From a virus, in the IMG/VR virus record IMGVR_UViG_3300028573_000011, positions 31,442 through 95,441 of that record: a stretch of 64,000 nt of DNA; one strand, 5' to 3'. The notes beneath the pieces are model-generated. The model made no database searches, was not told where the DNA came from, and worked only from the letters and a program-made list of their open reading frames with translations. The translations under genes and the position numbers were made by a program. Position 1 is the first letter of the stretch, and each line of letters starts with the position of its first letter. This document shows, in pieces, positions 1 through 64,000 of the stretch.

Positions 1-105
1 CGCGGCCGAGGCCCTCTCGATCTCCCGGACCCGGGCCCGGAGCCACGCCAGGGCCGTATCGGCGAGCGCTTGGCGTGTACTGACCGCCGGCCCGGCTGCG
101 TTCAC
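1..105 (-). CDS. Partial small protein, unknown function
   Basis: Open from a GTG at 105 to the window edge, so only 35 codons are visible and the C-terminus is missing. The start overlaps the stop of the preceding gene as GTGA, the coupling used through this operon. The visible part begins MNAAGPAVSTRQ and continues as a helix with W-L-R-A-R-V. It loosely resembles the N-terminus of small actinobacterial DUF6221-type proteins, but this is not enough for a name. Confidence 0.5.
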   Translation of the reverse strand, partial: MNAAGPAVSTRQALADTALAWLRARVREIERASAA

Positions 106-383
106 AGGGTCACCGCCGGGTCGAGATTCATGCAGGCGTTGTCCGGCAGCTCGGCGCCGTCCTCGTGCGGGATCGTCCAGGCGCCGACGCCGTCGAGCAC
201 AACAAGCGCGCCGACAGTCCAGGTTGGCGGCCGCGGGTTGGTACCTTCGAGGCCCTGGACGTTGCGAAGGTCGTGATCTTCGATGACGGCGCCGCACCAG
301 CCACAACGCTGGCGCAGGTGCGGGCCGATCTGGATGTCAGTGCCTGCGATGTGAGTGATCTGGCCCCTGGGCTCCTGCATCAT
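102..383 (-). CDS. Small CGWCG zinc-knuckle protein, unknown function
   Basis: A 93-residue protein. CGWCGAV near residues 28-34 looks like one half of a zinc knuckle, although no second CxxC pair is visible. The rest is neutral, with a W-T-V-G-A-L-V beta segment. Two ATGs lie in tandem (383 and 380). It lies six bases after the 114-residue gene and is coupled to the next one by GTGA. Such short CxxC proteins are common in actinophage early regions. Function unknown. Confidence 0.65.
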   Translation of the reverse strand: MMQEPRGQITHIAGTDIQIGPHLRQRCGWCGAVIEDHDLRNVQGLEGTNPRPPTWTVGALVVLDGVGAWTIPHEDGAELPDNACMNLDPAVTL

Positions 384-389
384 CGGGCC

Positions 390-734
390 TCAGCTGAACT
401 TGGAGGTCAGTCGCCACAGGGGCGTCTGGTCAGTCAGGTTGTAGTCGAGCACGGCCGCGGCGGCGGCCAGCTGCTCGGCGGCGTCCGGCGGCAGTTCCAG
501 GGACTCGATCTCTGTGGCTGCGCCGGCCGTGTTGTGGTGCGATGCAACAGCGAGGATCGTGGCGCCCGTGTGGTCGTCGTAGACGAGGGTGACGGGGTTC
601 TCGATTCCGGCCGCGCGGAGTGACCGGGTGCCGTATTCGCCGATGTCGTCCAGGTCGTCGTTGTCGTGCCAGTGCGGGGACTGGTTGGTGACGTCGTGGC
701 CGTACGTGAGTGCGGCTCTGGCGCTGTAGCCCAT
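390..734 (-). CDS. Hypothetical early protein, 114 aa
   Basis: Starts at ATG 734 (MGYSARAALTYGHD), which overlaps the upstream stop as ATGA; an in-frame upstream ATG would enlarge the overlap and lacks support. The protein is acidic in its first third (HWHDNDDLDD) and carries alternating strands (VTLVYDDHTGATILAVASH) followed by a helical C-terminus rich in Ala and Leu. No catalytic motif or membrane segment is seen. Function unknown; position in the coupled early operon is the only clue. Confidence 0.65.
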   Translation of the reverse strand: MGYSARAALTYGHDVTNQSPHWHDNDDLDDIGEYGTRSLRAAGIENPVTLVYDDHTGATILAVASHHNTAGAATEIESLELPPDAAEQLAAAAAVLDYNLTDQTPLWRLTSKFS

Positions 735-1264
735 CAGGTCTGTCCTCCGTGTTGGTTGTCGGCGCGGTTCTCGGCGTTGTCGGAGCCGTGTGCCCACAGC
801 GCGCGCCCGGTGCCGTCGCCGGTGAGCCAGTCGGGCAGGACGTCCCAGGACAGTCCGTCGCCGAAGACGTCGTCGTCGCCGATGAAGTCGCGCAGCCGGT
901 TGAAGATGACCTTGGTGAGGTCGCGTGCGTCGTCGATCAGCGTGTCGGGCGCGATGTCGCGCCAGCGGTGGCCGTTGCCGTCGTCGTGGTCGCCGTCGTG
1001 GCCGTCGTTGAGGGTGCAGACATGATCGCCTTCCCAGTCTTCCGTTTCGCAGGGAAGGTGGATGTCGTGCTGGCGGAAGGCTGCGATGATCGCGGGCTCA
1101 GTGGAGTACTGAGCGAGGCTGTCGTGGTGGGTGTCCCAGTCCTCGCTGCGTAGCAGGCTGATGAGGTCCGAGCACACCTCGGTGACGACGTCGTCCGGGG
1201 CGCCGCTCTCCAGGAGAGAGTCGGCCACCCGCTCGAAGATGGTCCCTGCTGTTCCCCAGCCCAT
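734..1264 (-). CDS. Acidic hypothetical protein with Cys/His cluster, 176 aa
   Basis: Very acidic protein (many Asp). A central cluster around residues 70-95 (HLPC, then GDHVCTLNDGHDGDH) has the Cys and His spacing often seen in small actinobacterial proteins that bind zinc through C-H-D-G-x-H. The C-terminus (TKVIFNRLRDFIGDDD) is helical. It is coupled by ATGA to the genes on both sides. Function is not recognised. Confidence 0.65.
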   Translation of the reverse strand: MGWGTAGTIFERVADSLLESGAPDDVVTEVCSDLISLLRSEDWDTHHDSLAQYSTEPAIIAAFRQHDIHLPCETEDWEGDHVCTLNDGHDGDHDDGNGHRWRDIAPDTLIDDARDLTKVIFNRLRDFIGDDDVFGDGLSWDVLPDWLTGDGTGRALWAHGSDNAENRADNQHGGQT

Positions 1265-1665
1265 CAGGCACCGCCGCCGGTCGGGATGACGACGATCAGC
1301 GCGGCTCCGTGAACGACGTGGCCGGCACGGATGACGGTGAGGGTGCCTGGCTGTGCGTCGAACCAGAGGTCGGTGAACGGGAAGTGCTCGTCCTCGTCGG
1401 CGATATCGGACGCGTCGGCGCCGGTGACGGAGACCAGACGAAGGCTGACGCCGCTCGCGCTGCGCTCGTCCGCCTCGGCGAGGTAGGTCAGGCCGATGCC
1501 GACGTCCTCGGCTGAAGCGCTGAGAACGACGTCGCCGGCCTGGAGCGGATACCAGGGCTGCGCCTCAAGGTTGTCCTCGGCGGCCTGCAGAACCGTCATA
1601 GCAGTGCCGAGGTGGCTATGGTGCATCGCTTTGATGGCAGTCTCGTTTGGGGACTGGTCGGTCAT
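1264..1665 (-). CDS. Hypothetical early protein, 133 aa
   Basis: Begins MTDQSPNETAIKAMHH. The central and C-terminal parts are beta-rich (VSLRLVSVTG, GTLTVIRAGHVVHGAAL) with an acidic DIADEDEHF turn. The start lies 43 bases after the stop of the 212-residue gene, so this may open a sub-operon of three coupled genes (1665 to 390). No known motif is seen. Confidence 0.65.
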   Translation of the reverse strand: MTDQSPNETAIKAMHHSHLGTAMTVLQAAEDNLEAQPWYPLQAGDVVLSASAEDVGIGLTYLAEADERSASGVSLRLVSVTGADASDIADEDEHFPFTDLWFDAQPGTLTVIRAGHVVHGAALIVVIPTGGGA

Positions 1666-1708
1666 GAGGGTCTCGATCCTGATCGTGAGTCAGCGCGCAC
1701 TGTGCTGC

Positions 1709-2347
1709 TCATGAGCGGCCCCCCAGCGCGAACTCGGTCTTGTCCTGGGTGGGCTGCTGCTGCTCTGCCTCGGTGAGGTCGTCAACGTTCACGGCGCCGC
1801 GGATACGTTCCAGGAGCTCGCGGCCCTCCTTGACGGCGCATGGCCGGGATGACAGGTGCGTCTCGCAGTCGCCGTGGTGGTTGGGGACGCAGGGGTCGTC
1901 CTGGTGGTCGACGAGGCGGCCGAGGACGTTCAGCATGGCGGACTGGTCGGCGGCGGCAATCGGGGTGGTGCGCGCGCCCAGCTGGTCAACGAGGGTGAGG
2001 ACAACGTCGAGATCGTCGTCAGCGCTCGGGACCACGGGTCGGGGTACGAGTCCCGCGTCGTATTTGATGGCGTTGCGCAGCTGGCGGTCCTCGGCGCGCG
2101 CCCGGATCCGGTTCAGCACCGTGATGTCTGGGATGGGCTGGCCGAGGCGCTCGATGCGCTGGATGGCGTCGCGGATGTCGCCGGCGTGCAGCGGGACGTA
2201 TTCGCCGATCTCTCCGGCCCACTGGGCTTCGTGGCCGTGCTGGCAGGCCACGACGGCGGTTCCGTGGCCAGCCCGTGCGTAGGCGCCGTACCAGGCGCGC
2301 AGCCGGTCCAAGACCGTGCCGGTTGCGGGGCGTGGGCGGTCAGTCAT
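1709..2347 (-). CDS. Hypothetical helical protein, 212 aa
   Basis: Start chosen at ATG 2347 (MTDRPRPATG) because ATGACTGA overlaps the stop of the preceding gene; the longer in-frame extension is Pro/Ser-rich and would run antiparallel to no signal. Residues 10-80 are helical (LDRLRAWYGAYARAG), and the C-terminal half has a Cys/His group (CVPNHHGDCETH, RPCAV) that could bind a metal. Function unknown. Confidence 0.6.
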   Translation of the reverse strand: MTDRPRPATGTVLDRLRAWYGAYARAGHGTAVVACQHGHEAQWAGEIGEYVPLHAGDIRDAIQRIERLGQPIPDITVLNRIRARAEDRQLRNAIKYDAGLVPRPVVPSADDDLDVVLTLVDQLGARTTPIAAADQSAMLNVLGRLVDHQDDPCVPNHHGDCETHLSSRPCAVKEGRELLERIRGAVNVDDLTEAEQQQPTQDKTEFALGGRS

Positions 2348-2873
2348 CGGTGTCCTCGGGGGTGCGGGGTGCGGGGTTGGTGACGGCGTCGCCGGTGATG
2401 CGGGCGCGTTCCTTGGCTGCTTCGAGCTCGGCCATGCGGATCTCGAGTTCGATGGCTGCGGCGCGTGCTTCGGCTTCGGCACCTCGGCGCCGGCGCAGCT
2501 CGGCCAGGTCGTCACGGATACGGCGGGCAGCGGCCCGGACGCGGAGGTTGTCGTGGCGGCTGCCCCAGTCGAGCAGGTCGCCGACGGTATCCGTGATCGG
2601 CTCGGTTGTCGCGCCGGTAGCCGCGGTTGTTGCCGTCCGGGTTGTCGTTTTGGTTGTCGTTCCGGTTGTCCGTGGCGTGCGGGGGCGCGACCGTGAAGCG
2701 GAGGTGCCGGCGCGCGCCGTGAGCGGTCCGTGGGTGGCGTTGTCGAGGGCGTCTTGGACGTCGCGCTCGTTCAGGCCGGTCTGCTTGGCGATCTCCGCGA
2801 CGGTCTTTCCGGCGGCTCGGAGGCCGACGACGTGGGTGTGCGGGAGTTCGGGTAGGACGGCGGGCGCTGTCAT
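2340..2873 (-). CDS. HTH and coiled-coil protein, 177 aa
   Basis: Start at ATG 2873 (MTAPAVLPELPHTHV), overlapping the stop of the 56-residue gene as ATGA. Residues about 12-45 form a helix-turn-helix (HVVGLRAAGKTVAEIAKQTG, then LNERDVQDALDN). A Thr-rich linker (about 60-95) follows, then a charged coiled coil (LAELRRRRGAEAEARAAA onward). This suggests a DNA-binding oligomer, perhaps a regulator of the early operon. No family name is supported. Confidence 0.6.
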   Translation of the reverse strand: MTAPAVLPELPHTHVVGLRAAGKTVAEIAKQTGLNERDVQDALDNATHGPLTARAGTSASRSRPRTPRTTGTTTKTTTRTATTAATGATTEPITDTVGDLLDWGSRHDNLRVRAAARRIRDDLAELRRRRGAEAEARAAAIELEIRMAELEAAKERARITGDAVTNPAPRTPEDTDD

Positions 2874-3040
2874 TCGGCGTCCGGTGCGGCGGTCAGGGCG
2901 GTGTGCTGGGCGTCGGCGGCGCGGAGGCGCTCGTAGGCGTTGGGAACCGCCGCCAGGAGCTCGGTCAGGTCGGCGGGTGTCCGGGGCTGCCACTCGACCA
3001 GCAGGCCGTCAGGGGCGCGGTGTCGTGCGCGACCGGTCAT
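2870..3040 (-). CDS. Very small early protein, 56 aa
   Basis: A 56-codon gene found by following the overlaps: ATG 3040 overlaps the preceding stop as ATGA, and its own stop (2870-2872) overlaps ATG 2873. The sequence begins MTGRARHRAPDGLLVEWQ and has a helical C-terminal half (ELLAAVPNAYERLRAADAQ). Coupling at both ends is the main evidence that it is expressed. Function unknown. Confidence 0.6.
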   Translation of the reverse strand: MTGRARHRAPDGLLVEWQPRTPADLTELLAAVPNAYERLRAADAQHTALTAAPDAE

Positions 3041-3330
3041 GATCGTCGGGTCCTGTCGTCGTCGGGGGCCGGCCAGTGGCGGCCGATGACGCGGTCGACG
3101 CGCTGGTCGGGCCGGTGGGCATGGCGGAGTGCTTCGGCTTGGAGGCGGCGGGCGCGGACGTCCCGCAGGTTCGGGATGGGCAGCGCGACCGCCGCGGCGT
3201 AGAGCGCGCCGGCGAGAAGCCCGAGGAGAACGCTGCCTGTGAGCAGTGCTGCCAGCGCGAAGGCGGTGGCGAACACGGCGACGTCCCGGGCGCGCGCGCC
3301 GAAGCCGGGCCAGGAGCGGCGGGGCGTCAC
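3037..3330 (-). CDS. Small membrane protein, 97 aa
   Basis: GTG 3330 overlaps the upstream stop as GTGA. A basic N-terminus (VTPRRSWPGFGARARD) precedes a hydrophobic stretch at about residues 17-47 that could form two short membrane helices (AVFATAFALAALLTG and LLGLLAGALYAAAVAL). The basic soluble tail ends DDDRTRRS. It is paired with the membrane protein encoded just upstream, suggesting a joint role at the membrane such as exclusion, but that is inference. Confidence 0.6.
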   Translation of the reverse strand: MTPRRSWPGFGARARDVAVFATAFALAALLTGSVLLGLLAGALYAAAVALPIPNLRDVRARRLQAEALRHAHRPDQRVDRVIGRHWPAPDDDRTRRS

Positions 3331-3812
3331 GGCTGGTTCCTCCGCGCAGCGGTCCTGGCCGCCGTTTCGGGCTCGGGTTGGGTTTCCCACTGGGCCATCA
3401 GCAGGTTTCGGGCTCTGCTCGCCGTGGCGGCGTTCGCCACGATGGTGACCCAGCCGATCACGAGGTAGACGATCGATGTCTTGGCGTGGCCGGTCAGTGC
3501 CTTGTACATCGCCCAGGCCCACAGGAGGCTGGTGGCCGTTCCCGCGGCGTAGGAGAGGCGCTGCCAGACGCGAGGGCTCCGGCGGAGTCGTTGCACGCGC
3601 ATCTGGGTGTGGTCTGAGAGGACGTCGGCGTTCCACAGGGCCACGGCCCAGAGCACGAAAGCGCTCGCCGCAGTGCCCAGCAGGATGGACGACGCCAGGG
3701 GGTGGGATGTCAGCAGGGCTACGAGTGACGCGATGGCGGTCAGGACGGACGTGAGTGCGGCGATGCACATCACGACGCGCCAGACGAGGGCGCGGGTCGA
3801 GCACGAGTCCAT
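3327..3812 (-). CDS. Four-helix membrane protein, 161 aa
   Basis: Start at ATG 3812 (MDSCSTRALVW), just downstream of a strong hairpin. Four hydrophobic segments are visible: VMCIAALTSVLTAIASLVAL, SILLGTAASAFVLWAVALW, LSYAAGTATSLLWAWAMY and IVYLVIGWVTIVANAATA. A basic loop (MRVQRLRRSPRVWQRL) lies between helices 2 and 3. It is coupled by GTGA to the next small membrane protein. No enzyme or transporter family is recognised. Confidence 0.65.
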   Translation of the reverse strand: MDSCSTRALVWRVVMCIAALTSVLTAIASLVALLTSHPLASSILLGTAASAFVLWAVALWNADVLSDHTQMRVQRLRRSPRVWQRLSYAAGTATSLLWAWAMYKALTGHAKTSIVYLVIGWVTIVANAATASRARNLLMAQWETQPEPETAARTAARRNQP

Positions 3813-3841
3813 GGGGATGCTCCGGGGTTCCGGCGGGGAGA

Positions 3842-3871
3842 GCGCCGGGGCGGCATGTGCCGCCCCGGCGC
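3842..3871 (-). terminator. Strong intergenic hairpin
   Basis: Perfect 14-bp inverted repeat (GCGCCGGGGCGGCA and its complement) with almost no spacer, in the 74-bp gap between the 139-residue gene and the membrane-protein pair. There is no U-run, which is common for actinobacterial terminators. It may end the DUF6745 transcript or attenuate it. Confidence 0.6.
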
Positions 3872-3886
3872 CGGTGGCGGGGTGGA

Positions 3887-4306
3887 TCAGTCGGCGACGG
3901 TGCGGACCTCGTCGGCCATCTCGCGCTGGCGGCCGCACTGGTAGGTGCCGGGGACGAACTGGAAGGCGCCGTGCTCCGGGTGGAGCATGAACGCCTCGGA
4001 GCCCTCGGGGACGCGCAGGGTGCCGAGCGCCAGGCCGCCGTTGTTCGGGGCGGGCTCGTAGTAGATCGGTCCGTTGCCGTGCAGGCTGTGGGTGTTGCCG
4101 CCGTTCTCGCCGGCGACGACGGCGACGCCGTCGGCCGGGACGGGCTCGGTGCCCTCGGCGATCACGGGCAGGTCGGTGCCGATGCGCAGGATGCTGACGT
4201 CGCCCTGGCAGGCCGCCGTGGTCACGACGGGGATGGCGGCCTCGAGGTCGAGGTGCTCCAGGACGTCGACGCCGGTGGCGTCGGTCAGCTCGGCGAGTGT
4301 GGTCAT
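3887..4306 (-). CDS. Putative partner of the DUF6745 proteins, 139 aa
   Basis: A 139-residue beta-rich protein directly downstream of the three DUF6745 genes. Notable segments are GDVSILRIGTDLP, AVVAGENGGNTHSLHG, LRVPEGSEAFMLHPEHGAF and PGTYQCGRQREMAD. The His-x-x-His-Gly and Gly-Arg-Gln-Arg-Glu elements look like a conserved functional core. From memory, similar proteins sit next to DUF6745 genes in actinobacteria; that link is recollection and not shown here. Molecular function is unknown. Confidence 0.6.
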   Translation of the reverse strand: MTTLAELTDATGVDVLEHLDLEAAIPVVTTAACQGDVSILRIGTDLPVIAEGTEPVPADGVAVVAGENGGNTHSLHGNGPIYYEPAPNNGGLALGTLRVPEGSEAFMLHPEHGAFQFVPGTYQCGRQREMADEVRTVAD

Positions 4307-4335
4307 CAGTGTCTGCCTCTCGTGATGAGGGGTGA

Positions 4336-4360
4336 CCGGGATCCGCGGGTGCGGTCCCGG
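4336..4360 (-). terminator. Bulged GC hairpin after the DUF6745 genes
   Basis: CCGGGATCCGC pairs with GCGGTCCCGG (one bulged T) around a GGGT loop, 10 bases past the stop of the last DUF6745 gene and before the 139-residue gene. It could be a partial terminator that lowers expression of the downstream partner. Confidence 0.4.
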
Positions 4361-4370
4361 GGTCTGTGGG

Positions 4371-5657
4371 TCAGCGCCGGTGCTCCAGCGCTGCGTACTG
4401 TTCGCGGGTCCAGCCGAAGGACCAGGCCGCGGCCGCGACTGGGTCGGCGAAGTGGCCGGGGACGGTCAGGCCGAAGCGGCGGCGGGTACCGTCGCGCTCG
4501 GTGGAACCGTTGGTACACAGAAGAACGCGCACGTGGGCCCGGTAGACACGGCTGGGTACGTCGTACAGCGCGAGTTCCTGGCCCGGGTTGCCGGGGTCCG
4601 GGACGGGCAGGCCGACGGGCACCATGGCAGCCTGGTCGATGAACCGGTCCCAGCCGAGGCGTTCGATGGCAACGCGTCGGATCTCGGTGTTGCGCTCGGC
4701 CAGGATCTTGTCGCTGGGCCACTCGGGGCCTTCGATGAGGTCGGCTGGGACTTGGGTGCCGTGCCAGGCGTGGATGCCCCATCCGTCGCGGTAGGCCACG
4801 GCTGGGCCCTTGTCGGCGTGAAGCTGTTGCTGATCGTCCAAATGGATGGACTCGGGTCGGTCGCAGATCACGACGGTGTCCTGGAAGGGCCACCAGGGGC
4901 CGGCGTTGCTGGCGATCAGCATCTCCGCGTGGAGCGCCGGCTTGTTGGGCTCGAACTTCGCCGGCGGAACCCCGTCGATCAGGGGCCCGCTGAGACGCGA
5001 CCGGTTCCACGGCATGGGCAGGTACTCGGACATCTCCCTGGCTCGCCGCCGGTCCTCGGCTCCCATTCGCGCGATGAGCTCGCAGCGGGTCAGCCTTTCG
5101 GCATCGAACTGCCCCGGGTGCACGCGGAGTCTGCGGAGTGCGTAGTAGAGATCAGCGTCTCTGGCTGATCGAAGGTCGAAGCCCACCTGAAGAGTAGTCT
5201 CGCGATTCGGAATGACCGCGTTTGTGAGCTGGGCTCCGATGGGCCGGATGAAGTCGGCCGCGAGCATGCCTGAGACCCTGCTGGCCCACCAGACATTTTC
5301 GGTGTTGTAAAAGCCCTGTCGTTCGTGTGGTGGCAGGAGTACGTCCCAGGGCAGCGGCTGGTCGTGCGCGAGGAGGCATTTTTTGACGAGGCGGACGGCG
5401 TCGGCGGGCGAGGTGGCCCATTCGATCCAGGGCTGTCGCTGCTCGCGGGCCCGGTAGAAGTCGCTGATCCCGATCTCGGCCAGCTGCCGGTTGGCGGGCT
5501 CGGTGGACAGACCCCAGGTCCGCCACGTCCGGCTGAGTTCCTGGGCCCGGGTCGCCGGATCCAGGTAGCGGTGAAGAGGCACCCACGCCTCGCGGGCCGA
5601 CCAGTACGGCGAGAGGGGCGGCCGGGTCGAACTGTTGGGGATCGGTTCCGACGTCAT
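4371..5657 (-). CDS. DUF6745 family protein A, 428 aa
   Basis: First of three tandem paralogues in position nearest the partner gene. The C-terminal 180 residues carry the shared family block: AGPWWPF, then LHADKGPAVAYRDGWG, AWHGTQVPADLIEGP, IRRVAIERLGWDRFI, PDPGNPGQELALYDV, CTNGSTERDGTRRRFGLTVP and a final EQYAALEHRR. The N-terminal half has LSTEPANRQLAEIGISDF, also shared. LHxxxGPAVxYxDGWGxxxWHG resembles MORN-like beta-hairpin motifs. The protein looks soluble. Function undescribed. Confidence 0.8.
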   Translation of the reverse strand: MTSEPIPNSSTRPPLSPYWSAREAWVPLHRYLDPATRAQELSRTWRTWGLSTEPANRQLAEIGISDFYRAREQRQPWIEWATSPADAVRLVKKCLLAHDQPLPWDVLLPPHERQGFYNTENVWWASRVSGMLAADFIRPIGAQLTNAVIPNRETTLQVGFDLRSARDADLYYALRRLRVHPGQFDAERLTRCELIARMGAEDRRRAREMSEYLPMPWNRSRLSGPLIDGVPPAKFEPNKPALHAEMLIASNAGPWWPFQDTVVICDRPESIHLDDQQQLHADKGPAVAYRDGWGIHAWHGTQVPADLIEGPEWPSDKILAERNTEIRRVAIERLGWDRFIDQAAMVPVGLPVPDPGNPGQELALYDVPSRVYRAHVRVLLCTNGSTERDGTRRRFGLTVPGHFADPVAAAAWSFGWTREQYAALEHRR

Positions 5658-5696
5658 CAGGAGCCTCGATTCGGGTGGCGGGGGTGGCCGGCGGGT

Positions 5697-6866
5697 TCAG
5701 CGGCGATGTTCCAGGGCTGCGTACTGCTCGCGGGTCCAGCCGAACGTCCAGGCGGCGGCTTCGACCGGGTCCGTGAAGCCTGCGGGGACGGTGAGACCGA
5801 ACCGCCGGCGCGTGCCGTCGCGCTCGAGAGAGCCGTTCGTACAGACCAGAACGAGAACCGGCCTGTCGTAGATGCGGACGGCGGGGACGTAGAGGCGTAG
5901 TTCCTGGCCTGGGTTGCCGGGGTCCGGGACTGCCGGCCCGAGGGGCTGCAGGATGTCGGACTCGACGAAGCGGTCCCAGCCGATGCGTTCGATCGCAGCT
6001 CGGCGCACCTCAACGTTCCGCTGGGTGAGAACCTGCTCGGGGGTCCAAGGCGGCCCTTCAATGAGGCTGGCCGGGACGACGGTGCCGTGCCAGGCGTGGA
6101 CGCCCCAGCCGTCGGGGTAGCGCACGGCCGGACCGTTGTCGGCGTGGAGGCGCAGCTCAGGGTCGAAATGGATGGCTGTGGGGCGTTCGCTGATGATGAC
6201 GATGCTTTCGAAAGGCCACCAGGGGCCGGCGCTTCGAGCGATCTGCAGCAGCGCGTGCCAAGCGCCGTAGTGCACCGCTGAGATGGATGCCTCTTCCTTC
6301 ACCAGCTCCAGTTCGTAGCGGGCGAGAGCCTCGGCATCGAACTGGCCCGGCACGACGGCATGGCCCTTCATCCGCAGAGTGTGGAACGGGCCTAACGTCA
6401 TGTTGGCGGTCAGGTCGGTCGCGGCCAGGACCTGTTCGCCGACCTGGCGGGCGGCTCGGAGCGGACGGAGCTGCTGTTGCACCAGTCCCCAGTTGATCCG
6501 GTGGTTCCGGCCAAGGACGTACAGCTCTGATTCGGGCGTGAGATCTTCGCGGGCGCACGGCCACGCTGTGCCCTGCGCCACGGCGTAGTCCGCTGCTCTG
6601 TGCGCCGCGTGGGGCGAGTCGGCCCAGATGATGCGCGGTTTCTGTCTGCCGCCCAGCTGCCTGAAGGCATAGAGGTCGATGATCGCCCGTTCGGCCGCGT
6701 CCCGGTCGGCGGGGTCCGTGGACAATCCTCGCTTGGCCCACCACGCGGCACTGTCGAGGTACCTGAGCGTGTCGTCGGAGTACTCGCGGAGGTACTTGGC
6801 GAAGTACTGCTCGACCAGCGGCGGGACCAGCTGGTCGGGTTGCGTCTCGGGCTGTGGGTCTGTCAT
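5697..6866 (-). CDS. DUF6745 family protein B, 389 aa
   Basis: Second paralogue, 39 bases upstream of protein A. It shares LSTDPADRDAAERAIIDLY near the N-terminus and the C-terminal block AGPWWPFE, LHADNGPAVRYPDGWGVHAW, HGTVVPASLIEGP, RRAAIERIGWDRFVE, CTNGSLERDGTRRRFGLTVP and EQYAALEHRR. It differs from A mainly in the middle third. No membrane segment is seen. Near-identical C-terminal ends of A and B suggest recent duplication or gene conversion. Confidence 0.8.
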   Translation of the reverse strand: MTDPQPETQPDQLVPPLVEQYFAKYLREYSDDTLRYLDSAAWWAKRGLSTDPADRDAAERAIIDLYAFRQLGGRQKPRIIWADSPHAAHRAADYAVAQGTAWPCAREDLTPESELYVLGRNHRINWGLVQQQLRPLRAARQVGEQVLAATDLTANMTLGPFHTLRMKGHAVVPGQFDAEALARYELELVKEEASISAVHYGAWHALLQIARSAGPWWPFESIVIISERPTAIHFDPELRLHADNGPAVRYPDGWGVHAWHGTVVPASLIEGPPWTPEQVLTQRNVEVRRAAIERIGWDRFVESDILQPLGPAVPDPGNPGQELRLYVPAVRIYDRPVLVLVCTNGSLERDGTRRRFGLTVPAGFTDPVEAAAWTFGWTREQYAALEHRR

Positions 6867-6931
6867 GGGTCCTCGCTTCGGATGGTGGAGGCTTCACGGT
6901 CAGCGCGCGCCGTGACTGGCGCCGCGGTGGA

Positions 6932-8254
6932 TCAGCGGCGGTGCTCCAGGGCGGCGTAGTCGTCGCGATCCCAGCCGAAGGTCCAGGCCGCGGCTTCGAC
7001 CGGGTCGGTGAAGCGGGCCGGGACGGTCAGACCAAAGCGCCGACGCGTGCCATCGCGCTCCTCGGAGCCGTTCGTGCACAGCAGGACACGTACGGGGTTG
7101 CGGTAGATCCGGCCGGGCACGTCGTACAGCGCGAGCTCCTGGCCGGGGTTCCCCGGGTCCGGGACAGGGGCACCCACGGGCGCCAGCTTCGCGTCTGCGA
7201 TGAACCGGTCCCAGCCGATGCGCTCGACGGCCGCGCGGCGGACCTCGGTGTTGGGGTGGGTCAGGATCTGCTTTGCGGTCCAGCCGGGCCCGTCGATCAG
7301 GTCGGCGGGGACAGGCGTGCCGTGCCAGAAGTAGACGCCCCAGCCGTCCGGGTAGACCACGGCGGGGCCGTCCTCGGCGTGAGGACGCTCCTGCTGGTCC
7401 ATCAGGATGCCGCTGGGGCGCTCGCAGGCGATGACCAGCTTGTCAAAGGGCCACCAAGGTCCGGCGCTGCGCGCGATTTTTGCCAGGGCGTCCAGGGCAG
7501 CGCTGCGGGGTCGGTTCGGGCGGGCCCGCTTGCCGACCTCGTGCAGAGCGAAGCTCTCGGCGTCGAACTGCCCGGGGATCAGCGGAGGGCCGTCCTTGCT
7601 GGCAAAGCGGACGAGCGTTCCTGCGGGCGACGTTGCCAGTGCTGCGCGGAAGACCTCGCGGCCGATCTGACCCACCAGCTGCAGGTTGGCCGTAGTCCCG
7701 AGCATGAACCTCCAGAGAACGTCGGTTCCCCCGACCAGCGCCTTGTATTCGTTGTCAGGCATGAGCTCGTCGCGTGACAGGCTTCTGGCATCAGCAGCGG
7801 CGATCACGGCCTTGTAGATTCCGACTGCGGCACGGGGTGACTGCGCCCAGATGATCTGGGACGGCTGTGGCAGCCCGCGCGCCTGGTACACCTTGCGGAT
7901 ACCGGCCTCGGCCGTGGCACGATCGGCGGGCTCGGTCGACAGCCCGGCTTTCGCCCACCGCGCGGTGGTGCTCGTTGAGATGCTCACGTCTCCGAAAGCC
8001 TCCACAGTGCTGAAGAACACGGGCAGGTCGAATTCCACGGAGAAATCCATCGTCGAGGGCAGCAGCGCACCTCTGTGATCGACGTTCCATGACACCGGCG
8101 TGTTGACGCCCGGGATCAGAACGGGTGGTGACGGGCTCACCGCGCCCGCGTGCTTCCGGGAGCGACGCCGGTGGCGGTGCAGGCCGACGGCCCCGGCGGC
8201 GGCACCGGCCGCTGCTGTGACGAAGGGCGCGACAGTGAGGATGGCGGTGATCAT
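6932..8254 (-). CDS. Membrane-anchored DUF6745 family protein C, 440 aa
   Basis: Start at ATG 8254, overlapping the previous stop as ATGA. Unlike A and B it begins with a hydrophobic segment (ITAILTVAPFVTAAAGAAA, about residues 2-24) followed by a basic stretch (HRHRRRSRK), giving a likely single N-terminal membrane anchor. The family block follows: LSTEPADRATAEAGIRKVY, AGPWWPFDKLVI, HAEDGPAVVYPDGWGVYFW, RRAAVERIGWDRFIA, CTNGSEERDGTRRRFGLTVP and DYAALEHRR. With basic residues after the helix, the domain is probably cytoplasmic. Confidence 0.78.
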   Translation of the reverse strand: MITAILTVAPFVTAAAGAAAGAVGLHRHRRRSRKHAGAVSPSPPVLIPGVNTPVSWNVDHRGALLPSTMDFSVEFDLPVFFSTVEAFGDVSISTSTTARWAKAGLSTEPADRATAEAGIRKVYQARGLPQPSQIIWAQSPRAAVGIYKAVIAAADARSLSRDELMPDNEYKALVGGTDVLWRFMLGTTANLQLVGQIGREVFRAALATSPAGTLVRFASKDGPPLIPGQFDAESFALHEVGKRARPNRPRSAALDALAKIARSAGPWWPFDKLVIACERPSGILMDQQERPHAEDGPAVVYPDGWGVYFWHGTPVPADLIDGPGWTAKQILTHPNTEVRRAAVERIGWDRFIADAKLAPVGAPVPDPGNPGQELALYDVPGRIYRNPVRVLLCTNGSEERDGTRRRFGLTVPARFTDPVEAAAWTFGWDRDDYAALEHRR

Positions 8255-8388
8255 CAGGGTCCGATCAGCTGGTCGACGCAGCAGGCGAGAGCAACGCCGC
8301 CGAGGGCTGCGATGAGGACGATCAGGGCAAGCAGCCCGGCTGCGGCTGCCAGGCGTCCGGCGGCCCACGCGGCCCGGCGCGCGGTCAC
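8254..8388 (-). CDS. Tiny membrane peptide, 44 aa
   Basis: GTG 8388 overlaps the stop of the LuxR-type gene as GTGA, and its stop overlaps the start of DUF6745 protein C as ATGA. The peptide is basic at the start (VTARRAAWAAGRL), then one long hydrophobic helix (AAAAGLLALIVLIAALGGVA) with a final ACCVDQLIGP. Coupling to the membrane-anchored DUF6745 gene suggests the two act together at the membrane. Confidence 0.55.
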   Translation of the reverse strand: MTARRAAWAAGRLAAAAGLLALIVLIAALGGVALACCVDQLIGP

Positions 8389-8855
8389 GGCGTCCTGCCG
8401 GGGCGGCTCGCGGTCGCGCGGCGGTGAAACTCGACGCGGCGCATGACGGCGCGGGCGTGCTCGCGCACGGGCGTGGGTGTCGGCGAGTTGGCGACGGCAC
8501 CGACGACGCCGAGCAGCCCGTCGACGAGCCGGGCCGGCAGCAGGACGGCATTCCCGCCAGTTGGCGGCCGCGGCACCGGGACGGGGATGGGAACGGGAGC
8601 GGGCGTCTCGGGCTGCTGGGCTGGCCCCGGGGGTGCCGGGATGGTGCCGAGGCCGATGGCGATCGCAGCGGCCTCGGTGCGGCTGGCGGCGCCGAGCTTG
8701 AGGCAGATGCGGCTGAGGTGCGACTTGACGGTGAAGAACGCGATGCCGAGCTCGGCGCCGATCCGGGCGTTGGAGTGGCCGGCGGCCACCAGCACGAGGA
8801 CGTCGATCTCGCGGGTGGACAGCGGGGAGCCTAGGCGGGGCGTGCGGCGCTTCAT
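8385..8855 (-). CDS. LuxR-type helix-turn-helix protein, 156 aa
   Basis: Residues about 12-70 form a GerE/LuxR DNA-binding domain: LSTREIDVLVLVAAGHSNAR, then IGAELGIAFFTVKSHLSRI. No receiver or PAS domain precedes it. The C-terminal 80 residues are Pro-rich (VPIPVPVPRPP) then helical. It begins the coupled set leading to the tiny membrane peptide and DUF6745 protein C, so it may regulate that group. The target sequence is unknown. Confidence 0.8.
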   Translation of the reverse strand: MKRRTPRLGSPLSTREIDVLVLVAAGHSNARIGAELGIAFFTVKSHLSRICLKLGAASRTEAAAIAIGLGTIPAPPGPAQQPETPAPVPIPVPVPRPPTGGNAVLLPARLVDGLLGVVGAVANSPTPTPVREHARAVMRRVEFHRRATASRPGRTP

Positions 8856-9012
8856 CGCGGAAGGTCCCTTCGCGCGCCCTGGACGGTCGTGTCACGGGCG
8901 GATGGGTTTGGGCCGGTACGCCTGGGCCGGACCGGTGTCGGCGCGCCTTCTGCGTGGCTTGTGGGCGTTTGGCCGTAGGCGGAGCCATTCGTCAGTTCGT
9001 TTGATGACGTGA

Positions 9013-9465
9013 TCATGCTGCTGCGCCTGTGGGGTATCCGGGCCCGGAGAGGCTGGAGGCGTCGTCGGGGACGGTCATGTCGGGGGTGGCGAGCAGCCGG
9101 ACGTGTACGGCGAAGGGGAGGAGTTCTTCGTCGCCGGTGGTGGTGTTGCGGAGGTGGACGTCGACGATCTGGGGGGCGTTCTCCCAGTTGGTGTCAGGGT
9201 TGTCGCGGGTGCTGGGTGTGCCGATGACCTGGCATTCTTCGCCGTTGATGCGGACGAGGTACTTGTCCCGGATGTCGGTGATGCCCATCGGTACCCAGGG
9301 GCGGCGTTCGGGTTCGGGTTCGTCGTCTGGGGTGAGGGTGTTGCGGAGGACGGCGAGGGTGCGGCGGATGGCGTCGGCGAGGCCTTCGGTGAGTTCGAGG
9401 GCGGCGTCGAGGATGGTGGTGGCGATGCCGGGGACTGCGCGGGTGGTGGCTTGCAGCAGGTTCAT
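9013..9465 (-). CDS. Hypothetical early protein, 150 aa
   Basis: N-terminal amphipathic helix (LDAALELTEGLADAIRRTLA), then an acidic linker and a beta-rich half (KYLVRINGEECQVIGTPSTR, IVDVHLRNTTTGDEELLPFA). The start at 9465 overlaps the stop of the zinc-binding gene. No known domain is seen. The 157 bases on its downstream side (8856-9012) show no gene or strong signal. Confidence 0.6.
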   Translation of the reverse strand: MNLLQATTRAVPGIATTILDAALELTEGLADAIRRTLAVLRNTLTPDDEPEPERRPWVPMGITDIRDKYLVRINGEECQVIGTPSTRDNPDTNWENAPQIVDVHLRNTTTGDEELLPFAVHVRLLATPDMTVPDDASSLSGPGYPTGAAA

Positions 9466-9782
9466 GGTCGGTCCGGGGGGTCGGGGGTTGGTCTGGCGGC
9501 GTCGAGTCGGGAGGGGTGGAGCGCGGTCATGGGGCGGCCGGTGACGGTTTGGCAGCCGAGTCCGGGGGCGGCTTTGCAGAAGGGGCAGCGGACGGCTCGG
9601 GCGCCGCCCTGTCGTGTAGGGATGGCCGGGGTGCCGTCGGGGGCTGGTATGGGGTTGGCAAGGGGCGGTCTGTGAGGCTTAACGACGTTGGTGCGCGCAA
9701 GGGCGCGGATGCCGTCTGACATGCGGCGGGCGTCTTCCATGGCGCGGCGTTCGGCGTCGGGCTCAGTGTCGGTGTTGGTCAC
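9462..9782 (-). CDS. Phage zinc-binding protein, 106 aa
   Basis: The C-terminal half has CPFCKAAPGLGCQTVTGRPM followed by TALHPSRLDAA. This C-x2-C-x6-7-C-x-H/R pattern is a small zinc-binding module frequent in Streptomyces phage proteins. The N-terminus is a charged helix (AMEDARRMSDGIRALAR). It lies 77 bases after the initiator gene and may bind nucleic acid during replication, which is inference from position. Confidence 0.65.
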   Translation of the reverse strand: MTNTDTEPDAERRAMEDARRMSDGIRALARTNVVKPHRPPLANPIPAPDGTPAIPTRQGGARAVRCPFCKAAPGLGCQTVTGRPMTALHPSRLDAARPTPDPPDRP

Positions 9783-9859
9783 GGGTGCTCCTCGGTGCGG
9801 CTGTCGTCGGGGCCCGGTGGGGTCGGGCCGGCCGGGGCTGGCGGTTGACGGGACGGTGG

Positions 9860-10933
9860 CTATGGGCCGTGGAGGCTGGGCATGCGGCTGCGGGCGCAGG
9901 CGGCGGCGCGGGTGATGACCAGCGGGGTGGGTGCGTTGGTGACGCCTCGGCGGGCGAGGTCGGCTTCGACTTCGGCCTGGAGGGCGGCGCCGAAATCGTC
10001 GAGTTGGCCAAGGAGCCGGCGGGCGGCGTTGTACTCCTCGTCGGTGATCACGATGTCGTCGAGGTTTTCCACAGACGTGATCGTTTCGACAAGTGAGGTG
10101 GTCGCCTTGGGTGAGTTGGTTGGTGGTAGTTGGTCAAGGTTGGTCACCGGCAACGGGTTGCCGGAACTGTGGCAACCCGTTGCCGGAAGGCTGGCAACGG
10201 GTTGCCGGAAGGGGTCGTCGCCCGGGGCGCCACTGGCGGCAACGGGTTGCCGGGAGCCTGGACCGTCGGCGGGGTTTTCCACAGGGCCTTGCGGCACCGC
10301 GTTGCCGGAAGCGGCCGTGTTGTCCACAGGGCGTTCCGGCACCGTGTTGCCGGTAGCGTGGATCCCGGGGTTCTGTTCCGGCATCCCGTTGCCGGGAGCG
10401 GGCTCGTCGTTGCCGCGCTGTTCCGGCACCGCATTGCCGGTAGGGGTCTTGGGCTCGCGGTCGATCGGCATCGCCCGGGCTGGCAGCGGCTTGCCCTGGA
10501 GCTCGGCCAGGAAGGGCCGGAGCGCGAGCGGTTTCGGCCGGATGAGCTTGCCGTCGTCGTCGCGCTCGCAGGGCTGTCCGTCGCGGCCGATGGGCTTGCC
10601 CTGGGGGTCGCGGCGCATCGGGATCGCGGGGTAGCCGGGGCCGGGCAGCGTCAGCTGGTAGGTGTCCGGGACGCCGAGCTTCCTGCCGTACTTGGTGATC
10701 TCGATCAGCCCGAGTTCGGTCAGGACACGGATGTTGTCGCGGAGGTAGCGGACGTCGGAGATGATCGCCTCGTCGGCGAGCGTCTCCTCGCTGACCTTGA
10801 CGTTGGAGCCGTCGGGGTCCGCGTAGGTGGCGAGGATCCCGGCGACGGCCTTGACGATCTGGGGCAGGTCGGAGCGTCGGATCCAGACGGCCCACATGTA
10901 GTTGCCGACCGGCTGGTGCTTCAGGTCAGCCAT
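9860..10933 (-). CDS. Winged-helix replication initiator-like protein, 357 aa
   Basis: Residues about 10-95 form a winged helix (MWAVWIRRSDLPQIVKAVAG, TLADEAIISDVRYLRDNIRV, LTELGLIEITKYGRK) of the type seen in phage O-like initiators. Residues about 150-290 are low complexity with recurring GNAVPE-like peptides; these are the translation of DNA iterons. A helical C-terminus (EYNAARRLLGQLDDFGAALQ) follows and could recruit helicase. No helicase or primase gene is seen in the window, so host enzymes are probably loaded. The call rests on the winged helix plus the embedded origin. Confidence 0.6.
   Translation of the reverse strand: MADLKHQPVGNYMWAVWIRRSDLPQIVKAVAGILATYADPDGSNVKVSEETLADEAIISDVRYLRDNIRVLTELGLIEITKYGRKLGVPDTYQLTLPGPGYPAIPMRRDPQGKPIGRDGQPCERDDDGKLIRPKPLALRPFLAELQGKPLPARAMPIDREPKTPTGNAVPEQRGNDEPAPGNGMPEQNPGIHATGNTVPERPVDNTAASGNAVPQGPVENPADGPGSRQPVAASGAPGDDPFRQPVASLPATGCHSSGNPLPVTNLDQLPPTNSPKATTSLVETITSVENLDDIVITDEEYNAARRLLGQLDDFGAALQAEVEADLARRGVTNAPTPLVITRAAACARSRMPSLHGP
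10065..10438. other. Candidate replication origin (iterons plus DnaA boxes)
   Basis: Inside the initiator gene lie three DnaA-box-like sites in the same orientation: TTTTCCACA at 10065-10073, TTTTCCACA at 10275-10283 and TTGTCCACA at 10320-10328. The last equals the preferred Streptomyces box. They are interspersed with eight copies of an inverted-repeat iteron. This layout (origin within the initiator gene) matches lambdoid phages. An AT-rich unwinding element is not obvious; 10078-10145 is the least GC-rich nearby stretch. Confidence 0.6.
10149..10438. repeat. Eight iterons, consensus GGCAMCSSGTTGCC
   Basis: Copies at 10149-10162, 10171-10184, 10193-10206, 10238-10251, 10293-10306, 10338-10351, 10380-10393 and 10425-10438. 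The first four are near-perfect inverted repeats (GGCAAC, two bases, GTTGCC); the rest have one or two arm changes. Start-to-start spacings are 22, 22, 45, 55, 45, 42 and 45 bases, close to whole helical turns, which would place bound proteins on one face of the DNA. Confidence 0.75.
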
Positions 10934-11040
10934 GGCGGCGCCCTTTCTCTCGTGTGCTCGGTCGGGGATCGGCGGGTCGGCCCGGCGCGTGGCCGGCGGT
11001 CCGCGGCCTGCCGGGCTCCCCTCCCGGCGGCGTGCTTGGG

Positions 11041-11694
11041 TCAGGGGCTGCCGCTGGCGACGAGCCCGGCGGCTGGCGACGTCGAGTCGGCGCCCCAGGG
11101 ACGGCCCGGGTCCCGCAGGCCCGCGGTGACGAGCGCGCTGAGGATGGCGGGAAGGGTCGCGTCTCCTATCCCGGGCCGGCTGCGCAGGTCGGCGTCAGAG
11201 GCGGCCATGAGTTCGGCGACGGTGTGGATGCCGGCCCGGCGCAGCCGGTTGTGCACCTTGACGGGCAGCGCGAGCGTCCACAGCGGGGCGTCGGGGTTGA
11301 GGGGCGTCTGCGGGGCCGCCAGCTGGGCGGCCCGGGCCGCGCGCGAGGTGTCCCGGAGCGCGTGGGTCGGCGGTGTGCCCAGCATCAGGGGCGCGTGCAC
11401 GGCGGGAGGCGTAGCCCGAATCGCGTCTCGCGCCTGGGCCAGGGCCCGCTTGCCGTACGCGGTGATCATCAATCCCCCGCGTTGGCGCTCAAGGAACCCG
11501 TCGCGCACTAGGTAGCTGGCAACATTCGCGACGTGGTTGGCGGACCGGCCGATGCGCAGCGCGATCTCGGCGGGTCGCGCGCAGGGCTGCTTGGCGCACG
11601 CCGACAGCAGCAGGTAGTCCATCCCGTTCAGCCCGAGGTGCCTCAGGCGGTAGGTGTCGGCGTGGCGCTGCTGGGTGCCGGGGAGTGTGGTCAC
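11041..11694 (-). CDS. HTH plus helix-hairpin-helix protein, 217 aa
   Basis: Start is GTG 11694, overlapping the RusA stop as GTGA; the longer frame upstream runs inside rusA and is rejected. Residues about 20-85 are a MarR-like winged helix (GMDYLLLSACAKQPCARPAE, IALRIGRSANHVANVASYLV, then LERQRGGLMITAYGKRAL). Residues about 150-205 match a helix-hairpin-helix or RNA polymerase alpha-CTD-like fold (RLRRAGIHTVAELMAASDAD, LRSRPGIGDATLPAILSAL). It is likely a DNA-binding regulator or recombination accessory. Confidence 0.65.
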   Translation of the reverse strand: MTTLPGTQQRHADTYRLRHLGLNGMDYLLLSACAKQPCARPAEIALRIGRSANHVANVASYLVRDGFLERQRGGLMITAYGKRALAQARDAIRATPPAVHAPLMLGTPPTHALRDTSRAARAAQLAAPQTPLNPDAPLWTLALPVKVHNRLRRAGIHTVAELMAASDADLRSRPGIGDATLPAILSALVTAGLRDPGRPWGADSTSPAAGLVASGSP

Positions 11695-12179
11695 GGGGTA
11701 GCTCCGATCGTCCAGATGCGGATGAGCACACCCGGAGCGGCTGGCGCGAGGGGGTGCTGGCCCGGGTAGTACTTGCCGGTGTCGCGGTACTCGACGACCT
11801 GGGCGTCGTCGAGCCACGCCAGGCCCTTGAGCGCGTCCTCGGTGGAGCGCAGCAGCTTGGACAGGTCCGGGGTGCAGCTGGGCAGCACGCGGCCCTTCGG
11901 CATGCGCTGGGGCGGCTGGAGCGTGAAGATCATGGAGGCGGCCAGTGCGCCGGCCAGGGGCGCGCAGTTGGCAGCGGCGTCAGCAACAGCCGCGCGCCAG
12001 GGCTTCACCTTGGCCGAGGACTCGACGAGGATCGGCGTGCGGCCGCCGTTCTTCGCGGCCCGCGTCCCGACCGCCTTCTTCGAGCCCTGCGGGCCGGGCG
12101 TGCCGCTCACGGCGAGCTGGATGGCGGGGTCGGTGTCCAGGTTGAGGCACCGGGCGCAGCAAGTGGTCGGGAAGTTCAT
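11691..12179 (-). CDS. rusA: RusA-like Holliday junction resolvase
   Basis: A 162-residue protein with RusA landmarks: an early GTPGPQGSKKAVG strand-loop, central PPQRMPKG, and the catalytic segment TPDLSKLLRSTEDALKGLAW followed by LDDAQVVEY, where the Asp residues bind metal. RusA enzymes cut four-way junctions formed in replication and recombination. It overlaps the methyltransferase (ATGA) and the HTH gene (GTGA). A longer N-terminus with two Cys (TTCCARC) is unusual. The family call is secure. Confidence 0.85.
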   Translation of the reverse strand: MNFPTTCCARCLNLDTDPAIQLAVSGTPGPQGSKKAVGTRAAKNGGRTPILVESSAKVKPWRAAVADAAANCAPLAGALAASMIFTLQPPQRMPKGRVLPSCTPDLSKLLRSTEDALKGLAWLDDAQVVEYRDTGKYYPGQHPLAPAAPGVLIRIWTIGATP

Positions 12180-13918
12180 GCTGTCACCAGCTCGCGGTCA
12201 AGCTCGATCCCGTGGATGATCTCGGAGAGCGCCGAGACGATGACCTCGGCGGGCGGGGGCGTGACCGCGTTGCCGTAGAGCCTGGTAGCGACCTCAGCGC
12301 TGATGTCGTCGGGCATCACGAAGTCGTCGTCGAAGGCCATGCCCCTGTGCGACTCGTCGATCTTCATCATCCGGAACAGCACGGACTCCAGGCCCATGCG
12401 CTCGGCGGTCCTGGCCGCCTCGGCGCCGAGCCGGGCGATAGCATCCGTGTGCCGCTTGTCGTCGTCGGCCCGGCCCGCGTCGTCCTTCTTCAGCTCCCGG
12501 GTCTTCAGGGTGATCTCCTGGATCCGCTCGACGGACTGGATGATGTGCCGCGGGTCGACCTCCAAGCTGTTGTGGGCGCGGGACAGGGCGTAGCGGTCGC
12601 GGGTGGTCAGGGTGCCCATGGGCTCGTCGGCGGGCGCGGCGTTGCCGTTGCCGTAGTAGGGCACCATCAGGTCGAGCGTCGGCTGCTGCATCAGGCCGAT
12701 GTGGTTGCCGTTCGCGGTCAGGGTCGGCATCGGTGCGGCGGTCTTGCGGGCGCCGTTCAGGGAGCCCCCGCCGCGCATGGTGATGAGCATCGGCGGGATC
12801 GTGACGCTGGCGGTGCCCGTGTGCTGCCGGGCCCAGGCGGCCGATCTGCCTTCGGTGTCGTGCGCGATTTCGATGGGGGGCACAGCGATGCCGTCGGACT
12901 CGCGGGTGGTCCTGGTCGGCATGGGCTCGGAGACGGGCGTCGGGCTGGTCCGCCAGGTGCCGCCCGCCGGGACGAGGAAGGGCTCTCCGTACTTGACGAC
13001 ACCCATGCCGATGCGGGCCATGGTCATGGGGGCGAGCGGCGCCTCGCGGTCCCCGATCGCGGTGATCGGCTTGGTGAAGTCGAGGGCTGTCGCCGCGCCG
13101 ATGACTTCGGGGTGGACGACCTGTCCGCGGCAGTCGCTGTTCGGGCAGCGGTAAACGTACTGTCCGCTCTTGATCCCGTAGACGCCCATATCCTTGCGCG
13201 GGTCCTTGAACACCTGCATCGCCCACACTCGGCGGTCGCAGCGCGGGCACCAGGCGCGGGGCCGCAGCCACTTGTCCCAGTCGGGGTCGCGGCCGAGGGC
13301 TTCGAGCCAGTACGCCAGGTACGCGCGGTCGCGGGACTGCGGGCAGCGCTTGGTACGCACCGGGACGGCGTGTGCCGAGTTCAGCGCGATCAGCTTGGTC
13401 TTGTAGCCGAGCATGTGGAACCGGTGCAGGTACTTGTCCCACTCGGCCCACTTGCGGACCTGCGGCACGTTCTCCACGACGCCAGCCAGCACCGGAAATC
13501 CGGTCAGCCACATGGCTTCCAGATACAGGGGCACCTCGGTCATCAGCGCGCGGGAACGGATCCCCGTCTCGGAGATCTCCGGCTCCAGCCCGGGGATGGC
13601 GTACTGGTTGATCTTGTCGAACCACATCGGGCGGCCGGCGGCGTCGGTCCAGTGCGGGCAGGCCGGGGAGTCCCACTTGAACGCGCGCGGCTTGCGCTTG
13701 CTCACGCAGGTCGTCTGGATGTCGGTCTGGAGGTGCTCGGCGTCCGGGAAGTTCAGCGCATGCACGCGGATCGCGTGCGGACTGTGGTTGATGCCCTCAA
13801 CGACCCTGATGCCGGGAACCTTCCGGAGCGCCTGGGAGGAGCCGCCGGCACCGCAGAAGCCGTCTCCGGCTTCGATGTCGCCGTCGCGGTCGCGGCCACA
13901 GGTCAGCAGCGAGGTCAT
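12176..13918 (-). CDS. DNA cytosine-5 methyltransferase, 580 aa
   Basis: C5 methyltransferase motifs appear in order: motif I FCGAGGSSQAL (about residue 21), motif IV SPACPHWTDAAG with the catalytic Cys, motif VI VVENVPQV, motif VIII CPQSRDRAYL and motif X YGNAVTPPP. Between VIII and X lie a zinc-type CPRCDRRVW/CPNSDC insert and repeated P-M-P-T-x-T segments, typical of large actinophage methylases. No restriction enzyme is adjacent, so it is an orphan enzyme probably protecting phage DNA. Target sequence cannot be read. Confidence 0.9.
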   Translation of the reverse strand: MTSLLTCGRDRDGDIEAGDGFCGAGGSSQALRKVPGIRVVEGINHSPHAIRVHALNFPDAEHLQTDIQTTCVSKRKPRAFKWDSPACPHWTDAAGRPMWFDKINQYAIPGLEPEISETGIRSRALMTEVPLYLEAMWLTGFPVLAGVVENVPQVRKWAEWDKYLHRFHMLGYKTKLIALNSAHAVPVRTKRCPQSRDRAYLAYWLEALGRDPDWDKWLRPRAWCPRCDRRVWAMQVFKDPRKDMGVYGIKSGQYVYRCPNSDCRGQVVHPEVIGAATALDFTKPITAIGDREAPLAPMTMARIGMGVVKYGEPFLVPAGGTWRTSPTPVSEPMPTRTTRESDGIAVPPIEIAHDTEGRSAAWARQHTGTASVTIPPMLITMRGGGSLNGARKTAAPMPTLTANGNHIGLMQQPTLDLMVPYYGNGNAAPADEPMGTLTTRDRYALSRAHNSLEVDPRHIIQSVERIQEITLKTRELKKDDAGRADDDKRHTDAIARLGAEAARTAERMGLESVLFRMMKIDESHRGMAFDDDFVMPDDISAEVATRLYGNAVTPPPAEVIVSALSEIIHGIELDRELVTA

Positions 13919-14313
13919 CGGGCGTAGCCGTTGAGCAGCTGCATCATCTGCTCATACAGCGGGTTGCCCGGCAGCGCATGGCCTTCGACGACGCCGGCGA
14001 GTTCGACGGCGGCCTTGGCCATCTCCTCTCCCACCGGGGTGTGGCTGATCCAGGAGCTGACCTGCGTATCGAGCATGTTCCAGTTGGCGATCGGCATGAC
14101 ACGCGTGCCCAGGTTGGGACGCGCGTTGATCATGCCCTTCGCTTCGAGGATCTTGAGCGCTTCGCGCACCGCCGTACGCGAGAGGCCGTAGGTGCGTGCC
14201 AGAGCCTCCGGAGAGAGCGCGCCGCCGGGGGTGTATTCGCCGGCCGCGATGGCCTTGCCGAGGATCTCGGCAAGGCGATGCGGCAGGGTGCGCCTGATGA
14301 TGATCGTGACCAT
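13915..14313 (-). CDS. GntR-family transcriptional regulator, 132 aa
   Basis: Start at ATG 14313 (MVTIIIRRTLPHRLAEIL). Residues about 8-70 are a GntR winged helix: LGKAIAAGEYTPGGALSPEA, LARTYGLSRTAVREALKILE, then GMINARPNLGTRVMP. The C-terminal part (about 75-132) is too short for a full FCD effector domain, so the ligand-binding part is reduced. It is coupled by ATGA to the methyltransferase, and a palindrome lies just upstream of its start. Confidence 0.82.
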   Translation of the reverse strand: MVTIIIRRTLPHRLAEILGKAIAAGEYTPGGALSPEALARTYGLSRTAVREALKILEAKGMINARPNLGTRVMPIANWNMLDTQVSSWISHTPVGEEMAKAAVELAGVVEGHALPGNPLYEQMMQLLNGYAR

Positions 14314-14357
14314 AATGTGCCTTTTCGGTGTGAGGTAAGGAAGACCGGTGCGTATGC

Positions 14358-14373
14358 CACGATCCGGATCGTG
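14358..14373. promoter_or_regulatory. 16-bp palindrome, candidate GntR operator
   Basis: CACGATCCGGATCGTG is a perfect palindrome in the 68-bp gap between the sigma-factor stop and the GntR start, 45 bases upstream of the GntR ATG. With no loop it is unlikely to be a hairpin terminator, so an operator for autoregulation is the better reading. Confidence 0.5.
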
Positions 14374-14381
14374 AACAGATG

Positions 14382-14954
14382 TCAGATCGCGTCGGCCGGC
14401 AGCAGGCGGGCCAGGCTTCGGACGGCTCGGTATTGCAGGGTCTTGACGGCGCCTTCCTGCTTGCCCATGATCTCGGCGGTCTCGGTGACGGACTTCTGTT
14501 CGAGGAAGCGCAGCGTGACGCACATCTGCTGCTGCTCGTTGAGCCGTTTGACGGCGCTGCGGAGTACGCAGTTGTCCAGGTACGTCACGATGGCGTCCTC
14601 GGTCGACGGCTCCAGCTCATCGCCGTCGAGCATTTCGCCGGTCGAGACCTCCCGGCGGTGGCGACTCGACTTGAAGTTGTCCGCGATGAGGTTGCGGGCG
14701 ATGGTGATGAGCCACGCTCCGAGGTCCTTGCCCTGCCAGCTGAAGGTGGTGATCCGGCACAACGCGCGGACGAACGTCTCGCTGGTGAGGTCTTCGGCCA
14801 GCGGACGGGTGGCGACGCGGTAGTAGATGAAGCGGAACACCGTGTCGCGGTAGGCGACATACAGCTCGCCGAAGGCTTCTCGGTCGCCGGCCTGGGCAGC
14901 CGTGACGATCTCCACCATTCGCTCGTGCGCGAGCACCTGGGTGCGGTCAGTCAT
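14382..14954 (-). CDS. BldN-like ECF sigma factor, 190 aa
   Basis: Region 2 spans about residues 18-95: FGELYVAYRDTVFRFIYYRV, RPLAEDLTSETFVRALCRI, then FSWQGKDLGAWLITIARNL and ADNFKSSRHRREV. Region 4 spans about 128-185: AVKRLNEQQQMCVTLRFLEQ, VTETAEIMGKQEGAVKTLQ and RAVRSLARLLP. Linker TGEMLDGDELEPS and the F-x-W-Q-G-x-D element match my recollection of the Streptomyces BldN group. No anti-sigma gene is recognised unless the coupled 73-residue membrane protein plays that part. It may redirect host RNA polymerase. Confidence 0.85.
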   Translation of the reverse strand: MTDRTQVLAHERMVEIVTAAQAGDREAFGELYVAYRDTVFRFIYYRVATRPLAEDLTSETFVRALCRITTFSWQGKDLGAWLITIARNLIADNFKSSRHRREVSTGEMLDGDELEPSTEDAIVTYLDNCVLRSAVKRLNEQQQMCVTLRFLEQKSVTETAEIMGKQEGAVKTLQYRAVRSLARLLPADAI

Positions 14955-15168
14955 CGTGGAGTCCTGGGGTTGGTCTGGGTGAGGGGACAGAGACCGGTGC
15001 TGCGCGTCGTGCCGTGCGCCTGTGTAGGGCCTTCTCGATCAGCGACAGCGAGGCGCCGACCGCGATCACGGTCACCAGGAAGATCAGGGCGAGCAGCAGG
15101 CTGGCCAGCGGGTCGACGCAGATGGCGCCGAGGATGCGCCAGCTGGCGGTAAAGATCCGGAAGATCAC
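14947..15168 (-). CDS. Small single-helix membrane protein, 73 aa
   Basis: GTG 15168 gives VIFRIFTASWRILGAICVDP, then a long hydrophobic helix (LASLLLALIFLVTVIAVGAS) and a basic tail. It overlaps the sigma-factor start (ATGACTGA). Translational coupling of a small membrane protein to an ECF sigma factor recalls anti-sigma pairs, but it is shorter than known anti-sigma domains and shows no zinc motif. Start choice is uncertain because the RBS is weak. Confidence 0.5.
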   Translation of the reverse strand: MIFRIFTASWRILGAICVDPLASLLLALIFLVTVIAVGASLSLIEKALHRRTARRAAPVSVPSPRPTPGLHDD

Positions 15169-15330
15169 CGCGGGGAGCCCGCGGAGCTGCCGACGGTCAC
15201 GCCGCGGCGAGGTGAAGAAGACATGCCGAATACGGCTTTCGAGAGTGATGAATGCGACGTGCTGCGAAACCGGCGGGCGCGCACTCCAGGAGAATCGCTC
15301 GAAACTCGACGCGCGCCCGTCGGCGATGAA

Positions 15331-15374
15331 GGCCCAGCCCGCCCGACCGGGGGGGAAGAGAGGCGGGCTGGGCC
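15331..15374 (-). terminator. Long hairpin before the sigma-factor operon
   Basis: GGCCCAGCCCGCC pairs perfectly (13 bp) with GGCGGGCTGGGCC around an 18-base purine-rich loop. It sits 13 bases past the stop of the 77-residue gene inside the 218-bp gap 15169-15386. The remainder of the gap should hold the promoter of the sigma operon; no convincing -35/-10 pair was found. Confidence 0.6.
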
Positions 15375-15386
15375 GCTCGGGGGCCG

Positions 15387-15620
15387 CTACTCGGCGGCGG
15401 CCGGTTCCTGCATTGGCGGCGCGTGCGCGAGTGGGGGCGTCGTAGCCCAGCGGGACGGCGGGACGTGCTCGAAGGCTTCGGCGCGACCCGCCCTCGGGCG
15501 CCGCGGCGGGATGATCGGCTCGTCCTTGTCGCGGCGGATCGCCACGTAGCTCATGGCCACACCGACGCCGATGCAGATGCCGACCAGCAGCACGGCGCCG
15601 TAGGACAGGAACGTCATCAT
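15387..15620 (-). CDS. Small membrane protein, 77 aa
   Basis: Starts at tandem ATGs (15620, 15617) overlapping the preceding stop. Residues 2-25 form one membrane helix (MTFLSYGAVLLVGICIGVGV), followed by a basic cytoplasmic-type tail (YVAIRRDKDEPIIPPRRPR) and a Pro-rich end. It closes the recombination operon ahead of a terminator. Function unknown. Confidence 0.6.
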   Translation of the reverse strand: MMTFLSYGAVLLVGICIGVGVAMSYVAIRRDKDEPIIPPRRPRAGRAEAFEHVPPSRWATTPPLAHAPPMQEPAAAE

Positions 15621-16516
15621 GACGCTGCCGCCGTTTCGGTTTCGGCGACCTCGGGCGCGGCTTCCGCCGTCGCGTCCTCGCCGACCGGGGCGGTGGCCGA
15701 GGGGAGGTCGAGCAGCCCGCGCACGGTGTCCTCCTGGAGAGGGAACTCGATCGGGATCGTGCACCCACCGCGGCCCAGACTCGACCAGATGATTTCGAGC
15801 TGTACGACGTCCTGGATGCCCCAGTTGCGCTTCTTGCAGCTGACCTTGCCCTCCAGCCGCTTGAGCTCGACGTTTCGACTGGCGTAGTTGGAGACGACCT
15901 TGGCGATGCGGTCTTCCAGAGACACACCGTTGCCGCGCTCCAAGGTCTGGAAGCACAGCGCCTTGGCCTGGTCCACGTACCAGAGCGGCAGTACCTGGAA
16001 GATCACCTCCCGGACGAACGTGGCGCCGATCCTGTTGATCGGGCCTCGGTTGTCCGGCTGTCGCTGGTCGCTCGACGGCACCACCTCGCGGCGTACCCAG
16101 TCGGGCACGAAGAACGTGGCGCTGGCCTCGCTGTTGTCTTCCTGGTCCCAGGCGAAGGCGCGGGCGTGCGTGCCGCTGTGCTGGCTGTCGCGGTGGAGCT
16201 CGATCGTGCCCCACACGGTGTTCGTCCAGCAGCGGGCGATCTCGCGTGCCAGGTAGACGCTCGCGCCGCTGGTCTGAAACGGCTTGCCGTCGTGGTCCCG
16301 TAGCGTGCGCCGGTAGAACGCCCTTTCCGCCACCACCGGGATGCTGCACGTGTAGGTCATCATCTTCCGGGCGCGCTCGATGTCGCGGGGGAACCGGCGC
16401 GCGGTGGCGATCGCGGTGTGCTTGTCCGCGATGAGCTGGGCCAGCTCCGCGTTGGCGTTCTCCCGGGCCACGATGGCCCGGTGCGGCAGCGAAACCTCGT
16501 CGTCGAGAATGCTCAT
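15617..16516 (-). CDS. Probable single-strand annealing protein, 299 aa
   Basis: Central segments GASVYLAREIARCWTNTVWG, THARAFAWDQEDNSEASATF and GATFVREVIFQVLPLWYV resemble a group of phage annealing-type proteins that accompany exonucleases (pattern A-x-I-A-x-x-W-x-N, F-A-W-D, and a later conserved R). It is not a clear RecT or Erf by eye. Position four bases after the nuclease gene supports a RecE/RecT-like pair for phage recombination. The C-terminus is Ala/Glu-rich and disordered. Confidence 0.5.
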   Translation of the reverse strand: MSILDDEVSLPHRAIVARENANAELAQLIADKHTAIATARRFPRDIERARKMMTYTCSIPVVAERAFYRRTLRDHDGKPFQTSGASVYLAREIARCWTNTVWGTIELHRDSQHSGTHARAFAWDQEDNSEASATFFVPDWVRREVVPSSDQRQPDNRGPINRIGATFVREVIFQVLPLWYVDQAKALCFQTLERGNGVSLEDRIAKVVSNYASRNVELKRLEGKVSCKKRNWGIQDVVQLEIIWSSLGRGGCTIPIEFPLQEDTVRGLLDLPSATAPVGEDATAEAAPEVAETETAAAS

Positions 16517-16520
16517 CGCT

Positions 16521-17459
16521 TTACCAGCGCTCCCAGTTGTAGGCGTTCATCACCCACGGCGGCAGCGGCAGGCGTTCGATCCGGTCGGGGTAGGCAGGCC
16601 ATTGGCCGGACTCGGTGCACTCCCGGTAGAGGCGGATAGCCTTGCGGTTCAGCTCGCGGCCGATCTGCATCGCGTCGGGGTCGGGCCGGACGCAGCGCAC
16701 GTAGTAGGGCGCCGTCTTCTCCTGGCAGACGAGGAGGAAGTCGATGTCGTCCTTGTCGGCCAGGCCGAGCTCGACGGCGCCGTTTTCGTACCAGTCGGCC
16801 TGCTGGTGCCAGCCCTTCTCGTGCATCGCCTTACTCAGCGACAGGTCGTCGATGGCGTGGCAGCTCTTGAGGTCAACGATGACGAGACGTCCGCGACGCG
16901 TGAAGATCATCGAGTCGGGCCGGGCCCGGAGCATGACGCCGTGCTCCTCGTCGCGCCAGAACAGCGAGTGCTCGACCATGGCGTCGTCGACGGCGAACAG
17001 CGGGCCGGCCTCAGGATGGCGACGGACGATGTCGGCCATCGCCTTCATCCGGAGATACTCGTGCTTCAGCAGCGTGATCACGCCGCTCGCACGGTTCGCC
17101 TGCTCCTTCTCCTGCGTGTCCTTCTTCCGCCGGTTCTGCTCGTCGAGCATGACGACTTCGGGGTCGCCGCCGAACAGCTCGCTGTGCAGCGCGGTCCCGA
17201 ACTCCATCTCGGGGGTCGCGATGCGGCCGTGGAGGCGGTCGTAGTCGAAGCGGGCCGGGGTGCCCGGCGGGAGGATCCGCCGGGCGCCGGTGGAGGACAG
17301 GGAGCCGCCGGCGACGGGGTCGGCGTGGTACTCGCGCAGCGACATGCGCGCGCGGATGCCGGGCTCGGTGATCGGTTCGCCGCGGTACTCGGCCAGGAAC
17401 TGCGCCGGGGCGTCCGAGGCGGCCGGGTCGATGGCGAGGATGTCAGCGATGACGGTCAC
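16521..17459 (-). CDS. PD-(D/E)XK exonuclease, RecE/DUF3799-like, 312 aa
   Basis: Start GTG 17459 (VTVIADILAIDP) overlaps the upstream stop as GTGA. The family order is visible: substrate segment SLREYHADPVAGGSLSSTGA, FGTALHSELFGG (G-x-A-x-H), catalytic RARPDSMIF then LVIVDLKSC (D-x-K), and HQQADWYENG (Q-x-x-x-Y). These form the nuclease core that resects double-strand ends. With the adjacent putative annealing protein it makes a phage recombination pair. Confidence 0.8.
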   Translation of the reverse strand: MTVIADILAIDPAASDAPAQFLAEYRGEPITEPGIRARMSLREYHADPVAGGSLSSTGARRILPPGTPARFDYDRLHGRIATPEMEFGTALHSELFGGDPEVVMLDEQNRRKKDTQEKEQANRASGVITLLKHEYLRMKAMADIVRRHPEAGPLFAVDDAMVEHSLFWRDEEHGVMLRARPDSMIFTRRGRLVIVDLKSCHAIDDLSLSKAMHEKGWHQQADWYENGAVELGLADKDDIDFLLVCQEKTAPYYVRCVRPDPDAMQIGRELNRKAIRLYRECTESGQWPAYPDRIERLPLPPWVMNAYNWERW

Positions 17460-17755
17460 AGTCCTCGTCCCTTCGACCAGTCGGTGAGGCCGATGGTCTG
17501 CTCCCACGGCAGATGCGTCGGCCCGGCGGGGTGGTTGACGTGCGGCGGGTACTGCCGTCCCGCCTGCCGCGTCTCGTCATCGACCTGGGTGCCGGCGGCG
17601 ATGGCGGCCGCGATCGGCCGCCAGGCCTCGGCGGCCTCGGCCGCGAGTCGCTCGGCGTCGTCATGGGCGCCGCCCCAACCGCCGGTGTCGGTCAGCGACA
17701 CGGCGTACGCGGCCTGCTCGGCCGCCGCATGGGCGCGCAGGAACGTGGCGCTCAC
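17456..17755 (-). CDS. Hypothetical early protein, 99 aa
   Basis: GTG 17755 overlaps the upstream stop as GTGA; GTG 17758 is also possible. N-terminal helices (FLRAHAAAEQAAYAVSLTD, DAERLAAEAAEAWRPIAAAI) precede a Pro/His-containing tail. Immediately upstream of the exonuclease. No domain recognised. Confidence 0.55.
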   Translation of the reverse strand: MSATFLRAHAAAEQAAYAVSLTDTGGWGGAHDDAERLAAEAAEAWRPIAAAIAAGTQVDDETRQAGRQYPPHVNHPAGPTHLPWEQTIGLTDWSKGRGL

Positions 17756-18228
17756 CACCGGGCCACCGCTTCCAAGAACTGGGCGTGGACCGCCTCGGAG
17801 GCGGCGCTGGCCTCCTGCGGGGAGCCTCCCGCGCGAAGGACACGGGCGTAGGCTTCGAAGCGGTTGTCCTGAACCGGGCCGGGCTGGGCCAGCACCTGCA
17901 TACGCACGCTGACGGTCTTGCTGAACGCGACGTCGTACCAGGTCCCGCGGGCGTCGGTGTGTTCCTGGCGGTAGTCCCAACGCGCGCGGACCTGCTTCTC
18001 AGCCGACTCCGCAACGGCTTGGAGGCGCTCGATGCGCCGGGAGTTGTCCTCGTACTCCTCGCTCGGCACGATCAGCGTGATCGGGTCCAGGCCGCCGGGC
18101 ATGATCCGTGCCGCCTGCTCGGGGTGCTCCTCGATCCAGTCCGCGAGCGCGCGGAGTCCGGCAACAGTGGTGTCCGCCAGTTGCAGCGTCGCGAGCGGGA
18201 TGTCGGGGTGCAGCTGGTCCTCGTTCAT
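17752..18228 (-). CDS. Hypothetical early protein, 158 aa
   Basis: Contains a helical start (VAGLRALADWIEEHPEQAAR), a charged coiled coil (IERLQAVAESAEKQVRARWD) and a beta segment (GTWYDVAFSKTVSVRMQVLA). The C-terminus is helical. Coupled on both sides. It may act in recombination by position, but no motif supports a function. Confidence 0.6.
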   Translation of the reverse strand: MNEDQLHPDIPLATLQLADTTVAGLRALADWIEEHPEQAARIMPGGLDPITLIVPSEEYEDNSRRIERLQAVAESAEKQVRARWDYRQEHTDARGTWYDVAFSKTVSVRMQVLAQPGPVQDNRFEAYARVLRAGGSPQEASAASEAVHAQFLEAVARW

Positions 18229-19076
18229 GCCGCCGCTCCGAGTGCTTCGGCGATCTGCTCGACGCTGGCGTCCAGCGCGATCGCGCGGCCGACGATGGCC
18301 TTCGTGAGCTCGGCGGCGACGTAGTCGCCGGACTCGGAGCTGTCCGCAGCGACCTGGACGCGGGCGCGGTCAACGGCGGCGAGGTTGTACCAGCGGGCGT
18401 GGAGCGACGTGGTGCGGGCGTCGGCCCGCTCTCCCGCGGCGTCCGGGTTGCTTACGTGGCGGACCCAGGCAGCGCGGCCGGCGTCGACCGGACCGAGCGT
18501 CTGGCGGGTTCGCGCTTCGAGCTCCATCAGCGGGCGGTCGTCGCGAATCGGGGCCATCTCCCGCGTCTGCTCCACGTCGGCGACCGGGACGTCGGGCCAC
18601 TCGTCGTTGCTGCGCGTGTCGTGCTTCGCGGCCCACCACAACGTGGGGTCGAGGGCGATCCAGCGCGCTCCGTCGAAGGCGTTCGGCTGGGTAGGCGGCG
18701 CGGGCGGAACCGAAGCGTTCTGCGTTCCGCTGGTGCCCGGCTTGGCCAGGAGCAGCGTCGTCGCCGAGGCGCCGTCGACCGTCGCTGGCCAGGTCGCCGA
18801 GTCGTAGGGGTTCACGCCCCAGCCGGCACCCTCGAAGACCAAGCTGACGGTCGTCGACGGCGGCAGAGACGCGATGCCGACCTCGGCGGGAACGGGCTCC
18901 ATGTCGATCAGCGTGGGCGCCGAGTCGTTGACGCGCTGGGCCATCTGCGGACGACTGACCCGCGACATGGGTCGAGCGGGACGGGTGTCGGTCTCGCGGG
19001 CGAACGGTGCCCGGATCCGGCGAAGTCCGGTCGGTTCGGTGGCGCTGCGCCCGTTTCGGGCGCTACGGTTCATCAT
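18225..19076 (-). CDS. Hypothetical early protein, 283 aa
   Basis: Start set at ATG 19076 because GGAGGTGA lies five bases upstream; this is one of the best ribosome sites in the early region and marks a fresh translation start after a 71-base gap. The N-terminal 50 residues are basic and disordered; the centre has W-A-A-K-H-D and W-V-R-H-V-S-N elements; the last 60 residues are helical (YVAAELTKAIVGRAIALDA). No known domain. Confidence 0.6.
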   Translation of the reverse strand: MMNRSARNGRSATEPTGLRRIRAPFARETDTRPARPMSRVSRPQMAQRVNDSAPTLIDMEPVPAEVGIASLPPSTTVSLVFEGAGWGVNPYDSATWPATVDGASATTLLLAKPGTSGTQNASVPPAPPTQPNAFDGARWIALDPTLWWAAKHDTRSNDEWPDVPVADVEQTREMAPIRDDRPLMELEARTRQTLGPVDAGRAAWVRHVSNPDAAGERADARTTSLHARWYNLAAVDRARVQVAADSSESGDYVAAELTKAIVGRAIALDASVEQIAEALGAAA

Positions 19077-19147
19077 GCCGGTCACCTCCAAGTGCTGATG
19101 TCGGGAAATAGGTGGCTGTGCGTGGCGGCTGTTCCGGGCTGGGCTGG

Positions 19148-19456
19148 CTACGGAACGGCCGCCTTCGTCTTGCGGCGGGCTTCGCGTTGGACTGCCTTGT
19201 CGTAGGACTTGGCCGGGGTCTCCCGCCGCGGCACAAGGGGCTCCCGGGCCTCGACGCGGTTCTCGCGGCGCAGCTTTTCGCGGTAGGCGCGCGCCTCGGC
19301 CCGGAGGAAACGCGGGTCGCGTCCGTTTCCGGCCCAGTAGAAGGGCACCCGGCCCTCGGTCACGAGCAGCTCCACGTGGCTGACCGGCTTCCCGAGGAAC
19401 TCGGCGAACTGCTCCTTGGTCAGGTCGGGAAGGTCGTCATCGCTGGTGTGGCTCAT
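19148..19456 (-). CDS. HTH/excisionase-like small protein, 102 aa
   Basis: Residues about 10-55 (LTKEQFAEFLGKPVSHVELL, TEGRVPFYWAGNGRDPRFL) read as a small helix-turn-helix with a wing, as in MerR-like excisionases. The remainder is highly basic (REKLRREN, VQREARRKTKAAVP), suiting DNA binding. It is the second gene of the leftward early operon after the Cro-like gene, a usual place for an excisionase. That role is inference. Confidence 0.5.
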   Translation of the reverse strand: MSHTSDDDLPDLTKEQFAEFLGKPVSHVELLVTEGRVPFYWAGNGRDPRFLRAEARAYREKLRRENRVEAREPLVPRRETPAKSYDKAVQREARRKTKAAVP

Positions 19457-19737
19457 CGCGGCGCTCCCACGCGCTCGCGCCGGCGCGGCTCGTCAGTCAC
19501 CAGCCGGAACAACCGCTCGTAGGCGGTGCCCGGCTTGACCCCGGTGCCGGTGGCGACGTGCATCAGGCCGGAGACCACCTCGATGCCGCAGGCGTCGTGA
19601 ATGCCGCGGCTCACGGACGAGGCATCGACGCCGGCCGCGTGGGCGATCTGCTCGTTGGTGTCCAACTTGGCCCTGCGGCCGAGCCATCTCAGGCCCGCAG
19701 GGTCGATCCGGTGGTGCGCGGGCGCCTTGGATCGCAT
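19453..19737 (-). CDS. Cro-like DNA-binding protein
   Basis: Start taken at ATG 19737 (MRSKAPAHHRID), preceded by GGAG at nine bases; an upstream ATG at 19773 lies inside an operator repeat. The protein (94 aa) has an HTH at about residues 20-50 (AKLDTNEQIAHAAGVDASSV, SRGIHDACGIE). It is transcribed divergently from the repressor across operator-like repeats, the classic Cro position. Its stop overlaps the next gene. Confidence 0.65.
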   Translation of the reverse strand: MRSKAPAHHRIDPAGLRWLGRRAKLDTNEQIAHAAGVDASSVSRGIHDACGIEVVSGLMHVATGTGVKPGTAYERLFRLVTDEPRRRERVGAPR

Positions 19738-19764
19738 GACGGTTTGCTCCACAGTTGTGTTGTA

Positions 19765-19826
19765 TGGATGCAATCTCGCATCGCATTGCGTGGATGCAAT
19801 CTACGCCGCGTATCCATGCAATGCAA
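19765..19826. promoter_or_regulatory. Operator repeats of the immunity region
   Basis: TGGATGCAATC occurs at 19765-19775 and 19791-19801 as direct repeats, and TATCCATGCAATGCAA at 19811-19826 gives the inverted form. A related element, TGCATGTATGCGATGCA, lies at 19971-19987, close to the repressor start. The repeats lie between the divergent Cro-like and repressor genes and cover the leftward promoter. Confidence 0.65.
19798..19826 (-). promoter_or_regulatory. Leftward early promoter
   Basis: On the minus strand, -35 TTGCAT (19826-19821), a 17-base spacer and -10 TAGATT (19803-19798) match the actinobacterial housekeeping sigma consensus (TTGAC-17/18-TAGRRT). The predicted start is near 19791. 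Two operator repeats overlap the -35 and -10, so repressor binding would block it. Confidence 0.6.
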
Positions 19827-20009
19827 CTGGAGCTGGTATTGATACGTGTTCGCAGGTGGCGTGCGTGCGCCCGTTGGCGTGATTTCGCTCTCGCGGTCGG
19901 ATGCGCGCGCGGCTAGCCTGACCGCTGGGCGGGTGCGGCGCGGATTTGCGCCCGGGTACCGGGCTCAGATTGCATGTATGCGATGCACGCACGGCGCGAG
20001 AGGTCACGT

Positions 20010-20459
20010 ATGCCCAGGTTGGACAGCGCGGAACGCAAGAAGGTGTGGCAGGCGTACGTGAAGAGCCGCCTCGACGATTCGGGCCTCAAGCAGTTTGAGC
20101 TCGAAGCCCTCACGGACGGCGTTGTCACCACCACGATGGTCTCGAACTGGGTGACCGGCCGGTCCGGCGTGGAGGCGGAGGCTGCGGCGCTCTTCGCGCT
20201 GGCGACGAACTCCCCCGTGGGGGAAGCGCTCGAGGCTGCCGGCTACGGCAAGTTCGCCGAGATCGTCGCGTCCCAGATGGCACCACAGGCGGATCCGCGA
20301 ATCACCCGGCTGCTGGACGACCCGCTCTTGACGGAGGAGGACCGGTCGGACTTCCGGGAGCTGCTTCAGCGTCGGCAGAACCGCCTTGCCGTCGAACTCG
20401 TCGCGATCCTTGTCGAGATGGTGAAGACGCGCCAGTCGGAGTCGAGCAGGCAGGAATAG
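20010..20459 (+). CDS. Phage repressor-like HTH protein, 149 aa
   Basis: Start at ATG 20010 (MPRLDSAERKKVWQAY). The N-terminal domain (about 1-65) is an XRE-like HTH: VKSRLDDSGLKQFELEALTD, then VVTTTMVSNWVTGRSGVEAE. There is no LexA-type peptidase at the C-terminus, which is instead helical (LTEEDRSDFRELLQRRQNR, LAVELVAILVEMVK) and may dimerise. Placed between the operators and attP, divergent from the Cro-like gene, it is the best candidate for the lysogenic repressor; lack of a cleavage domain implies induction by another route. Confidence 0.7.
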   Translation: MPRLDSAERKKVWQAYVKSRLDDSGLKQFELEALTDGVVTTTMVSNWVTGRSGVEAEAAALFALATNSPVGEALEAAGYGKFAEIVASQMAPQADPRITRLLDDPLLTEEDRSDFRELLQRRQNRLAVELVAILVEMVKTRQSESSRQE

Positions 20460-20482
20460 ACCCTTGCACAGCCATGATCAAC

Positions 20483-20682
20483 GGTGCACTTTTCTGGTGC
20501 ACGGCCCGGGAGAACTTGGGCGAAGTTCGGGGAACATGGACGATGATCGGCGTCTCAGCGCCCTGATCAGCAGAAGTTAAGGGGGTTCAAGTCCCCCCTC
20601 GGACACTTTGCTGAGCTCCTGAACTGCATGTTTGCAGTCAGGGGCTTTACACTTTCGGAATCTGGTGCACCGTCTGGTGCAC
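20483..20682. other. attP: attP: tRNA 3'-end core with flanking arm-type sites
   Basis: The core at about 20571-20606 contains a T-arm (GGGGGTTCAAGTCCCCC, 20581-20597) and an acceptor 3' strand CTCGGAC with discriminator A (20598-20605), matching a tRNA 3' end, probably tRNA-Leu. No 5' half of a tRNA lies upstream. Arm-type repeats TCTGGTGCAC occur on the left (20493-20502, plus GGTGCAC at 20483-20489) and on the right (20661-20670 and 20673-20682). Repeats on both sides mark an intact attP. Confidence 0.75.
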
Positions 20683-20744
20683 CTCCGAGTGAGCGCCATA
20701 CGAAAGCCGGTCCACCGACGGTCCACTCGTCGTACGTTCCAAAT

Positions 20745-22154
20745 ATGGCGTGGATCGAGACTACCGAGCGCAAGGCCAAGCCGGGGCAGAAGAAGAAGCC
20801 CCTCTCCTACCATGTCCGCTGGCGCCAAGGCGGCGCCCGGGACGGCGGCAGCGAGGTCGAGACCTTCCGGGACGAGAAGGAGGCCGAACACTTCAAGGCC
20901 GCAGTCAACCTCGCCGGTGACCAGTACCCCCCCAACTTCATCCCGAAAATCGGCTGGGTCACGCCCGACGTGTACAAGGCGTTCCTCGTCGACGTCGAGG
21001 CCGCCGAGACGGAAGCCGAGCAGCCACCGCCGCCCGAGACGATCGGCGCGTTCGCCCGGAAGCTCGTACTGAGCATGACCAAGGTCGGGCGGGGCGGAAA
21101 GAAGAAGTACCTACGGATAATCGCTCTCCACATCAATCCCTGGTGGGGATCCCTCCCGATCAATGACGAGGCAACCCTCAACATGATCGGCATCGGCACG
21201 TGGATCAACGATCTGCTGGACGGCAAATCACCCCCCGTCGACCAGACGCCGCAAGATCCGCACCCGAAGCGCACGAAGCTCAAGCCGAAGACCGCCCGGA
21301 ACATCCACGGTCTCTTCTTCGCGATCATCCAGACCGCGCTGGAGATGAAGCTGCGGGCCGACAACCCGTGCCTGAAGACACAGCTGCCGAACGTCGATGA
21401 CGGCGAAGGCGACTGGGAGATGGTCTTCCTGTCCCCCGAGGAGTACGGCATGATCCGTCGCCACATGCGCGCCGACGCGGTGGATCTCACGGACCTACTT
21501 GTCGGCACCGGGGCTCGCTACTCAGAGGCCACGGGCTTCCGAAAGCGCGACCACGTCCATGACGAGACCGGCCGACCCTGGCTCAACGTGCGCAAGGCGT
21601 GGAAGAACGAGGCCGGCAACTGGGTCTTGAGCAAGCCCAAGACGCGGAAGTCCGTACGCGGGCTCGTTCTCACCGCAAGCCAGGACGAACTGGTTGCCAG
21701 ACTCACGGAGGGCAAGCAGCCCGACGACCTGGTCGTCACGAACCGGGGTGGCAACCGATGGATTCACCAGACCTACTACACACAGTGCTGGCGCCCGGCG
21801 GTCTATTGCGCGGTCCGCTGCGAACGGCACAGGAACGCCGACCTGGCCGCGGGTATCGGACGTCGCGGCTATCGGTACCTGCTTTCCGCGCACATCGTGC
21901 CCTGTGGATGTCCGGGCACGCTCACGAAGGTCCCGCGCATCCACGACCTACGGCACACTCACGTAGCGTGGCTGATCGCCAAGAAGGTCCCGGTGAAGGC
22001 GATCCAGGAGCGGCTCGGCCATCGATCGAGCCAGACTACGTTGGACCGCTACGGGCACCTGCTGGATGAGGTCGTCGACGACGTCCAGGCTGCAGTCGAC
22101 GTGATGATGGAGCGGGCAGCCGTGGACGTGGCCCAGCTGCCCGCCGCAGCCTAG
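20745..22154 (+). CDS. int: Tyrosine integrase, 469 aa
   Basis: Start at ATG 20745 (MAWIETTERKAKPGQKK), after attP; a longer frame would translate through the arm sites. The catalytic domain shows the first Arg in LLVGTGARYSEATGF, the HxxR box in RIHDLRHTHVAWLI, the second His in RLGHRSSQTTLDRY and the nucleophile Tyr in that last motif. The first 200 residues carry the arm-binding and SAM-like domains. A Cys-containing insert lies before the HxxR box. It would integrate the phage into a host tRNA gene. Its TAG stop shares CTAG with the convergent gene. Confidence 0.92.
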   Translation: MAWIETTERKAKPGQKKKPLSYHVRWRQGGARDGGSEVETFRDEKEAEHFKAAVNLAGDQYPPNFIPKIGWVTPDVYKAFLVDVEAAETEAEQPPPPETIGAFARKLVLSMTKVGRGGKKKYLRIIALHINPWWGSLPINDEATLNMIGIGTWINDLLDGKSPPVDQTPQDPHPKRTKLKPKTARNIHGLFFAIIQTALEMKLRADNPCLKTQLPNVDDGEGDWEMVFLSPEEYGMIRRHMRADAVDLTDLLVGTGARYSEATGFRKRDHVHDETGRPWLNVRKAWKNEAGNWVLSKPKTRKSVRGLVLTASQDELVARLTEGKQPDDLVVTNRGGNRWIHQTYYTQCWRPAVYCAVRCERHRNADLAAGIGRRGYRYLLSAHIVPCGCPGTLTKVPRIHDLRHTHVAWLIAKKVPVKAIQERLGHRSSQTTLDRYGHLLDEVVDDVQAAVDVMMERAAVDVAQLPAAA

Positions 22155-22438
22155 TCGCTGGACTCGGTCAGCGCGCCACGGAGCTTCAGCAAGCGCTGGT
22201 CGGCACGGTCCTCGGCATCGGTCAGTGCCCACTTGACGTCCGTCACGTGGGCCCGGCCTAATCGTGCGACCGCATAGCCCACCGTCAGCGCCAGCGCGAG
22301 GGCGTCGGCCAGGTCTGCGACCTCGCCGCTCCTCGGCGTCGTCGGCAACCACAGCGTGATCACTGCCGATACCGCCCACGCCACCGCCACGGCCGGACCG
22401 CCGATCCTGCGGAAAATGCGAACAACAACTTCGGACAT
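22151..22438 (-). CDS. Small two-helix membrane protein, 95 aa
   Basis: Two hydrophobic stretches (GGPAVAVAWAVSAVITLWLP and ADALALALTVGYAVARLG) precede a charged cytoplasmic-type tail (VTDVKWALTDAEDRADQRL). It is convergent with the integrase, and the two stops share CTAG. Small membrane proteins beside the integrase of temperate phages often act in superinfection exclusion; that is only a possibility here. Confidence 0.6.
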   Translation of the reverse strand: MSEVVVRIFRRIGGPAVAVAWAVSAVITLWLPTTPRSGEVADLADALALALTVGYAVARLGRAHVTDVKWALTDAEDRADQRLLKLRGALTESSD

Positions 22439-22683
22439 CGGGTTGTCTCCCCACAGCCTGAACTGCCTCTACTTGCCCCCAAGTGAACGACACGCTACGC
22501 AGCGCGTACCAGCGACGCGATCACCAACACAGAGACACTTTTCGAACTCGGGACGTTTCGGAATACCCTGACATACGGCGCCTTTCATCGATATTTGATT
22601 CTCCAACGACACAGGGCTCTGACGTGGCAGTGTGGTGCGACGCGCCAGGGGACGCGGTCGGATCCAGGGGAGGGCACGGCGGC

Positions 22684-23538
22684 ATGGCGGGCATGCAGTG
22701 GAGCGATACACGGATACGGGGTGCGGGCCACGTGGTAGAGGTGCTCGCGGTCTCATGGCGTGGCTCTTCCCTGGCCGCACTGAAAAACGGACCGTTGTCT
22801 CCCCCGGAGCTGCTTGCCGTCTTCAAGACAGTGCAGCCGTCGACCGTGCCGGTTTTCGGACCGCATGCGGTCTACATCGAATGTGTCAAGCGGCACCTGG
22901 CCGTGCTGGCCCGCGGCGGTCTACTCGACGTCGGGCCGCTGAACGGCGGTCGCCGGCAGTACCTGCTCACGCCGTTTGCCCGCGCGATGCTCGATGCCGC
23001 AGAGCAGACTGCGGACTATGGCGTGCGGGTTTACGACTGGTTGGTCGACGTCGGCCGCCAGTCCCGCAAGATCAGCACATCCCTGTCCGCGCGGGACTTC
23101 GAGCCCGCGGTCCTGGGCATGTCCGAGTCGGAGCGCTTCCGTTGGCGCGCGGTCTTGTTGATCTTCGCGCGGTTGCTTGGCCATCGCTGGTCGTTCACAG
23201 TTCTGGCAATGCTGGCCGACGGCCCAGCACGGTTTTCCTCGCTGCTGGAGCGCGCAGGCAGCCTTCTGCCAGCCGCTCCAACATCCGCCTCGACGACCGT
23301 ACGCCTCGGCCGGTCCACCCTGACCAACCGACTGGAGTACCTACGCAGTGTCGGACTGGTCGAGAAGGTCGACGACTCGGCTCATCGCAACCCGGCGCGG
23401 CCCCCGGGCTCCAGGGAGGTGGCCTATGTCCTCACGGACGGTGGCCGAGATCTTCTGGAGAACTTGGAAGGCATCGCTGAATTCGGCGTCCTGCACGATG
23501 CGGCACTCGTCAAGGCGGTTCGAGCCCTAACCCCGTAG
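22684..23538 (+). CDS. Two-winged-helix (HxlR-like) regulator
   Basis: Start taken at ATG 22684 (MAGMQWSDTRIRG), with GGGAGGG upstream; the frame is open from 22483, so the start is not certain. The first winged helix (about 20-110) includes SSLAALKNGPLSPPELLAVF and RHLAVLARGGLLDVG; the second (about 175-275) includes HRWSFTVLAMLADGPARFSS and STLTNRLEYLRSVGLVEKV with YVLTDGGRDLLENL. Duplicate HxlR-like domains suit binding as a pseudo-dimer. It lies 74 bases ahead of the P450 gene and probably controls it. Confidence 0.65.
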   Translation: MAGMQWSDTRIRGAGHVVEVLAVSWRGSSLAALKNGPLSPPELLAVFKTVQPSTVPVFGPHAVYIECVKRHLAVLARGGLLDVGPLNGGRRQYLLTPFARAMLDAAEQTADYGVRVYDWLVDVGRQSRKISTSLSARDFEPAVLGMSESERFRWRAVLLIFARLLGHRWSFTVLAMLADGPARFSSLLERAGSLLPAAPTSASTTVRLGRSTLTNRLEYLRSVGLVEKVDDSAHRNPARPPGSREVAYVLTDGGRDLLENLEGIAEFGVLHDAALVKAVRALTP

Positions 23539-23612
23539 CGCTGACGGCACGCGCTCTTCCCCCTACGATGAGTGCTGACGTACAACCGTAGGCGGCTCGC
23601 TTAGGGGGAACC

Positions 23613-24830
23613 ATGCAGGACGCTGCGGATCTCAATGCGCTTCAGCTGCCCTTCCCGCCAGGGCCCGATGGCGGCCCTCCCCCCCTGTACGCCGAGCTCC
23701 GGCAGCGGTGCCCGGTGACCCACGTGACAACGCCGGCCGGGGACGACGTCGTGCTCCTGCTCACCGCGGACGATGCACGCTACCTCTACGAGGACCCCGA
23801 CCGGCTACTGTCCCGGAACCTGCGCAGGCCAGGCGCACCCCGGTACGTCGACGGCGCCGACCCCACGATGGTTCCGGGCACGATGATGAACGAGGACGAC
23901 CCCGAGCACCTCCGGCTACGCCGGGCGTGCGCCAGGTGGTTCACACCGCGAGCAGTGGCCGGCTACCGCGACATGCTCGTCGGCATCGCGGAGGACTTCG
24001 CGGATTCGCTGACGTCCTGCTCCAGCCCAGTGGACATCGTGCCGATACTGGCCGCTCCGCTCCCAGTCAGAGTGATCAGCAGGGTGATCGGTTTTCCCGA
24101 GGACGACGACGTCGTCCTGTCGGCCTTGTCCTCGACGATCCTGTCGACCAGCACCTCCGACGCCGAGCAACGCATCGCCGCTCGCGCTGAGTTCGTCAGC
24201 TACATCCGCGAGATCCTCGACTGGCAGCGGCGGGAGGGCCCGGCGGATACGCTGCTTGCTCACGTCACCGCAGAGAGCGACCGCGGCGCCGGCCTGACCG
24301 AGGCCGAGCTGATCCAGTCGCTGCTCACAGTGATCCTGGCCGGCCACGAAACCACCGCGCACGTAATCGCCCGCGGCGTCCTAAGATTCCTACGGACCGG
24401 CGTCTGGAGCCAACTGGCCGCCGATCCCTCGATCGTGCCGAGCGCCGTGGAGGAGCTACTCAGAATTGACGTGCCGGGCCACGGTGCGATCCTGCGCCTG
24501 ACAATGGAAGACGTCGAACTGCCATCCGGCGTGACGATACCTGCGGGGACCGGGCTCCTGGCCCCGACTGTGGTGCACAACCACGACCCGGACCGCTACC
24601 ACGATCCGGACCAGTTCGTGCTCGGCCGGGAGAGCCCCCACCTGACTTTCGGCGACGGCACCCATGTCTGTCTCGGCGAGTCCCTCGCGATCGCCGAGCT
24701 GGAGGCTGTCTTCACAATCCTCCCTCCGCGTTTCCCCGATCTCCGAGTTGCCGCTGCGCCTGACGCAGTGAGATGGAGCGATCCGACACTCAAGATCAAC
24801 GGTCCGACTCGGCTGCTGGTCGCTTGGTAG
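23613..24830 (+). CDS. Cytochrome P450, 405 aa
   Basis: Full length for a bacterial class I P450. Visible landmarks: I-helix LLTVILAGHETTAHVIARG (oxygen-activating A-G-x-E-T-T), K-helix VEELLRI, and the haem loop LTFGDGTHVCLGESLAIAEL with the ligand Cys. GGGGGA precedes ATG 23613. No ferredoxin or reductase gene is nearby, so host partners would supply electrons. Substrate is unknown. A P450 in a phage accessory region is rare and points to capture from an actinobacterial secondary-metabolism locus. Confidence 0.93.
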   Translation: MQDAADLNALQLPFPPGPDGGPPPLYAELRQRCPVTHVTTPAGDDVVLLLTADDARYLYEDPDRLLSRNLRRPGAPRYVDGADPTMVPGTMMNEDDPEHLRLRRACARWFTPRAVAGYRDMLVGIAEDFADSLTSCSSPVDIVPILAAPLPVRVISRVIGFPEDDDVVLSALSSTILSTSTSDAEQRIAARAEFVSYIREILDWQRREGPADTLLAHVTAESDRGAGLTEAELIQSLLTVILAGHETTAHVIARGVLRFLRTGVWSQLAADPSIVPSAVEELLRIDVPGHGAILRLTMEDVELPSGVTIPAGTGLLAPTVVHNHDPDRYHDPDQFVLGRESPHLTFGDGTHVCLGESLAIAELEAVFTILPPRFPDLRVAAAPDAVRWSDPTLKINGPTRLLVAW

Positions 24831-24880
24831 GACGCTGGTGCGAACAGGGCGTTGAGGCAACGAAACTCGCGTTTCTCACG

Positions 24881-25393
24881 CTAGGCAGCTCCCGAAACCG
24901 CGTCCAATCCGAGCCCCCAGGGGAACGGCTTGCTCTGGTTCCGGTCCTCGCCGAGGACGATGTCCACTCCGTCCCCACGGAGGTACGCCACCGAGCGATC
25001 AAACGCGGAATGAGCGGCCTGCCACGAATTCAGGTGGGGCAGCGCCGCCAGCGGTACTGACTTGCCGACGCCCTCTGTAATCAGGCCTAGGGCCAGAGTG
25101 TCGGCGATCCCCGCGGCCCACTTGTTGATCGTGTTGAAGGAGGCCGGAGCCACCAGGATCGCGCTCGCCGGCGGCAGGACGTCGGGCTCTCCGGGGCGCT
25201 TGTATCGGAACCGGACGGGGTGCCCCGTCAGCGCTGCTAGGGCTGGCAGTTGGTCCTCCAGCCACACCGCTGCTGTCGGTGTCAGAATCAAGCACACATC
25301 CCAGCCGCGGGCCTTCGCCCGCTCGACCAGATCAGCGATCTCAAGCACCGGCGGTGTAGCACAGCCAACGAGGTACAGAACAGGTTGAGTCAC
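24881..25393 (-). CDS. HFCD-type flavoprotein, 170 aa
   Basis: GTG 25393 overlaps the XRE stop as GTGA. The protein shows the flavoprotein/decarboxylase fold: LYLVGCATPPVLEIADLVER at the start, VCLILTPTAAVWLEDQLPAL, and the FMN-binding ILVAPASFNTINKWAAGIAD followed by GKSVPLAALPHLNS. It resembles EpiD or PPC-decarboxylase relatives. In actinobacteria such flavoproteins are often paired with XRE regulators, as here. Reaction unknown. Confidence 0.75.
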   Translation of the reverse strand: MTQPVLYLVGCATPPVLEIADLVERAKARGWDVCLILTPTAAVWLEDQLPALAALTGHPVRFRYKRPGEPDVLPPASAILVAPASFNTINKWAAGIADTLALGLITEGVGKSVPLAALPHLNSWQAAHSAFDRSVAYLRGDGVDIVLGEDRNQSKPFPWGLGLDAVSGAA

Positions 25394-26559
25394 AGGGCTA
25401 CTCCAGCGCGCAGCGCGAGTGCGCGCAAACCGCGTCCATCCGCTGGCGTCTGTTCGGTGATCAGATCGGCGATGACCGCCCGCGCCAGGTTCCATGACCG
25501 GACTGTCGCCGGGTCCTCCCGTTCGGCATCCAGCAGCAGTCGTAGGGCTGTGTCGGGTTTGCCGGCGCGCTGGGCCGAGCGGGCCGTGTCCACCAGGTGG
25601 TGGATACGACGCTCCCTGGGCAACGCGGCGTAGCCGCGGGGATCGATCTGCATGACAGCCTGGAGGGCCTGGTCGTAGAGACCGAGATCGCCAAGTATCG
25701 AAGCCTCGTAGACCGAGACGTTGGTGATGTTGAACGTGCTCAGGCGGTGGTTCGCATCGGGGGCGATCAGCGCAGCCAGAGCGCGGCCTTGCTCGATCAT
25801 CAGGGTCGCCAGCCCGGGATCGGGAAGGCTGCCCGCCGCGTAGGCCGCCTTCAGGTACACCATCCCGAGCGCAGACACCCCGTCGTCTCCCAGCCCGCGC
25901 AGATCGCCCCCGTACCGATCGATGACGTCCTGAGCCAGTCCGAGGCCGACGTCCGGGCGTCCCGATGCGGTGGCGGCGTAGACGGCGCTCTGGGTAGCGA
26001 GCGCAATCCCGATGGGGTCGCCCGCGGCTTCGGCCTTCAACACGCCCTCGTGGCCGGCTGCCCATCCGCCCACCGCGTCGCCGAGCGTGGTGAGCGTGAC
26101 AGCGGCCAGGTGGCAGACATCGGCGAGCTGCGCGAGCGCGCGCGGCTCCCCAGCGCCGCCCTCGCGGGCCCGGGCCGCGTTGATCAGGCGCGGCAGCAGG
26201 GCCACCGCGTCGTGCCAGCGTCCTGCGTGGAACGCGTGGTAGCCGTATGTGGTCTGTTGGAGGACGTCGAGTCCCGGGTCCTGTTGTGCGGCCGGGGTGA
26301 GCAGAGCGGCCCTGACCTCGTCTGCGGACGTGTCGTCACTACCGTCCGGGTCGTCGTCGACGAGGACGGCCAGTGGAACAGCGAGGGTGCGAGCCAGGCT
26401 TTTCAGCACGCTGAGACGCGGGTCGGTCTGGAGGCCGCCGCCCTCGAAGCTCTTGACCCACGGCAGGCTCATACCGAGCGCGGTCGCGAGCTGTTGCTGC
26501 GTCAGGCCGCGCTGAACCCGCAGTGCCTTGACACGTGGTCCGATACCGAGCTCTGCCAT
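25390..26559 (-). CDS. XRE-family regulator with TPR-like domain, 389 aa
   Basis: Start at ATG 26559 (MAELGIGPRVKALRVQRG), immediately after an operator-like palindrome. The HTH at about residues 8-65 includes LTQQQLATALGMSLPWVKSF. The rest is alpha-helical with TPR-like repeats (TTYGYHAFHAGRWHDAVALL, LGLYDQALQAVM, TARSAQRAGKPDTALRLL), as in large actinobacterial XRE regulators. Coupled to the flavoprotein by GTGA. Possibly a leaderless transcript, because a TATACC hexamer lies eight bases before the ATG. Confidence 0.82.
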   Translation of the reverse strand: MAELGIGPRVKALRVQRGLTQQQLATALGMSLPWVKSFEGGGLQTDPRLSVLKSLARTLAVPLAVLVDDDPDGSDDTSADEVRAALLTPAAQQDPGLDVLQQTTYGYHAFHAGRWHDAVALLPRLINAARAREGGAGEPRALAQLADVCHLAAVTLTTLGDAVGGWAAGHEGVLKAEAAGDPIGIALATQSAVYAATASGRPDVGLGLAQDVIDRYGGDLRGLGDDGVSALGMVYLKAAYAAGSLPDPGLATLMIEQGRALAALIAPDANHRLSTFNITNVSVYEASILGDLGLYDQALQAVMQIDPRGYAALPRERRIHHLVDTARSAQRAGKPDTALRLLLDAEREDPATVRSWNLARAVIADLITEQTPADGRGLRALALRAGVAL

Positions 26560-26567
26560 ATCAAGAC

Positions 26568-26586
26568 GGTATAGGACTCGTATACC
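26568..26586. promoter_or_regulatory. 19-bp operator for the XRE gene
   Basis: GGTATAGGACTCGTATACC is a near-perfect palindrome, with one mismatched pair beside the centre, ending nine bases before the XRE start codon. It overlaps the probable -10 (TATACC) and lies between the divergent XRE and 89-residue genes. Autoregulation by the XRE protein is the simplest reading. Confidence 0.6.
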
Positions 26587-26643
26587 CACGGTGAGCGTCT
26601 TTGCCGATACCGTCCAAACTACCAGGTCAGAGCGGAGGGCGCC

Positions 26644-26913
26644 GTGGTGGACGAGCTCGAACAATGGCGCGTTGAAGGACGCGTGGCCAGGGCTGTCAAG
26701 AACGTGCAGGAGTCCCTCACGCGGCTGCAAGCCGACGGGCAGGAACTCGCCACCGCCGTCAACGAGGCCCGCGCCCTCGGCATTTCGCCTCAGCACGCTG
26801 GGTCGAGTGCCCTGTCCTGGTGCTGGTTTGGGAATGGCTGCGCACAACGTATGGCCCCACCTCGACGAGGAGAGCATGATGCCCCCGCCCCTACGTCAAC
26901 TTGCACGCGATGA
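26644..26913 (+). CDS. Hypothetical protein divergent from XRE, 89 aa
   Basis: GTG 26644 starts a charged helical protein (VVDELEQWRVEGRVARAVKN, VQESLTRLQADGQELATAV). The last 35 residues look unlike a natural domain and overlap the next gene by 38 bases, so a shortened ancestor or frameshift near codon 50 is possible. It shares the bidirectional promoter region with the XRE gene. Confidence 0.5.
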   Translation: MVDELEQWRVEGRVARAVKNVQESLTRLQADGQELATAVNEARALGISPQHAGSSALSWCWFGNGCAQRMAPPRRGEHDAPAPTSTCTR

Positions 26914-27076
26914 ATCCGGCCGCATCGGCGAGATCATGGGATCTCCCCAGCCCAACTCGCGTCTCGTCGCGCTGCGCCCTCCCGGCGGTGGCCTCGAATG
27001 GAATGTCCCTGAGGAGTCCATCACACGGGTTGATATCGACGGGAACCCGCTTCAGTCGCCCCAGGACGATGCATGA
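26876..27076 (+). CDS. Small protein of the XRE/flavoprotein locus, 66 aa
   Basis: ATG 26876 follows GAGGAGA. The protein (MMPPPLRQLARDESGRIGEI, then LVALRPPGGGLEWNVPEES) is a compact beta protein of a type I recall as common next to XRE and flavoprotein genes in Streptomyces. Its stop overlaps the next start as ATGA. Function unknown. Confidence 0.6.
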   Translation: MMPPPLRQLARDESGRIGEIMGSPQPNSRLVALRPPGGGLEWNVPEESITRVDIDGNPLQSPQDDA

Positions 27077-27372
27077 GCCAGCGACCGACGCCTGACGACG
27101 TCACCCTCTTCGGCGGTCGCCAAACGTGCCGTGCTGATCGCCTGGCCGTCGGCACATGTATCTCAGCTGGCTGGACCTGTGGGCCCATCGCCGAGCTGCG
27201 CCGCGGCGTACCCATCACTCACGAAGGCGAGGTCGTCCAACGTGTCAGTGCACGTATCAAGGACGATGACCAGTGGCATACCTGGTGGCCCGGTGACCGC
27301 GTCTACCTCGAGCCCCCGGCTCACCTGCTCCCGCTCCTGGCGCCGCCTGCCGCGCCCACGATGCCATCGTAG
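27073..27372 (+). CDS. Small protein of the XRE/flavoprotein locus, 99 aa
   Basis: Begins MSQRPTPDDVTLFGGRQ and carries ITHEGEVVQRVSARIKDDDQ and WHTWWPGDRVYLEPP, a beta-rich core with conserved-looking Trp residues. Two Cys (TCRAD, TCGPI) may bind metal. Coupled by ATGA to the 66-residue gene. Function unknown. The following 162 bases to the lysis operon hold only a terminator. Confidence 0.6.
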   Translation: MSQRPTPDDVTLFGGRQTCRADRLAVGTCISAGWTCGPIAELRRGVPITHEGEVVQRVSARIKDDDQWHTWWPGDRVYLEPPAHLLPLLAPPAAPTMPS

Positions 27373-27490
27373 CCGGACGTAAGTCTGTGCCGCCGGGCTC
27401 GTCTTCGTCCAGCGAGTTTCCAACTACGACGACTACGGCTGGCCAACAAGCGCGTTGGGCGGCTTGGTGGCCGGGAACGCAAAGAAGCCG

Positions 27491-27519
27491 CCCGCCCTCC
27501 CCTTGACGGGGAGGGCGGG
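27491..27519. terminator. Strong terminator at the end of the lysis operon
   Basis: CCCGCCCTCCCC pairs perfectly (12 bp) with GGGGAGGGCGGG around a TTGAC loop. On the minus strand it lies 16 bases past the last lysis gene and is followed by a T-containing stretch (GGCTTCTTTGCG). It can also stop rightward transcription from the accessory island, so it insulates the two. Confidence 0.8.
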
Positions 27520-27534
27520 CGATGCAGTGGTTTG

Positions 27535-28221
27535 CTATGAGCGCGGACGCTCCGGCGGGAATGCCAGCGCGCCGAACAGGAGCAGGAGGGGCCAGGCGGG
27601 TACGCCTTGCTCGTGGGTATCGGCAGCTCGGATCGCGGCTGGGGACGCTGACGGCGTGCCGGGGTCGGATGCCTCGCAGACCACCGCGGCGTGCTCGTTG
27701 ATCGTCTCCGGCGTCGCGGTGTAGCCGTCAGGACATTGGGGCCCGGCGGGCCCGGACGGTCCGGTAGGGCCCGGGTTCCCGGCGGGGCCCTGTTCGCCGG
27801 CCGGGCCCGATGGCCCCGGCGGTCCAGGCTCGCCTTCCGCGCCGGCGGGACCGGCAGCTCCTTCCGCGCCGGTCGGTCCGGCTGGCCCGGCCGGGCCCGG
27901 AGATCCCGCTGGGCCCGCTGTTCCCGGCGCGCCGGATGGGCCAGCAGCGCCGGCGGGACCGGATTGGATCCGCTCGATGATCTGCTGTGGGGCGGGCTGG
28001 GATGGTGCGATCCCGTGCTGCTTCAGCTGTTCCTGGGCTCCGGTCAGGTTCACGGACAGGTCGGAGATCGTCTGGGCCTGGCGTGTTTGCTGCTGGCGCA
28101 GCCCTTGCAGCTGGTGCGAGGCCGCGCCGAGTTCGGCCAGCATGAAGCCCAGCACGATGCCCACGGCCGTGACCAGGACGGCCACGACCGCGTTCCACCA
28201 GTGGCGGCGGATCCAGTCCAT
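27535..28221 (-). CDS. Collagen-repeat membrane protein of the lysis region, 228 aa
   Basis: Topology in order: basic N-terminus, membrane helix at about residues 11-30 ([19 protein letters not shown]), Gln-rich coiled coil to about 85, 25 uninterrupted Gly-x-y triplets at 88-162, a Cys-flanked segment (163-182), and a hydrophobic stretch at 210-222 ([12 protein letters not shown]). It is the last gene of the lysis operon. A triple helix outside the membrane could span the cell wall or act as a spanin-like or holin-associated element. No homologous function is known to me. Confidence 0.75.
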
Positions 28222-28586
28222 CAGTGGATGCCCTTCGACTGCCCCAGGAGCGTAACGACCACCAGCGCGAGCGCGGCCAGCGCGCTGATCAGCCCGATGG
28301 CCTTCTGCCAGGTGAGCTCCGCGCGAGAGCTGGTCTCGTCGCGGAGATCACGGATCTCTTTGCGTACTTCGTCAACGTCGCCGGACAGCGTCTGCCCGAG
28401 GTCCTTCGTGCTCTGCTCCACGCGCGCGATGTGCTCCACGAGCGCCTTGTGCTGGACGTTCCAGAGGGCGACCGGTAGGAGTTCGGTAGCCAGCCGCGTG
28501 ATCTGTGCCGCGAGGGCCTGGTCTGCGGTTTCCAGCCGAGCGATGGCGCGGCCGGCTTCGCGCGGGGTCAGCCCGTCGTCGGTCAC
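28221..28586 (-). CDS. Probable holin-like coiled-coil membrane protein, 121 aa
   Basis: Helical coiled coil over residues 10-95 ([38 protein letters not shown]) then one C-terminal membrane helix ([20 protein letters not shown]) and a short basic tail. Tail-anchored proteins of this shape sit beside endolysin genes in many actinophages and are candidates for holin or antiholin. Coupled by ATGA to the collagen-repeat gene. Confidence 0.6.
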
Positions 28587-28603
28587 CAGATCTCCAGACG
28601 CGG

Positions 28604-29578
28604 TTACGGGGTGGCTAAGGCTGTGGCCAGGTGCGCGACGACGGCGGTCGCGATCTGGTCCGCGGTTGCCCCGGCAATCAGCAGCGGGGCCAGTGCGGCG
28701 GCCAGCGCCTTCGCGTCGACGGCCGGGGGCTGCTGGATCTTGACGGCCAGTGCGTTGACGGCGTCGCGGGCCTGCTTGGCGTACAGGGCCGCGGCCCGGG
28801 CGCCGCCGTCGGCCCAGATCAGCGCGGCGTCGTCGTCGAACTGGCCATTCGCCGGGAAGTCAGCCGCGATCTCCGGCCACTTCTGGCCGATGGTGGCTGG
28901 GATGGTGCCCATGAGGTCTCCGGAGGTGGTGGCGGTCGCTGTCGGCGTTTCCGCGCTGAGGAGGGTGAGGAGTTGCGCGACGGTGCCCCGGAAGGCGTTG
29001 TAGTCGAGCGCGCGACCGCCGTCGGTGGCCTGGTTGGTGTACTGGTACAGCGCGGGGGTCACACCGCCGTAGGCGTTCCAGCCCGAGGCCTTGTCCCCGG
29101 GGTACAGGTGCGTGGGGCTGCCGGCCCCCCCGGGGTAGGCCGAGGAGATGAGTCCCAGGCCGCGCGAGGTCAGGCCGCTCAGGCTCGGCGACCCGAGCTC
29201 CTGCCAGTACCAGTGCGGGAGGTAGACCAGGCGCAGCCGCAGTCCCGCCGCCTTCGCCGCGTCGGCGTAGGCCAGCACCTGGCTCAGGGTGGGTTTGGAC
29301 GAGCCGGACGGCTCGACGTCGAGCATGCCCGGCAGGGTCGGGTCGCCCACACACGCCTTGGTGTGCGCGATCTGCGCCGGGACGCTCTCGCTGGTCAGGA
29401 AGTGGTACCAGACGAAGGGCCGCTTCAGGCTCGCGGCCTGCCGCCGCCAGCCCTGGTACGCGGAGTCGGTGTAGTACGTGCCCTCGCTCGCCTTGGCGAT
29501 GACGAAGGAGGCGGCCGCGAGGCGCGACAGGTCCAGCCCGGCCTGATAGGCGGAGATGTCGGGTCCGTGGATCGTCAC
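28604..29578 (-). CDS. GH25 endolysin, 324 aa
   Basis: Start GTG 29578 overlaps the upstream stop as GTGA. The N-terminal 200 residues are a GH25 lysozyme: start IHGPDISAYQAGLDLSRLAA, catalytic-type LPGMLDVEPSG with the acidic pair, and YQYTNQATDGGRALDYNAFR near the domain end. The first 15 residues lack a signal peptide. The C-terminal 100 residues are an Ala-rich helical region (GQFDDDAALIWADGGARAAA) that may aid wall binding. It cuts the glycan strand of host peptidoglycan. Confidence 0.9.
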   Translation of the reverse strand: MTIHGPDISAYQAGLDLSRLAAASFVIAKASEGTYYTDSAYQGWRRQAASLKRPFVWYHFLTSESVPAQIAHTKACVGDPTLPGMLDVEPSGSSKPTLSQVLAYADAAKAAGLRLRLVYLPHWYWQELGSPSLSGLTSRGLGLISSAYPGGAGSPTHLYPGDKASGWNAYGGVTPALYQYTNQATDGGRALDYNAFRGTVAQLLTLLSAETPTATATTSGDLMGTIPATIGQKWPEIAADFPANGQFDDDAALIWADGGARAAALYAKQARDAVNALAVKIQQPPAVDAKALAAALAPLLIAGATADQIATAVVAHLATALATP

Positions 29579-29904
29579 GGCGTGGCCTCCTGGGGCGGTT
29601 CGTCTCCTGCTGCGGGAAAAGGCCCTGCGAGTCGTGCGGCGGCGGCGATCCCGGCGGCCGAGATGCGGGCGGGGACCCGGGGATGGTGCCGCTTGCAGGT
29701 CTTGAACGGTGTGCCCGGGACCGGGTGGATGGCTGGCCGCCAGCAGCGCTTCGGGTGGTCCACGTGGCAGAGGTGCCGCTTGTAGTGGGCGGCAAGGGTG
29801 CCGATGATGGCGAGTTCGCCGAGGTCGGAGCCCATGCCGGACCACCACATGTACCAGTAGCCTGATCCGCTGTCCAGGCCGAGCACGTGCGCGAGCCAGT
29901 TCAC
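29575..29904 (-). CDS. Conserved actinophage membrane/lysis-region protein, 109 aa
   Basis: A hydrophobic start (YWYMWWSGMGSDLGELAIIG) leads to a Cys/His cluster (HLCHVDHPKRCW, GTPFKTCKRHHP). I recall proteins with the order membrane helix, D-L-G-E-x-x-I-I-G, then C-x-H and G-T-P-x-x-x-C-x-x-H-H next to actinophage endolysin genes. It may be a membrane zinc protein of lysis or entry. Coupled to both neighbours. Confidence 0.65.
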   Translation of the reverse strand: MNWLAHVLGLDSGSGYWYMWWSGMGSDLGELAIIGTLAAHYKRHLCHVDHPKRCWRPAIHPVPGTPFKTCKRHHPRVPARISAAGIAAAARLAGPFPAAGDEPPQEATP

Positions 29905-30347
29905 GCCGGCTCGTCTCTGGCCGGCACGAACTCGGCCGCGGCGTCAGAGCCGTCGCGTCGCCACCGGTTGGCCTCCCAGAGCGCCGCAGGCAGCACGTGG
30001 ATGCCGTAGTGGGTCCGGTGGTGCGCCGCGCACAGCACCTCCAGGTTCCCCGGGGACTCAGCCCAGGCCTGGAAATCCTCGTCGGAGTTGAAGTGCAGCC
30101 CCAGGGCTCGTTCGATCTTGTGCGGGTCGGTGTGGTTGATCTGGGAGAACTCCACGTGGGTGTGGTGGAGCTCCGGCGTGCCGTCGCAGAGGTCGTCGTC
30201 GATGACACACTTCCACAGGCCCTGGCGCTTCAGCCGGGCCTTCGCGGCTTCGAACAGGTGGTAATGGGGGTCGTTCTCGCGCGGGGCGTGTTCGGGGATG
30301 TGCGTCAGCAGATGCACTGTCTGGCGCTGGTCGTGGGCCGCGGTCAT
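29901..30347 (-). CDS. HNH-like endonuclease, 148 aa
   Basis: Segments PELHHTHVEFSQINHTD and GNLEVLCAAHHRTHYGIH supply the His-His and terminal His of an HNH fold; a C-x-x-D pair precedes (KCVIDDDLCDG). It may be a free-standing nuclease or a nicking factor. It separates the tip protein gene from the lysis genes, a frequent site for HNH insertions. The start at ATG 30347 is reasonable. Confidence 0.65.
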   Translation of the reverse strand: MTAAHDQRQTVHLLTHIPEHAPRENDPHYHLFEAAKARLKRQGLWKCVIDDDLCDGTPELHHTHVEFSQINHTDPHKIERALGLHFNSDEDFQAWAESPGNLEVLCAAHHRTHYGIHVLPAALWEANRWRRDGSDAAAEFVPARDEPA

Positions 30348-30386
30348 CGTGGTCCTGCCTGGAATTCGACTGTGGAGAGAACTTGG

Positions 30387-30923
30387 CTACGAATGCAGCC
30401 AGAACAGCGTGAAAGTCGATGTGATGTCCGAAGACGTGAAGGTGTTCAGCGGGCTTCCAGTGCTTTGCGACACGTACAGTTCGACATAGTCTCCTACGTT
30501 CAGGAAGACGGGCATCGAAACTGCCGGATATGCGGTTGCGTTTCCTGTGGACACCGGTGGTGCAAAGGTCGTGGTCCCCTGGATCACCGTGCCGTTCTTC
30601 GCGAACTTCACGCCTCGTGCGCTCGTACTGCTCGACGCGAAAGCGCCGCATCCAGCAAGCATGTACCAGCCGGCCACCTGGGCCGTGATCCTGGTGTTGT
30701 TGACCGAGTTGCTGTGCTGATTGTCGGTATCGAGATTCGATCCGTCATAGTTGACCGGAGCCCAGATGCCGCTGGGGATGGACTGTGTGGCGATCTGATA
30801 CACGGAGGCGGCCGGAACCGCTGTCAGAAAAGAGTTGCTGGCGGCAGGGCCCGCATTCCACAGAGCACCGGTCACCAGATTTCCCGGGGCTTGGTTTGCA
30901 CTGACGGGGACTGTCCGGGGCAC
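30387..30923 (-). CDS. C1q-like tail tip protein, 178 aa
   Basis: GTG 30923 follows AGGAGG at seven bases. After a short N-terminal arm (SIPSGIWAPVNYDGSNLDT), a jelly-roll with C1q/TNF-like features is seen: NNTRITAQVAGWYMLAGCGA, GVKFAKNGTVIQG and MPVFLNVGDYVELYVSQS. Such trimers form receptor-binding tips. It has its own strong ribosome site and lies after a terminator-like hairpin, so it is probably expressed from its own promoter. Confidence 0.7.
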   Translation of the reverse strand: MPRTVPVSANQAPGNLVTGALWNAGPAASNSFLTAVPAASVYQIATQSIPSGIWAPVNYDGSNLDTDNQHSNSVNNTRITAQVAGWYMLAGCGAFASSSTSARGVKFAKNGTVIQGTTTFAPPVSTGNATAYPAVSMPVFLNVGDYVELYVSQSTGSPLNTFTSSDITSTFTLFWLHS

Positions 30924-30962
30924 GATACCCTCCTTTTTCTGTATTTCGCCGCAGGCACAAAT

Positions 30963-30989
30963 GCGCCCCGCACGGCATGTGCGGGGCGC
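30963..30989 (-). terminator. Hairpin after the LamG tail gene
   Basis: GCGCCCCGCAC pairs perfectly (11 bp) with GTGCGGGGCGC around GGCAT, 14 bases past the stop of the large tail protein and 40 bases before the tip protein. It separates the two transcripts or sets their ratio. Confidence 0.65.
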
Positions 30990-31003
30990 TGAAGTGCTTG
31001 GGA

Positions 31004-33802
31004 TTAGTAGGCGAATTGGGCGGTATCGAATACCGCGAACGCGTCGTAGACGGTAGAACTGGTGACCCCGGCTGGCATCGGCTCGCAGACGGCAGCGCTG
31101 ACTGCGTGGTTCTGCGTGAGGTTCGCGGTCAGCGTGATGGTCACCGAGGTGTAGCCGGGCGACGTCACCGGAACCCCGCCGGTTGCGATCGTCACGGTCT
31201 CCTGCGTCCCGGCGCCGAGGTCCAGGACGAGCTGCTGGCCTCCGCACAGGGTGCCCGCGGCCGGGTTGGTCGCTGCGTCGGCCAGCGGGTTGAGCACGAT
31301 GGTGTTCGCGCCGGCGCTCGCCGGGTTCTTCAGCGTGGCGTGGATCGATGTGAAGACCGCATAGGGCGTCGTGGTGAACGGGCTGATCTGGAACGAGCTG
31401 GTCCAGTTCCCGCTGTCGTCGCCGGAGTGCGTGATCTGCTCGATGAAGCCGTCCATAGTGATCATCGGTGCAGGCGATGGCGGGCGGCGGTTGATCCGAA
31501 CGCGCTGGCCGAGGTCCAGCGCGAGCACGCTCGGGAAGAGGGCCGGGTTGGACCCCAGATCCACCAGCAGCTGCGAGATCCGCGGGTGGGGGTCCTTGTA
31601 CCTCGACAGGTGGAAGTTTGCTGCGTCCTGGCATTCGAAGCCCGACGAGGACTGGTTGTTCCGGGTCATCGTGCGGGTGCCGTAGGCGGCCTGGCTGGCT
31701 GCGTTCGCCGCGGAGAATTCCTGGTTGGTCGACGACTGCGTGACCACGATCGCGTTCGAGATGTGCGTCGTGTCGTCGTCGATCGTCAGGGACGTGTACG
31801 GCAGCTCCCCGGCGTTCTCACCGAACGTCGCCACGGGGGTCGTCGCCAGGTAGCGACGGCTGCGCGCCTGGAACGTGAGGGCTCCCCCGGCGGCGATGAA
31901 GTGCTGGCCGGCCTCGGTGTTGACGACGTCCTGCAGAGCACTGAGAGCGTCGGATCCGCTGATGTCGTTGCAGGGGCCCATGCTCAGCGTCGAGCCGGTG
32001 TCGATGCTCGTGGGCCCGGTGTAGCCGCCGTATCCGGCGATCCGGGCGTAGCGGCTGCCCGAGGACTCCCCGGTGAAAGCGGTACGCCATGCGCTGTACA
32101 GGTTCGCGATCTGGCCGTTGGTCAGGACCGTGGGCCACTGGGCGTAGTGCGCGAGGTCTCCGGCGAAGTTGCTGCCGATGGCGCCGCTGAGCGGCCACAT
32201 GCTGCCGCCGATGGATTCGTACGTGGCATTGGTCGGGTGCACGTCGAAGCCGCCGGAGGAGCCGGTGGCGACGTTCCCGTCGATCCAGAGGTTGACGGTC
32301 TGGCCGTTCGCCGACATCGTGATGAAGACCAGGTGCCAGTTGCCGTCGTTGGCCGTGACCGAGGTGTTGGTGACGCTGACTGAATGGTTGGCGGCGTTGT
32401 TGACCTGGACGAACAGCTGGGTTCCGGACGTGATCAGGTTGACGTTCCAGAAGTCGTTGAACAGCCCGCTCACGGCGCCCGGGGTGGCGCCCGCGAGGGC
32501 GTTGCCGCCCGCGGAGGTGGTGGTCGACCGGAACGCGATCATCCGGGTGAATCCGCCGGAGGGGACCCCGTTGATCCCGGCGGGACGCAGGTCCACGACG
32601 GTGCCGCCCGCAGTCGGGTTGGCGACGTTCAGCACGGGCCCGTCGGCGCCGAGGAAGGTACCGGCAGGCGTTGCCGAGGTGATCGACGTTCCTGGGGTCA
32701 GGATTCCTGTGCCCGTGGTTGAGCTGTAGGTCCCAGCAGCCGCCTTGCGGCCGGCCTGCTCGGCGAAGGTCGTCGCGCCCTGAGGGTCGTCGAGGCGGAA
32801 GAACCAGTCGGGGCCGAGCTTGGTGACCTCGTGCGTGAAGCAGTCGGTGAGCGTGCTCTGTGACAGCTGGGCCATGGCGTCGACGGCGACCGGGACGACG
32901 AGCCCGTAGGTGCCGCTGTACATCCACGACTGCGGGTAGCGCTCGATCATGCCGGCGTACACGGGGTACAGCTGGCCCGGCGTCGCGAAGGCCGAGGCGG
33001 TGGCCGCCTGCTCGAGCTGCATGCCGTCGGCCTGGAATGTCCAGTTCGAGCCGGGCGCGGTGGTCAGGGTGGCGCCGAAGGTGAGCGCAACCGCGCCGGC
33101 CGGGACGGTGCCGGTCTGGGTGACGGTGGTCCAGGTTGCCGTCGGCGAGCCGGTCAGCGTGACCGTGGAGGCGGTCGTGGTCGCGATGGTGGCGCCGCCG
33201 ATGCCCTGCCACAGCAGGAACGGCGTGATCACCGGGTTGGCGCCGGTCGTGGCCGACCGGACGTGCCGGGTGATGGTGTACTGCGTGCCCGGGGTGGCCA
33301 GGATCGAGGTGGGACCGAACGCGATCAGCACCTGCCCGGTCGTGGCCGCGCCTGCGACCGGCACTTGCCAGACCTGCGTGCCCTGCCAGGCGGACGCCGA
33401 TGCCGCGACGACGGGCGTCGCGTAGGCGCCGGTCACCAGCGATGAGGACGCCCCTGGGCTCAGGGGCGTGACCTCGCCGCCGGTGGCGACGTCGCCGTCG
33501 AGCAGGTTGACGCTCGGCGGCCAGTAGGCCCGCATGCGCCAGCCGCGGAACGGCACGACACCGGGCGCGAACGGGCTGGCGTTGTTGAACGGGTCGAGGT
33601 AGCCGTCCGTGTTCGTCCAGGAGCCGTTGAACTCTGCGGGCTGGACCTGGTCGAGCTCGTACTGCTTGCCCCGCATCGTGGACCAGGGCCCGTACAGTCG
33701 CGGCGTCAGATCGGTGTAGTAGGAGGCTGCGGTGTTGAAGTAGGGGTTGGAGCCGAAAGCGGCCTCGCCCCGGAGGTTCGGCCAGTTCGTGTTGATGGCC
33801 AT
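31004..33802 (-). CDS. Minor tail protein with LamG-like domain, 932 aa
   Basis: Long beta-rich protein directly after the tape measure. N-terminal 330 residues resemble distal tail/baseplate hub structure (FFRLDDPQGATTFAEQAGRK later marks a junction). Residues about 400-580 form a LamG/concanavalin-like domain: GFTRMIAFRSTTTSAGG, NDGNWHLVFITMSANGQTV and NLWIDGNVATGS. The C-terminal third (SALQDVVNTEAGQHFIAAGG onward) resembles tail hub proteins. It probably binds host surface glycans and joins the tip. Confidence 0.75.
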   Translation of the reverse strand: MAINTNWPNLRGEAAFGSNPYFNTAASYYTDLTPRLYGPWSTMRGKQYELDQVQPAEFNGSWTNTDGYLDPFNNASPFAPGVVPFRGWRMRAYWPPSVNLLDGDVATGGEVTPLSPGASSSLVTGAYATPVVAASASAWQGTQVWQVPVAGAATTGQVLIAFGPTSILATPGTQYTITRHVRSATTGANPVITPFLLWQGIGGATIATTTASTVTLTGSPTATWTTVTQTGTVPAGAVALTFGATLTTAPGSNWTFQADGMQLEQAATASAFATPGQLYPVYAGMIERYPQSWMYSGTYGLVVPVAVDAMAQLSQSTLTDCFTHEVTKLGPDWFFRLDDPQGATTFAEQAGRKAAAGTYSSTTGTGILTPGTSITSATPAGTFLGADGPVLNVANPTAGGTVVDLRPAGINGVPSGGFTRMIAFRSTTTSAGGNALAGATPGAVSGLFNDFWNVNLITSGTQLFVQVNNAANHSVSVTNTSVTANDGNWHLVFITMSANGQTVNLWIDGNVATGSSGGFDVHPTNATYESIGGSMWPLSGAIGSNFAGDLAHYAQWPTVLTNGQIANLYSAWRTAFTGESSGSRYARIAGYGGYTGPTSIDTGSTLSMGPCNDISGSDALSALQDVVNTEAGQHFIAAGGALTFQARSRRYLATTPVATFGENAGELPYTSLTIDDDTTHISNAIVVTQSSTNQEFSAANAASQAAYGTRTMTRNNQSSSGFECQDAANFHLSRYKDPHPRISQLLVDLGSNPALFPSVLALDLGQRVRINRRPPSPAPMITMDGFIEQITHSGDDSGNWTSSFQISPFTTTPYAVFTSIHATLKNPASAGANTIVLNPLADAATNPAAGTLCGGQQLVLDLGAGTQETVTIATGGVPVTSPGYTSVTITLTANLTQNHAVSAAVCEPMPAGVTSSTVYDAFAVFDTAQFAY

Positions 33803-33811
33803 GGTGCCCCC

Positions 33812-36800
33812 TCAGCGCTTGTAGGCGGTGTACGAGGTGGAGTTGCGGCCGCCGAGCTGAAGCATTTGCGTCTGCATCAGGTTGCGGAGATCGCGTTCGG
33901 CCAGGACGGAGCCTGCGATGTAGATGTTGTTGACGTAGACCGGCGCGCCCCCGCCCGAGGCGGTTGAGACCATGGGCCCGGCGCCGCCGCCCTTCGAGGC
34001 GGCAGCCAGCATGTCGTTGGACAGGACGAACTCGCCGCCGTGGACGATGGCCAGCTGCGGCGCGCCCTTGGGCCCGGGCACGTAGCCGCCGACGTCGTAG
34101 GACGCCATGCGCGACTGGCCCTTGCCGTGGCCGACGGTGTTGCCGCCGACTACCACCACGCCGCTCGCGGCGAGCATCTTCTGGATGTCGGTCATACCGG
34201 TGACGCTGACGTTGAGGTTGGTCTGGATGTCCGGCGGGATCAGGCCCAGGGTGTCGATGTACGCCTGGACCTTCTTGCGGGTCGACTCGGAGGTCGAGGA
34301 GGTGTTGACCAGGGCCTGGATTTGGTCCTTCAGCGCCTGGGTGGCCGCCGGGATGCCCATCTTCCCGTTCTTGATGTTGTCGTTGTAGACGTCGACTGCA
34401 CCTTGAGCGGCCTGTCGGAGGGCGTCCCGGTTGGCCAGGGCGGCATCGCTGTTCCCGGTCAGCGCACTACCGTTGTCGATCAGGGCCTGCCGGACGTTCT
34501 TGAGCTGCTTCTGGAAGTTGTCCATGGCACCGGACATCTCGAGCCCGGCGGTCATGGTCTGCTGCGCCTGGGTAACGCCGTCGATCGCGCTCGCGGTGTC
34601 ATCCGCGGCAGCAGTCGTCTGGCCCAACGCCGCGTCCTGGCCTTGCAGAGCATCGGTGGCGTTCTGGGTGCTGGTGGCGGCGGTTGCCTGCTGGGCGGCC
34701 TGGCGGTCCAGGGCGGCGAAGTACTGTGGGAAGTCTTTCGCGGTGTTGATCAGTGCCTTGCCGTTCTTGTCGGTAGCGGCAGTGATCTGATCCATGATCG
34801 ACTTTGCTCGGTCGCCGTTGCCGCTGGCCACGAGGTTTGCCAGGGCGCCGTCGTAGTTCTTCGTCATCGACGCCCCGCCACCCATTTGCTGGCTGAGCTT
34901 GCCGATTACGATCCCGAACTGCGCCATCGGTTCGGTGTCGGCGCTGACCTTCAACCCCAGGCCGCTCATCAAACGGGTGACTTCGGCTCCCGAGCCGGCG
35001 AGCGCGGTACAGGCGTCGGAGGAGTCCATCAGCGCCACGGTCAGTTGGTCGACGCTGGGCCCCGCCTTGCTCGCTTCCCCCGTCAAATCGTTGAGCCACT
35101 TGCCGAGCCCGATGCCCGCCACTACAACGGCGCCGATGACGGGGAGGGACCGGCCGAGGGTACCCACCAGGCCGCCGATGCCGCTCGCTCCGGCCGCGGT
35201 CTCGGCTGCGGTGGTGCTGGCCACGGTCTCGGCGGTGAAGGTCTTCATACCGATGCCGGCGGCGGCCAGTCGCAGCTTCAGGGCATCGAGCGCTTCTTCC
35301 CCGAGCACCAGCTTGAGGACGAAGCCAGCGAATGCAACGCTCGTTTCGAGGATGCCGCGGAGCAGGGACACCATCAGCGCGGCCGAGGTCGTCAGGATCT
35401 TGGCGGTGAAAACCGCCAGCTGGGTGCTGCCTTCGACGACCGTCTTGATCAGCGCCGTGGTCATGCTCTTGACCCACATGCCCAGGGCCATCAGCAGGAC
35501 GCCGCCGATCACCATGGCGAGGCCTTCGACGACCTTCTTGTGCCGGGCCAACAGGCTCATACCCGACTCGAGCACGGGGATGAGCACGGAGCCGATCTTG
35601 ATGGCCGTGGCCGCAACTTCTTGCTTCAGCTGCTCGATCTTGAAGTTGAAGCCCGCGGTGATCGTGCCCCAGTTCTCGATGTCCTTGCCAGCGTGCTGCG
35701 ACGCCTCGGAGATCGTCTTGACGTTCTGGGTGTAGGCAGCGAGGTTGATGCCCCCGATCTGCAACGCGGTGTTGGTGTCCATCTGATCGCCGAGCATGTG
35801 CCGCAGCAGCCCGGCGTAGGTCTGGACGTCGGTGCCGCCACCGCGCAGCGCGAGGTTGAAGCTGCTCGCGTTCTTGTAGTTGGTCAGGAATTGCGAACCC
35901 ATCGCCTGAAGGTTCGGCGGCATCTCCTTGATCGCGGCGCTGTAGTCCTTCGTGGAGATCGTGCCGCTCACGACCTCCGTCGAGAGGTTCTTCAGGGCGG
36001 CCGGCATCGACTGGAGCATCGTCTGCAAGCCCTGCGCGGCGTCCTTGGAGCTCGCGAAGGTCTGGACCAGGTACTTCCCGTCCGGACCCATGTGGTTCAA
36101 GATCGCCTGGTTGACGATCTCGAGCGTGCCCGTCAGGCCCCTGCTGCCGAGGTTCTCCTGCAGGTCCGTGCTGGAGACGCCCATCTGGTTCATCCACTTG
36201 ATCGCGATCGCGTTGGGCGTCTGCAGCGAGCTGATCGTGTGGCCGAGCATCTGGGTTGCCTGGTCAGCGGAGGTTCCCTGGCGTGTCATCTCGGACATGG
36301 CGCCGAGCACCTCGGCCAGGCTGATCCCTGCGGCGTGGGCCTGTGGCAGCACGGAGTGCAGGGCCCCGGCGAAAGCCTGCATGCTCGTCTTGCCGAGGGA
36401 CACGGCCGCGACGATCTGGTTCATCACCGGGACGGCCGTCTTGCCGGTGGTGTCCCCCATGGCGGTCAGCGCCGTGGTCAGCGCGTTCGCGACCGTCACG
36501 ACGTCGGCGCCCTCGGCGCGCGCGCCCTCGGCGGCAACATTCAGGACATTGATGCCCTGGGCACCGTGGTAGCCCGCGGACTCCACGTAGTACATGGCGT
36601 CGGCCAGCTGCTTCGTGGAGGTGGCCGTGGTGACGGCCATCTTCAGCATCTGGTCGGAGACGTCCGCGATCGGGCCGACGAGCCGTCCGTGAACGATGCT
36701 GCCGGTCTCGCCCGCGGACGTGACGAGCTTGGTCATCGACTGCTGCCAGTCGCCGGCCAATTTGACGCTGACGGCCGCAACGCCCACCCCGGCCGCGGCA

Positions 36801-36952
36801 ACCATCCCGCCGACCTTGGTCATCGCCGGGCCGAGGCCGCCCATCTTGTTGATGAGCGACTCGCCCTCGACGCCGACCGCCTTGAGCTCGCTCTTCAGCG
36901 GCCCGGACAGCAGGGTGAGCTTGATGAAGAGATCGGCAACCTCGGCAGCCAC
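33812..36952 (-). CDS. Tape measure protein, 1046 aa
   Basis: TP901-type tape measure. The N-terminal 300 residues hold the family core (GDTTGKTAVPVMNQIVAAVS, MQAFAGALHSVLPQAHAAGI, SEMTRQGTSADQATQMLGHT). Hydrophobic segments follow at about 470-500 and 580-620, and the C-terminus is Ala/Gln-rich helical then Gly-rich with HGGEFVLSNDMLAAAS, as in other tape measures. GTG start. Its length sets tail length; at roughly 0.15 nm per residue a tail of about 150 nm is expected. Confidence 0.9.
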   Translation of the reverse strand: MAAEVADLFIKLTLLSGPLKSELKAVGVEGESLINKMGGLGPAMTKVGGMVAAAGVGVAAVSVKLAGDWQQSMTKLVTSAGETGSIVHGRLVGPIADVSDQMLKMAVTTATSTKQLADAMYYVESAGYHGAQGINVLNVAAEGARAEGADVVTVANALTTALTAMGDTTGKTAVPVMNQIVAAVSLGKTSMQAFAGALHSVLPQAHAAGISLAEVLGAMSEMTRQGTSADQATQMLGHTISSLQTPNAIAIKWMNQMGVSSTDLQENLGSRGLTGTLEIVNQAILNHMGPDGKYLVQTFASSKDAAQGLQTMLQSMPAALKNLSTEVVSGTISTKDYSAAIKEMPPNLQAMGSQFLTNYKNASSFNLALRGGGTDVQTYAGLLRHMLGDQMDTNTALQIGGINLAAYTQNVKTISEASQHAGKDIENWGTITAGFNFKIEQLKQEVAATAIKIGSVLIPVLESGMSLLARHKKVVEGLAMVIGGVLLMALGMWVKSMTTALIKTVVEGSTQLAVFTAKILTTSAALMVSLLRGILETSVAFAGFVLKLVLGEEALDALKLRLAAAGIGMKTFTAETVASTTAAETAAGASGIGGLVGTLGRSLPVIGAVVVAGIGLGKWLNDLTGEASKAGPSVDQLTVALMDSSDACTALAGSGAEVTRLMSGLGLKVSADTEPMAQFGIVIGKLSQQMGGGASMTKNYDGALANLVASGNGDRAKSIMDQITAATDKNGKALINTAKDFPQYFAALDRQAAQQATAATSTQNATDALQGQDAALGQTTAAADDTASAIDGVTQAQQTMTAGLEMSGAMDNFQKQLKNVRQALIDNGSALTGNSDAALANRDALRQAAQGAVDVYNDNIKNGKMGIPAATQALKDQIQALVNTSSTSESTRKKVQAYIDTLGLIPPDIQTNLNVSVTGMTDIQKMLAASGVVVVGGNTVGHGKGQSRMASYDVGGYVPGPKGAPQLAIVHGGEFVLSNDMLAAASKGGGAGPMVSTASGGGAPVYVNNIYIAGSVLAERDLRNLMQTQMLQLGGRNSTSYTAYKR

Positions 36953-37006
36953 GGCGCCCCCTCACGGATGTCGTCGACGTCCGCGAGGCGCGGCGGTGAG
37001 GGGCGA

Positions 37007-37474
37007 TCAGATGAGCGTTTTCCAGCCGGCGCCGAAGTTCTTGGCGTAGATCAGCGAGGCCGGGACGCCCATGGCGAAGCGGAAGGCCGGCTGGAGGAAG
37101 GGATACTTAGCGCCGTTGACCAGGCCGGCGACTTCCAGGTAGTAGCCGTACTTGTTGGCCGGCGTCTTCGAGCCGTACGACGAGGGGAAGCCGACAGCGG
37201 TCCCGACCAGGATCTCCAGGGTGTCGCCGACCGTGCGTACCGCGGTGTGGGTGATCGCGCGTCGCAGGTTGCCGGAGATGACTGCCGGGCCTTCGCCGGG
37301 CAGCGCTGGGGTCCGGGTACCGACCTTGTGGGCCCCGTTGCTGGCGTTGATCTTTGCCTGCTTCTCGATCGTCAGCGCCAGCTCTGTCAGGGTCTTGGCG
37401 GACTTTCTGCGGGTTTCGGCTGCGATCTCGGTGCAGAGCTTCGTGAACACACCCGGCGTGAGTTCGGTGGCCAA
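37007..37474 (-). CDS. HK97 gp10-like head-tail/tail protein, 155 aa
   Basis: TTG 37474 is the only start in this frame (a stop lies four codons upstream) and follows GAGG at seven bases. Features: helical N-terminus (SAKTLTELALTIEKQAKIN), NGAHKVGTRTPALPGEGPAV, SGNLRRAITHTAV, then ANKYGYYLEVAGLVNGAKYP. These match tail-completion proteins of the HK97 gp10 type. Its place between the chaperones and tape measure is unusual, since such genes normally precede the tube gene. Confidence 0.65.
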   Translation of the reverse strand: MATELTPGVFTKLCTEIAAETRRKSAKTLTELALTIEKQAKINASNGAHKVGTRTPALPGEGPAVISGNLRRAITHTAVRTVGDTLEILVGTAVGFPSSYGSKTPANKYGYYLEVAGLVNGAKYPFLQPAFRFAMGVPASLIYAKNFGAGWKTLI

Positions 37475-37475
37475 G

Positions 37476-38104
37476 TCACCACCTCACTTCGGTCGCTCCT
37501 GGCTTCTGCTGGGCGCTGCGGTGAGCACGTTCCGCGGCGGCGTTGTTCGCGCGGCGCCCCTCCATGAGGAAGATCCAGCAGACTTGCCGCACGTAGTGCG
37601 GAGTGGCTTGATACTCGTCCCAGGTCCAGCGCATCTCACGCATGAGCTCGAACATCACCCACTCCTCCGGGGCAGCCCCGGATGCCCACGTCCCGTCGAG
37701 AATGCTCTCGACGTCGGTCAGGACGCTGGCGAATCCGGGGTCGTCGAAGGGGAGCCGTTCGCCCCCTTGTTCATCTCCTCGGCGATGCGGGTCTGGACGA
37801 TCTGCGCGAACTTCGAGACCGTCTCAGCGGTCGCGGGCAGGTCGAGCAGCGGCTGCTCCTCGGCCCTCACACTGGAGTCGTACATCCGCATGTCGACGAC
37901 GAGGTTGGCGATGCGCTCGTAGGACTCCCACAGGGCGGCCTTCGGGTTGAGCGGCTGGCCGTTGCTGTCCGTGGCGATGTCGGACACGAGTTCGTCCAGC
38001 GGCACGAGCAACGGGTTGCGGATCTTGACGTAGAGATCGGGCTCGCCGTCTTCAGTCAGTTCGGGGAACGTGATCGTGATGAAGCGCCCCTTGAGTCCCG
38101 CCAT
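37476..38104 (-). CDS. Tail assembly chaperone GT (-1 frameshift product)
   Basis: Joint product of the G frame and a -1 frame. The -1 frame is open through the G stop and reads (after the slip) GGERLPFDDPGFASVLTDVE, then MFELMREMRWTWDEYQ and a C-terminal helix to a TGA at 37476. The likely slip site is the A-A-G-G-G-G-G-C run (G run at 37762-37766). The fusion would be 209 residues. The T part has the W-T-W-D-E-Y motif typical of these proteins. GT helps load the tape measure. Confidence 0.8.
37718..38104 (-). CDS. Tail assembly chaperone G, 128 aa
   Basis: Starts MAGLKGRFITITFPEL. It follows the tube gene and precedes the tape measure, the invariant place of the chaperone in siphoviruses. 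The acidic helical C-terminus (ETVSKFAQIVQTRIAEEMN) ends GANGSPSTTPDSPAS. Normal termination gives the short form; slippage near codon 114 gives GT. Confidence 0.82.
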   Translation of the reverse strand: MAGLKGRFITITFPELTEDGEPDLYVKIRNPLLVPLDELVSDIATDSNGQPLNPKAALWESYERIANLVVDMRMYDSSVRAEEQPLLDLPATAETVSKFAQIVQTRIAEEMNKGANGSPSTTPDSPAS

Positions 38105-38138
38105 CTGGGACTCTCCTTTCGGGTAGGTGGTGAGTGGA

Positions 38139-39332
38139 TCAGTAGGCTGTTGAGACGAAGTTGGTGACGGTCGCTGCGAAGGCGCCGCCGTCGGTGGCGT
38201 TGTAGATGCCGTCGATGTCGAAGGACGCCGTGACGTAGATGTCGTCCCAGGAGACCTGGCCCTTGTTCCAGCCCGACTTGGTCGACGTCATGGTGATCAC
38301 CGAGCCGCCGAGGACGACTGGCTGGGTGAGGACGGCCGTGCACGGCTGCTGGAGGTACTGCAGGTACAGGTTGAGGTCGGCGTCCGACTCGAAGAGCGCC
38401 TTGTACGAGCCGCTGAAGTCGAAGACGCCCTGGAAGGTCTCCCGGGGCTGCTGGACGCCGTCGGAGCTGTGGATCGCCTCGACCGGCCGCTTGAGGGTCA
38501 TGTCGTAAGACAGGCCGCGGGTGCTTGAGGCTCCCCCGTTGGTCATCGTCCACTGCCAGCCCAGGGCGGGCTGCACGGGCGAGAAGCTCGGCCCGACCTG
38601 GTCGGCGACCTCGGCAGACAGCCAGCCGGTGAACTTCGCCGAGGCGGTCACCATGGCCTTGGGGTCGATCTTGATGCCGAGCTCGCTGCACTTGCAGCCG
38701 GGGAAGCCGCGCGAGTGCGACGGTAGGCCGTTGGCGACCACGTCGTACTTCGTGAAGCTCCAGCTGGTCTGCGCGGCCGCGGGGTTCTGCTTGAAGCTGT
38801 GCGTCGACTGGGAGATCACCGAGCCGCCGGCTGCGGTATGTGCGTAGCGGGTGCCGGTCGAGGGCGTGGTGACGTTCGCGGTGTAGGGCCCGGAGCCGGA
38901 GACGGTCCCGATCTGGACGTACTCCAGGTTCGCGCCGCCGGTGTCGGAGATCTGGATGATCGCGTTGTTGCCGGGGTTGGCTGTGAAAGACAGCGGCGAT
39001 CCGCCGAGGCCTCCGCCGACGACGCAGTCCGCGGTGAGGGTGGTGGTCACGCCGGCTGTGGTGACGGTGTCCGGCCCGATGATGGCGCGGAACAGGTACG
39101 GGAGCGCGTCCGCGTACGCCGCCATCTCGAAGTCGAACGAGCTCTGACCGGGCCCCTGGTAGAGGCCCTGGAGCCCGGTGTCGTTGTTCCGGAAGCTCTC
39201 GTCGCGCAGCGGGTCGTAGACGTCGACCGCATCGCACTTGGTCACGGCGAAGTCGAACCCCGGGGCCAGGTAGCTGCCCTGCGCGCTCTCCTTCCGGCCG
39301 CCGATGTATCCGAGCCGAGAAACAGAGCTCAT
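38139..39332 (-). CDS. Major tail tube protein, 397 aa
   Basis: Beta-rich protein with the tube-protein start MSSVSRLGYIGGRKESAQG and late segments FQGVFDFSGSYKALFESDAD and LYLQYLQQPCTAVLTQPVVL. It is longer than simple tube proteins; the internal part (residues 90-190: VVGGGLGGSPLSFTANPGNN, YVQIGTVSGSGPYTANVTTP) looks like an inserted surface domain. Position before chaperone G supports the call. Confidence 0.8.
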   Translation of the reverse strand: MSSVSRLGYIGGRKESAQGSYLAPGFDFAVTKCDAVDVYDPLRDESFRNNDTGLQGLYQGPGQSSFDFEMAAYADALPYLFRAIIGPDTVTTAGVTTTLTADCVVGGGLGGSPLSFTANPGNNAIIQISDTGGANLEYVQIGTVSGSGPYTANVTTPSTGTRYAHTAAGGSVISQSTHSFKQNPAAAQTSWSFTKYDVVANGLPSHSRGFPGCKCSELGIKIDPKAMVTASAKFTGWLSAEVADQVGPSFSPVQPALGWQWTMTNGGASSTRGLSYDMTLKRPVEAIHSSDGVQQPRETFQGVFDFSGSYKALFESDADLNLYLQYLQQPCTAVLTQPVVLGGSVITMTSTKSGWNKGQVSWDDIYVTASFDIDGIYNATDGGAFAATVTNFVSTAY

Positions 39333-39616
39333 GCCGACTCACCTCCGGGTTCGATGGCCGGCTGAGCGGCGGGCTTCTTGGTCTTGGTGGCGGGGGCCTG
39401 GTCGGCGCTCGCCGCGGGGGCGGCCGGCGGTTCGGGCGCGTCGGCCGGTTCGGGTTCCGGCTCGGGGTCGGGCTCGAGCGATGTGAAGCCGGCCAGGAGC
39501 TTGGGCTGGTCGGTCTCTTCGCCGGGGCCGACGGTGAACGGCCGCCCGTCGGGGTTGTCTTTGGTGGGCCACAGCGAGACGTGCTGCGGGTAGCCCGAGG
39601 TGTTGCGCTGGCGCAC
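39329..39616 (-). CDS. Small Pro/Glu-rich structural-region protein, 95 aa
   Basis: GTG start; stop overlaps the tube start as ATGA. The N-terminal 45 residues (YPQHVSLWPTKDNPDGRPFT, VGPGEETDQPKLLAGFTSL) form a small domain, followed by a low-complexity Pro/Glu/Ala tail. A similar layout appears in the 135-residue protein encoded near the capsid gene. It may be a minor virion protein. Confidence 0.55.
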   Translation of the reverse strand: MRQRNTSGYPQHVSLWPTKDNPDGRPFTVGPGEETDQPKLLAGFTSLEPDPEPEPEPADAPEPPAAPAASADQAPATKTKKPAAQPAIEPGGESA

Positions 39617-39692
39617 AGCGGACTCCAGACGTGCAGGGGAAAGGGCGTGCCGAGCCCGCGGGCGGCGGCCAGGGGTGGGGTGTGGCCGGCGG

Positions 39693-40172
39693 TCAGCCGG
39701 TGAACTCGAGGTCGTCGGCCTCGTAGGTGATCCGCGCCTCGAACGCGCAGGTCGTCATGGACTGCGGGGCGGACAGGAACTGCACGTCGATGGCGGTCGG
39801 GTTCTCGGCGACGGACAGGAACGTGCCGTGGGTCTTGTCGCCGATCGGGCCGCCGATGCGGGCGATGACGTCGTCGATGGCCTGATCGAAGGCCGCCTGG
39901 TCGCTCTCGGCGTTGCCGGAAGCAGCAGAGAGGGTCCAGCCGCAGATCAGCTCGAAGCCGTAGTGCGGCATCCGGCGCACGTTCGCGGACCGCGTGACCC
40001 GCACGGCGCGCCGCAGGACCCAGATCTGGTTCTGCCGGGTCGCCGGGGTTCGGGGCGCGTAGGCCTGGACGATGTCCCACCGGCCGCCATTGATCTTCAG
40101 CAGTGCTGGGAGCCCGTCGCCTGAGGTGGTGAGCCACGCGGTTTCGCGGGCGACAGCGTCGGCGGTGGACAC
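39693..40172 (-). CDS. Tail terminator/neck-like protein, 159 aa
   Basis: GTG 40172 (VSTADAVARETAWLTTS). Segments HYGFELICGWTLSAASG, AFDQAIDDVIARIGGPI and FEARITYEADDLEFTG resemble tail terminator/completion proteins placed between connector and tube genes. No catalytic features. Position is the main support. Confidence 0.6.
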   Translation of the reverse strand: MSTADAVARETAWLTTSGDGLPALLKINGGRWDIVQAYAPRTPATRQNQIWVLRRAVRVTRSANVRRMPHYGFELICGWTLSAASGNAESDQAAFDQAIDDVIARIGGPIGDKTHGTFLSVAENPTAIDVQFLSAPQSMTTCAFEARITYEADDLEFTG

Positions 40173-40179
40173 GGGTCGG

Positions 40180-40740
40180 TCACCTCCGCCGTCGTCTGCG
40201 TGAGCTGTGGCGGGTCGATCTGCGGTGGTGGCCGGCGGAGTGCCGGGCGGCGCGGTGGGAGTGCGCGCGGGCGGCCGACATCTTCGCCCTGCGGGCGGCC
40301 TTCTCGGCCGGGGTCATGGCGGCCAGGTGCGCGCGGAGCGAAGCCGTACGCTTCGCGCTTCGGGCGGCCTTCTCAGCCGGGGTGAGCTTGGCGTTCGCCG
40401 CCTTGAGGGCCTTGGAGAGCTTGGCCGTGCGCGCCGCGCGCTGCTCGGCGGTGAGCTTCGCGTTCGCGGCCCTCATCGCCGCCGACTGCTTGGCCGCGCG
40501 CGCGGCCTTCTGGGCCGGGGTGAGTTTCGCCAGGGCGGCCTTGCGTTTGGCGGCCATCGCCGCCTTGCGCGCGGCGCGCTGCGCCGGCGTCATCGCGGCC
40601 AGCTTCTTCTTCATCGCCGCGACGCGCTTGGCGGTCTCGGCCTTCTTCTGCGCCGCAGTGAGGTGGTTCCAGCGCGCCTTCATCCTGGCGGCGAGTGCGG
40701 CCCGGGCCTTGGGCGAGAGGTGGTGCTTTGCCTTGGCCAT
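40180..40740 (-). CDS. Histone/protamine-like basic repeat protein, 186 aa
   Basis: Extremely Lys/Arg/Ala-rich. Six repeats of exactly 23 residues begin at residues 27, 50, 73, 96, 119 and 142, each starting with (L/M)-T-(P/A)-A/E-(Q/E)-(K/R)-A-A-R, for example LTPAQKAARAAKQSAAMRA. The N-terminus is HHLSPKARAALAARMKARW; the C-terminus is a His/Arg tail (RHSAGHHRRSTRHSSRR). This resembles Hc1/H1-type C-terminal domains. It lies inside the head-tail operon, so a virion or packaging DNA-binding role is inferred. Confidence 0.7.
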   Translation of the reverse strand: MAKAKHHLSPKARAALAARMKARWNHLTAAQKKAETAKRVAAMKKKLAAMTPAQRAARKAAMAAKRKAALAKLTPAQKAARAAKQSAAMRAANAKLTAEQRAARTAKLSKALKAANAKLTPAEKAARSAKRTASLRAHLAAMTPAEKAARRAKMSAARAHSHRAARHSAGHHRRSTRHSSRRRRRR

Positions 40741-40743
40741 TGG

Positions 40744-41400
40744 CTACTCGCGCATGTAGGGCACGAGCATGCTCTGTGCCTTGATCCGCAGCACGTCAGG
40801 GTCGTGGCCGTGGTCGCCGAGCGGATCGAGCTCGTCGATCACGTAGGCGGCGCCCAGATACTTGCAGGCGCGGACCAGGTCGGCCGGGACCGTGCTGTAG
40901 CCGCCGGAGTAGGTGACGTGCACCCGGGAGCCGACGGGCAGGAACAGGCCGAGCTGGAACCAGACGTGCCCGGAGTCCGGGTCCGGGCCGTCGAGCAGGG
41001 TCGTCACGGTCTGGGTGCCGCCGTAGGAGCGGACGATGCTGATCGAGATGTTCGAGTACGTCCAGTACTCGGGGTGCCGCGGGGCGAACTCGTTCAGCCA
41101 GATCTGCCGCACCTGATCGCTGGAGTTGAGCGAGGCGGCGTAGGACTGGCCGATCGCGCCCTTGATGTCCAGCGGGAGATTCGCCGAGTCGCTGAGCTCG
41201 TCGGGATCGATGCCCTCAGCGCGGTGCGACTCGGTGATGGTGAACGGGGCCAAACGCCGAGAGCACATGCCCTCCAGCTCCCGGGTGGCCTCGATCAGCG
41301 CCTGGTCGATCGCGTCCGTGGAGTAGTTGCGGACGAGGTCGGCGAAGGCGCCGTTCTCGAGCTGGGCGCGGGTGGCGAGGGGAATCGGAGAGTCTGACAC
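40744..41400 (-). CDS. Head-tail connector protein, 218 aa
   Basis: GTG 41400 (VSDSPIPLATRAQLENG). Helical N-terminal half (TDAIDQALIEATRELEGMCS) and C-terminal half (TVPADLVRACKYLGAAYVID) around a beta insert match gp6/gp15-like connector adaptors that dock under the portal. It follows the capsid cluster as expected. Confidence 0.7.
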   Translation of the reverse strand: MSDSPIPLATRAQLENGAFADLVRNYSTDAIDQALIEATRELEGMCSRRLAPFTITESHRAEGIDPDELSDSANLPLDIKGAIGQSYAASLNSSDQVRQIWLNEFAPRHPEYWTYSNISISIVRSYGGTQTVTTLLDGPDPDSGHVWFQLGLFLPVGSRVHVTYSGGYSTVPADLVRACKYLGAAYVIDELDPLGDHGHDPDVLRIKAQSMLVPYMRE

Positions 41401-41428
41401 CGGTCATCCCTCCTGCGTCCGCGGCGTT

Positions 41429-41836
41429 CTACTTGCCCTTGCCTCGTGGCTTGGGGGCTTCGACGACCGGGTCGGCCGGCGCGATCTCGGACAGCTCGGG
41501 TTCGGTGGGCGGTTCGTCCGGCTCGGGCTTCGATTCAGCCGCCGGCTCGGGCTCGGGTTCGGCGGCAAGCTCGGGCTCGGGCTCGGGTTCGGCCGTCGGC
41601 TCTACGGCGGCCTCGTCGGTCGCCGCAGGCAGCGGCTCATCGGTCGCACCTTCGTCCTCTGGGTCGTCGTCCGGCTCGTAGATGACTGTGAAGCCCTCCG
41701 CGGAGCCGAGTTCGGCCAGAACGTAGTCGGGGACCTGGATCGCGGCGCCGTCGGTGGGCCACGAGTAGAGCCAGGGGCCGTTGGGTCCGTAGCCGGCGGC
41801 GCTGCCCGCGCGGGTCTTGGCCAGAAGTGCGGCCAT
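41429..41836 (-). CDS. Small capsid-region protein with acidic Pro/Glu tail, 135 aa
   Basis: ATG 41836 with GGAG eight bases upstream. Residues 1-55 form a small domain (AGSAAGYGPNGPWLYSWPTD, IQVPDYVLAELGSAEGFTVI); the rest is a long Glu/Pro/Ala tail with repeated E-P-E-P. It follows the capsid gene across a hairpin. It may be a minor head protein. Confidence 0.6.
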   Translation of the reverse strand: MAALLAKTRAGSAAGYGPNGPWLYSWPTDGAAIQVPDYVLAELGSAEGFTVIYEPDDDPEDEGATDEPLPAATDEAAVEPTAEPEPEPELAAEPEPEPAAESKPEPDEPPTEPELSEIAPADPVVEAPKPRGKGK

Positions 41837-41856
41837 GCGTATCACTCCAGGGGACG

Positions 41857-41885
41857 GGCGGAGCCCGGGTGGTCCGGGCTCCGCC
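41857..41885 (-). terminator. Hairpin after the major capsid gene
   Basis: GGCGGAGCCCGG pairs perfectly (12 bp) with CCGGGCTCCGCC around GTGGT, 16 bases past the capsid stop. With the hairpin at 43314-43339 it brackets the capsid gene. Confidence 0.7.
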
Positions 41886-41901
41886 AGATGGGTGTCTGGG
41901 C

Positions 41902-43266
41902 TCAGACCGCGACGGCAACGCGGGACAGGCGTCCGGTGTACTTCGGGGCGCGGACGGCCAGGGTGGTGTCCGACACCAGCGCGTAGGGCAGCGAGTCCGG
42001 CGACGCGGTCGTCGGGTAGACGTCGATCGGCTGGAGCTCGCGGACCCAGGGGCGGACCACGAAGTTCCGGTCCCGGGAGATCAGGTAGATGTTCTCCAGG
42101 CCGCGGCCCACCGGGTACATGCCGGTGTTCGTCCCGTAGTACTGCGTCGGCAGCGTGCCCGGGGCGGTGGCGCCGTTCATCGGCACCAGCGCAGTGCCGG
42201 TGTCGACGATTGAGGTGGTCAGGATCGGGGTGACGCCGTCGGCGCCCAGGCCCACGGTGGCGTCGACGTAGCCGAGGAAGGTCTCGGCGCCGGCGGCGGT
42301 GGAGCGGTAGACCTTGAGCAGGGTCGGCTGGGCCCCGTCCAGGCCGCTCGGCGTGGAGAAGCTCAGGGTGACGGTCGAGGTGGAGCCGGTGGTGGTCTGG
42401 CTGACCTCGGCCGAGGCGATGACCTCGCCCTGGCGGGCGATGACCGCGCCGAGCCGGTACCAGTAGGTGTTCGCCGCCAGGGTGCCGCCGGTGCCGGCGG
42501 TGGCCGTGGTGACGGAGCCGACGTTGTAGTTGCGGGCGGACAGCATCGAGCTCTTGATCAGGGGGATGTCGCGGTAGGTCGGGACGATCAGACCCGCGGC
42601 GACCTCGACGCGGTCGGCGAAACGCTGCTGGTTCTGTAGCAGCTGCGCGATCTTGCTGATCGCGGTGTTCGACATGACCATCATCCAGGTGTCGTCGAAC
42701 ACGTTCATGGCCGCGTTGGTCTCGACCATGTCGATCAGCTCGTCCAGCATCGCCAGCGTCAGCGTGTTGCCGGTCTGGTCGATCGCGTTCTGCGCGCCGC
42801 CGGAGTAGGTCGAGACCTGGGTGTCCAGGCCGTCGAACTGCGGCGCCGCACCGGTGACGGTGGAGGCGGAGTTGCCCCACAGGATGCCGGCCTCGGTGTC
42901 CCAGGTCAGGCCCCGGATGGCGCCCTCGATTTCGGTGGTGCGCAGGTTCTGGATGACCTGCTTGGTGACCTGCTGGGCGTAGCCGGTGACGGCGCCGACC
43001 ACCTGGAGGTGCTTGATCTGGAAGCTGTTCTGCACGTAGGTGCTGGTGCTGACCGGGCGCGCGCCGCCGTCGGGGACGAATCCGCCGCTGGCGACCTGGT
43101 TTCGGTTGTTCCAGTAGTACGTGTCGGAGTCCCACTTCTGGCTCGGCAGCGAGCGCACCAGCGGGGAGTAGCGCCGCTGGTACTCCAGCAGCATCGGGTC
43201 GATGATCTTCGGGACGAGTGCGGATGCACCGGCCGCGGTCAGAGCCTCGCGGAGCTCGGAGGTCAT
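41902..43266 (-). CDS. Major capsid protein (HK97-like), 454 aa
   Basis: Start MTSELREALTAAGASALVPK. Features of the fold: PMLLEYQRRYSPLVRSLPSQ (N-arm), ALGWDTEAGILWGNS-like P-domain region around residue 125, IDMVETNAAMNVFDDTWMMV and a central A-domain. A fibronectin-like insert (residues about 260-350, STVTLSFSTPSGLDGAQPTL, LKVYRSTAAGAETFLGYVD) enlarges the protein relative to simple HK97 capsids and may be surface exposed. It is downstream of protease-scaffold, with own hairpins on each side. Confidence 0.8.
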   Translation of the reverse strand: MTSELREALTAAGASALVPKIIDPMLLEYQRRYSPLVRSLPSQKWDSDTYYWNNRNQVASGGFVPDGGARPVSTSTYVQNSFQIKHLQVVGAVTGYAQQVTKQVIQNLRTTEIEGAIRGLTWDTEAGILWGNSASTVTGAAPQFDGLDTQVSTYSGGAQNAIDQTGNTLTLAMLDELIDMVETNAAMNVFDDTWMMVMSNTAISKIAQLLQNQQRFADRVEVAAGLIVPTYRDIPLIKSSMLSARNYNVGSVTTATAGTGGTLAANTYWYRLGAVIARQGEVIASAEVSQTTTGSTSTVTLSFSTPSGLDGAQPTLLKVYRSTAAGAETFLGYVDATVGLGADGVTPILTTSIVDTGTALVPMNGATAPGTLPTQYYGTNTGMYPVGRGLENIYLISRDRNFVVRPWVRELQPIDVYPTTASPDSLPYALVSDTTLAVRAPKYTGRLSRVAVAV

Positions 43267-43313
43267 GGTTCGCCTGTCTTTCGGCAGCGAGGGCTGTTAG
43301 GCCCTGGAATGGC

Positions 43314-43339
43314 GAAAGCCCCCGGTGACGGGGGCTTTC
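43314..43339 (-). terminator. Hairpin between scaffold-protease and capsid genes
   Basis: GAAAGCCCCC pairs perfectly (10 bp) with GGGGGCTTTC around GGTGAC. On the minus strand the hairpin is followed by G-C-C-A-T-T-C-C. The 176-base gap 43267-43442 holds this hairpin and should hold a capsid promoter or processing site; no clear -10/-35 was found. Confidence 0.7.
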
Positions 43340-43442
43340 AGGGGGATGGCGGGGGTTGACCATCGCTGCCGTGCGCGGCACCGGCCCCGGCGTCGGGGCT
43401 GGCGGTCGTAGGGTCTTGCGGGAGTACCGGCGGGGCGGCGGG

Positions 43443-45170
43443 TCAGCGCGGGAGGGCGCGGTTGCCCATCACGTACTGGTCCAGCTGCGGACCGAAGTAG
43501 GCCTGGCGCTCCTCGGCCGTGTACTTGTGCAGCGGCTTCTGCGGCCAGCTCTCCGGCAGCGCGTCGCCGTTGTCGGCCTCCTCGAGGTCCTGGGCGGCGC
43601 CGCTGACCAGGCCCTTGCGGCCGGGGCCACGGCCGGACTCGACGATGTCCTGGATCATGCGTGTCCGCTCGGTGGCCAGGCGCTCCTCGACGATCCGGGC
43701 GATGCGCTGGTCGTCGGTCTCGGTGACCTGCGCGGCCGGGGCCGGGGCGGCCTCGGTGGCCGCGGGCGCCGCGGCGGCGGGGGCCGCCGGGGCTGCGGCG
43801 GCCGGCGCGGTGCGGGCCAGGAGCGCCTCGAACTGCTCGGCGGTCAGGGTGATCGGGGCGGCCGCGGCCGGGGCTGCCTCGGCAGCCGGGGCGGTCTCGA
43901 CCGCCGTGGTGGTGGGCTCGGTCACGACCGGCTCCTCCGTTTCGGTGTGGGGGTCGGCGGCCGGGTCGGGCGCCGCGGTGGTGGTTTCGGGGGCGGCGTG
44001 CTCGCCGGAGTCCGGGGTTCCCTCGGCCGGGTCTTCGGCTTCGGCCAGCTCGGGACCGTCGGGGGTGCTCTCCAGCCGCTCGGCAGCGGTCTCGCCCATG
44101 GAGCCATCGGTGTCCTCCGCGTCGGCGCCGGGGACGTCCATGTCGCCGTCCATGTCCGGGTCGATGGCGGTCAGGCAGGCCACGGCGCCAGCCATCGCGG
44201 CCTTGCCGATCAGGTCGAGGTCAGCGGGGTCGACGCAGTAGGAGGAGACGGAGATGTTGATCGGACCGTTGGACAGCGAGATGCAGAAGCTGCCGCGCTC
44301 GCGGTCGTCCAGGTAGTGCTCGGCGAGCTGCTCGGTCTCGGTGACGACGCCGATGCGGTCGATGAGCCAGCCCTCGTCGGTGGAGATCTCCACGCCGAAG
44401 CGCTTCAGCGCCGACTTGATCCGCTGCTTGATCCGCTTGAGCTGCGGGCCGGTGTAGGGCTTGGCGTTGTCGGCCTGGTGGATGTACGACCAGGCGGCCT
44501 TGGCCTGGGCCTTGGTGTCCAGGGCGTAGCGCTTGGCCTTGTCCGGCTGGTAGCCGGGGTCGGCGTACGTCGACGCCTTGGTCTGCGGCGCCGCGGCGGC
44601 GCCGGACTTCAGGGGCGCGGCAGCCTCCTGGATCTGCGAGGTCACCAGTGCCTCCTGGACGGATTCGTAGATCAGGGCCCGGCCGTCAGATTCGGCGAGG
44701 CGCTTGACGTTGTCGATGACGGCGCCGGCGACGCCGGGCTTCCGTGTGAAGTCCAGACCGTCGAGTTCGAGGTCGTCGGCGGTCTCGACGGGCTGGCCGT
44801 CGTGCAGCTCTTGGCGCGGCTGGCCCATCCAGGCGCCGCGGATCGAGGTGTTCCGCAGGAACGGGTCTCCGCCGTCAGTGTCGATCAGGCCGGCGATGGT
44901 GTGGCCGTGCGTGGTGTCTGCGATGTCCGCGCTGAAGCGCGCGGAGCCGTCCTCGGCCAACGTCATGCCGGTGAGCCGGCCGACGATGTGGGTGGAGTCG
45001 TCCTCGGCCGCGTGGTGGGTGAGCATCGTCATCGGCGCGGAGCCGTCGGCGATGCGGGCCTGGGCCCGGGCAACGGCCTTGGCGATGGCCTCGCGGGTGT
45101 AGAGCCGGCCGTTGCGGCTGACGCCGGGGACCAGCGCGGTGCCGGTGATGGTCGCGATGCGCTTAGCCAC
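43443..45170 (-). CDS. Capsid maturation protease fused to scaffold, 575 aa
   Basis: GTG start. Residues 1-190 look like a prohead protease (NGRLYTREAIAKAVARAQAR, MLTHHAAEDDSTHIVGRLTG, FLRNTSIRGAWMG, with candidate catalytic His and Ser). A DUF6582-like segment follows (DKAKRYALDTKAQAKAAWSY). A second beta domain sits at about 270-330. The C-terminal 190 residues are an Ala/Pro/Glu-rich scaffold with a helical end (DQRIARIVEERLATERTRMI). The fusion makes the scaffold delivered with its protease. Confidence 0.75.
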   Translation of the reverse strand: MAKRIATITGTALVPGVSRNGRLYTREAIAKAVARAQARIADGSAPMTMLTHHAAEDDSTHIVGRLTGMTLAEDGSARFSADIADTTHGHTIAGLIDTDGGDPFLRNTSIRGAWMGQPRQELHDGQPVETADDLELDGLDFTRKPGVAGAVIDNVKRLAESDGRALIYESVQEALVTSQIQEAAAPLKSGAAAAPQTKASTYADPGYQPDKAKRYALDTKAQAKAAWSYIHQADNAKPYTGPQLKRIKQRIKSALKRFGVEISTDEGWLIDRIGVVTETEQLAEHYLDDRERGSFCISLSNGPINISVSSYCVDPADLDLIGKAAMAGAVACLTAIDPDMDGDMDVPGADAEDTDGSMGETAAERLESTPDGPELAEAEDPAEGTPDSGEHAAPETTTAAPDPAADPHTETEEPVVTEPTTTAVETAPAAEAAPAAAAPITLTAEQFEALLARTAPAAAAPAAPAAAAPAATEAAPAPAAQVTETDDQRIARIVEERLATERTRMIQDIVESGRGPGRKGLVSGAAQDLEEADNGDALPESWPQKPLHKYTAEERQAYFGPQLDQYVMGNRALPR

Positions 45171-45372
45171 GGCGGCCTCCTCGCGGGGTCTGGAGGACGG
45201 CTCGGGCGTGTGCCTTGGCGATCGCGTCCTTGGCGATGTCGGCGACGGCGGCGCGCACCTGCCGGTCGGAGCGGATCAGCTGGATCAGGAGGTCGCGCAG
45301 GCCTTCGTCGTCCGCGTCGGGGTTGGTGTCGGCCAGCGCGGAGGCGGCCCGCACTCGGCGGGGGGTGTGCAT
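45163..45372 (-). CDS. Small helical protein upstream of protease, 69 aa
   Basis: Starts MHTPRRVRAASALADTN and is helical (LRDLLIQLIRSDRQVRAAVA). It uses a TAA stop, uncommon here, overlapping the protease GTG by eight bases. Function unknown; perhaps a minor head or scaffold factor. Confidence 0.55.
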   Translation of the reverse strand: MHTPRRVRAASALADTNPDADDEGLRDLLIQLIRSDRQVRAAVADIAKDAIAKAHARAVLQTPRGGRRG

Positions 45373-45373
45373 G

Positions 45374-45826
45374 TCAGCTCGACACGCCGATCAGCGCGGT
45401 GACGGTCGGTGAGGTGCCGCCGGTCAGGGTGGTGAGGTTCGCGCGGACGTACCGGGCCGGGGTGTTGGACGCGGTCGCCACCGCGGTGCCCGAGGTGTTC
45501 GACGTGGCCGACCCCAGGGAGTACCAGTTCGTGCCGTCCAGGGAGCCCTGCAGCTGGACCCCGCAGCCGGACGGGCCGCCGGCGACGGTGACCGCCATGC
45601 TGAAGTTCCCGTGGCAGACGCCCAGGTCGTAGGGTGTGCCCCCGCCGGTGGCGGCGGCGGCGGCCAGAGAGCTCAGCGGCAGAAGGCCGGCGCCGACGGA
45701 CAGCTTGCCGTAGACCGGCGCCGGCGAGGCGCCGACCGCCGTGGCCAGCGAACTGGCGCCCGTGACGGTGGATGCGATCGGGTAGCCGTTGTCGTCGTAG
45801 TTGGTGGAGATGCCGTTCTTGGCCAT
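45374..45826 (-). CDS. Candidate head decoration protein, 150 aa
   Basis: Beta-rich with GNFSMAVTVAGGPSGCGVQL, QGSLDGTNWYSLGSA and ARYVRANLTTLTGGTSPTVT, an Ig/discoidin-like sandwich often found in phage head or tail surface proteins. The N-terminal 60 residues are Ala/Ser-rich. It lies in the head operon next to a second protein of similar fold (133 aa). Confidence 0.55.
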   Translation of the reverse strand: MAKNGISTNYDDNGYPIASTVTGASSLATAVGASPAPVYGKLSVGAGLLPLSSLAAAAATGGGTPYDLGVCHGNFSMAVTVAGGPSGCGVQLQGSLDGTNWYSLGSATSNTSGTAVATASNTPARYVRANLTTLTGGTSPTVTALIGVSS

Positions 45827-45885
45827 GGCGGCCGCCTTTCGAGGTCAGTGAGGGTGCGGGCCGGGAGGCGGCCGGGCGGTGGGGA

Positions 45886-46287
45886 TCAGCGGCCGTACAG
45901 CGAGACGACCGTGCCGGTGAAGGTCGGGGTGGCGGTGCCGCCGACGGTCCAGGAGATGCGGCCGTACTCGGGCAGCACTACCGGCATCAGGCCGGTGCCC
46001 GACGGCAGATGCAGGCCGGCCGAGCCCGATGCGGACCCTGCGCCGGTGAGCTGCGGGGTCGCGTGGAGGATCTGGGTGAGCCAGTTCCCGGCGGCGTCCT
46101 GCAGGTCCAGGTAGACGTCCAGGGTCGGGTTGGTGCCGGTGGCCGCGGTAACGGAGACTGCCAGCCACAGGGAGTTGACGTACCGCAGGTCGATCGGGGT
46201 ATTGCCGGAGTTTCCGCTGGCTGCCAGGGTCGTGCCGGGGTTGCTCCGGTTCGACCACAGGAGCTTCGCGGACGGGGTCGAGTGCAC
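45886..46287 (-). CDS. Candidate head decoration protein, 133 aa
   Basis: A beta sandwich like the neighbouring 150-residue protein: PIDLRYVNSLWLAVSVTAAT, PTLDVYLDLQDAAGNWLTQI and YGRISWTVGGTATPTFTG. Shared order N-terminal strand, D-x-x-G-N/T-W and a terminal V-x-x-x-G suggests tandem duplication and divergence. Surface decoration is inferred. Confidence 0.55.
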   Translation of the reverse strand: MHSTPSAKLLWSNRSNPGTTLAASGNSGNTPIDLRYVNSLWLAVSVTAATGTNPTLDVYLDLQDAAGNWLTQILHATPQLTGAGSASGSAGLHLPSGTGLMPVVLPEYGRISWTVGGTATPTFTGTVVSLYGR

Positions 46288-46312
46288 GGGTGCTCCAGGG
46301 TGTGGCGTGTGG

Positions 46313-47296
46313 TCAGGCAGCGAAGGCGTCTTGGTACGCGCCGGGGATGTTGATCTCGGCGGTCGGGACGCAGCGGCAGCGGGGGTGCGCGGGCATCGGC
46401 GGGAAGTCCTCGACCGGCCAGGGCGAGGCGGCCTCGTTGGCGTCGCACACCGGGCAGACCCTGGTGTCTCCCGCTGTCAGCCAGGAGACGCGGGTCACGC
46501 CTTCGGTGCGGTACAGGCTCAGCGCGCCCTGGGCCATGGCGGTGTTCAGGGCCCAGTCGACGACGAAGGAGACGGCCTCGACGGTCGCGCCGTCCAGGAT
46601 CTCGACAGCGCCGGCGAGCATCTCCTCGTAGGAGGCCCCCGCCTCGGCGGCGTCGGCCAGCGCACGGCCGAGGTCGCCGGTGGCTCGGTCGAGCATCTTG
46701 CCGAGCCAGCCGTCCGCTTCCCCCCACAGGTCTTCGAGGTTCGCGAGCTGCTCGTAGGCGTGGGTGAACGCGATGTCGAAGTCCAGGCCGACGATGCCGA
46801 GGCGCTCGGCGGCTTGGGCGACGGCGCCGACGACGCCTTCGGCGCGCCCGACGGCGACGGCGTTGCGTAGCGCCGTGCGGATCTTGGCCCAGGCATCGCC
46901 GTACGGCAGCATCCCGAGCAGGATCTTCACGCTCCGGACCGCGCGCGCCCAGATGCCCTGGTCGCGGCCTTCGGCGATGCCGTCGGTCAGGCTCTTGCGG
47001 AAGTCGCGGACCATGTCGGCGATGGCCTGGCGGGTGAAGCCGCCGCGCCACGCGTCGGCCACGAGCTCCGTCTGCTCGGCGGCGAGCTGGTCCCGCCGGT
47101 CGAAGATTAGGGCCCAGGTGCCTTCCAGGGAGCCGAGCTTGAGCGTGACCTCGAGGATCTGTGGCTCGTCGGCGTGCTCGCAGGCCAGCGCGACCGCGGC
47201 GCGGCAGCCGGCCCGGGTGCGGGCGTTGATCGGGCCGCCGGAGCGTGCGAGGCCGGCGGCGTAGGCGTGGCGGGCGTACGGCGCGATTGGATGCAC
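46313..47296 (-). CDS. MuF-like head morphogenesis protein, 327 aa
   Basis: Mostly helical with a C-terminal MuF signature: VSWLTAGDTRVCPVCDANEA followed by PAHPRCRCVPTAEI, giving the Cys-x-x-Cys and His-x-x-Cys-x-Cys metal-type sites. Follows the portal and tiny acidic gene, as MuF genes do. MuF proteins help portal and internal head assembly. No toxin domain is fused. Confidence 0.82.
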   Translation of the reverse strand: MHPIAPYARHAYAAGLARSGGPINARTRAGCRAAVALACEHADEPQILEVTLKLGSLEGTWALIFDRRDQLAAEQTELVADAWRGGFTRQAIADMVRDFRKSLTDGIAEGRDQGIWARAVRSVKILLGMLPYGDAWAKIRTALRNAVAVGRAEGVVGAVAQAAERLGIVGLDFDIAFTHAYEQLANLEDLWGEADGWLGKMLDRATGDLGRALADAAEAGASYEEMLAGAVEILDGATVEAVSFVVDWALNTAMAQGALSLYRTEGVTRVSWLTAGDTRVCPVCDANEAASPWPVEDFPPMPAHPRCRCVPTAEINIPGAYQDAFAA

Positions 47297-47308
47297 CGCA
47301 GCCCCCCG

Positions 47309-47443
47309 TCAGCCGATGATCTTCGGGATGAGGGCTTGGACATCCTGGGCCCGCAGCGGGTGTCCCGGGCCGTTTTCGGGTTCCTCGGCGACGTCGGGAT
47401 TCCCGTCGTCGTCGTCGCCGTCGGTGTCGGCCGGGTCGGTCAC
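47309..47443 (-). CDS. Tiny acidic protein between portal and MuF, 44 aa
   Basis: GTG 47443 overlaps the portal stop as GTGA. The sequence VTDPADTDGDDDDGNPDVAE is strongly acidic; the end (LRAQDVQALIPKIIG) is helical. Short acidic peptides here could bind the portal crown. Coupling to the portal is the main support. Confidence 0.55.
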   Translation of the reverse strand: MTDPADTDGDDDDGNPDVAEEPENGPGHPLRAQDVQALIPKIIG

Positions 47444-48960
47444 GCGGCTTCCTCAGGGTCGTCGTCGGGCAGGCTGATCAGGGCCTCGCGCAGGCGGCGG
47501 CGGTACCGCTTCGCCCAGCTTTCTTTGGTCTCTGGGTTTTCATCAGAGCCCGGATCGTCCTCCCCGTCGCGTGGTGGCCCGGCTTCGGCGTCGGCGCCGG
47601 ACTTCGGGGCTGGCGTGGGGGCCGGGGTCTTGCTGGCGACCGTGGCCGTGCTCATGGCCTTCATGTCGGACCACAGGACGACGTTCTGGCGGTCGACGAG
47701 GATGGGTTCGTTGCCGCCGTCGACCGGCGGTTCGCCGATCTCGGTCCGGTACCGGTTGAGGGTCCAGGAGCCGTTGCGCAGGCGGGTGTCGCGGATGTCC
47801 TCGATCGTCTTGGAGTCACGGAGGTCGACCTCGCCGAATTTGAGGCACCAGTCGGTGATGCCGAAGCCGACGCGCACGATGTGGTAGTTGATCTTCTCCA
47901 GGACCAGCTGAGCGATCGGGTCGCAGGTGTTGACGTGGAAGGTCTTCATCTGGGACTCGCCGGTACCCGAGCCGAGGTGCCCGGACTCGATCACGCTGGC
48001 CATCGCCGGCGGGACGCCGAGCGCGGCGAGGATCTCGTCACGCTTCTGGTCCAGCCAGGTCTCGACGTCCGTGATGCGGCCGGGCTGGAGCTCGGTGACC
48101 CGGCCGCCGTTCTTCGTCGGGATCGGCGCGCCGATGTTCCGCGCGCCGATGTTCCGCTGCGAGTACCGGGCCATCCAGCGGTTGATCTCCGCGGTCGGCA
48201 TGCCGGCCGGGAAGTCGACGTGGACGGTCGGCGGCAGTCCCTTGCGGAACATCTCCTTGCCGGTCGCGGCGGCGAACAGCCAGGCGGTGATGGGCACTTG
48301 GGCGGCGAGCAGCGGTGACACTCCGAAGACGCCGCTCCGCGGGGCGTCCATCGAAATGTGGATCACCTCGCGCGGCTTGAACGTCGCGCGCTGCCCGAAG
48401 TCGGTGATCTGGACGTAGCCGGTGATCGTGCCGTGCTCGTCGGCCTTGGGGTACATCGTCGGGGCGTCGAGGGAGTACAGCGAGACCGGGAGGTTGCCGA
48501 CCCAGACGACCTCGATGTAGGCGTCGCCGAAAACCATCAGGTCGGTGATGACGCCGCGCATCAGCTGCCGGATGTCCTCGCGTTCGTTGGTGAACGCCAG
48601 GAGCCGCTCCAGCGCGAGGACCTGGGCCGGCTTGTCGGGGATCTCCTGGTCGCCCTCGCCGGTATCGCCGTTCCAGTCGGTGACCAGGCCGCCGGCGGTG
48701 ATGGTGCGGGCAACCGCGTTGACGCCGGAAAAGGCCCAGGGGCAGGAGATGTAGCTGTCGTACAGTTCCGTCAGGACCGACTTGCGGTCGGACTGGGTGG
48801 AGGCGCCGACCGCCTGGTTGTACTCGGAGATGCCGCCGGGCGGGATGCCGTACTCGAAGCCGGACCGCTCGGGGGTCTTCGGCGCCAGGCCGGCGGCCGG
48901 CGCGGCCTCGGTGACGTCGTAGCGGGACCGCCACGGGCGCATCCAGGAGGGCAGTGCCAC
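47440..48960 (-). CDS. Portal protein, 506 aa
   Basis: GTG 48960 follows GAGGAGG. Features: WAFSGVNAVARTITAGGLVT (early helical and wing), IEVVWVGNLPVSLYSLDAPT, KPREVIHISMDAPRSGVFGV and HLGSGTGESQMKTFHVNTCD, typical of HK97/SPP1-type portals. It forms the dodecameric DNA entry ring. Preceded by terminase, followed by MuF. Confidence 0.85.
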   Translation of the reverse strand: MALPSWMRPWRSRYDVTEAAPAAGLAPKTPERSGFEYGIPPGGISEYNQAVGASTQSDRKSVLTELYDSYISCPWAFSGVNAVARTITAGGLVTDWNGDTGEGDQEIPDKPAQVLALERLLAFTNEREDIRQLMRGVITDLMVFGDAYIEVVWVGNLPVSLYSLDAPTMYPKADEHGTITGYVQITDFGQRATFKPREVIHISMDAPRSGVFGVSPLLAAQVPITAWLFAAATGKEMFRKGLPPTVHVDFPAGMPTAEINRWMARYSQRNIGARNIGAPIPTKNGGRVTELQPGRITDVETWLDQKRDEILAALGVPPAMASVIESGHLGSGTGESQMKTFHVNTCDPIAQLVLEKINYHIVRVGFGITDWCLKFGEVDLRDSKTIEDIRDTRLRNGSWTLNRYRTEIGEPPVDGGNEPILVDRQNVVLWSDMKAMSTATVASKTPAPTPAPKSGADAEAGPPRDGEDDPGSDENPETKESWAKRYRRRLREALISLPDDDPEEAA

Positions 48961-48981
48961 CGGCCCTCCTCGGGGTTCAGG

Positions 48982-50580
48982 TCAGGACCAGGGCGAGTCG
49001 GTGGTAACGGCGCCGGGCCGGGCGGTGGGGGTGTCGTCGTCGAACCAGTTGCCGTGGTCGGGCGGCGTGGGGACGGCGAAATGGCCGAGGAGGGTGTATG
49101 AGGTGTGGCCGAGTGGTTCTTCCGGCGGGGCGTCGAGGATCGGGAACTCCGGGCCTCCGCCGATGCCCATCAGGAGGTAGCGGGCGGCGTCGTACCAGTG
49201 GTCGGGGGCGTCGGTGTTGACGTCCTCGGGCCGTTTCGGGTCGCGTGGGAGGTCGGCCATGGTGGTCAGGAGCTTGGGGCAGGCTCCGTCGACGACGTGC
49301 AGCATCGGGCATGTCGCCCAGCCCATGGCGCGGTGGTGTGCGCAGGCCGGCGCTTCCTGCAGGTAGGTGTGCAGGCGGGCCTTGCCGCCGAGGCGGTCGT
49401 TGTCGCCGCGGCTCAGCGCGAGGCCTTCGGTGGCCATCTTGTCGGCGGGCGGCAGCGAGGATCCGGTCTTGCCCCACATCGCGGGGTCCGCGGACACCAG
49501 CGCGATCCTCAGGCCGCGGTTGGCTTCCAGGATCTGCCGGGCCTGCTCGACCTCGGGGGTCTGGACCATGGTGATCTCGCGGTAGAACCACATGCGGCCG
49601 TCGGCGTCGCGTGCGGCGGCGAGGTAGACGGCCGGGGCGGCCCAGCCGTAGTCCATGCCGCCGTAGCGGATCCACTCGTCGGGGACGGTGAAGGGCGGGA
49701 CCGTGATGCGGTCGCGCTTCCAGTCGGGGAAGGCGGCGTCGGGCATGGCCGACCAGTCTCCGTCCCTGATCCGGGCCCGCAGGTCGGGGTCTGCGATGCC
49801 GGCGAGGGTCTTGGAGTAGTCGCCGACGTGGGGGTTGTCGGTCGCCTTGGCCGGGATGAAGATCCGGCGGCGTCCGGCCTCGTCGATGATCTCCTTGTTG
49901 CCGTAGTCGGTGGCGTCGACGTAGTTGGCCTTCACGACGCCGTGGCCGACGTGTCCGGGGTTGGATGCGGACCGTGCTCCCAGGCACGGCACCGTGGCGA
50001 CGCCGGACCGAATGCGGGTGTAGAGGAAGTCAACGACGTCCGGCGGCATGGTGGTTCGCTCGTCCAAGATCAGCATGTTGATCTCGGCGGAGGACAGCGA
50101 CGACGCTTCCTGCAGGTTCTTGGCGTGGCCGAAGGTGAGGACGCTGTTCCCGAGCGCGCTGCGGAACCGGAGCTCGTACTTCGAGCCGTCCCAGCGGCCA
50201 CCGATCCGGCGGGCGTAGCCGTACCGGGCCAGGGTGCGCAGGACGGACTGGTTGAGCTCGGGGAAGGAGCGCCGGAACCAGAAGATTTGGATGCCCGGGT
50301 ACCGGATGCAGGTCCGCAGTGCGAGCGCCAGCAGGGACCAGCTCTTTCCGCCGCCGCCGGCGCCGCCGTACAGGACGTCAAGGTCCTCATCCGGCAGCCC
50401 GAGGAACTTCTCCTGCGGGCAGGTGCCGCAGTGGGCGGGCAGCTCGTGGGCGGGGACACCGGCGAGCTTGGCGAGCTCGCGCGGCTTGCAGACCGGTTCG
50501 AAGCCGAGCTCGGCGAAGACGTCGATCTCGACGTCTTCGACCTCGAGCCGGTCGGCGGCCTGGGCGAGGGCGGCGTCCAC
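48982..50580 (-). CDS. terL: Terminase large subunit, 532 aa
   Basis: GTG 50580. ATPase: Walker A LYGGAGGGGKSWSLLALAL at about residue 75, Walker B-type INMLILDERTTMP, and coupling motif SNPGHVGHGVV. Nuclease: IRYGGMDYGWAAPAVYLAA with the first Asp, LVSADPAMWG, and C-terminal ALVSADP-like strand. The N-terminus carries a CGTCPQEKFLG loop. It packages DNA into proheads. Downstream of the small terminase. Confidence 0.92.
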   Translation of the reverse strand: MDAALAQAADRLEVEDVEIDVFAELGFEPVCKPRELAKLAGVPAHELPAHCGTCPQEKFLGLPDEDLDVLYGGAGGGGKSWSLLALALRTCIRYPGIQIFWFRRSFPELNQSVLRTLARYGYARRIGGRWDGSKYELRFRSALGNSVLTFGHAKNLQEASSLSSAEINMLILDERTTMPPDVVDFLYTRIRSGVATVPCLGARSASNPGHVGHGVVKANYVDATDYGNKEIIDEAGRRRIFIPAKATDNPHVGDYSKTLAGIADPDLRARIRDGDWSAMPDAAFPDWKRDRITVPPFTVPDEWIRYGGMDYGWAAPAVYLAAARDADGRMWFYREITMVQTPEVEQARQILEANRGLRIALVSADPAMWGKTGSSLPPADKMATEGLALSRGDNDRLGGKARLHTYLQEAPACAHHRAMGWATCPMLHVVDGACPKLLTTMADLPRDPKRPEDVNTDAPDHWYDAARYLLMGIGGGPEFPILDAPPEEPLGHTSYTLLGHFAVPTPPDHGNWFDDDTPTARPGAVTTDSPWS

Positions 50581-50593
50581 GCCTCACCCCCGG

Positions 50594-51460
50594 CTACGGT
50601 TCAGAAGGGGCGACGCGCAGTTTGGCGGCGGCGGCCTTCTTGGCGGCCAGGATCCGTTCCTTGTCCTGAACGCCGGCGGCGGCCAGCGCCGCGTCGATGG
50701 CGTCGATGACGCGGTCGGCCTGGCTGGTGGTGATGGCGGCCAGGCGGTTGTCGATGTCGAGTCGGGCGTAGTCGGTCAGGAACTTTCCCAGCCGGTCCAT
50801 GGCGCGCTCGTAGAGGACGACTTCGGCGCGCAGCTGCTCGCCGGAGCCGTCGCGGTAGCGCATGCCGCCGGCGCGCTCGTTGTCGCTGGCCTCGGCGTCG
50901 TCGTTGGCGACGCGCAGGAGCAGCTCGACGCGTTCCTGCATCAGTTCCATCCACGCCCGGGCCCGGCCGGCGACGGCGGCGAGCTCGGTGAGGGGGTTGT
51001 CCACCGGGGTGCCGACGAGGGTCCGGGCCTCCATCAGCAGCTCCCTCTCGGCGATGCGCCGCTTCGCGGCGACGACGGATTGGGGGGCCTTGCCGCCGTG
51101 GTAGTCGCAGACAGTCTGGCCGGGCTTGGCCCACTGGCGGCAGCGCTCGCCGCGGCGGTCGGTCCGCGTGGTGCCGCCGGTGATCTTGGCCGTGCAGCGG
51201 CGGTGGTCCGGCGGCGGGTTGCCCGGTTCGCGGTCCGGGTCGTGCGCCAGGCACCACGGGCCGGCGGTGGCGCGGGCGCCGCACGGCTGGCCGTCGACGT
51301 TCGTGCCCGGGCACCGCTGCTCGGGCGGGACGGTGGGCTTGGCGCGGTCGGGGTCGTGGACGTGGCAGAAGTCCTGGCCCCGGCGGGCCGGCCGCCGGCA
51401 GCGGGTGCCGTCCTTGGTCGGGGCCGTGCAGCGCAGCTCGTCAGACGGCGGGCGTTGCAT
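50594..51460 (-). CDS. Small terminase-like protein with three zinc repeats, 288 aa
   Basis: Three related Cys/His units at about residues 11-38 (CTAPTKDGTRCRRPA, FCHVHDPDR), 50-75 (CPGTNVDGQPCGARA, WCLAHDPDR) and 88-125 (CTAKITGG, then CRQWAKPGQTVCDYHGGKAP). The C-terminal 150 residues match helical actinophage terminase-associated proteins (PVDNPLTELAAVAGRARAWM, LRAEVVLYERAMDRLGKFL). Encoded right before terL, it is probably the DNA-recognition subunit. Confidence 0.7.
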   Translation of the reverse strand: MQRPPSDELRCTAPTKDGTRCRRPARRGQDFCHVHDPDRAKPTVPPEQRCPGTNVDGQPCGARATAGPWCLAHDPDREPGNPPPDHRRCTAKITGGTTRTDRRGERCRQWAKPGQTVCDYHGGKAPQSVVAAKRRIAERELLMEARTLVGTPVDNPLTELAAVAGRARAWMELMQERVELLLRVANDDAEASDNERAGGMRYRDGSGEQLRAEVVLYERAMDRLGKFLTDYARLDIDNRLAAITTSQADRVIDAIDAALAAAGVQDKERILAAKKAAAAKLRVAPSEP

Positions 51461-52265
51461 GGTCGTCCGGCGGCATCGGGCGCAGGGCGGCCGGGAGGGG
51501 CTTGAACGGCACCTCGACGTCCGTGGTCTCCGGCCAGCCGTGCTGGTTGAAGATCACCTGGCCGTGGGCGTCGCGGCGGATCATGGTGGCGTGCAGCAGC
51601 ATCGTGCCGTCCGGGGCCGGGATGGGTGTCAGCTCGGTGACCCAGGCCATGTCAATGCCGTAGCCGGCGAGGAACTCGGCGATGGGGCCGGCGACGGCGA
51701 CGTGCATCGGCGGCGGGCCCGGGACCGGGACGGGGTCGATGATCCGCTTGGGCCGGTTCGGCGCGGGGTCGTCGGCGCGGCAGGCGCAGGTACCGAGGCC
51801 TTGGCAGTCCTCACGGTGGACGTGGTCGCACGTGGGCATCGCCCGGACCGGGGCTGCGTCGGCGCGGTCGTCGTGTGGCGCGCTGCGCCGAGCCCCGTTG
51901 GCCTTGGTGCACGGCCGGTCCGGTGCGGCGCCGCAGGTGGAGCAGGCCCCGACGCTGTCCTTCCACATCTCGCGGACCGCGGCGCCGAGTGGGTTGTCTG
52001 GCGTGGGATCGTCGTGCTCGTCGGCGCAGATCGCGTCGGCCTCGTGGTCGTAGCAGGTATAGACCGCCTGGTGGGCGATGCCGTCGATCGGCCTCAGCGC
52101 GTCCGGGAGCGCGTCGTACTCCTCGGCGGTCGCGTGGCGGCGGTGCTGTGCCTGGGCCAGCTGGTTGCAGCCGTCGTGCTGGCACAGCTGGTGGCCCGGG
52201 CGGCTCGGGCCGCACGGGCCGCAGTCGGCGGAGTCGTGGGGGCGGGCGGTGCGGTAGGGCTGCAC
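51441..52265 (-). CDS. Cys-rich terminase-region protein, 274 aa
   Basis: GTG 52265 with GGAGG nine bases upstream. Cys clusters: CGPCGPSRPGHQLCQHDGC, then CSTCGAAPDRPCTKANG and CDHVHREDCQGLGTCACR, suggesting several zinc sites. The C-terminal 90 residues (MHVAVAGPIAEFLAGYGIDM, LLHATMIRRDAHGQVIFNQH) are a compact soluble domain. It overlaps the small terminase start by 20 bases. Function unknown, perhaps DNA-binding. Confidence 0.6.
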   Translation of the reverse strand: MQPYRTARPHDSADCGPCGPSRPGHQLCQHDGCNQLAQAQHRRHATAEEYDALPDALRPIDGIAHQAVYTCYDHEADAICADEHDDPTPDNPLGAAVREMWKDSVGACSTCGAAPDRPCTKANGARRSAPHDDRADAAPVRAMPTCDHVHREDCQGLGTCACRADDPAPNRPKRIIDPVPVPGPPPMHVAVAGPIAEFLAGYGIDMAWVTELTPIPAPDGTMLLHATMIRRDAHGQVIFNQHGWPETTDVEVPFKPLPAALRPMPPDDHATPAV

Positions 52266-52279
52266 GGTGGCGCGCCTCC

Positions 52280-54625
52280 TTAGTCCAGGGTCCAGACGGC
52301 GGTCGGCTTGACCGAGCCGTCGATCTCCCACCAGCCGCCGGGCGGGATACGGATGGTGATGGGCGCGGTGAGCGCGCCGGTCCAGACAGCAGTCATGACC
52401 GGCGCCGTCTGGCCGCCCATGAGGGCGGAGACCTTCACCGCGGTGACGGTGCCGCCGCTGAGGATCACGGTCGCCCACCGCCAGTAGTTGTTGGTCTGCG
52501 CGACGCCGAGCGTGTAGGCCGGCGTGGCCACGGGCCCGACGTTCTGCAGGTCGTTGATGATCTGCAGTCCGGTCGGGTACGTCGTGGAGATCGCGCCGTT
52601 CGCGCCTGAGAGGTGCAGCTCGCCGAGCGCAGAGGACGAGGCCAGGCCGTCCGCGCCGCCGGTGTTGAGCTCGCGAAACTGGTTGGTCCCCTCGGTATCC
52701 ATGCAGCCGCGGAACATCGGCCCGAAGCCTCCGGAGCCGGGGCCGATAAAGCTCATCTGATAGGAGCAGCCCTCGATGCAGATCTGCGGGGCCTTGACGG
52801 CGTGCAGCGCGCCGACGCCGGTTCCGCCGTCGCCGAAGGTGCCGACCAGGCCGAGGCCGACCCAGCCGTAGAGCAGGATGCAGCCCTCGTCGAAGACGGT
52901 GTGCTCGGTGGCGAAGATGAGGTAGGTGTAGCCGCCCTGGCAGATGGACCGGCTGACCGAGTTCATGGCGTTGTTGCCGTTGGCCGGCATCGTGATGCCG
53001 ATGCTGAAGCCGTTGGCGAACCCTGCCGGGTTGTTGTAGTCGGCCGCGCCGTAGGTCCCGGTGGTGCCCCAGGACATGTCCTCCAGGATCATCCGGGCGC
53101 AGCCGTGCGCGTTGATCACGTCGTAGGAGAGACCGTTCGCCGAGTGTGGCGTCAGGAGGCTCATGTTCTTGACGTGCAGCGTCACGTTGCTGAAGATCGG
53201 CAGCGGGTCGTGGACGACGCCGTAGCCGTTCTTGCCGGACGGTCCAGAGATCATCGCAGGGCGGCCGTTGGCGTTCGCGGAGGCCGTCTGGGCGCCGGCG
53301 GAGGCGAACACCCCGAAGGAGAGCCAGGTGGAGGCGGTCATGGCAGGGACCAGCTGCCCCCAGTAGCGGGTCTTGGCCCCGGATTCGATGCCGACGAGCT
53401 GGCAGGTGACGCCCTGGACGCCCTCGGGGACGATCGGGATGGTGAGCTGGCCGTTGCCCAGGGTGGAGCCGCCGGTGACCAGCGGGCCGTTGATCCCGTA
53501 GAAGGATCCCTCGCCGGGCGGCGTGTAGACCTGGTACAGCGGCTGGACGCCGACCTGTGGGGCGGTGAACGCGGTCGCGAAGGTGTGGCCGGCGTTGATC
53601 GCCGCCTGGATCGCCGCGGTGTCGTCGGTGGCCCACATGACGGTGGCGCCGCTGACGGTGGCGCCGGCGGCCGCGGTGAGGGTGATGTGGCCGGAGTCGG
53701 TGAACCCGGAGATGGTCGTGGCCAGGGTGGTGATGCCGGCGGCCGCGGCGTGGAGCACGAGGATCGGCTTGCCGACGTCGCTGACCTTGAACTGGTGCGA
53801 GGTCGTGCAGGCCAGAACGTGGCTGCCGTTGGTGATCGCGCCGTCCGTGACGACCTGGCCGTCACCGACGGCACCATAGGCGGTGATGTCGAACACCCAC
53901 GGCGTATCGGGCTTCTGCTCCAGCAGGCCGTCGGCGTCGAGGGTGGCCACGCCGCCGGGGACGCCGAGCTGCGCGGCGGACACCGCGCCGCTGTCGCGCG
54001 GGGTGGGCACGGCGCCGGTGGCCAGGATGGTGACCTTGCGGACGACGTGGTTGTCGTCGCTCGAGCTGTTCGCGGCCGTGAAGCCGAGCAGCGCGACCGC
54101 GCCGATGCCGGTGCCGGCCGAGATCGCGGGGCCGCCGTCGACGGACGCGGACACGGTACCGCCGGAGACCGAGACGGTCACGATGTGGGTTCCGGTGCGC
54201 AGCGGCGGGATCCCGGTCGTGGTCGCCAGGACGGTCGGCGCGCCGGTCTGCCCGGACGTCGAGGAGACGATCGAGAGCTGGTTGACGCCGTCGGTGCTGA
54301 GCGCGACGCCGATGCCGGGGATGCCGGTGAAGCCCAGGGCCGGGCCGGTGCCGCCGACGACGTCGGGCCCGGTCTGGGTCGGGTCGGCCAGCGCCAGGCA
54401 CAGGCCGGAGCCGCCGGAGCCGCCGCTCACGGAGACGGTAAACGAGACGATCAGCTCGTCGGTGGGGATCGGGACCGCGTAGAACGAGGACCCCGCGACG
54501 GTGCCGGCGCCGGCCGCGGTGAGGACGAGGTCGCCGTTGCTGACGGTGGCCGCGCCTTCCCGGACCCAGTCGCGGTTGATGGCGGCCGGGGCCGGTGCGG
54601 GGACGAGGGTGCCGAAGCCGCCCAC
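52280..54625 (-). CDS. Tailspike-like protein with beta-helix, 781 aa
   Basis: GTG 54625 with GGAGG five bases upstream. N-terminal 230 residues are a lectin-like sandwich (SFYAVPIPTDELIVSFTVSV, GTHIVTVSVSGGTVSASVDG). At about residue 270 the pectate-lyase start VFDITAYGAVGDG begins a right-handed beta-helix (DTAAIQAAINAGHTFA, NVTLHVKNMSLLTPH). The C-terminal 130 residues form a sandwich. It probably binds or cuts host glycans. It is separated from the tail operon by the head genes. Confidence 0.75.
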   Translation of the reverse strand: MGGFGTLVPAPAPAAINRDWVREGAATVSNGDLVLTAAGAGTVAGSSFYAVPIPTDELIVSFTVSVSGGSGGSGLCLALADPTQTGPDVVGGTGPALGFTGIPGIGVALSTDGVNQLSIVSSTSGQTGAPTVLATTTGIPPLRTGTHIVTVSVSGGTVSASVDGGPAISAGTGIGAVALLGFTAANSSSDDNHVVRKVTILATGAVPTPRDSGAVSAAQLGVPGGVATLDADGLLEQKPDTPWVFDITAYGAVGDGQVVTDGAITNGSHVLACTTSHQFKVSDVGKPILVLHAAAAGITTLATTISGFTDSGHITLTAAAGATVSGATVMWATDDTAAIQAAINAGHTFATAFTAPQVGVQPLYQVYTPPGEGSFYGINGPLVTGGSTLGNGQLTIPIVPEGVQGVTCQLVGIESGAKTRYWGQLVPAMTASTWLSFGVFASAGAQTASANANGRPAMISGPSGKNGYGVVHDPLPIFSNVTLHVKNMSLLTPHSANGLSYDVINAHGCARMILEDMSWGTTGTYGAADYNNPAGFANGFSIGITMPANGNNAMNSVSRSICQGGYTYLIFATEHTVFDEGCILLYGWVGLGLVGTFGDGGTGVGALHAVKAPQICIEGCSYQMSFIGPGSGGFGPMFRGCMDTEGTNQFRELNTGGADGLASSSALGELHLSGANGAISTTYPTGLQIINDLQNVGPVATPAYTLGVAQTNNYWRWATVILSGGTVTAVKVSALMGGQTAPVMTAVWTGALTAPITIRIPPGGWWEIDGSVKPTAVWTLD

Positions 54626-54675
54626 GGTCGCCTCCTCGGGAGGTTGTGCGCGCGGGCGCGGCGGGTGATGGTCGG

Positions 54676-55212
54676 TCAGAGGAAGAAGCGTCGCCAGCGC
54701 GGGGCGTTGGCCCGGGCCGCGAGCATGGCGGGGGTGACCTGCCAGGACTCGGGCTGGCCGCAGAGCCAGTCCATGCCCGCTGTCTGTCCGGCCTGAGCGA
54801 CGAGTTCCGAGCACATGAGGGCGCGGCGTCCGGCGGCGAGCCTGCTCAGCAGGCGCCAGCGCAGCCCGACCGCGGCCAGGCCGTCGGCGGTGTCGGCGGT
54901 CCAGTTGTAGCCGGTGCCGATCTTGGATGCTGCGTAGACGACGACGGCCGAGCGCTGCGCTTCGGTCATCGGCTCCGTGGTGGACAGGACCATGGAGCAG
55001 CCGTTGTACTCGGAGATCTCGCGCACGCGTACGCCGCCCGGTTCGGCTTCGATGACGCAGGCGTCGTCGACGACGACGAAGGCGTGGTTCGCCCAGGACC
55101 GGGTAACGAGCCGGATCAGGAGTGGCCCAAGGCCCGGGGTTCTGACGCAGCCGTAGACACCGGGTGGCGGCCAGCGCCGGTGGTTCTGGGCCACGGTACC
55201 GACGTTGGTCAC
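54676..55212 (-). CDS. Papain-like (YiiX/NlpC-type) amidase, 178 aa
   Basis: NHAFVVVDDACVIEAEPGGV supplies a conserved His, and LMCSELVAQAGQTAGMDWL the Cys, in the permuted order (His before Cys) of YiiX/YebB-type enzymes. KIGTGYNWTADTADGLAAVG lies between. It may act on peptidoglycan or lipids. Located next to the tailspike, it could be a virion-associated hydrolase or an entry factor. Confidence 0.7.
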   Translation of the reverse strand: MTNVGTVAQNHRRWPPPGVYGCVRTPGLGPLLIRLVTRSWANHAFVVVDDACVIEAEPGGVRVREISEYNGCSMVLSTTEPMTEAQRSAVVVYAASKIGTGYNWTADTADGLAAVGLRWRLLSRLAAGRRALMCSELVAQAGQTAGMDWLCGQPESWQVTPAMLAARANAPRWRRFFL

Positions 55213-55763
55213 GTGCCCTCCGCCGCTGTGTCGCTACTGGAGACGACCCAGTACCGGAACACGCCGGTACGGACGGTGCAACCGTCGGGTTCGAGCACCG
55301 GCGGATCCGCCGGGGCCAAGGGCTTGCCGTCGGCGTCGACGAGCACGGTGAGGTCTGCCACGACCGGGCCGCCGTCCCACTGCGCTCCGCCGAGGACGAT
55401 GCTCAGGCCGGTAGCCGTGAGGATCTGCTCGCCGGTGTCGTAGTCGTGGACGGTCATGGCATACGACATCAGCGGGTTGCCGTCGGGCGAGGCCTTTGGC
55501 CAGGTGATGGTGATGCGACGCAACGGCTCGAGCGTCCGCGGCCGGCGCACGGCGGGTCGGGGTTCGGCCCGGACGGCTGGGCACTGGGGGTCGACGATGA
55601 CCGGGTAGATCGGCGGGTCGAGCTTTCTGCAGGTGCAGTTGCGTCCGTGGTGGATGCTGATCCTGACCTGCTTCGTCCCGGGCGGGTCGAGCTCGTACTG
55701 CCTGCCCCGCGAGACGGTGCTGCGGCAGGCGGGATGCGCCGGCGGGAGGTCTTCGTCGGTCAT
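55209..55763 (-). CDS. Hypothetical protein with CxC motif, 184 aa
   Basis: ATG 55763 overlaps the upstream stop as ATGA. Early segments have HPACRSTVSRGRQYELDPPG and HHGRNCTCRKLDPPIY; later strands include RRITITWPKASPDGNPLMSY and PVVADLTVLVDADGKPLAP. It looks like a beta protein with a small Cys site. Coupled to the amidase by GTG overlap. Unknown function. Confidence 0.55.
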   Translation of the reverse strand: MTDEDLPPAHPACRSTVSRGRQYELDPPGTKQVRISIHHGRNCTCRKLDPPIYPVIVDPQCPAVRAEPRPAVRRPRTLEPLRRITITWPKASPDGNPLMSYAMTVHDYDTGEQILTATGLSIVLGGAQWDGGPVVADLTVLVDADGKPLAPADPPVLEPDGCTVRTGVFRYWVVSSSDTAAEGT

Positions 55764-56083
55764 CCGTGGCCAGTCGGGTGCCAGGTGCCGCCCGCATACT
55801 GGGGCTCGGTCCAGCCGCAGGCGCAGTAGCGGTGGGGGTTGCCGTGGTGCGGCCGGTCGGGACAGAACGGGTCGCCGCGCTGGCCGGCGCCGTCGTGGTA
55901 GTCGACGGCGCGGTTGAAGAACTGGCCGGTGGGGTTCAGCACGCACAGACCGACCCGGTTGGGGTGGTCCGGGTCCCCGGAGTGCTCGGTGACGATGGCG
56001 GCCCGGCACTCCCGGGTGTACTCGCCGCCGGGCGTCCCGTGGCTGGTGTAGTGGACGGTCTGGCCGATGTCGGGGAGCTTCAT
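55760..56083 (-). CDS. Conserved actinophage protein, 107 aa
   Basis: MKLPDIGQTVHYTSHGTPGG, ECRAAIVTEHSG, VGLCVLNPTGQFFNRAVDY and a C-terminal YCACGWTEPQYAGGTWHPT. I recognise this order (V-H-Y-x-S-H-G-T-P, V-G-L-C-V-L-N-P-T-G-x-F-F) as a common but unnamed actinophage protein. Metal binding through the C-terminal Cys/His set is plausible. Confidence 0.65.
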   Translation of the reverse strand: MKLPDIGQTVHYTSHGTPGGEYTRECRAAIVTEHSGDPDHPNRVGLCVLNPTGQFFNRAVDYHDGAGQRGDPFCPDRPHHGNPHRYCACGWTEPQYAGGTWHPTGHG

Positions 56084-56388
56084 GCGTCGGCTCGCGGGGG
56101 CCAGAACGCGACGTAGCGGTAGCCCTTCGGGTTCGAGGGGTTCATCGCCGCCAGCTGCTCCTCGGTCGGGCGCTCGTCGAACAGGGCCACGGAGGTCAGC
56201 CACTCGATGCGGTCGCTGTCGCCGAGGACGCGGAGGTTGACGGTCTGGCGGTTCAGGCCGTCGCCGCCGACGGCCGGCGGGCCCCAGACGCGCGAGAGGA
56301 CGGCGGTGGCGACGTCGGCGCCGTTGTTCGTCGCGGGGTCGACCAGGAGGTGGACGATGTGGCCGATGGTCGCGCTGGTGCTGGGCAT
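56080..56388 (-). CDS. Small protein upstream, 102 aa
   Basis: Start taken at ATG 56388 (MPSTSATIGHIVHLLVDPAT). Strand-rich core VNLRVLGDSDRIEWLTSVAL and an end KGYRYVAFWPPRADA. A longer start at 56427 would add a Pro-rich leader. ATGA coupling to the next gene supports expression. Function unknown. Confidence 0.6.
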   Translation of the reverse strand: MPSTSATIGHIVHLLVDPATNNGADVATAVLSRVWGPPAVGGDGLNRQTVNLRVLGDSDRIEWLTSVALFDERPTEEQLAAMNPSNPKGYRYVAFWPPRADA

Positions 56389-56479
56389 GCGGGATGGGCC
56401 TCGGTTCGGTGGGGGCGGCGGGGTCACGGTGGCGTCCGCGGCCGCGGCGGAGCTGGGCTCAACGCCGCGGCCACGGAGA

Positions 56480-56758
56480 TCAGGAGGCGGCCTGGGGCCG
56501 GGCCGGGCGGCGCGGCCGACCGTTGCGCCGGACGCCGTGCGCGCGCCGTTCGGCCTCGGTCATCAGGCCGACGGTGCTGCGGTAGGTGCCGCTGGTCGTA
56601 TCGACGAACCCGAAGGCGGCGTCCGGGCCGTAGCTGCGCCGGTGCCAGGGGCCGTGCTTGCGGGTCTGGTACCGCAGGTGGAGGACCAGCGGGAACGGTG
56701 CCGCGCGGAGCTGGTCGACGTCGGGGCGTTCGGCGGCGATGCGCCCGGACAGGCTCAC
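56480..56758 (-). CDS. Hypothetical protein, 92 aa
   Basis: GTG 56758 overlaps the previous stop as GTGA. FPLVLHLRYQTRKHGPWHRR and FVDTTSGTYRSTVGLMTEAE form the core; the basic tail NGRPRRPARPQAAS suggests nucleic-acid contact. Unknown function. The 91 bases 56389-56479 downstream hold nothing recognisable. Confidence 0.55.
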   Translation of the reverse strand: MSLSGRIAAERPDVDQLRAAPFPLVLHLRYQTRKHGPWHRRSYGPDAAFGFVDTTSGTYRSTVGLMTEAERRAHGVRRNGRPRRPARPQAAS

Positions 56759-57144
56759 GAGGTGGCCTCGGACGGCGCGGCCGGGCTGCTGGTGGCCGGT
56801 TCGGTCTCCGCGGGGGCGGCCGCGGGCGGGGTGGTGGTGTCCGGGACGACCTTCGCGATGGTGTCGTGGTCCAGGACGTACTCGCCGGCGTGGAGGACGG
56901 CCGCCGTCGCGTCGTGGGCGGTGGTCTGCGCGTCGTGCTCGGCTTCGGCGACGATCGGCGCGGCGGCCGCTTCGGCGTCGTGCGCGACCGCGGCGGCGTC
57001 GGCCTCGGCTTCGGCAGCGACGGCCGGCGCGGCTCCGGTGATCCTCCCGAACAGGGAGCGGAAGCGGCCAGCCAGCTCGTGGCCTTCGCCTTCCAGCCGG
57101 TGCACGAGGTGCTCGAACTCGAGCACCAGGTCCTTCATGAACAT
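56755..57144 (-). CDS. Ala-rich helical protein, 129 aa
   Basis: ATG 57144 with GGAG close upstream. MFMKDLVLEFEHLVHRLEGE starts an amphipathic helix; the centre is a low-complexity helix of alternating Ala, Glu, Asp and His (AEAEADAAAVAHDAEAAAAP), then a Pro/Thr tail. It resembles LEA-like or phasin-like helices. Function unknown. Confidence 0.55.
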   Translation of the reverse strand: MFMKDLVLEFEHLVHRLEGEGHELAGRFRSLFGRITGAAPAVAAEAEADAAAVAHDAEAAAAPIVAEAEHDAQTTAHDATAAVLHAGEYVLDHDTIAKVVPDTTTPPAAAPAETEPATSSPAAPSEATS

Positions 57145-57187
57145 GCTGCTCCAGAGGTGAGAGGACGGTCCGCTGCCACGGCGGACG

Positions 57188-57415
57188 TCAGTCGTCGGGG
57201 TCAACGGGGTCTGCGGAGAAGCCCGGGCGCCGGTTCGTGCGCCGGGCGGAGCACAGTCGGGCGCCGTCGTTGTGCCACCAGCGCAGCTCGCCGCGCAGGG
57301 CCTCGCCGCCGCAGGCCGTGCAGACGCCGGTCTCCAGGTCGTCGAGCCAGTCGTCGAGGTCGGTGAACGGCGCGTCGAGTGCGTGCCAGGTTTCGAGGTC
57401 GGTCGCCGGGGCCAT
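57188..57415 (-). CDS. Small zinc-finger protein, 75 aa
   Basis: LETGVCTACGGEALRGEL and a second Cys after RWWHNDGARLCSARRTNRRP give a CxxC...H/C site. The N-terminus is acidic (FTDLDDWLDDLET). Common shape for small actinophage proteins near tRNA genes. Unknown function. Confidence 0.55.
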   Translation of the reverse strand: MAPATDLETWHALDAPFTDLDDWLDDLETGVCTACGGEALRGELRWWHNDGARLCSARRTNRRPGFSADPVDPDD

Positions 57416-57458
57416 CGGCCCTCCCCAGGTGTGCGTCGGTCGGGGCCTACGTGGGATG

Positions 57459-57532
57459 TAGCGGCGGCAGGATTCGAACCTGCGGCCTCTGGGTTATGAG
57501 CCCAGCGAGCTGACCTGCTGCTCTACGCCGCC
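57459..57532 (-). tRNA. tRNA-Met (CAU)
   Basis: Cloverleaf on the minus strand: acceptor GGCGGCG with CGCCGCU (G1:U72 wobble), D-stem GAGC/GCTC, anticodon stem CTGGG/CCCAG with loop CTCATAA (anticodon CAU), T-arm GCAGG-TTCGAAT-CCTGC. CCA is not encoded. G1:U72 differs from initiator C1:A72 rules, so elongator Met is likely, with Ile (lysidine) possible. It may supplement the pool during infection or replace a cleaved host tRNA. Confidence 0.85.
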
Positions 57533-57787
57533 ATGGTGGTGTGTCTCGGGTTGGGCCCGGTCGTTGAGGAGCTTGCGCAGTCCTGTGGGCAAGGCCCGGC
57601 GTGCGTGTTCCCTGGCGGGGTCCATCCACCGGTAGGGCCGGAAGCCGGGCTGCTGTCGGAGCGCCACGGGTCCGGCGAGGGAGGCGCTGCGCTGTGGGCC
57701 GCGGGTGTTGTACTCGATCTGTCCCTCGCGCGCCGGCGTCGGGTCCGGGCCCGCGGGGGTTGGCCAGTCGGTGTCGGGCCAGCGCAT
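57494..57787 (-). CDS. Hypothetical protein ending inside the tRNA, 97 aa
   Basis: ATG 57787 overlaps the MerR-like stop as ATGA. It begins MRWPDTDWPTPAGPDPTPAR and is basic later (FRPYRWMDPAREHARRALPT), ending EQQVSSLGS. The last 13 codons lie within the tRNA gene, so the stop is formed by tRNA sequence. If expressed, message and tRNA processing compete. Confidence 0.45.
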   Translation of the reverse strand: MRWPDTDWPTPAGPDPTPAREGQIEYNTRGPQRSASLAGPVALRQQPGFRPYRWMDPAREHARRALPTGLRKLLNDRAQPETHHHGGVEQQVSSLGS

Positions 57788-58011
57788 CAGGCCGCGACCA
57801 CGAGGTAGCGGCGGTGGGCGCGCTCGCGGGTGGCCTTCTCGGCCTTGATGACGTCCAAAGCCCGGTACAGCGGCCAGCCGTGCTCGTCAGTCGCTGCGGC
57901 CTCGAGGTGGCCGCGTCGGACCCAGCTGCGGATGGTGGTGGCGGTGACCTGGGCTTCGCGGGCTGCTTCCCGAGCGGTCCACAGGGTGGTGGCGAGGTCG
58001 TCGTAGCCCAT
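57787..58011 (-). CDS. MerR/excisionase-type HTH protein, 74 aa
   Basis: ATG 58011 (MGYDDLATTLWTAREAAREA). Residues 9-60 form a MerR-like HTH with wing: LWTAREAAREAQVTATTIRS, WVRRGHLEAAATDEHGWPLY. It follows a terminator, so it likely starts a transcript that includes the tRNA. It is an alternative candidate for the phage excisionase, far from integrase. Confidence 0.7.
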   Translation of the reverse strand: MGYDDLATTLWTAREAAREAQVTATTIRSWVRRGHLEAAATDEHGWPLYRALDVIKAEKATRERAHRRYLVVAA

Positions 58012-58034
58012 CGGGTTCACCTCCGGGAACGCGA

Positions 58035-58063
58035 AAGCCCCGACCGGCGGGGGGTCGGGGCTT
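58035..58063 (-). terminator. Terminator after the RNA-repair operon
   Basis: AAGCCCCGACC pairs perfectly (11 bp) with GGTCGGGGCTT around a seven-base loop. On the minus strand the stem is followed by TCGCG, with little U-run. It lies in the 152-base gap 58012-58163 after the 221-residue gene. Confidence 0.7.
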
Positions 58064-58163
58064 CGTGGTCTGGCTGCGGGCATAGCTCGCCTGCTGAGCG
58101 CCATGATGCGCGCAACACCGAGCGGTTGCAACCATGATCGGCCGATCGGCCGAACGCGGGTTC

Positions 58164-58829
58164 TCAGGCGAGCGCGGCGGCGGCCTCCTTGACGTACTCC
58201 TCGTACTCGCTCAGGCGCAGTCGCCGGCCGCACATCGCGCACTCGTAGGAGTCGTCGCCGGGTGCCAGGGCCAACGCGCGGTACTTGCAGCTGGGGCAGT
58301 CGATGTCGGCTCGCTTCGGGCGCTGGGGGTCGGCCTTGGCGATGCGCTGGACCTTCCAGTGCAGGCGCAGGATGGCGGTGCCGGGCGAGGTCTCGGGAAG
58401 GGCCGCTTCGGGGTGCTCGGTCAGCAGCCAGTCGCTGTTGGCGGTCAGGAAGCCGATCGCGGCGCGGATGGTTCCGGTCTGGGAGGGGTTGGCTTCCCGG
58501 GCCGAGAAGCGCCGCAGCCGTCGTGTGTCGTCTTCGAGGCCGGTGAGCACTTCGGCGACGGCGTCGGTGGTGAGCATCGCGGTCTGTCCGGGCCAGGGAG
58601 CGCTGTGTCCAGTGGGCCGGGCGCCGCTGCGGGCCGTCGTGCCGTGGAGCGCGTCGTCGCGGATGAGCGCCAGCAGCCCGGGGAGCTCGCTCAGGCAGTA
58701 GAGGACGATGTTGGTGTCGCGGCGGCACCACACCGGGCTGCCGTAGCGCGGCTGGGTGGTGGAGATGGGCGAGCCCTCACGCCATATGCGGTTGCAGGGG
58801 CCCGGGCAGACGGTGTGTGGGGTGGTCAC
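58164..58829 (-). CDS. Two-zinc-site actinophage protein, 221 aa
   Basis: GTG 58829 follows GGGAGGG. N-terminal CPGPCNRIWRE with WCRRD, and C-terminal CPSCKYRALALAPGDDSYEC-AMCGRRL with four spaced Cys, indicate two zinc sites. The middle is helical (IVLYCLSELPGLLALIRDDA). It is last in the RNA-repair operon. The layout recalls regulators that recognise DNA or RNA, but no family name is secure. Confidence 0.6.
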   Translation of the reverse strand: MTTPHTVCPGPCNRIWREGSPISTTQPRYGSPVWCRRDTNIVLYCLSELPGLLALIRDDALHGTTARSGARPTGHSAPWPGQTAMLTTDAVAEVLTGLEDDTRRLRRFSAREANPSQTGTIRAAIGFLTANSDWLLTEHPEAALPETSPGTAILRLHWKVQRIAKADPQRPKRADIDCPSCKYRALALAPGDDSYECAMCGRRLRLSEYEEYVKEAAAALA

Positions 58830-58885
58830 TGGCCCTCCCGTCGTTGCGAGTCTCCGCAGGTCTCTGCGTTGTTGATCATTGTAGG

Positions 58886-59242
58886 TCAAGGGTCTGTCAC
58901 GGGGGGTGCGGCGGGCGCGTCCGGGCCTGCCGTTCGGCAGCCGTCGCACGTCGTCTTGATCCAGCCGCTCGACGTTGGTCGGCCCGGCGCGCCGCAGAAC
59001 TCGCATGTCCGTAGGGACTCGGCTTCCGCGGCTTCGAGGAGCACCTCGGCGGCATCGGCGTCAACACCCAGCTCGTAGTCCAGGTAGATGCGCAGGGCAC
59101 CGAACTTCTCCTTGACCTGCCGTGCGACGTATCCAGGGGCCACACGCAGCAGCTCCTCGTGGAGCCGCGCGATGATCGGATGCCACCCGGACCCGACGTC
59201 CTGCACGTAGTCGGGTAGCTGCTGAGAGGGGTCGACAGTCAT
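58886..59242 (-). CDS. Conserved small zinc-finger protein, 118 aa
   Basis: GWHPIIARLHEELLRVAPGY, VARQVKEKFGALRIYLDYEL and a CEFCGAPGRPTSS...CDGC zinc ribbon match a widespread uncharacterised bacterial and phage protein (W-x-P-I-I-x-R-L-H, Q-x-K-E-K-F-G-x-L-R). It overlaps the 153-residue gene. Function unknown. Confidence 0.7.
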   Translation of the reverse strand: MTVDPSQQLPDYVQDVGSGWHPIIARLHEELLRVAPGYVARQVKEKFGALRIYLDYELGVDADAAEVLLEAAEAESLRTCEFCGAPGRPTSSGWIKTTCDGCRTAGPDAPAAPPVTDP

Positions 59243-59700
59243 CGGTGTCTCCGGCGGTTCCTGTGCTTGGTGCGGCGCCGGTAGTCGCGGCCGGCGGGGT
59301 GTGGGGTGCTGTTGCAGCGGCAGTCACCGTGGCCGGAGTAGCGGCGTGGGACGCCGATCGTTTCAGCCACGGTCAGGAGTACGCGGCGCAGCTCGAAGGG
59401 CGTCACCCCTTCCTGCGGTGCTAGCTGCTCGCTGGCTCGGCGCATCGCCAGCCATTCGTGCCAGTCCTGCTCGAGGGACTTCGCTGTCGTCCGGTGGTAG
59501 GCCCAGAAGTCATCGAGTTCGGCTTGGGTCTGGCGATCGCTGAGCCCGAACCGAAGGAGCGACAGCCGCATCTCATCGACAGCAGCTGCTGCCTGCCCGG
59601 CGGACCGGCCGAGCATCGACGTTGCGGCGGCGAACTGGGCGAGCATCAGTCCCGCCATCGAGGACGGCGGTTCAGGGAGCCACCAGACGTCGAGCGTCAC
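59239..59700 (-). CDS. Hypothetical protein of RNA-repair operon, 153 aa
   Basis: MTLDVWWLPEPPSSMAGLML opens a helical protein (AAAVDEMRLSLLRFGLSDRQ, LDDFWAYHRTTAKSLEQDWH) with a basic Cys-containing tail (HGDCRCNSTPHPAGRDYRR). It overlaps the next gene by ATGA and lies 16 bases after the Pnkp gene. A basic tail suits RNA binding; no motif supports more. Confidence 0.55.
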   Translation of the reverse strand: MTLDVWWLPEPPSSMAGLMLAQFAAATSMLGRSAGQAAAAVDEMRLSLLRFGLSDRQTQAELDDFWAYHRTTAKSLEQDWHEWLAMRRASEQLAPQEGVTPFELRRVLLTVAETIGVPRRYSGHGDCRCNSTPHPAGRDYRRRTKHRNRRRHR

Positions 59701-59716
59701 GGGTGCGTCCTCACGG

Positions 59717-60616
59717 TCAGAAGTCGCCGTAGTCGACTTGCAGGCACCTCAGGCCGAGGCGGCGCCACAGTCGGACCACGCGGTCGCGGTCGTCCAGGAC
59801 GAGGTGCACCGCGTAGTTCTCGCGCACGTGGGCGTCGAAGAGCTCGCCCTTGACGATGTCGTCTGGCCGGACGTCGCCGGCCCGGCGCATCCAAAGCGCG
59901 TGGTAGGGGACGCTGTGCTTGTCGAGCCAGCGCTTGGTGTGCTCGGCCACGCTGTCCGGGCGTCCCGACATCAGCACGATCCGGTCGCCAGCTGCGTGGC
60001 ACAGACGGACGAGGCGGGCCACGTCCTCGTGGAGCAGGTCGGTTTCGCACAGGTCGTAGGCGTGGGGGCCGCGGCCGCTGTTGTCCGCGAGGGTGCCGTC
60101 GAGGTCGCAGATGATGGCCGGTGGGAGGGTGTAGTCGGGCTGATACGGGGCGAAGATCGGCCTGTCGTTCAGCTGGTCGGCGGTCAGGCAGCGGCTGCGC
60201 TTGGCGCGCTGGGCCATCCCGCGGATCACTTCCTCGCCGACGGAGGCCCTGCGCACGGCGTCGCGCCTGATGCACTCCTCGATCGGGACGTGGGTGAAGC
60301 TGTGCACGACGAAGGTGGCATCCCGGCCGGCCAGGAGGTTCTTGTATCTGCGGGGAAGCCGGGAGGTCATGTGCGTGTTGTCGATCACGACGTCGAAGCC
60401 GTCGTCGACGGCAGCGAGGATCGCGGCGTCCTGGACGCGCAGGACGGTCTCCTCGTGGTCGGTCCGGAAGGATCCGTCGTGGCGGTCCATCATCCGCCGC
60501 AGATCGTCCAGGTTGACCCGACGGACCCGGCCGGCGGACTCCTCGACGAGCCGCAGCGCGAAGGTGCTTTTCCCGGATGCGGGCAGGCCGGTGGTGAGGT
60601 GGATCATGGACGTCAT
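59717..60616 (-). CDS. Polynucleotide kinase / 3'-phosphatase, T4 Pnkp type, 299 aa
   Basis: Kinase first: P-loop TGLPASGKST (residues 9-18), RVNLDDLRRMM with the acceptor-binding Asp near 37, and lid Arg region at about 118-125. Phosphatase second: HAD motif CDLDGTLADN (Asp171, Asp173), DRIVLMSGRPDSVAEHTKRW, and LVLDDRDRVVRLWRRLG. Length equals T4 Pnkp (301 aa). It adds a 5' phosphate and removes 3'/2',3'-cyclic phosphate on broken RNA, preparing ends for Rnl1. ATGA-coupled to RlaP. Confidence 0.9.
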   Translation of the reverse strand: MTSMIHLTTGLPASGKSTFALRLVEESAGRVRRVNLDDLRRMMDRHDGSFRTDHEETVLRVQDAAILAAVDDGFDVVIDNTHMTSRLPRRYKNLLAGRDATFVVHSFTHVPIEECIRRDAVRRASVGEEVIRGMAQRAKRSRCLTADQLNDRPIFAPYQPDYTLPPAIICDLDGTLADNSGRGPHAYDLCETDLLHEDVARLVRLCHAAGDRIVLMSGRPDSVAEHTKRWLDKHSVPYHALWMRRAGDVRPDDIVKGELFDAHVRENYAVHLVLDDRDRVVRLWRRLGLRCLQVDYGDF

Positions 60617-61296
60617 GAGGTGGGCTCCTGGTAGTAGTGGGCGCGGACCGCCAGGAGCCACCGCTCGACGGTCTCGGTGTCGGGTTTGTCCGGCAGCGGC
60701 GAGCCCGCCGCGCCCATGCGGTTCTCGGCCTCCTCGATGAGGAGCCGGCCGGTGAGCGGGTCGGCAACGATCGTCCGGCCGATGGCCCGGATCTGTTCGG
60801 GGTCGGCGACCTGGATGGCGAGGTGGCCGGTGGTGTACAGCTGCTCGCCCTGCTGGACGAGTCGGACCAGGTGCCGGGCGTGCTTTTCTGCCCGGCGCAC
60901 TGGGATGTCGGCGGAGAAGGAGCCGTCGCCGCGGCGGATGAGTTTCGTGAGCTGCTGGTGGGCGTAGCCGAGGTAGGCACTGCGGACGGCGGGCGCGGAT
61001 AGGAAGGCGCGGCGGATGGCGATGAGCCTTTCCCCGAGCGGCGTCGTGTTCTCATAGTGCTTCAGCCACATCAGCTCGCCGACGGTCGGGTTGCCGCCGA
61101 GGGCCAGGCGGCAGAATTTCCCGGCCTCGTGGAGCGTCTGGTCGGGGGCGGTGGTGACGTCGGACTCTCTCGGCCGGGTCAGCCCGTGGAACGCGATGGT
61201 GGGGGCGGCAAAAACTCCGAGCCGGTCGACGTCGGAGTCCGGGCCGTCCAGTCCGTACGCGGTGGACCCAACCACGCCAGCGAGGAGGACGTCCAT
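60613..61296 (-). CDS. RlaP-type nucleotidyltransferase, 227 aa
   Basis: Polymerase-beta-like nucleotidyltransferase start: LLAGVVGSTAYGLDGPDSDV (Gly10-Ser11, Asp22, Asp24), then DRLGVFAAPTIAFHGLTRP. Helical remainder with GKFCRLALGGNPTVGELMWL. Fits the PF10127/RlaP family, described in surveys as an RNA-repair associate. Exact reaction is unproven; end-nucleotide addition is a plausible role. It overlaps Rnl1 and Pnkp by ATGA, so the three are co-translated. Confidence 0.85.
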   Translation of the reverse strand: MDVLLAGVVGSTAYGLDGPDSDVDRLGVFAAPTIAFHGLTRPRESDVTTAPDQTLHEAGKFCRLALGGNPTVGELMWLKHYENTTPLGERLIAIRRAFLSAPAVRSAYLGYAHQQLTKLIRRGDGSFSADIPVRRAEKHARHLVRLVQQGEQLYTTGHLAIQVADPEQIRAIGRTIVADPLTGRLLIEEAENRMGAAGSPLPDKPDTETVERWLLAVRAHYYQEPTS

Positions 61297-62585
61297 CAGC
61301 GGTCCTGGTCGTCGCGGAACGGGTTGGTAGCCGACGGTCGGACCGCGCGCCAGACGTGCGGCCCGGTGTCGCGGTCGTCATAGCGCAGGAAGAGCCCGGA
61401 TCGGATCACCGGGTCGGCGACGAGCTGCTGCGCAGCGACGGCGAACGCTGCCCGGCGGCCCTTGGGGGTGGGGTCCTTGGGCTTGGCGGCGCTCATGACG
61501 GCGACCAGGGTGTTGCTGATGGTCGCGGACATGCGCCAGTACTGGTCGTCGAGCTCGTCGACGACGGACCGGACCCACTGGTCGAACTCGTCCGGCACGT
61601 CGACCAGCAGCGCTGCGAGCGCGCCGGCGTCGACGGTGGCCAGTCGCGCGGCTTCGGCCTTGGACACGCCGATCGTCTGGGCGAGGCGCACGGCGTCGAG
61701 TTCGGCGAAGCGCTGGGCGCCGTAGGCCCGCCAGACATCGACGGCGTTGGTGCCGGTCAGACGCTTGTGGAGCCGGACGTACTCGCCGACCTTGACCTTG
61801 ACGCGCAGGCCGCCGACGTATCGAATTACCCAGCCCTCTGCGTTGGTGCCGGTTGCTGTCGATCCGTCGAGCAGCCGGTCTTCCTGCGCGGCGCGTACCA
61901 GCTCGGGCAGCATGGCCGGCGGCCAGGACCTGATCACGCGGCCGCCGAGGGCCTGCCACATCTCGGCGTAGTCCTCAAGGCGCTGCTCGGTTCCGTCCGG
62001 GGCGTAGACGGCCAGGAGCACGAGGGTGCGTTCGCCGCGGTAGTCGACGACGATGCGGTTCTCCGGGTACACGATCTCGGTGACGTAGGTATGGCCCGGG
62101 ATGAGGAGGCCGCTGGGCTCGGTGTCGTCGAGCCACTGCTGTGCCCACGTGGCCTGGTCGGAATAGAAGGAGCCCTTCGTGGCGACGCGCCACTTGCCCT
62201 CGTACCAGAAGACGGTACCCAGGGAGCCGTCGGCCTTGTCGTAGACCCGGTGGGGCGTCTCGTTCGGCAACGGGGGCGCGAAGGGATGCCCTTGGCCGTG
62301 CTGGTCGTGGTTGAAGAACTTCGGCATGCACCAGCCGACGATGCGGCCGCTCGGCTGCTCAACGACCAAGCCGCGGCAGCGGGTGGTGACGCGGTTCCAG
62401 CGCTGTTCGTACTGGCAGGCGCGGCTGTAGGTGTAGATCGTCAGTGGCAGCGAGTCGTGGTGACTGACGCGCACGTAGCCAGCGGTGATCTCCGCGTTCA
62501 GCTCCTCGAGGTGGAACAGCTCGTTCATTATGACGTCGCGGTCGGTGCCGAGGGCGAGCTCGGGATCGATGTCGAGGGTCTTCAT
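61296..62585 (-). CDS. T4 Rnl1-like RNA ligase, 429 aa
   Basis: Ligase motifs in order: RCRGLVVEQPSGRIV (about 69-83), nucleotidyl motif RVYDKADGSLG with Lys117, HTYVTEIVYPENRIVVDYRG at about 165-184 (motif III/IIIa type), AEGWVIRYVGGLRVKVKVGE (motifs IV, V, with Lys263 and Lys265). The first 60 and last 110 residues resemble the T4 Rnl1-specific extensions; the C-terminal helical domain would bind tRNA. It seals 5'-phosphate and 3'-OH ends of RNA. Confidence 0.92.
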   Translation of the reverse strand: MKTLDIDPELALGTDRDVIMNELFHLEELNAEITAGYVRVSHHDSLPLTIYTYSRACQYEQRWNRVTTRCRGLVVEQPSGRIVGWCMPKFFNHDQHGQGHPFAPPLPNETPHRVYDKADGSLGTVFWYEGKWRVATKGSFYSDQATWAQQWLDDTEPSGLLIPGHTYVTEIVYPENRIVVDYRGERTLVLLAVYAPDGTEQRLEDYAEMWQALGGRVIRSWPPAMLPELVRAAQEDRLLDGSTATGTNAEGWVIRYVGGLRVKVKVGEYVRLHKRLTGTNAVDVWRAYGAQRFAELDAVRLAQTIGVSKAEAARLATVDAGALAALLVDVPDEFDQWVRSVVDELDDQYWRMSATISNTLVAVMSAAKPKDPTPKGRRAAFAVAAQQLVADPVIRSGLFLRYDDRDTGPHVWRAVRPSATNPFRDDQDR

Positions 62586-62968
62586 CAGATCTCGCTTCGG
62601 AGTCGGTGCAGGCGCTGCGTGGTCCAGCAGCCGGATTCGGAGCCACTGATCGTGACCTCCAGGCGCCCATCGCCCGGCGGCACTCGTCGGGCGGCTGCCA
62701 AGAGCCGCACCCAGTCAACGACGATCCAGCGCGGTTCGTCGTGGGCGTCGTGGCCGTCGTCGCCGGCGGTCTTGTTGCCGGGGCAGCACAGCTCGATCAG
62801 CGGGTACGAGTACTGACCGATCAGCAGGTCGCAACGCGAGTGATCAGTCAGGCCGTGGTGGTGTGGATCCCGCGCGACCGTGATCGCGGCTTCATGGCTG
62901 CCGAACTCTCGATCAGTGCGAATCGCGGGGTCGTGGCTCAGGCACAGAATGCGGTAGGTACTGCTCAT
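62585..62968 (-). CDS. Conserved small protein of the cassette, 127 aa
   Basis: ATG 62968 (MSSTYRILCLSHDPAIRTDR). SRCDLLIGQYSYPLIELCCP and PRWIVVDWVRLLAAARRVPP and CWTTQRLHRLRSEI are a pattern I recall in actinobacterial and phage proteins (Y-R-I-L-C-L-S-H-D-P-A). Cys pairs might bind metal. The start of Rnl1 overlaps its stop (ATGA). Function unknown. Confidence 0.65.
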   Translation of the reverse strand: MSSTYRILCLSHDPAIRTDREFGSHEAAITVARDPHHHGLTDHSRCDLLIGQYSYPLIELCCPGNKTAGDDGHDAHDEPRWIVVDWVRLLAAARRVPPGDGRLEVTISGSESGCWTTQRLHRLRSEI

Positions 62969-62993
62969 GGTGGGCTGATCCTTCGGGCGTTGA

Positions 62994-63614
62994 TCACGTC
63001 GTCGGTGCGCCAGCGGTAGCTGCAGCTGCGGCGCCGGCGGGGATGTGGGTCCAGCCGTCATGCCGGATCACGCGGCCGACGGTGGACGCGCTGATGCCGA
63101 ACTCGGCCGCGAGGTCGGCCTGGCGGACGACGCCGCGGACGTATCGCGCGCGGATCGCCCGGACGGCGTCGTCGGTGAGCCGGTGGTAACCGTTGGCCTC
63201 GCCCGGACCGCTGGCGCCGCTCTTCCGCAGGCCGCGACGGGTGTAGCGGTACCGACCGCTGCGCATGTACGGGTGCATGCCGCGGTCGACGGCGTCCTGG
63301 GAATTTTCGCGCTGCGTCTTGGCTTCCAGGTGGTCTGGGTTGCAGCAGGGTCGCCAGTCGCAGCGGTGCGCGACGACCTCGCGCGGGCCGAGGTCGCGTC
63401 CGCGCGAGATCCGAAAGGCGAGCCGCGAGGCGAGCTCCTTGTAGCGCACGCCCTTGACACGCCACCAGAATGCGCCGCGCTTGAGGGTGCGCCAGGGCCA
63501 GCATTCGTCCGGGGCGCCGATGAGGACGTAGCCCCAGAAGCGCTCGACGTCGGCCTTCGACGGTGGCGGCGGGCTGGGGCGCCAGTACCGGTATGGTGCC
63601 TCCGCCGTGGCCAT
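62994..63614 (-). CDS. HNH homing-type endonuclease, 206 aa
   Basis: ATG 63614 overlaps the TROVE stop as ATGA. Two Cys/His parts of the zinc HNH fold appear: ECWPWRTLKRGAFWW and VVAHRCDWRPCCNPDHLEAK with TQRENSQDAVDRG. A C-terminal HTH (LTDDAVRAIRARYVRGVVRQ, ADLAAEFGISASTVGRVIR) probably sets specificity. Its placement inside the TROVE-Rnl1 operon suggests invasion without loss of coupling. Confidence 0.85.
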   Translation of the reverse strand: MATAEAPYRYWRPSPPPPSKADVERFWGYVLIGAPDECWPWRTLKRGAFWWRVKGVRYKELASRLAFRISRGRDLGPREVVAHRCDWRPCCNPDHLEAKTQRENSQDAVDRGMHPYMRSGRYRYTRRGLRKSGASGPGEANGYHRLTDDAVRAIRARYVRGVVRQADLAAEFGISASTVGRVIRHDGWTHIPAGAAAAATAGAPTT

Positions 63615-64000
63615 CAGTCTGCTGTCCCGGTCTCCCAGGGCCAGGTGGCCTTGCGGTGGGACTCGAGTAGCGGGATGACGCGGAACAGCTCGTCGGTCAG
63701 GCCGCCGAAGGTGTGGCGGTGGGCTGTGCCAGCGGGGGCGTGCCCGGCCTGGTAGCCCGCGAGGTTCGCCGTGTACATCGGGATGTTGGCCGGGATCGCC
63801 CGGTCGACCGAGACGGCGGTGGTGCCGTCGGTTGCCTGTTCGTCGGTGAGGACGATGACGCGGTCGTGGTCGCGGTACTCCTTGCGCAGGGCGGCTGCGG
63901 TCTCGGTGCCGCCGCCGAGGAAGAAGCCGCTGTTCGCCCACCGGTCCAGTGAGCGCAGCACGGACTCGCCGGGCAGGATCGTGAAGTGCTTGGTGTGGGC
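63614..64000 (-). CDS. TROVE/Ro60-like protein, C-terminal part only
   Basis: The frame is open to the window edge, so the RNA-binding TROVE ring and the first vWA motif lie outside. Visible: AHTKHFTILPGESV, WANSGFFLGGGTETAAALRK, DRVIVLTDEQATDG, ANIPMYTANLAGYQAG and HRHTFGGLTDELFRVIPLL, matching the C-terminal vWA of Ro60. Ro proteins bind misfolded or small Y RNAs and aid RNA decay. It starts the RNA-repair operon. Confidence 0.85.
   Translation of the reverse strand, partial: AHTKHFTILPGESVLRSLDRWANSGFFLGGGTETAAALRKEYRDHDRVIVLTDEQATDGTTAVSVDRAIPANIPMYTANLAGYQAGHAPAGTAHRHTFGGLTDELFRVIPLLESHRKATWPWETGTAD

Follow-up and report, generated by a model that had tools for sequence, protein, structure and literature searches.

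Position and coding status of the repeat gene

What would a small, very basic, repetitive protein do when its gene lies among the head and tail genes of a phage? This question is raised by an open reading frame at positions 40180-40740 on the minus strand of the window, by which we mean the whole 64,000-nucleotide stretch analysed here, taken from a 95,441-base virus record. The encoded protein contains 62 alanines, 53 lysines plus arginines, 4 aspartates plus glutamates and 10 histidines, and has a pI of 12, which bears out the first-pass annotation of a Lys/Ala-rich protein with a His/Arg tail. The codon-position GC of the gene is 0.66/0.63/0.93, matching that of the neighbouring genes, and its dN/dS against its nearest relative (locus L099) is 0.27. 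These two results show that 40180-40740 is truly coding and that purifying selection acts on it. Given that the record encodes a protease, capsid, connector, tail tube, tape measure, portal and terminase as well as an integrase, the virus is most likely a temperate siphovirus. The genes that define the setting are the following.

40180..40740, minus strand: gene for a basic repeat protein, predicted to bind DNA, 186 aa (open reading frame, codon-position GC, dN/dS)
40744..41400, minus strand: head-tail connector/adaptor gene, directly upstream of the repeat gene (phrog_442, E 6.7e-7)
39693..40172, minus strand: next structural gene, called "neck" from its position; present in 79 of 82 relatives' loci
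41902..43266, minus strand: major capsid protein, used as anchor for finding relatives (phrog_752, E 7.9e-41)
47440..48960, minus strand: portal protein (phrog_12)
48982..50580, minus strand: terminase large subunit (phrog_2)

The connector stop codon and the start of the repeat gene are 3 nt apart, and 7 nt separate the stop codon of the repeat gene from the start of the gene that follows. The product of this following gene (39693..40172) has no PHROG or Pfam match. The same gene set also encodes Pro/Glu-rich acidic proteins, at 41429-41833 and 39329-39616 on the minus strand.

Repeat units and predicted structure

The lag-23 self-identity of the protein is 0.51, compared to 0.19 ± 0.03 in shuffled sequences (z = 10.3), and none of 20,000 shuffles reached the observed value. 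Six 23-residue units start at residues 27, 50, 73, 96, 119 and 142, at a constant spacing of 23 residues, as had been proposed. The units had also been called exact repeats, and this label is wrong since they are 35-65% identical to each other (mean pairwise identity 50%); no stretch longer than 8 residues recurs exactly. Residues 8-26 form an extra, shorter unit ahead of the six. All features below lie on the minus strand.

40663..40719, minus strand: putative NUMOD3-type unit, shorter (19 residues), residues 8-26, LSPKARAALAARMKARWNH (NUMOD3-type unit profile)
40594..40662, minus strand: 23-residue unit 1, LTAAQKKAETAKRVAAMKKKLAA (repeat analysis)
40525..40593, minus strand: 23-residue unit 2, MTPAQRAARKAAMAAKRKAALAK (repeat analysis)
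40456..40524, minus strand: 23-residue unit 3, LTPAQKAARAAKQSAAMRAANAK (repeat analysis)
40387..40455, minus strand: 23-residue unit 4, LTAEQRAARTAKLSKALKAANAK (repeat analysis)
40318..40386, minus strand: 23-residue unit 5, LTPAEKAARSAKRTASLRAHLAA (repeat analysis)
40249..40317, minus strand: 23-residue unit 6, MTPAEKAARRAKMSAARAHSHRA (repeat analysis)
40183..40236, minus strand: disordered His/Arg/Ser C-terminal tail, residues 169-186 (AlphaFold2 pLDDT about 50-58)

An AlphaFold2 model of the protein, computed from an eight-row alignment, is made up of seven helices (residues 10-26, 29-49, 52-71, 75-94, 98-117, 121-141 and 144-168), separated by breaks at every Thr-Pro/Ala, and of a tail predicted to be disordered. 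The pLDDT is mostly above 90, and the pTM, at 0.39, is low, so that no fixed arrangement of the helices is predicted. The protein is thus helical in the model without DNA, and it forms a row of helices rather than a histone fold. A Foldseek search of the PDB with this model returned no match.

Nor does any histone or protamine family in Pfam, PHROGs or NCBIfam match the protein. The label histone/protamine-like therefore fits the charge of the protein, as an analogy, and nothing more: the proposed DNA binding is well supported by the NUMOD3 and STPR units considered below, whereas membership of either family is not. Protamines, baculovirus p6.9 and adenovirus core proteins are small and very basic, and p6.9 and the adenovirus cores are encoded by viruses. 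The window protein resembles them in its small size, its strong basicity, its Arg-rich tail and its origin in a dsDNA virus, but it has no sequence match to them, and in place of unstructured Arg tracts it has regular repeats that are predicted to be helical. It is also Lys/Ala-rich like the H1-like tails of bacterial HU/HupB, but it lacks an HU domain and keeps a regular 23-residue register. A search of the literature on protamine-like or histone-like phage virion proteins found nothing on this phage group.

The slot after the connector gene in related viruses

Relatives were found by means of the capsid protein, the connector and the proteins encoded in the slot right after the connector gene. 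They comprise IMG/VR contigs, sequences in Streptomyces, Streptantibioticus, Peterkaempfera, Catenulispora and Streptosporangiaceae genomes, and the circular Amycolatopsis japonica plasmid pAmyja1; the group consists of uncultivated viruses of soil actinobacteria. The plasmid (L136, NZ_CP008954.1, 92,539 bases) looks like a phage-plasmid, since genes of the group for terminase, portal, capsid and tail are all present on it, and the capsid protein matches it at 62%. Among cultured phages, the capsid protein search found only Leptospira phages LE3/LE4, at 29%. Searches of cultured phages gave no match to the window protein, to the connector or to the slot proteins of L004, L007, L031 and L092; the low-complexity filter of BLAST may mask basic proteins, but the connector, which is not of low complexity, was unmatched as well.

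We then surveyed the slot in 82 non-redundant loci with different connector ends. Forty-nine slot open reading frames were flagged, and those of L030 and L035 were dropped as non-coding (low GC3 and the codon-position GC of a wrong frame). The remaining 47 loci carry a basic, nearly acid-free open reading frame right after the connector gene. The first-pass annotation had considered a histone-like gene unusual between connector and neck genes; within this phage group, a basic gene at 47 of 82 loci is the usual state. The slot proteins have an average net charge per residue of 0.30 (0.21-0.44) with 1% Asp+Glu, compared to family means of -0.07 to +0.07 for ten neighbouring structural genes. Their start codons lie mostly -3 to +6 nt from the connector stop. 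Across 13 pairs, the dN/dS of the slot gene is 0.09-0.35 and that of the connector gene in the same pairs is 0.05 to 0.31; selection constrains the slot protein, though in many cases a little less strictly than it does the connector.

Many relatives, mostly from a Streptomyces prophage branch, have no slot gene, and in many of those without it the next gene begins no more than about 15 nt from the connector stop; the slot gene is thus not essential for assembly in general. At L064 and L096 a NUMOD3 array is displaced one gene beyond the slot. On a connector tree, many branches of which are weakly supported, the slot types require at least 17 changes and the presence or absence of a basic gene 7, so exchange, gain or loss of the slot gene has happened more than once. 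The aligned connector sequences were too diverse to be scanned. Median record size is 97.7 kb with a slot gene and 80.9 kb without one (p = 0.03), a lead only, since the records over 60 kb that were compared are hand-picked and of uncertain completeness.

The slot is also occupied by proteins of other kinds. A second type with F[RK]AHKGR-like motifs (L027, L031, L032, L034, L047, L053, L068, L073 and L111) matches no known family, and at L015 F.AH-like motifs are joined to NUMOD3 units. The KH-rich slot proteins of L009 and L113 are equally basic and match neither NUMOD3 nor STPR. Those of L067, L059, L066 and L026 have a basic or Ala/Lys/Thr-rich N-terminal stretch followed by a folded-looking C-terminal domain with Cys and His; an assignment of the L067 domain as a cysteine peptidase was abandoned, as neither Pfam nor the PDB supports it. 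At L061 the slot, 203-1723 nt past the connector stop, encodes a 506-aa protein with a signal-peptide-like start. Positions 5220-5831 of L039 encode a NUMOD4-HNH homing endonuclease between the connector and the next gene, in the same place as the NUMOD3 arrays.

NUMOD3 arrays without a nuclease

Judged by their sequences, most basic slot proteins are arrays of NUMOD3 (PF07460) without a nuclease. Six of ten scanned slot proteins pass the Pfam cut-off of 20.4 bits, with scores of 24-52 bits. The pAmyja1 protein in the same slot, WP_040133640.1, scores 20.5 bits against this cut-off and is already annotated by NCBI as a "NUMOD3 domain-containing DNA-binding protein". A search of 33 whole records found no NUMOD3 outside the array gene, which lies at the slot or one gene beyond it, and a NUMOD3-type profile has no match in 296 genomes of the phylum, in a search run without a positive control. 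The only PDB match of the NUMOD3-family profile is I-TevI (1i3j), and it is weak (E 0.058). A model of a NUMOD3-type slot protein has shorter helices with linkers and lower confidence than that of the window type.

NUMOD domains typically occur in homing endonucleases (PMC1564403), and the NUMOD3 unit is common to the DNA-binding part of I-TevI-type homing endonucleases and the sister slot proteins. The slot arrays differ from these enzymes in consisting of 2-9 consecutive units and a basic tail, encoded in a head-tail gene set and lacking a nuclease domain; in Pfam scans, neither the window protein nor the slot proteins of the NUMOD3 type show a GIY-YIG or HNH domain. The window protein itself has no match to Pfam NUMOD3. 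The NUMOD3-type unit profile matches its residues 6-23 (i-E 6.7e-5, 12.3 bits; full-sequence E 8), so that in comparison with NUMOD3 proteins it appears to retain one degraded unit.

STPR-type units and their possible link to NUMOD3

The 23-residue subtype comprises the window protein and the slot proteins of L099, L004, L087, L089, L090, L118 and L120. Three of these pass the cut-off of 27 for STPR (PF21107), with scores of 42.7 (L089), 44.7 (L118) and 39.4 (L120). The window protein alone reaches 17.7 of 27 bits (E 0.0048) and matches FMBP-1 of Bombyx mori with an E of 0.07; its link to STPR is thus made through its relatives. The best PDB match of the subtype profile is the STPR of FMBP-1 (5d23, 5d2q and 5d2s; E 3.8e-9), with four repeats aligned in register in 23-residue units.

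FMBP-1 is a transcription factor that binds an AT-rich motif, and Arg9 is needed for its rigid DNA-bound STPR (PMC4821344). The phage units share with FMBP-1 the 23-residue period, the TPxQRxxR start and Arg9, which is kept in 55 of 65 units, and the model of the window protein has one helix per unit. An STPR domain takes up its helical form on DNA; the model is helical in its absence. They differ in number (6-11 in the phage proteins, 4 in FMBP-1) and in having mostly Ala where FMBP-1 has Glu4, the salt-bridge partner of Arg9 (Glu4 is kept in 13 units and Glu5 in 4). The setting differs too, being a prokaryotic virus with a GC-rich genome rather than an animal, whereas the motif of FMBP-1 is AT-rich. 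The STPR family search found none in 198 actinobacterial genomes, while the same search matches ten phage records; as far as this check extends, there is no earlier sign of STPR-type units in viruses of prokaryotes. The window-subtype profile matches one of 294 host-order genomes, at the slot of a Catenulispora prophage.

It is quite possible, though short of an even chance, that this likeness is a convergence of Lys/Ala-rich helices, the protein being a polycation derived from NUMOD3 arrays that does not bind in a groove. Such an explanation would still allow the protein to act on packaged DNA; what it contests is the kinship and the binding mode, not the function. It is favored by the score of the window protein alone, under the STPR cut-off, and by the F[RK]AHKGR-type proteins and the KH-rich proteins of L009 and L113, which are equally basic and match neither module. 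However, eight shuffles of the L118 protein (five period-keeping and three full) gave no STPR match. The window core is 34.8% identical to the FMBP-1 STPR over 89 residues without gaps, a value reached in 7 of 2000 period-keeping permutations of the core. The register, Arg9 and the surrounding residues agree with FMBP-1 beyond period and composition.

The two unit types meet within single chains. The NUMOD3-type unit profile matches the N-terminal units of L004 and L087 (36 bits) and L099 (23 and 20 bits), also those of L089 and L090, and weakly that of the window protein (12 bits); in each of these proteins NUMOD3-type units are followed by 23-residue units. On the connector tree, L090, of the 23-residue type, is sister to L122, of the NUMOD3 type. 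The mixed chains and this sister relationship suggest that the NUMOD3-type and 23-residue units are related within these phages, a bridge that need not extend to the ancestry of the animal STPR.

Proposed function and alternatives

Kinship to two DNA-binding modules, together with the charge, makes it very probable that the window protein binds DNA, and we expect this binding to be largely without sequence preference. The protein would be a stand-alone DNA-binding array without a nuclease that forms part of the head-tail gene set in a group of temperate siphoviruses of actinobacteria; to this explanation, taken as a whole with the particle role below, we give even odds. The repeat protein is probably made late, with the connector. 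Our main reading is that its target is the packaged genome inside the particle, which it would either coat or clamp close to the junction of head and tail, and we assign this a probability of roughly 45%. The putative particle role is suggested only by the place of the gene, its tight spacing to the connector gene and its replacement by equally basic proteins. Of the roles put forward in the first-pass annotation (neutralising packaged DNA, entering the cell with it or binding host DNA), none is singled out by the data, although place and spacing speak for one in particle assembly.

Each 23-residue unit is predicted to be a single helix, about 20 residues long, and a break of 2-3 residues falls at the Thr-Pro/Ala start of the next unit. 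The STPR helices of FMBP-1 lie along a groove of DNA. By analogy, the row of helices would most likely run along a groove of dsDNA with one unit per few base pairs, and the His/Arg tail would contribute loose charge. A fuller proposal, in which a packaged-DNA binder acting as a protamine analogue built of NUMOD3/STPR helices is combined with a common ancestral unit of NUMOD3 and STPR, the two still joined in one chain, is doubtful as a whole. In the usual view, the DNA packed by tailed phages is naked, with small cations neutralising its charge. A basic DNA-binding array kept beside the connector gene throughout a phage group would be a direct and testable exception to this.

The protein might instead be made late and remain outside the particle, binding host or replicating phage DNA for nucleoid compaction, protection or gene control. 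Its modules bind DNA and include no known capsid-binding domain, it is missing from some relatives as an accessory protein might be, and FMBP-1 is itself a transcription factor (PMC4821344). We regard this explanation as unlikely, given that the gene is locked between two structural genes with its start at the connector stop and that, where the array gene is displaced (L064 and L096), it lies just a single gene away. As a rule, accessory genes are found elsewhere than within the head-tail gene set.

Far less probable is a functionless remnant of a homing endonuclease that inserted beside the connector and lost its nuclease. The usual association of NUMOD domains with such enzymes (PMC1564403) and the endonuclease in the same slot of L039 fit this history, which may explain the origin of the gene but not its upkeep: the frames are intact in 47 loci and under purifying selection, arrays of 6-11 units keep position-specific units between phages, and other basic proteins replace the array in the slot. 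It is similarly improbable that the protein is an assembly factor that pairs not with DNA but with the acidic proteins of 41429-41833 and 39329-39616, two genes of the same set that have acidic Pro/Glu-rich tails, since these genes are present with or without a slot gene and the repeats match DNA-binding modules.

Other features of the window

Three further regions of the window were recorded. A cytochrome P450 gene (23613-24830, plus strand; PF00067, 71.6 bits) lies between the integrase and the tail genes. At 59717-62585 on the minus strand, adjoining genes for a PNKP-like kinase/phosphatase, a nucleotidyltransferase and a T4-type RNA ligase form a nucleic-acid repair set. Finally, positions 10149-10358 contain tandem 22-nt and 45-nt repeats with a GGTTGCCGGAAGG-like core, located within or beside a gene matching a replication initiation protein; these repeats could be iterons.
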